Assembly: GCA_003696125.1 (NCBI GenBank)
Contig: RFHZ01000749.1
Coordinates: 1 to 9,202 of the forward strand
Direction: 5' to 3'
Origin: Nitrospinota bacterium
GTDB lineage: Bacteria; Tectomicrobia; Entotheonellia; J063
Length of the DNA stretch: 9,202 nucleotides
The notes under the pieces were generated by a model. That model was not told the origin of the DNA and searched no databases. It saw nothing but the letters and a program-made list of their open reading frames with translations. Position 1 is the first letter of the stretch. Every line of letters begins with the position of its first letter. Of this stretch, positions 1 through 9,202 are shown one piece after another. The translations under genes and the position numbers were made by a program.

Positions 1-10
1 CAGGAACCTT

Positions 11-586
11 ATGCGACCAAATATCAATACACGAGAGTATTGGAATCGAATCTGGCAGGAGGAGGGACTCCATACCTGGCGTACCTATCGCTTTCTCTTT
101 GATCGAATCGTCGATCTCATCCCCTCCCAGAGTCGCGTCATCGATCTGGGCTGCGGCATCGGGGTCCTGTTGAAACGACTGCAGGAGGAAAAGGGGTGCA
201 TCTGCCTGGGCGTGGACATCTCGGATCAGGCTATCGCCCTGCTCCAGTCCCAGGGACTCTCTGGCATCGCCTCACCGCTTCCCTGTCCTCCCCACCTCCT
301 TTCCCGGTTGTGGGGCTACAAACCGCACTATGTTGTTGCCACCGAACTGCTCGAACACCTCAGCGATGAACATCCCTTCCTTGTCCAGGTGCGCTACCTG
401 CTCACCCATCAGGAGGCCCGGGGAGCGCTCTTTGCCGTTCCTGATAACATACTGGGACCCGAGGAAGAACCGGAGCATCAGCGGAAGTATACGGAGGAAT
501 CGCTGGCCCGGCTCCTCACCCCCTACTTCGGAGAGGTACGGCTCGAGCATCATCACTCCCGGCTGCTGGCTATCTGCACTCCCTGA
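11..586 (+). CDS. Class I SAM-dependent methyltransferase
   Basis: Predicted cytoplasmic enzyme that moves a methyl group from S-adenosylmethionine to an unknown acceptor, 191 residues. The SAM-binding motif I is clear (VIDLGCGIG, residues 43-51). An acidic residue at the end of strand beta-2 (GVDIS, D69) would bind the ribose hydroxyls, and a motif ATELLEHL (110-117) ends the next strand. This is the Methyltransf_11/23 pattern. The start is supported by AGGA at 2-5, five bases upstream of the ATG. The length is short but typical of a bare Rossmann methyltransferase with no extra substrate domain, so the acceptor cannot be guessed. Being next to glycosyltransferase and deacetylase genes suggests a glycan or glycolipid acceptor (inference). 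It may be the last gene of an operon that starts left of the window. Confidence 0.85.
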   Translation: MRPNINTREYWNRIWQEEGLHTWRTYRFLFDRIVDLIPSQSRVIDLGCGIGVLLKRLQEEKGCICLGVDISDQAIALLQSQGLSGIASPLPCPPHLLSRLWGYKPHYVVATELLEHLSDEHPFLVQVRYLLTHQEARGALFAVPDNILGPEEEPEHQRKYTEESLARLLTPYFGEVRLEHHHSRLLAICTP

Positions 587-626
587 TCTGCTGTTAGAGA
601 AAAGCTGTCAGAAGAGAGGGGTATTG

Positions 627-710
627 ATGGAAAAAAACCGTCATCTCGCAGGAGAAGCGGAGGGACGGAGAGAGGAAGAGATGCGTAGAGAGGCTCTTGC
701 CAGCGATTAG
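627..710 (+). CDS. Possible 27-residue small ORF, function unknown
   Basis: An ATG at 627 is preceded by a purine-rich GAGGGG at about 7 bases and opens a 27-codon frame ending at TAG 708-710. The peptide is strongly charged, with many Glu and Arg and an EGRREEEMRRE core, and would form a helix. No family is recognised. The end of this frame overlaps the -35 box of the promoter at 697-725. It may be a real small gene translated with the upstream methyltransferase, or a chance frame in purine-rich spacer. Nothing beyond the ribosome site supports it. Confidence 0.2.
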   Translation: MEKNRHLAGEAEGRREEEMRREALASD

Positions 711-725
711 GAAAGCTGGTATAGT
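697..725 (+). promoter_or_regulatory. Sigma70-type promoter for the three-gene operon
   Basis: TTGCCA (697-702, 5 of 6 to the -35 consensus) and TATAGT (720-725, 5 of 6 to the -10 consensus) are separated by exactly 17 bases. Transcription would begin near 731-733, giving a leader of roughly 215 bases before the preferred start at 948. The position in the only large gap before the glycosyltransferase operon fits. This is a motif match only. Confidence 0.55.
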
Positions 726-742
726 ATTTGCTCTCTATACTA
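722..742 (+). promoter_or_regulatory. Operator-like inverted repeat over -10 and +1
   Basis: TAGTAT (722-727) and ATACTA (737-742) form a perfect 6-bp inverted repeat with 9 bases between. The left arm lies within the -10 box and the right arm just past the predicted start point, where a repressor would block RNA polymerase. The half-sites are short and A+T-rich, so chance is possible and no regulator gene is in view. Confidence 0.25.
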
Positions 743-817
743 CAGATACTCGTTGCTAATTCTGTCGTGAGATGCCACCTGTGGGATTACCTTCTTCTGG
801 CAGGAGCGAATTTATGT

Positions 818-861
818 GCGACTAGAGTCGCGGTTGAAGCCGCTCTTACCATAGAGCGGTT
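818..861 (+). promoter_or_regulatory. Two tandem hairpins in the operon leader
   Basis: The predicted leader RNA contains two adjacent hairpins. The first has 5-bp arms GCGAC/GTCGC around a TAGA tetraloop (819-830, within a 6-bp dyad at 818-831). The second has perfect 7-bp arms CCGCTCT (840-846) and AGAGCGG (853-859) with a 6-base loop, extended by a G-U and an A-U pair to 838-861. No U-run follows, so neither looks like an intrinsic terminator. They could stabilise the mRNA, bind a protein or form part of a small leader regulator. The rest of the gap from 587 to 947 shows no other recognisable feature apart from the promoter, dyad and small ORF listed separately. Confidence 0.4.
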
Positions 862-947
862 GTCGTGAGAGGTATCAGGTATCCAGGATGGCAACGGTGG
901 TTCAGGTAGAGGGATTCCAACGGAGAGAGCAAGTGGAGAAGCAGGAC

Positions 948-2075
948 ATGCATCGGGCAAGCATCTTGCTGGTCATCATCAATCATGCCGGGTTGGGACA
1001 TCTCAACCGGGGCCTGATCCTGGCGCAAAGTCTCCAGGCCTGTTCAACAGCGGTTGCGCCATCTCTGCTGGTGAACTCTGATCTGGCAGAGTCGTTTCTT
1101 GCCGGTGTGACCATCCCGTATTGGAACCTCCCTCCGAGCCGCTGGGACGGGGCAACCCCGACCACACGCAAATTGACAGCCGAGGGGGCTGAGCGAGTCA
1201 AACACCATATCATGCAGCATCGACCAGAGGTACTGGTCTACGATACGATCTTTGTCGAAGCCCTGGTTCCCCTCTTTGCTGCCCAGGGGATCAGGCAGGT
1301 CTGGATCATGCGGGACCGCAAGGAACAGGTGTTGCAGGAATGGTTACGTAAGCCGGTCTTGACTTATTTTGATCTGGTGCTGGTCCCTCATCACCCGGCC
1401 GAGTTTCCCTCCTACCTGCTTCCCGAGTCGATACGACCGAAACTGCTCTTTACCGGACCCTTGCTGCGACTTCCCTCTGGGCAGGATCAGGAGGCGGTTT
1501 ATCAACGGTATGGAATCAGGGAGGAGGAGTTTGTGGTCCTCTTCTCGGCCGGAGGGGGAAACGAAAACGATGATACGATCCGGTTCCTGGACATGGTAAA
1601 CCGGGGATGTCAAGAGCTGGTTCGCCGCTATGCAGATGTACGCTGCGTTGTCATCACCGGCATGGGCCACAGGCAGCCGGTCACCTTTGCACGGCGAACG
1701 CGGATCGAGGTGGTACCGTTTGAGCGGGAGATCTTCACCCTCATGCAACGGGCCGATCTCTTCGTCTCCGAAGCCGGGTATAACACCTGCTACGAGCGGA
1801 TCCTGCTGCAGAGTCCCGGTATCCTCGTTCCGGTAGAAACAAAGATTGATGACCAGTACCGGCGGGCTGCCTATCTGGAGCAGCAGGCAGGTCTCATCGT
1901 CCTGCGGGACTTCTCACCACACCAGCTTGTTGAGCAGATAGTGCATTTATACGAAAAACGGGAAGAGCTGGACAGGATGAAGAGACGTCTACAGTCCCTG
2001 CCTATCTCCGTAGGGAACTACTGTGCTGCTCAGGCGATTCTGGCCCTGTTAGAGGAAAGTTCGGCATGCCGATAG
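948..2075 (+). CDS. MurG-like glycosyltransferase (GT-B fold, GT28/GT1 type)
   Basis: Predicted enzyme that transfers a sugar from a nucleotide-sugar to an unknown acceptor, probably at the inner face of the membrane. From the ATG at 948 it has 375 residues. The N-terminal domain opens with a hydrophobic strand and a glycine loop AGLGHLNRG (14-22), matching the GxGHxxR signature of MurG-like and COG4671 enzymes. The C-terminal domain has a loop FSAGGG (199-204), then SEAGYNTCYE (274-283) and DDQYRRA (301-307), the donor-binding region of this superfamily. An in-frame ATG at 888 would add 20 polar residues. The 948 start is preferred because GGAGAAG precedes it at proper spacing and because the family begins at this strand. 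The end overlaps the deacetylase gene by 10 bases, so the two are translationally coupled. The donor and acceptor are unknown. Confidence 0.8.
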   Translation: MHRASILLVIINHAGLGHLNRGLILAQSLQACSTAVAPSLLVNSDLAESFLAGVTIPYWNLPPSRWDGATPTTRKLTAEGAERVKHHIMQHRPEVLVYDTIFVEALVPLFAAQGIRQVWIMRDRKEQVLQEWLRKPVLTYFDLVLVPHHPAEFPSYLLPESIRPKLLFTGPLLRLPSGQDQEAVYQRYGIREEEFVVLFSAGGGNENDDTIRFLDMVNRGCQELVRRYADVRCVVITGMGHRQPVTFARRTRIEVVPFEREIFTLMQRADLFVSEAGYNTCYERILLQSPGILVPVETKIDDQYRRAAYLEQQAGLIVLRDFSPHQLVEQIVHLYEKREELDRMKRRLQSLPISVGNYCAAQAILALLEESSACR

Positions 2076-2755
2076 TCTTTGTTCGTAACGATGATGTAGG
2101 GCCGCTTACCCCAGAGCTCGAGCAGGTGAGCACCTTGCTCCTGCAGGAAGAGGTTCCGGTGAGTCACGCCGTGATCCCTGCCCGTCTTACCCCTGCCTGT
2201 GAGGCCTGGCTCCAGCGGTTACTCGAGGAATACCCAGACCTGGTAGAAATTCACCAACACGGCTGGCAACACCTCGACTACGGTGGAGAGGGAGAGTTTG
2301 GTCCAGGCCGGAGTTATGCAGAGCAATATCAGGATATTCAACGGGGACAGCATCTCCTCTACACCCGCTTTGGGGCTCGGGTCGTCCCCTGTTTCACCCC
2401 TCCCTGGCACCGCTATACCAGGGATACACTCCGGGTGCTGGCTGCGCTTCGTTTCACCTGTTTCTCCACCAAGCATACGCACAAAATCCCGGAACGCGAT
2501 GCCTACCCCTTGCGGGTACTCCCGGTCCATCTGAATCTGTTGCGACGAGACCAGCAGGGGTGGGTGGTGAAGAGAGAAACCGAATGGCAAAGCGAATGGC
2601 AGGCCCTCCGTTCCCGCGTAGAACCGCTAGGACTCCTTCTACACCATGAGCATTTTCGGAGTCGGGACGATCTTCAACGACTGCGGCACTGCCTTCGTTT
2701 CCTTAAAGCCGAGGGGGTAGTGTTTCAGAAGCTCAGTGAGGGAGCAAAGCGGTAG
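2066..2755 (+). CDS. Polysaccharide deacetylase family protein (NodB/CE4-like)
   Basis: Predicted metal-dependent hydrolase removing acetyl groups from N-acetyl (or O-acetyl) sugars, 229 residues. The NodB motifs are present in order: RNDDVG near the N-terminus (D9, D10: catalytic base and metal ligand), HQHGWQH (63-69, with H65 and H69 as likely metal ligands), CFTPPWHRY (109-117, the substrate-groove motif) and a C-terminal LLHHEHF (191-197) supplying the last catalytic His. There is no signal peptide or membrane segment, so it should act in the cytoplasm on a lipid-linked or nucleotide-linked sugar rather than on mature wall polymer. That is unlike secreted peptidoglycan deacetylases. The start has AGAGGA about nine bases upstream. 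It lies within a tightly coupled operon, overlapping the glycosyltransferase and abutting the ATP-grasp gene. Confidence 0.8.
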   Translation: MPIVFVRNDDVGPLTPELEQVSTLLLQEEVPVSHAVIPARLTPACEAWLQRLLEEYPDLVEIHQHGWQHLDYGGEGEFGPGRSYAEQYQDIQRGQHLLYTRFGARVVPCFTPPWHRYTRDTLRVLAALRFTCFSTKHTHKIPERDAYPLRVLPVHLNLLRRDQQGWVVKRETEWQSEWQALRSRVEPLGLLLHHEHFRSRDDLQRLRHCLRFLKAEGVVFQKLSEGAKR

Positions 2756-2756
2756 A

Positions 2757-4181
2757 ATGGAAAAGTATCAGCAGGCCCAGGCTTTGGTACAGCGCTTTTT
2801 CCTCGAACAGACCGAGGCCGCCGCTTCTTTTCTGGAAGACTTGCGCGCTTTTACCCAGGGCTCTTTCCCCTGGGAGTTTCCGGGAGAGCCTTCTCCTCCT
2901 GAAGACCTGGATATCATTCCGGCGCCTCTCTGCTATGGTATCCAGCATGAGATGTGGGTCCGGCGATGTGCCTATACCGTCAACAAGGCGATCAGGCAGA
3001 TTCTCCACCGGCTGCTTATTGCTGCCCCTTCTCTTTCCCCGCTGGCTGCGTGGGGACTGGGGAAGACGACGTTAGGGATTCTGGAGGAATGGAAGAGACG
3101 GCGGGGAGATCTGGGACCGATCAACGGACGCCTCGATTTCTTCCTGGAGCTGCCTACCATGCGAAGCTGGCTGGTGGAAGAGAATCGGATCAAGGGGGGG
3201 CTGCGGGAAATCGGGGATCTGCTGGCGCTCTTCTTCCGGCAGAGCACGTTGTACCGGATGCTGACCGGGACCGGCTTTGCTCTCAGGCTCCATTATCCCT
3301 TTCGAGAGAGGCTGCGCTGGTTTTATCAAACCTATCGGCAGTGGAAGGGGAAAGAGGCGCTTCCCCGGCCGACCCTCTTTCTCTGGACGCGTTCCGATCA
3401 TCCGCAGCGGGAAGAGCGTTGTTTCCGGCAACTGGTAGAGTGGTTTCCACAGCATTACCCTCCTCTCCGGATCCGCATTGCGGATAATCAGCAGGGGTGG
3501 TGTTATCGGAACGGTCAACTGTTCTACGAGGAGGAACCGGTGGAGATGGTTTTTCGCTTTGAAAAGCTGGCGCGTATAGAAGATTATGCCTATGTTGCTC
3601 CCCTCTTCGAGGCCTATTTTGATCGACGGATCCTTCTCGATACCCCCCCCGCGGCCGAGGTGGCGGATAACAAAATGATCCAGGTATTGCTCTCCGACCC
3701 GGATTATCGTTCCTCTCTTGCCCTCTCTCCTGCCGAACAGTCCCTTCTTTCCCGTATCCTCCCTCCTTCCCGGCTCTTGACCGCTGGGGAAGAGAGTTAT
3801 GCCCTGCAAGAGCGGGAGAGGCTGGTTTTGAAGACCTTGACGGGCGCTGGAGGCAGTGGTACCGTGTTCGGGAGAGATTTCTCGAAAGCCCGGTGGGAAG
3901 ATCAGATCAAAAAGCTGACGGGCCAGGGATTGTTACAGGAGCTCAGGCCACCGTACGTCACCCTTCTCCCCCTCCCTCTGCAGGGGAGAATGACCGTATT
4001 ACCGGTCAAATACGGCTTTGACATATTCACGAGTGGAAGGCTCTCCTATGACATCGAGGGGATTGCGGTGCGGGGAAAGGTCATTTGGGAGGAAGACGAC
4101 CTGTACGAGACGATCAATATGGGTGCCAAAGGACCAGGGCAAAAACGGGGAAAACTCCTCCTCCCTTTGCTGGTCCTGTAG
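2757..4181 (+). CDS. Circularly permuted ATP-grasp ligase-like protein
   Basis: Predicted ATP-dependent carboxylate-amine ligase of the glutathionylspermidine-synthase-like, circularly permuted ATP-grasp type, 474 residues from the ATG at 2757. Visible family features (this numbering) are RLDFFLEL plus VEENRIKGGLREIGD (about 125-154, like the family's LEiN segment), YRNGQLFYEEEPVEMVFRF (250-268, the pre-ATP-grasp strand pair), DNK (304-306), the ATP-binding strand and glycine loop LVLKTLTGAGGSGTVFG (356-372, with K359 as the nucleotide-contacting Lys), WEDQI (378-382), and a C-terminal INMGAKG (431-437), where such enzymes keep their metal-binding Asn. The end looks natural. A GTG at 2736 would add seven residues but lacks a ribosome site at proper spacing, whereas GAGGGAG lies 12 bases before 2757. 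The gene starts one base after the deacetylase stop. Exact subfamily and substrates are unknown. Confidence 0.7.
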   Translation: MEKYQQAQALVQRFFLEQTEAAASFLEDLRAFTQGSFPWEFPGEPSPPEDLDIIPAPLCYGIQHEMWVRRCAYTVNKAIRQILHRLLIAAPSLSPLAAWGLGKTTLGILEEWKRRRGDLGPINGRLDFFLELPTMRSWLVEENRIKGGLREIGDLLALFFRQSTLYRMLTGTGFALRLHYPFRERLRWFYQTYRQWKGKEALPRPTLFLWTRSDHPQREERCFRQLVEWFPQHYPPLRIRIADNQQGWCYRNGQLFYEEEPVEMVFRFEKLARIEDYAYVAPLFEAYFDRRILLDTPPAAEVADNKMIQVLLSDPDYRSSLALSPAEQSLLSRILPPSRLLTAGEESYALQERERLVLKTLTGAGGSGTVFGRDFSKARWEDQIKKLTGQGLLQELRPPYVTLLPLPLQGRMTVLPVKYGFDIFTSGRLSYDIEGIAVRGKVIWEEDDLYETINMGAKGPGQKRGKLLLPLLVL

Positions 4182-4328
4182 AGCGTGCCCGGTTCGTAAG
4201 AGGGCTGTGCAGGTCAGGTCGGAATGTAGAAAGCGGCAAATGGTTATTAACAGACTGTTTTCAGTAACTATGACTGACATTTTGCACACTTTTCTGTCCC
4301 ACGAATCCAGCGCTGTCTACAGGTCTGC
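4182..4328 (+). other. Intergenic spacer with short palindromes
   Basis: This is the left part of the 311-base gap between the two plus-strand operons. No convincing ORF or promoter is seen. It holds an 11-bp palindrome AACAGACTGTT (4249-4259) and a nearby dyad TCAGT/ACTGA (4261-4265 and 4273-4277). A loosely repeated AAC-GACTG motif also occurs twice about 20 bases apart. It is more A+T-rich than the neighbouring genes. It could be an operator region or the decayed end of a mobile element, and neither can be shown here. Confidence 0.3.
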
Positions 4329-4401
4329 ACCGCCGAGGACGCCGAGCACGCAAAGCCTCTTCTTGCTCATTCTTCTCGGTGATCTCCGCGGGCTCGGCGG
4401 T
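4329..4401 (+). repeat. 73-bp palindromic element of 9-bp units
   Basis: The left arm is three 9-bp units (4329-4355: ACCGCCGAG, GACGCCGAG, CACGCAAAG). The right arm is three units on the opposite strand (4375-4401), ending in CTCGGCGGT, a perfect 9-bp complement of the first unit. The inner units pair 6 of 9 and 5 of 9. The 19-base pyrimidine-rich loop is 4356-4374. Palindromes of this CGCCGAG/CGCAGAG type, with 9-bp periodicity, occur in intergenic regions of various bacterial genomes (recalled, not searched). The hairpin is followed by an A-run and a six-T run (4402-4413), so it may also stop transcription at the end of the ATP-grasp operon. Confidence 0.6.
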
Positions 4402-4430
4402 AAAAAGTTTTTTCGGTCACGCATGGCCAC

Positions 4431-4437
4431 AGGAGGT
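4431..4437 (+). promoter_or_regulatory. Perfect Shine-Dalgarno not belonging to a main gene
   Basis: AGGAGGT, a full match to the anti-16S sequence, lies 55 bases before the glycosyltransferase ATG at 4493, too far to serve it. It is six bases before a GTG at 4444 that opens a 46-codon frame. Confidence 0.4.
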
Positions 4438-4443
4438 ATCAGA

Positions 4444-4584
4444 GTGCAAAAGAGTTGTAATAGCTACTTAAACAGAAACGGGGATCAACAATATGCGTAT
4501 TGCCTTTATCACCGGTTACTTTCCTATCCTCTCCCAGACCTTTATTCTGGATCAGATCACGGCCTTGCTCCGTCGCGGCCATGA
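4444..4584 (+). CDS. Possible 46-residue leader ORF overlapping the GT4 start
   Basis: A GTG at 4444 sits six bases after a perfect AGGAGGT and opens a 46-codon frame that ends at TGA 4582-4584, inside the next gene in a different frame. The peptide resembles no family and its second half is just the shifted reading of the glycosyltransferase gene. If translated, it would run ribosomes across the weaker start at 4493, a translational-coupling arrangement. Only the ribosome site supports it, and it may be a chance frame. Confidence 0.2.
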   Translation: MQKSCNSYLNRNGDQQYAYCLYHRLLSYPLPDLYSGSDHGLAPSRP

Positions 4585-5581
4585 TATCGAGATCTTTGCC
4601 TTTATCGATCCGCAGGAGGAGGTGGTACACGAAGAGGTGCAGCAGTATGCCCTCCTGCGTCGTACCCACTATCTGGAGGAGGACTTTACCTCTCTGCAGG
4701 CTGCGGCTCCCTTTGATCTCCTGCACGCCCATTTTGGGCATCGGGCCGCGGCAACCATCGGCTTGCGTGATCGGCTAAAAATCCCCTTTATCGCTTCTTT
4801 CTATGGTCGGGATGCTTCGGCCATTCCCCGCCAGGATCCTACCTTCTATCAGGAGGTGTTTGCCAAAGCCGATGCCATAACGGCCATTTCAGAGGACCAG
4901 AAGCAGGATCTGCTCCGGTTACACTGTCCGGCAGAGAAACTGGAAGTCCAGTACGTGGGGATTGATCTCACCAAGTTCCCGCTGGTAGAGCGAGAGAAGA
5001 GGGGAGGAAACCTGGTTCTCCTCTCTGTGGGCCGTTTTGTAGAGAAGAAGGGGTATCGTTATGCCCTGGAGGCCTTTGCCCGGGTGCTGTCCTTCTGTCC
5101 TGACCTGGAGTATCGGATCATCGGCTATGGTCCCTTGCAGGGGGATATCGAATACGAGATCAAGCGGCTGGGGCTGCAGGAGCGTGTGGTGTTGCTGGGA
5201 CCCCAACCACAGCAGCGTGTCATAGCCGAGCTGCAACGAGCCGACCTCTTTTTACATCCGGCTGTCACCGCAGCCAATGGGGATAAAGAGGGAGTCCCCT
5301 CGGTGCTCAAGGAAGCGCAGGCCACAGGATTGCCGGTAGTGGCGACTTATCATGCCGGTATTCCAGAATTGATCACTTCAGGGTATAATGGGTTGCTCTG
5401 TGCAGAGAGGGATGTGGACTGTCTGGTGGAAAAGCTCCTCCTGCTCCTCTCCCAGCCCGGTTTACGGCAGGAGATGGGCCGCAAGGGACGACAGGTGGTG
5501 GTGGAAAAATTCCGGCTGGAGAGGCAGATTGACCAGTTGGAAGCGTTGTATTCCCGTGTACGGGAACGAGGTGTGGCATGA
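4493..5581 (+). CDS. Glycosyltransferase family 4 (GT-B, retaining)
   Basis: Predicted retaining glycosyltransferase that adds a sugar to a growing surface glycan or lipid-linked oligosaccharide, 362 residues. It resembles the WcaL/AmsK-like exopolysaccharide branch of GT4. The N-terminal acceptor domain begins MRIAFITGYFP with LSQTFI (13-18), typical of that branch. HAHFG (78-82) and FYGRD (103-107) follow. The C-terminal donor domain has SVGRFVEKKG (178-187, with R181 and K186 contacting the diphosphate) and EGVPSVLKE (266-274), a complete EX7E motif, then TGLPVVAT and GIPELI. The ATG at 4493 follows a modest GGGGAT site and fits the family start. The stop overlaps the next gene by four bases (ATGA), so they are co-translated. 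No clear promoter was found just upstream. Confidence 0.88.
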   Translation: MRIAFITGYFPILSQTFILDQITALLRRGHDIEIFAFIDPQEEVVHEEVQQYALLRRTHYLEEDFTSLQAAAPFDLLHAHFGHRAAATIGLRDRLKIPFIASFYGRDASAIPRQDPTFYQEVFAKADAITAISEDQKQDLLRLHCPAEKLEVQYVGIDLTKFPLVEREKRGGNLVLLSVGRFVEKKGYRYALEAFARVLSFCPDLEYRIIGYGPLQGDIEYEIKRLGLQERVVLLGPQPQQRVIAELQRADLFLHPAVTAANGDKEGVPSVLKEAQATGLPVVATYHAGIPELITSGYNGLLCAERDVDCLVEKLLLLLSQPGLRQEMGRKGRQVVVEKFRLERQIDQLEALYSRVRERGVA

Positions 5582-6258
5582 GGCTCGGCACCTATTATCG
5601 ATCCCGGGTGATGCAGTATATGGGTATTGTTCCCCGGGGAGGCTATGTGCTCGACGTGGGGAGCTTTGACGGGTACTACCTCTCCCTCTTCCCCCATGGA
5701 GTGCGGATCGGGGTAGACCTGCACGTCTCCCCTGCTGCCCGTATTCCTATGGTCTGTGCCGATGCCTGTGCCCTCCCTTTTCCGGATGAGGTCTTTGATA
5801 CGATCTATGCCTTTGATGTCATCGAGCATGTCAGGAATAAGACGGCATTTATAGATTCTCTCTTGCGGGTACTGAAGCCAGGAGGGCTTTTGGTTCTCTC
5901 CACTCCCCATAAGGGGATGCGGCTCTTTCCTGCTTCTCTTACCGCCCGTACCCACTGGCAGTGGGGACACCGGGAACCGGGGTATGATGGGTATGGACCA
6001 GAAGAGATCGCTGCCCTGCTGCCCCCAGGGGTAAAGGTCACCTTCCGTTTCTGGCCGGCTCCCTGTCTGCTCAAGACCTATTTTCTCCTCCGTTTTTGCT
6101 GGCGGAAAGTCTCTCCTGTTCTTGCTAAGCCGTTGGTATTTCTGGTAGCCTGGTGTGACAAGAGGTGGAAGGATCGCCGCCTGGCCAATACCTTTATGCT
6201 TGTTGCCCACATCGAAAAACAGGGTAGTTCCCCCATCAACAGAGAGGGAAATGTGTGA
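5578..6258 (+). CDS. Class I SAM-dependent methyltransferase (Methyltransf_11)
   Basis: Predicted SAM-dependent methyltransferase, 226 residues. Motif I is VLDVGSFDG (24-32), the ribose-binding acid is D47 in IGVDLH, an adenine-pocket ADACALPF lies at 61-68, FDVIEHV (79-85) forms the post-I strand, and LKPGGLLVLSTP (99-110) is the hallmark beta-5 region of Methyltransf_11. The segment HWQWGHREPGYDGYGPEEI (126-144) is a substrate-side insertion seen in many glycan-locus methyltransferases. A basic, hydrophobic stretch at 160-200 might touch the membrane. The gene is coupled on both sides by four-base overlaps with two GT4 genes, so the acceptor is probably a sugar or lipid-linked glycan (inference). 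Apart from fold motifs it is not closely similar to the methyltransferase at the window start. Confidence 0.87.
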   Translation: MRLGTYYRSRVMQYMGIVPRGGYVLDVGSFDGYYLSLFPHGVRIGVDLHVSPAARIPMVCADACALPFPDEVFDTIYAFDVIEHVRNKTAFIDSLLRVLKPGGLLVLSTPHKGMRLFPASLTARTHWQWGHREPGYDGYGPEEIAALLPPGVKVTFRFWPAPCLLKTYFLLRFCWRKVSPVLAKPLVFLVAWCDKRWKDRRLANTFMLVAHIEKQGSSPINREGNV

Positions 6259-7562
6259 AAATCGTGCTTATTGGCAAGACCCCGTACGGATTTCCGGAAG
6301 AGAATCAGCGCAGCTATCTTGCCGGTCATTCGCTCGGCTTTACCGATCCGTTTATTAAATACGCCTTGCGAAAGGGACATCAGGTCACCTTAATCACTCC
6401 CCGCGTGGTCTCCACCGAGGAGTGCACCTCCCCCATGCCGATCGTCTTCCCCCCCACATCAGACCGCTTCCATCATCTCTGGATCTTTCCCCGTGATCTT
6501 CCCAAAGTCCCTTTCCCCTTTACCTCTCTGGATACGGAAGCGGCCATTCTACAAGCCTCTCGACTGATGGGAGGGATCGATATCGTCATGTCGATCTATG
6601 TTTTCCCCTGGATCTTACCGGTCAATCATCTCAAGCGAGCGCTCGGGTATAGATCGATAGCCTTTATCCGGGGGACGGATGGTATTAACGGGCTCAATCC
6701 TGCCTCGGTCTACCGCAAGCTCTACGGTCCTCTCTGGGAAGAGATGACCCGGGTGTTTACCCTTGCCCTCCAGGAGTCGGACAGGATTTATGTCCTCTCC
6801 CGCTGGTTACGCGCCTATGTCCAGCGGTTTGGGGTGCAGGTCTCTGGGGTGCTGCCCACGCCTCCCTTCCCCATGCTCCCGGAGTATCTGACATACAAGG
6901 CAGAGAGTGTAGAGCTCAAGCGCATGCTGGTTTCTCAACCGGTCCTGCGGGATACGATGCGTAGCGTCGATCTCACCAAGAAATGGGTCATCTACTTTGG
7001 CCGCTTTCACCGGGATAAGAGTGTGCACCTGCTCATCGAAGCGATCAAACATGTCCGGCATGCTTCAGAATTGACCTTTATTCTGGCCGGAGCAGGACCA
7101 GAGGAGGAGGCGCTACGCAAACTGGCAGAAAAGCTCCAGATCCCGGATCTGCATTTCTGTTTCATCCCTCCGCACCTCATTCCCCTCTTCTGTCGTGCTG
7201 CCACCCTCATGGTGCATCCTGCTATCCCACGGGAGGAGTTCGTGGAGGCGCTGTCCAACAGTTGTGTCAACGCTTCTGCAGCCGGTTGTCCGATCATCTT
7301 GCCCCACAGCCGTACCATTGATTGCGGGGGAGCAGAGGAGACCGTGGGGCCTCTGAATCTCCGCTACCTGACCTTTGCCCCTTCCAGCGATGAACAGCAG
7401 ATGCACCGGGAGATCGCAGCTAAAATCGATTTTCTGGTGAGCCACTCTGCCCTCCGGCAGGAGATCCGCCAGCAGAATGTCCTTTTTGCCCGCCAGTTTT
7501 CTCAGGAGGCGATCTTTACCGCTCTGGAAAGAGAAATGGAGTGCCTGCTCACGGAGAGTTGA
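6255..7562 (+). CDS. Glycosyltransferase family 4 with an altered EX7E motif
   Basis: Predicted GT4-type glycosyltransferase, 435 residues, starting at a GTG that overlaps the methyltransferase stop (GTGA), with GAGAGGG six bases upstream. The N-terminal domain begins MKIVLIGKTPYGFP and includes AFIRGTDG (136-143). The donor domain has YFGRFHRDKSVH (247-258; R250 and K255 contact the diphosphate), LAGAGPEEEALR (277-288) and the region EALSNSCVN (331-339) followed by ASAAGCPII. Here the second Glu of the usual EX7E is Asn (N339), so the donor-ribose contact differs from the standard. It is about 50-70 residues longer than compact GT4 enzymes, with extra sequence around 200-245. It ends the second operon and faces a minus-strand gene 54 bases away. 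Confidence 0.83.
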   Translation: MKIVLIGKTPYGFPEENQRSYLAGHSLGFTDPFIKYALRKGHQVTLITPRVVSTEECTSPMPIVFPPTSDRFHHLWIFPRDLPKVPFPFTSLDTEAAILQASRLMGGIDIVMSIYVFPWILPVNHLKRALGYRSIAFIRGTDGINGLNPASVYRKLYGPLWEEMTRVFTLALQESDRIYVLSRWLRAYVQRFGVQVSGVLPTPPFPMLPEYLTYKAESVELKRMLVSQPVLRDTMRSVDLTKKWVIYFGRFHRDKSVHLLIEAIKHVRHASELTFILAGAGPEEEALRKLAEKLQIPDLHFCFIPPHLIPLFCRAATLMVHPAIPREEFVEALSNSCVNASAAGCPIILPHSRTIDCGGAEETVGPLNLRYLTFAPSSDEQQMHREIAAKIDFLVSHSALRQEIRQQNVLFARQFSQEAIFTALEREMECLLTES

Positions 7563-7586
7563 AGGGGACTTTGCCCCGTATTTCCC

Positions 7587-7610
7587 CCTGCAGGGAGTTT
7601 GTTCTGCAGG
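7587..7610. terminator. Candidate hairpin between converging genes
   Basis: CCTGCAG (7587-7593) and CTGCAGG (7604-7610) form a perfect 7-bp inverted repeat with a 10-base loop, in the 54-base gap between two converging genes. A shorter GGGG/CCCC pair lies at 7564-7577. There is no U-run on either strand, so this is not a classic intrinsic terminator, but the position fits a shared transcription end. Confidence 0.3.
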
Positions 7611-7616
7611 TGGAGC

Positions 7617-8744
7617 CTAAACCTGGTTGGTCGCGTCTATTGCCGGGGTCAGGGGAATGACAAATACCCGGCTACAGGAGGGGATGTTCGCCTTGATGGC
7701 TTCCTCGATCTGTTGATGGCTCTGGTTGAGCTCTTCTGGACTCAGGGCCGGGCTCAGCTGGAGTTGGACCAGGACGGCTTTTTGGTGAAAGGCCAGGGGG
7801 AGGAGGTGGAGGGAAAAGACCTCCTGCACATGAGGAGACTGCTTGAGGAGCCGGTAGCACGCCTGGTATGTGGAAGCTGTGACCTCTGATTGCACAAAGG
7901 AGGAGAGATAGTCTCGGGTAATTTTTATTCCCAGGCCGGCGAGGAAGCCGCATCCCAGCAGTGCTGTGCCCAGATCGAAGAGAGGGGTACCGGTGAGGGC
8001 AGAGAGGAGGGTCCCCAGGGTCCCGAGGCCGGTGTTACCCAGGGCCATCACAGGGGGAAAGGCCAGGGCCATCACATGTGATCGGGAGGGGAGAGAGGAG
8101 GAGAGCGGTTTCAGCTCCCGTCGTATAAGCAGGAGCAAGGCGAGATACCCTGTCCCCATCAGGAGGAGGCCGGTGGAAAGGGCGGGCAGGGAGTGGAGAG
8201 GAACGGGGTGGAGGAGACCGTATATCACCCGCACAAGGACTACGGTCAGGTTGATGCTAAGCAGCGCAATCGACCCGGCTAAGAGCCAGAAGCATTGCCT
8301 CCGCCTACGATTCCAGGCCAGCGGGGTCTGGGGCAGGCGCACCACGGTGTAAAAGCGTTTAATGGTAAAAAGCGAAACCCCTCCCAGACTGAGGGCAAAG
8401 AGTCCCAGGGCAAAGAGGGTGGCACTGTGGGTAAAGAGACCCAGGGATATGCCGCCACTGGCCAGAAGGAGGTTTCCCAAAGTGCTGAACACCATCAGGA
8501 ATCCTTCCCCCTGCAGGTATTGGGTTTTCAGGGCGAGTATCTTTGCGTATTCGCGGGGATAGCGGGTACGGAGGTAGTCCAGAATCCGTCGTGCCGTCTT
8601 GCTTTCAGAGGAGAGGAGGAGCAGTCCGAGCACAAGGAAGAGGAAGCCTTGCAAGATGGGGAGGAAGATTCCCACGATACCCAACAGGATAAACGTCCAC
8701 CCCATAACCAGCTTTACCACTTTTTTAACCAAGGCACTGTTCAT
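7617..8744 (-). CDS. PGPGW-type membrane hairpin fused to a CDF-like domain
   Basis: Multi-pass inner-membrane protein, 375 residues. Residues 10-46 form a membrane hairpin with GW (15-16), LPILQG (28-33) and GLLLLSSE (40-47), followed by ARRILDYLRTRYP (51-63). This is the pattern of PGPGW/DUF454-like proteins. Further membrane segments lie at about 84-105, 107-126, 152-177, 187-207, 227-250 and 256-276. The C-terminal cytoplasmic part (285-365, RLLKQSPHVQEVFSLHLLPL and a closing RVFVIPL) looks like the dimerisation domain of cation diffusion facilitators. The Asp/His pairs that bind metal in real CDF transporters are not seen in the second and fifth CDF helices, where small residues occur instead, so it is probably not a working zinc or iron pump. 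AAAGGGG lies just upstream of the ATG. Function unknown. Confidence 0.65.
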   Translation of the reverse strand: MNSALVKKVVKLVMGWTFILLGIVGIFLPILQGFLFLVLGLLLLSSESKTARRILDYLRTRYPREYAKILALKTQYLQGEGFLMVFSTLGNLLLASGGISLGLFTHSATLFALGLFALSLGGVSLFTIKRFYTVVRLPQTPLAWNRRRRQCFWLLAGSIALLSINLTVVLVRVIYGLLHPVPLHSLPALSTGLLLMGTGYLALLLLIRRELKPLSSSLPSRSHVMALAFPPVMALGNTGLGTLGTLLSALTGTPLFDLGTALLGCGFLAGLGIKITRDYLSSFVQSEVTASTYQACYRLLKQSPHVQEVFSLHLLPLAFHQKAVLVQLQLSPALSPEELNQSHQQIEEAIKANIPSCSRVFVIPLTPAIDATNQV

Positions 8745-8859
8745 GTTACCCCTTTCCGCATGTTCTCCTCTCCTTGTCTCCTCTTTTTACCGCTCTTACA
8801 GCCTGGAGGGGGTTGGCGAAAGGTTCTCCTTCTCCTGAGCAGTATAACCTGATACCCGT

Positions 8860-8887
8860 ATTATAACGTATGGCAGAGAAAAGTGAA
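8860..8887 (-). promoter_or_regulatory. Sigma70-type promoter for the membrane protein
   Basis: Read on the minus strand, TTCACT (8887-8882, 4 of 6 to the -35 consensus) is followed after 16 bases by a perfect TATAAT (8865-8860). Transcription would start near 8853 and leave a leader of about 110 bases before the ATG at 8744. The remaining spacer, 8888-8991, shows nothing recognisable. Confidence 0.5.
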
Positions 8888-8991
8888 ACCGCTTAGACAG
8901 CTCCAAAGTAGCGAAGAAGCTGCAAATACGCGGGTCGAGATAGATGCTGCTCCTTCCCATTGTCCCTGACCGATGATCCGGAGGAGTTGGC

Positions 8992-9202
8992 TTACGGACG
9001 GTGTTGGGTGAGGAGCTGGCGGTGGTAGAGCTTCCGTAAGGCTTCAAAGGTCTGGATGTATTCCGGGGTCCGGTAGTCTGGATAGGTCCATTCCCAGCAG
9101 CGGTAGTGTTTGGCAACATAACGAAGGGTGACTTCGGCGTATATCCCTTTGCCCAGATAGATACGATGCTGGCGATCCTTGGTGGTGGCCAGCACCACCT
9201 TA
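8992..9202 (-). CDS. DUF4416 family protein, C-terminal part
   Basis: Only the last 70 or so residues are in the window. The frame is open to the right edge (an AAG codon precedes the GTG at 9198), so the gene begins outside. The sequence has the conserved end of DUF4416: VLATTKDRQHRIYLG, then GIYAEVTLRY and WEWTYPDYRTPEYI, followed by a basic tail. The function of this family is not established. It is on the same strand as the membrane-protein gene, but 247 bases and a promoter lie between them, so they need not be one operon. Confidence 0.75.
   Translation of the reverse strand, partial: KVVLATTKDRQHRIYLGKGIYAEVTLRYVAKHYRCWEWTYPDYRTPEYIQTFEALRKLYHRQLLTQHRP

Follow-up and report, generated by a model that had tools for sequence, protein, structure and literature searches.

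A predicted cytoplasmic deacetylase and a divergent ATP-grasp protein encoded side by side in a glycan cassette of a Nitrospinota bacterium

Introduction

Can a deacetylase and an ATP-grasp ligase encoded one base apart act in turn on the same sugar, the first freeing an amine and the second capping it with an acid? The question is raised by a locus of a Nitrospinota bacterium. The window, by which we mean the entire stretch of DNA analyzed, is a whole contig of 9,202 bases from a draft genome (990 contigs, 4.18 Mb, 94.8% complete, 8% contaminated). The original prediction, made from the sequence alone, held that the two proteins could deacetylate a sugar and then link an amino acid or another carboxylate to the new amine as an amide. 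Here, we ask how far the enzyme classes, the setting of the genes, and their occurrence in other genomes bear this out.

A glycan cassette with three tightly coupled genes

The window encodes the following features, among which we refer to the deacetylase as DEAC and to the ATP-grasp protein as ATPG.

11–586, forward strand: SAM-dependent methyltransferase, upstream (PF13489, E 1.3e-9), followed by a 301-bp gap before the GT28 gene
888–2075, forward strand: GT28-type glycosyltransferase with a MurG/MJ1255-like C-terminal domain (PF04101, E 3.6e-16), first of the coupled trio
2066–2755, forward strand: DEAC, CE4/NodB-type (DUF2334-like) deacetylase by sequence, 229 aa, ATG start (PF10096 and PF01522 above cut-off)
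2757–4181, forward strand: ATPG, predicted divergent circularly permuted ATP-grasp carboxylate-amine ligase (leave-one-out profile, E 3e-25)
4259–4472, no strand: MITE-like dispersed repeat between ATPG and the next glycosyltransferase gene, with imperfect 32-nt terminal inverted repeats
4493–5581, forward strand: WcaL-like GT4 glycosyltransferase (PF00534, E 9e-35; TIGR04005 WcaL, E 6e-55, below the TIGR04005 cut-off)
5578–6258, forward strand: SAM-dependent methyltransferase overlapping both neighbors (PF13489, PF08241)
6255–7562, forward strand: second GT4 glycosyltransferase (PF00534, E 5e-17)
7617–8744, minus strand: PGPGW/CDF-like protein (domain matches)

Three glycosyltransferases and two methyltransferases mark the locus as a glycan cassette, as originally proposed, and GC content at third codon positions is alike across its genes (GC3 0.61–0.71). 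The gene order and spacing first described also hold: DEAC starts inside the end of the GT28 gene, with an overlap of 10 bases, and the ATG of ATPG (2757) lies one base past the DEAC stop, with an in-frame GTG at 2736 as a possible earlier start. The GT28, DEAC, and ATPG genes thus form a tightly coupled set by virtue of the overlap and the 1-base gap. The label 'MurG-like' given to the GT28 protein is correct at the level of the domain (PF04101), but the protein scores 52 bits against the MurG equivalog TIGR01133, whose cut-off is 250, and we reject its identity as MurG.

In three loci elsewhere (L056, L062, and L107), relatives of the GT28 gene adjoin WcaL-like GT4 genes, with frames that touch or overlap; in the window these two genes are kept apart by DEAC, ATPG, and the repeat. 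The arrangement looks like a common GT28–GT4 pair into which the DEAC–ATPG pair was inserted.

The MITE-like repeat sits in the gap downstream of ATPG, with arms at 4259–4290 and 4441–4472. Its core has 41 matches in the same genome, itself included, and 18 copies were aligned; Rfam gave no match to the repeat and no known RNA element in the window. Since this dispersed repeat is common to many other contigs of the genome, a mis-binned contig is less likely. A viral or plasmid origin was rejected: single-protein scans of viral_contigs found no relative of DEAC or ATPG, there was no PHROGs match, and the sole plasmid match for ATPG was a weak one from Streptomyces.

The deacetylase

DEAC exceeds the Pfam cut-offs of both DUF2334 (E 2.6e-10) and Polysacc_deac_1 (E 9e-7), and a leave-one-out profile built from 19 relatives, with the window protein excluded, recovers it at E 3e-47. 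Conserved in the 20-sequence alignment are R7, D9, D10, H65-x3-H69, P113, and H193; DEAC also keeps E77, and it has the CE4 catalytic Asp, the Asp-His-His metal triad, and the late catalytic His. An AlphaFold2 model from the 20 sequences (pLDDT 95.8) adopts the distorted barrel fold of CE4 enzymes. It matches CE4 structures with VIA-align Z scores of 17–21 (20.8 to 3rxz; 19.0 to ArnD, 8t0j), the top matches, ArnD near the head among them, being nearly tied, and with Foldseek E-values down to 1.6e-10. GH57-type glucanotransferases also appear lower among the structure matches, so the fold alone is no proof of deacetylation; the conserved CE4 motifs are what discriminate.

As an enzyme class, then, DEAC is assigned on its sequence and model to the CE4 deacetylases, with an intact active site and a predicted activity on N-acetyl sugars, and the NodB-type assignment of the original prediction stands. 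So does the lack of a signal peptide: inspection of the N-termini of DEAC and ATPG found no hydrophobic segment in either, and both are predicted to be cytoplasmic.

The ATP-grasp protein

ATPG is far more divergent. It scores 17.0 bits against CP_ATPgrasp_1 (cut-off 23.1) and 12.8 against the second family of the clan (cut-off 32; PF04174/PF14403), and two relatives that were scanned likewise fall under the Pfam cut-offs. The relatives found share 16–25% identity with it, and a DNA-motif scan matched one contig. Nevertheless, a leave-one-out profile of 25 relatives, again with the window protein excluded, recovers ATPG at E 3e-25. As a control for this profile and that of DEAC, 200 shuffles were scored, none of which was reported at E<=10; because both profiles recover the window proteins, the two assignments are well beyond chance, the weak ATP-grasp one included.

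In the alignment of 26 sequences ATPG keeps the permuted motif order, R125xD127 and E141xN143 followed by K306, K359, the GG loop, Q394, and R439, and in the 11-sequence alignment R125, D127, E141, N143, K306, K359, G372, Q394, and R439 are invariant. Two departures are a Thr where the proline of the LKP motif would normally follow the ATP lysine and an altered glycine-rich stretch after ExN. By sequence alignment the ATP- and metal-binding residues are conserved, so the original prediction does not fail through their loss. The single-sequence AlphaFold2 model of ATPG was unusable (pLDDT 34.7). The profile of the 11-sequence alignment matches Cp1B (9cjn), 3n6x, GspS, YgiC, YjfC, and trypanothione synthetase, and amide formation by the ATP-grasp enzyme Cp1B has been demonstrated (PMC12568646).

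This evidence agrees with the proposed circularly permuted ATP-grasp and places ATPG by enzyme class in a clan whose characterized members join a carboxylate and an amine as amides. ATPG shares motif order and catalytic residues with the amide ligases of the PF14403/PF04174 clan (3n6x, GspS, YgiC/YjfC, Cp1B), but those enzymes act on peptides, polyamines, or small acids.

Distribution of the gene set

If the three genes formed an established pathway, as a search of gene neighborhoods might reveal, they would be expected together in other genomes. They are not. A scan of genome_contigs (85,000 species genomes) with the DEAC alignment returned 30 loci (L055–L084; best identity 43%), several of them cut by contig ends, and none of the 30 holds an ATPG relative within 10 kb, even when the profile is read at E<=1. 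The genomes of the first-listed 12 of these loci contain ATPG-like matches in two cases, both weak and outside the DEAC neighborhoods, one with an internal stop. Conversely, the DEAC profile found nothing in the 24 neighborhoods fetched around ATPG relatives (L029–L053 without L049); L049 was itself fetched for its DEAC and gave the sole match in that set. The scan of genome_contigs for ATPG, which reaches close relatives only, found none.

A sample of 386 genomes contains 17 with an ATPG relative and 4 with a DEAC relative; the genome of the window is the one member of both groups, a weak point since chance would predict well under one further overlap. No relative of either protein was found in the other four of five genomes of the phylum that were searched, and a literature search of open-access papers for the exact trio found nothing. 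A GT28-type gene and a DEAC relative do share one locus (L056), where a GT4 gene is also close by. With no recurrence in either the DEAC loci or the ATPG neighborhoods, the trio is not a conserved unit within what could be searched, and we reject a conserved three-gene pathway: the set brings common modules together in a way that is local and rare.

In one small order, represented by three genomes, an SpsG/PseG-like gene directly precedes all four ATPG relatives (three of these genes show PF04101 similarity), and SpsF lies further upstream of one of the four. The nearest ATPG relative (L029) is flanked by an ATP-grasp-like gene on one side and a GCS2 ligase gene on the other, and another (L032) has GCS2 upstream. 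DEAC relatives are surrounded by genes for GT4 enzymes, ABC exporters, and NDP-sugar metabolism, with UDP-sugar-dehydrogenase-like genes in one genome.

Discussion

Judged by analogy, the proposed chemistry is not new in kind, as NodCBA, MshABC, and PglB2 precede it. NodC, NodB, and NodA are a glycosyltransferase, a CE4 deacetylase, and an enzyme that acylates the freed amine, encoded together (PMC5080398). Their reaction order is the one proposed here for GT28, DEAC, and ATPG, but NodA is an acyl-carrier-protein-dependent acyltransferase rather than an ATP-grasp enzyme, whereas the window pairs a GT28 enzyme with an ATP-grasp. NodC is a GT2-type enzyme. MshA, MshB, and MshC carry out glycosyl transfer, deacetylation, and the ATP-dependent joining of an amino acid to the sugar amine, MshC being CysRS-like and working through an adenylate (PMC9736012), in contrast to the ATP-grasp of the window. 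No PIG-L deacetylase or CysRS-like ligase of the mycothiol type was found here, DEAC being CE4 and ATPG an ATP-grasp by class. MshA is of the GT4 type and MshB of the PIG-L type.

In meningococcal PglB2 of Neisseria, an ATP-grasp domain fused to a phosphoglycosyltransferase is responsible for the glyceramido sugar of the GATDH glycan (PMC11130364). As proposed for the window, an ATP-grasp domain accompanies a sugar-transfer domain and an amide sugar results, but in PglB2 the two are fused. In the PglB2 pathway it is an aminotransferase, rather than a deacetylase, that supplies the amine. ArnD, which deformylates lipid-linked Ara4FN and so acts on a lipid-linked sugar, resembles DEAC in its CE4 fold at about 17% identity, and genes of the Ara4N pathway are absent from the window. 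In Clostridium acetobutylicum, the ATP-grasp CA_C2189, annotated as an amino acyl ligase, lies beside spsF in a modified-sugar locus (PMC4000134); the likeness is the company of an SpsF-type nucleotidyltransferase, the function is an annotation, and the difference is that the relevant table entries of that paper include no deacetylase.

Our best explanation is cytoplasmic deacetylation followed by amide ligation of the sugar amine in a surface-glycan cassette, which we hold tentatively and which may well be wrong about the two enzymes sharing a substrate. In this scheme an acceptor linked to a lipid or a nucleotide would receive an N-acylated amino sugar from the GT28 enzyme, and DEAC, whose fold and active site fit the step, would strip the sugar of its N-acetyl (or N-formyl) group at the metal center. 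ATPG, with the catalytic residues of its class, would convert a carboxylic acid into an activated acyl-phosphate, from which an amide with the newly exposed sugar amine might form. The GT4 enzymes would then extend the glycan, with methylation possible before export. In favor are the SpsG/SpsF-type sugar genes beside ATPG relatives, the sugar and export genes around the nearest DEAC relatives, and the presence of ArnD among the tied best structure matches of DEAC. The original hypothesis is thus plausible, a reasonable one with no specific support: its enzyme classes, cytoplasmic location, gene coupling, and glycan setting hold, the conserved pathway does not, and an aminoacylated glycan as product is what we infer. 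The more specific claim that the genes are a self-contained GT28–CE4–ATP-grasp module building an amino-acid- or acid-amidated glycan, an enzyme combination undescribed for sugar N-acylation in the searchable literature, is somewhat unlikely.

The main rival reading, somewhat less likely, is that DEAC and ATPG decorate the same glycan independently, DEAC freeing an amine while ATPG amidates another residue or builds a side-chain precursor. The free amine would then leave the glycan charged or serve a methyltransferase, as with NodS, and the two genes would be neighbors only because glycan cassettes are mosaic. Their separation in all other sampled genomes is consistent with this, as are the two methyltransferases in the window, given that N-methylation of Nod factor also requires prior deacetylation (PMC5080398); the overlap and 1-base gap that couple the GT28, DEAC, and ATPG genes argue against it.

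An ATP-grasp enzyme in a glycan locus could equally amidate a uronic acid, the sugar being the acid partner and its carboxylate joined to an amino acid, ethanolamine, or a polyamine. The C-terminal domain of Cj1438 in Campylobacter has been demonstrated to link capsular GlcA to serinol-phosphate in an ATP-dependent manner (PMC11800397), and a DEAC relative in another genome adjoins UDP-sugar-dehydrogenase-like genes. The window, though only a 9.2 kb contig, has no uronate-forming gene, and for this locus we consider the reading improbable.

Very unlikely is a mycothiol-like pathway in which the glycosyltransferase, deacetylase, and amino-acid ligase make not a surface glycan but a glycosylated metabolite of low molecular weight. 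It would share the reaction order of MshA–MshB–MshC, and the GCS2 contexts of the two ATPG relatives are typical of peptide-like metabolites, but further along the window lie GT4 and methyltransferase genes of the kind usual in polysaccharide loci, and the GT28-type enzyme is not MshA/BshA-like, the CE4 protein not PIG-L, and the ligase not CysRS-like. We find it hardly credible that ATPG is decaying or has been repurposed into an ATP-grasp protein that no longer ligates: the low identity, sub-threshold Pfam scores, and two motif departures would fit, but the catalytic columns are all kept, the reading frame is intact, and its GC3 is like that of its neighbors.

As one locus in one draft genome, the finding chiefly flags a gene pairing worth seeking elsewhere. 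If deacetylation and amide ligation do act in sequence here, the N-acyl group of a sugar would be exchanged for an amino acid or another acid in a way that needs neither aminoacyl-tRNA nor acyl-CoA nor acyl-carrier protein. Such an ATP-grasp version would join the logic of Nod-factor and mycothiol synthesis in a route that is directly testable.

Repeat element and minus-strand gene of the window

Two further features were annotated in the window.

4259-4472, MITE-like element of ~214 bp, with imperfect 32-nt terminal inverted repeats
7617-8744 (-), PGPGW membrane domain protein, with PGPGW at the N-terminus

The MITE-like element, which had no match in Rfam, contains an internal GC-rich hairpin (4329-4401), and its 141-bp core, used as the query, has 41 matches in the window's own genome (self counted; 70-90% identity). 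The C-terminus of the minus-strand protein gives a weak match resembling the dimerisation domain of CDF zinc transporters.

Neighbors of the deacetylase and ATP-grasp relatives

At the locus of a deacetylase relative in another genome (L057), a fragment (11006-11284) 3' of the deacetylase gene is truncated by the contig edge; it had no Pfam match, and by eye it reads like the N-terminal portion of a putative FemAB-type aminoacyl transferase.

Among neighborhoods of the ATP-grasp relatives, L035 (3003-5457) carries a circularly permuted ATP-grasp ligase gene with a MATCAP-family (PF08014) peptidase gene immediately upstream. Three consecutive genes in L029 (8007-11696) may form a peptide-like metabolite cluster: the ATP-grasp-like one matches PF02655 weakly, and it is followed by a circularly permuted ATP-grasp and a GCS2 ligase.

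A circularly permuted ATP-grasp gene immediately follows an SpsG/PseG-like gene in 4/4 loci from one order (three genomes).

L030 7867-10344, SpsG/PseG-like gene, then ATP-grasp
L034 486-2850, same pair
L037 8118-10417, same pair
L038 4884-7335, same pair, with SpsF additionally farther upstream

Within this order, the two genes are a conserved pair with putative sugar-activation and amide-ligase functions.
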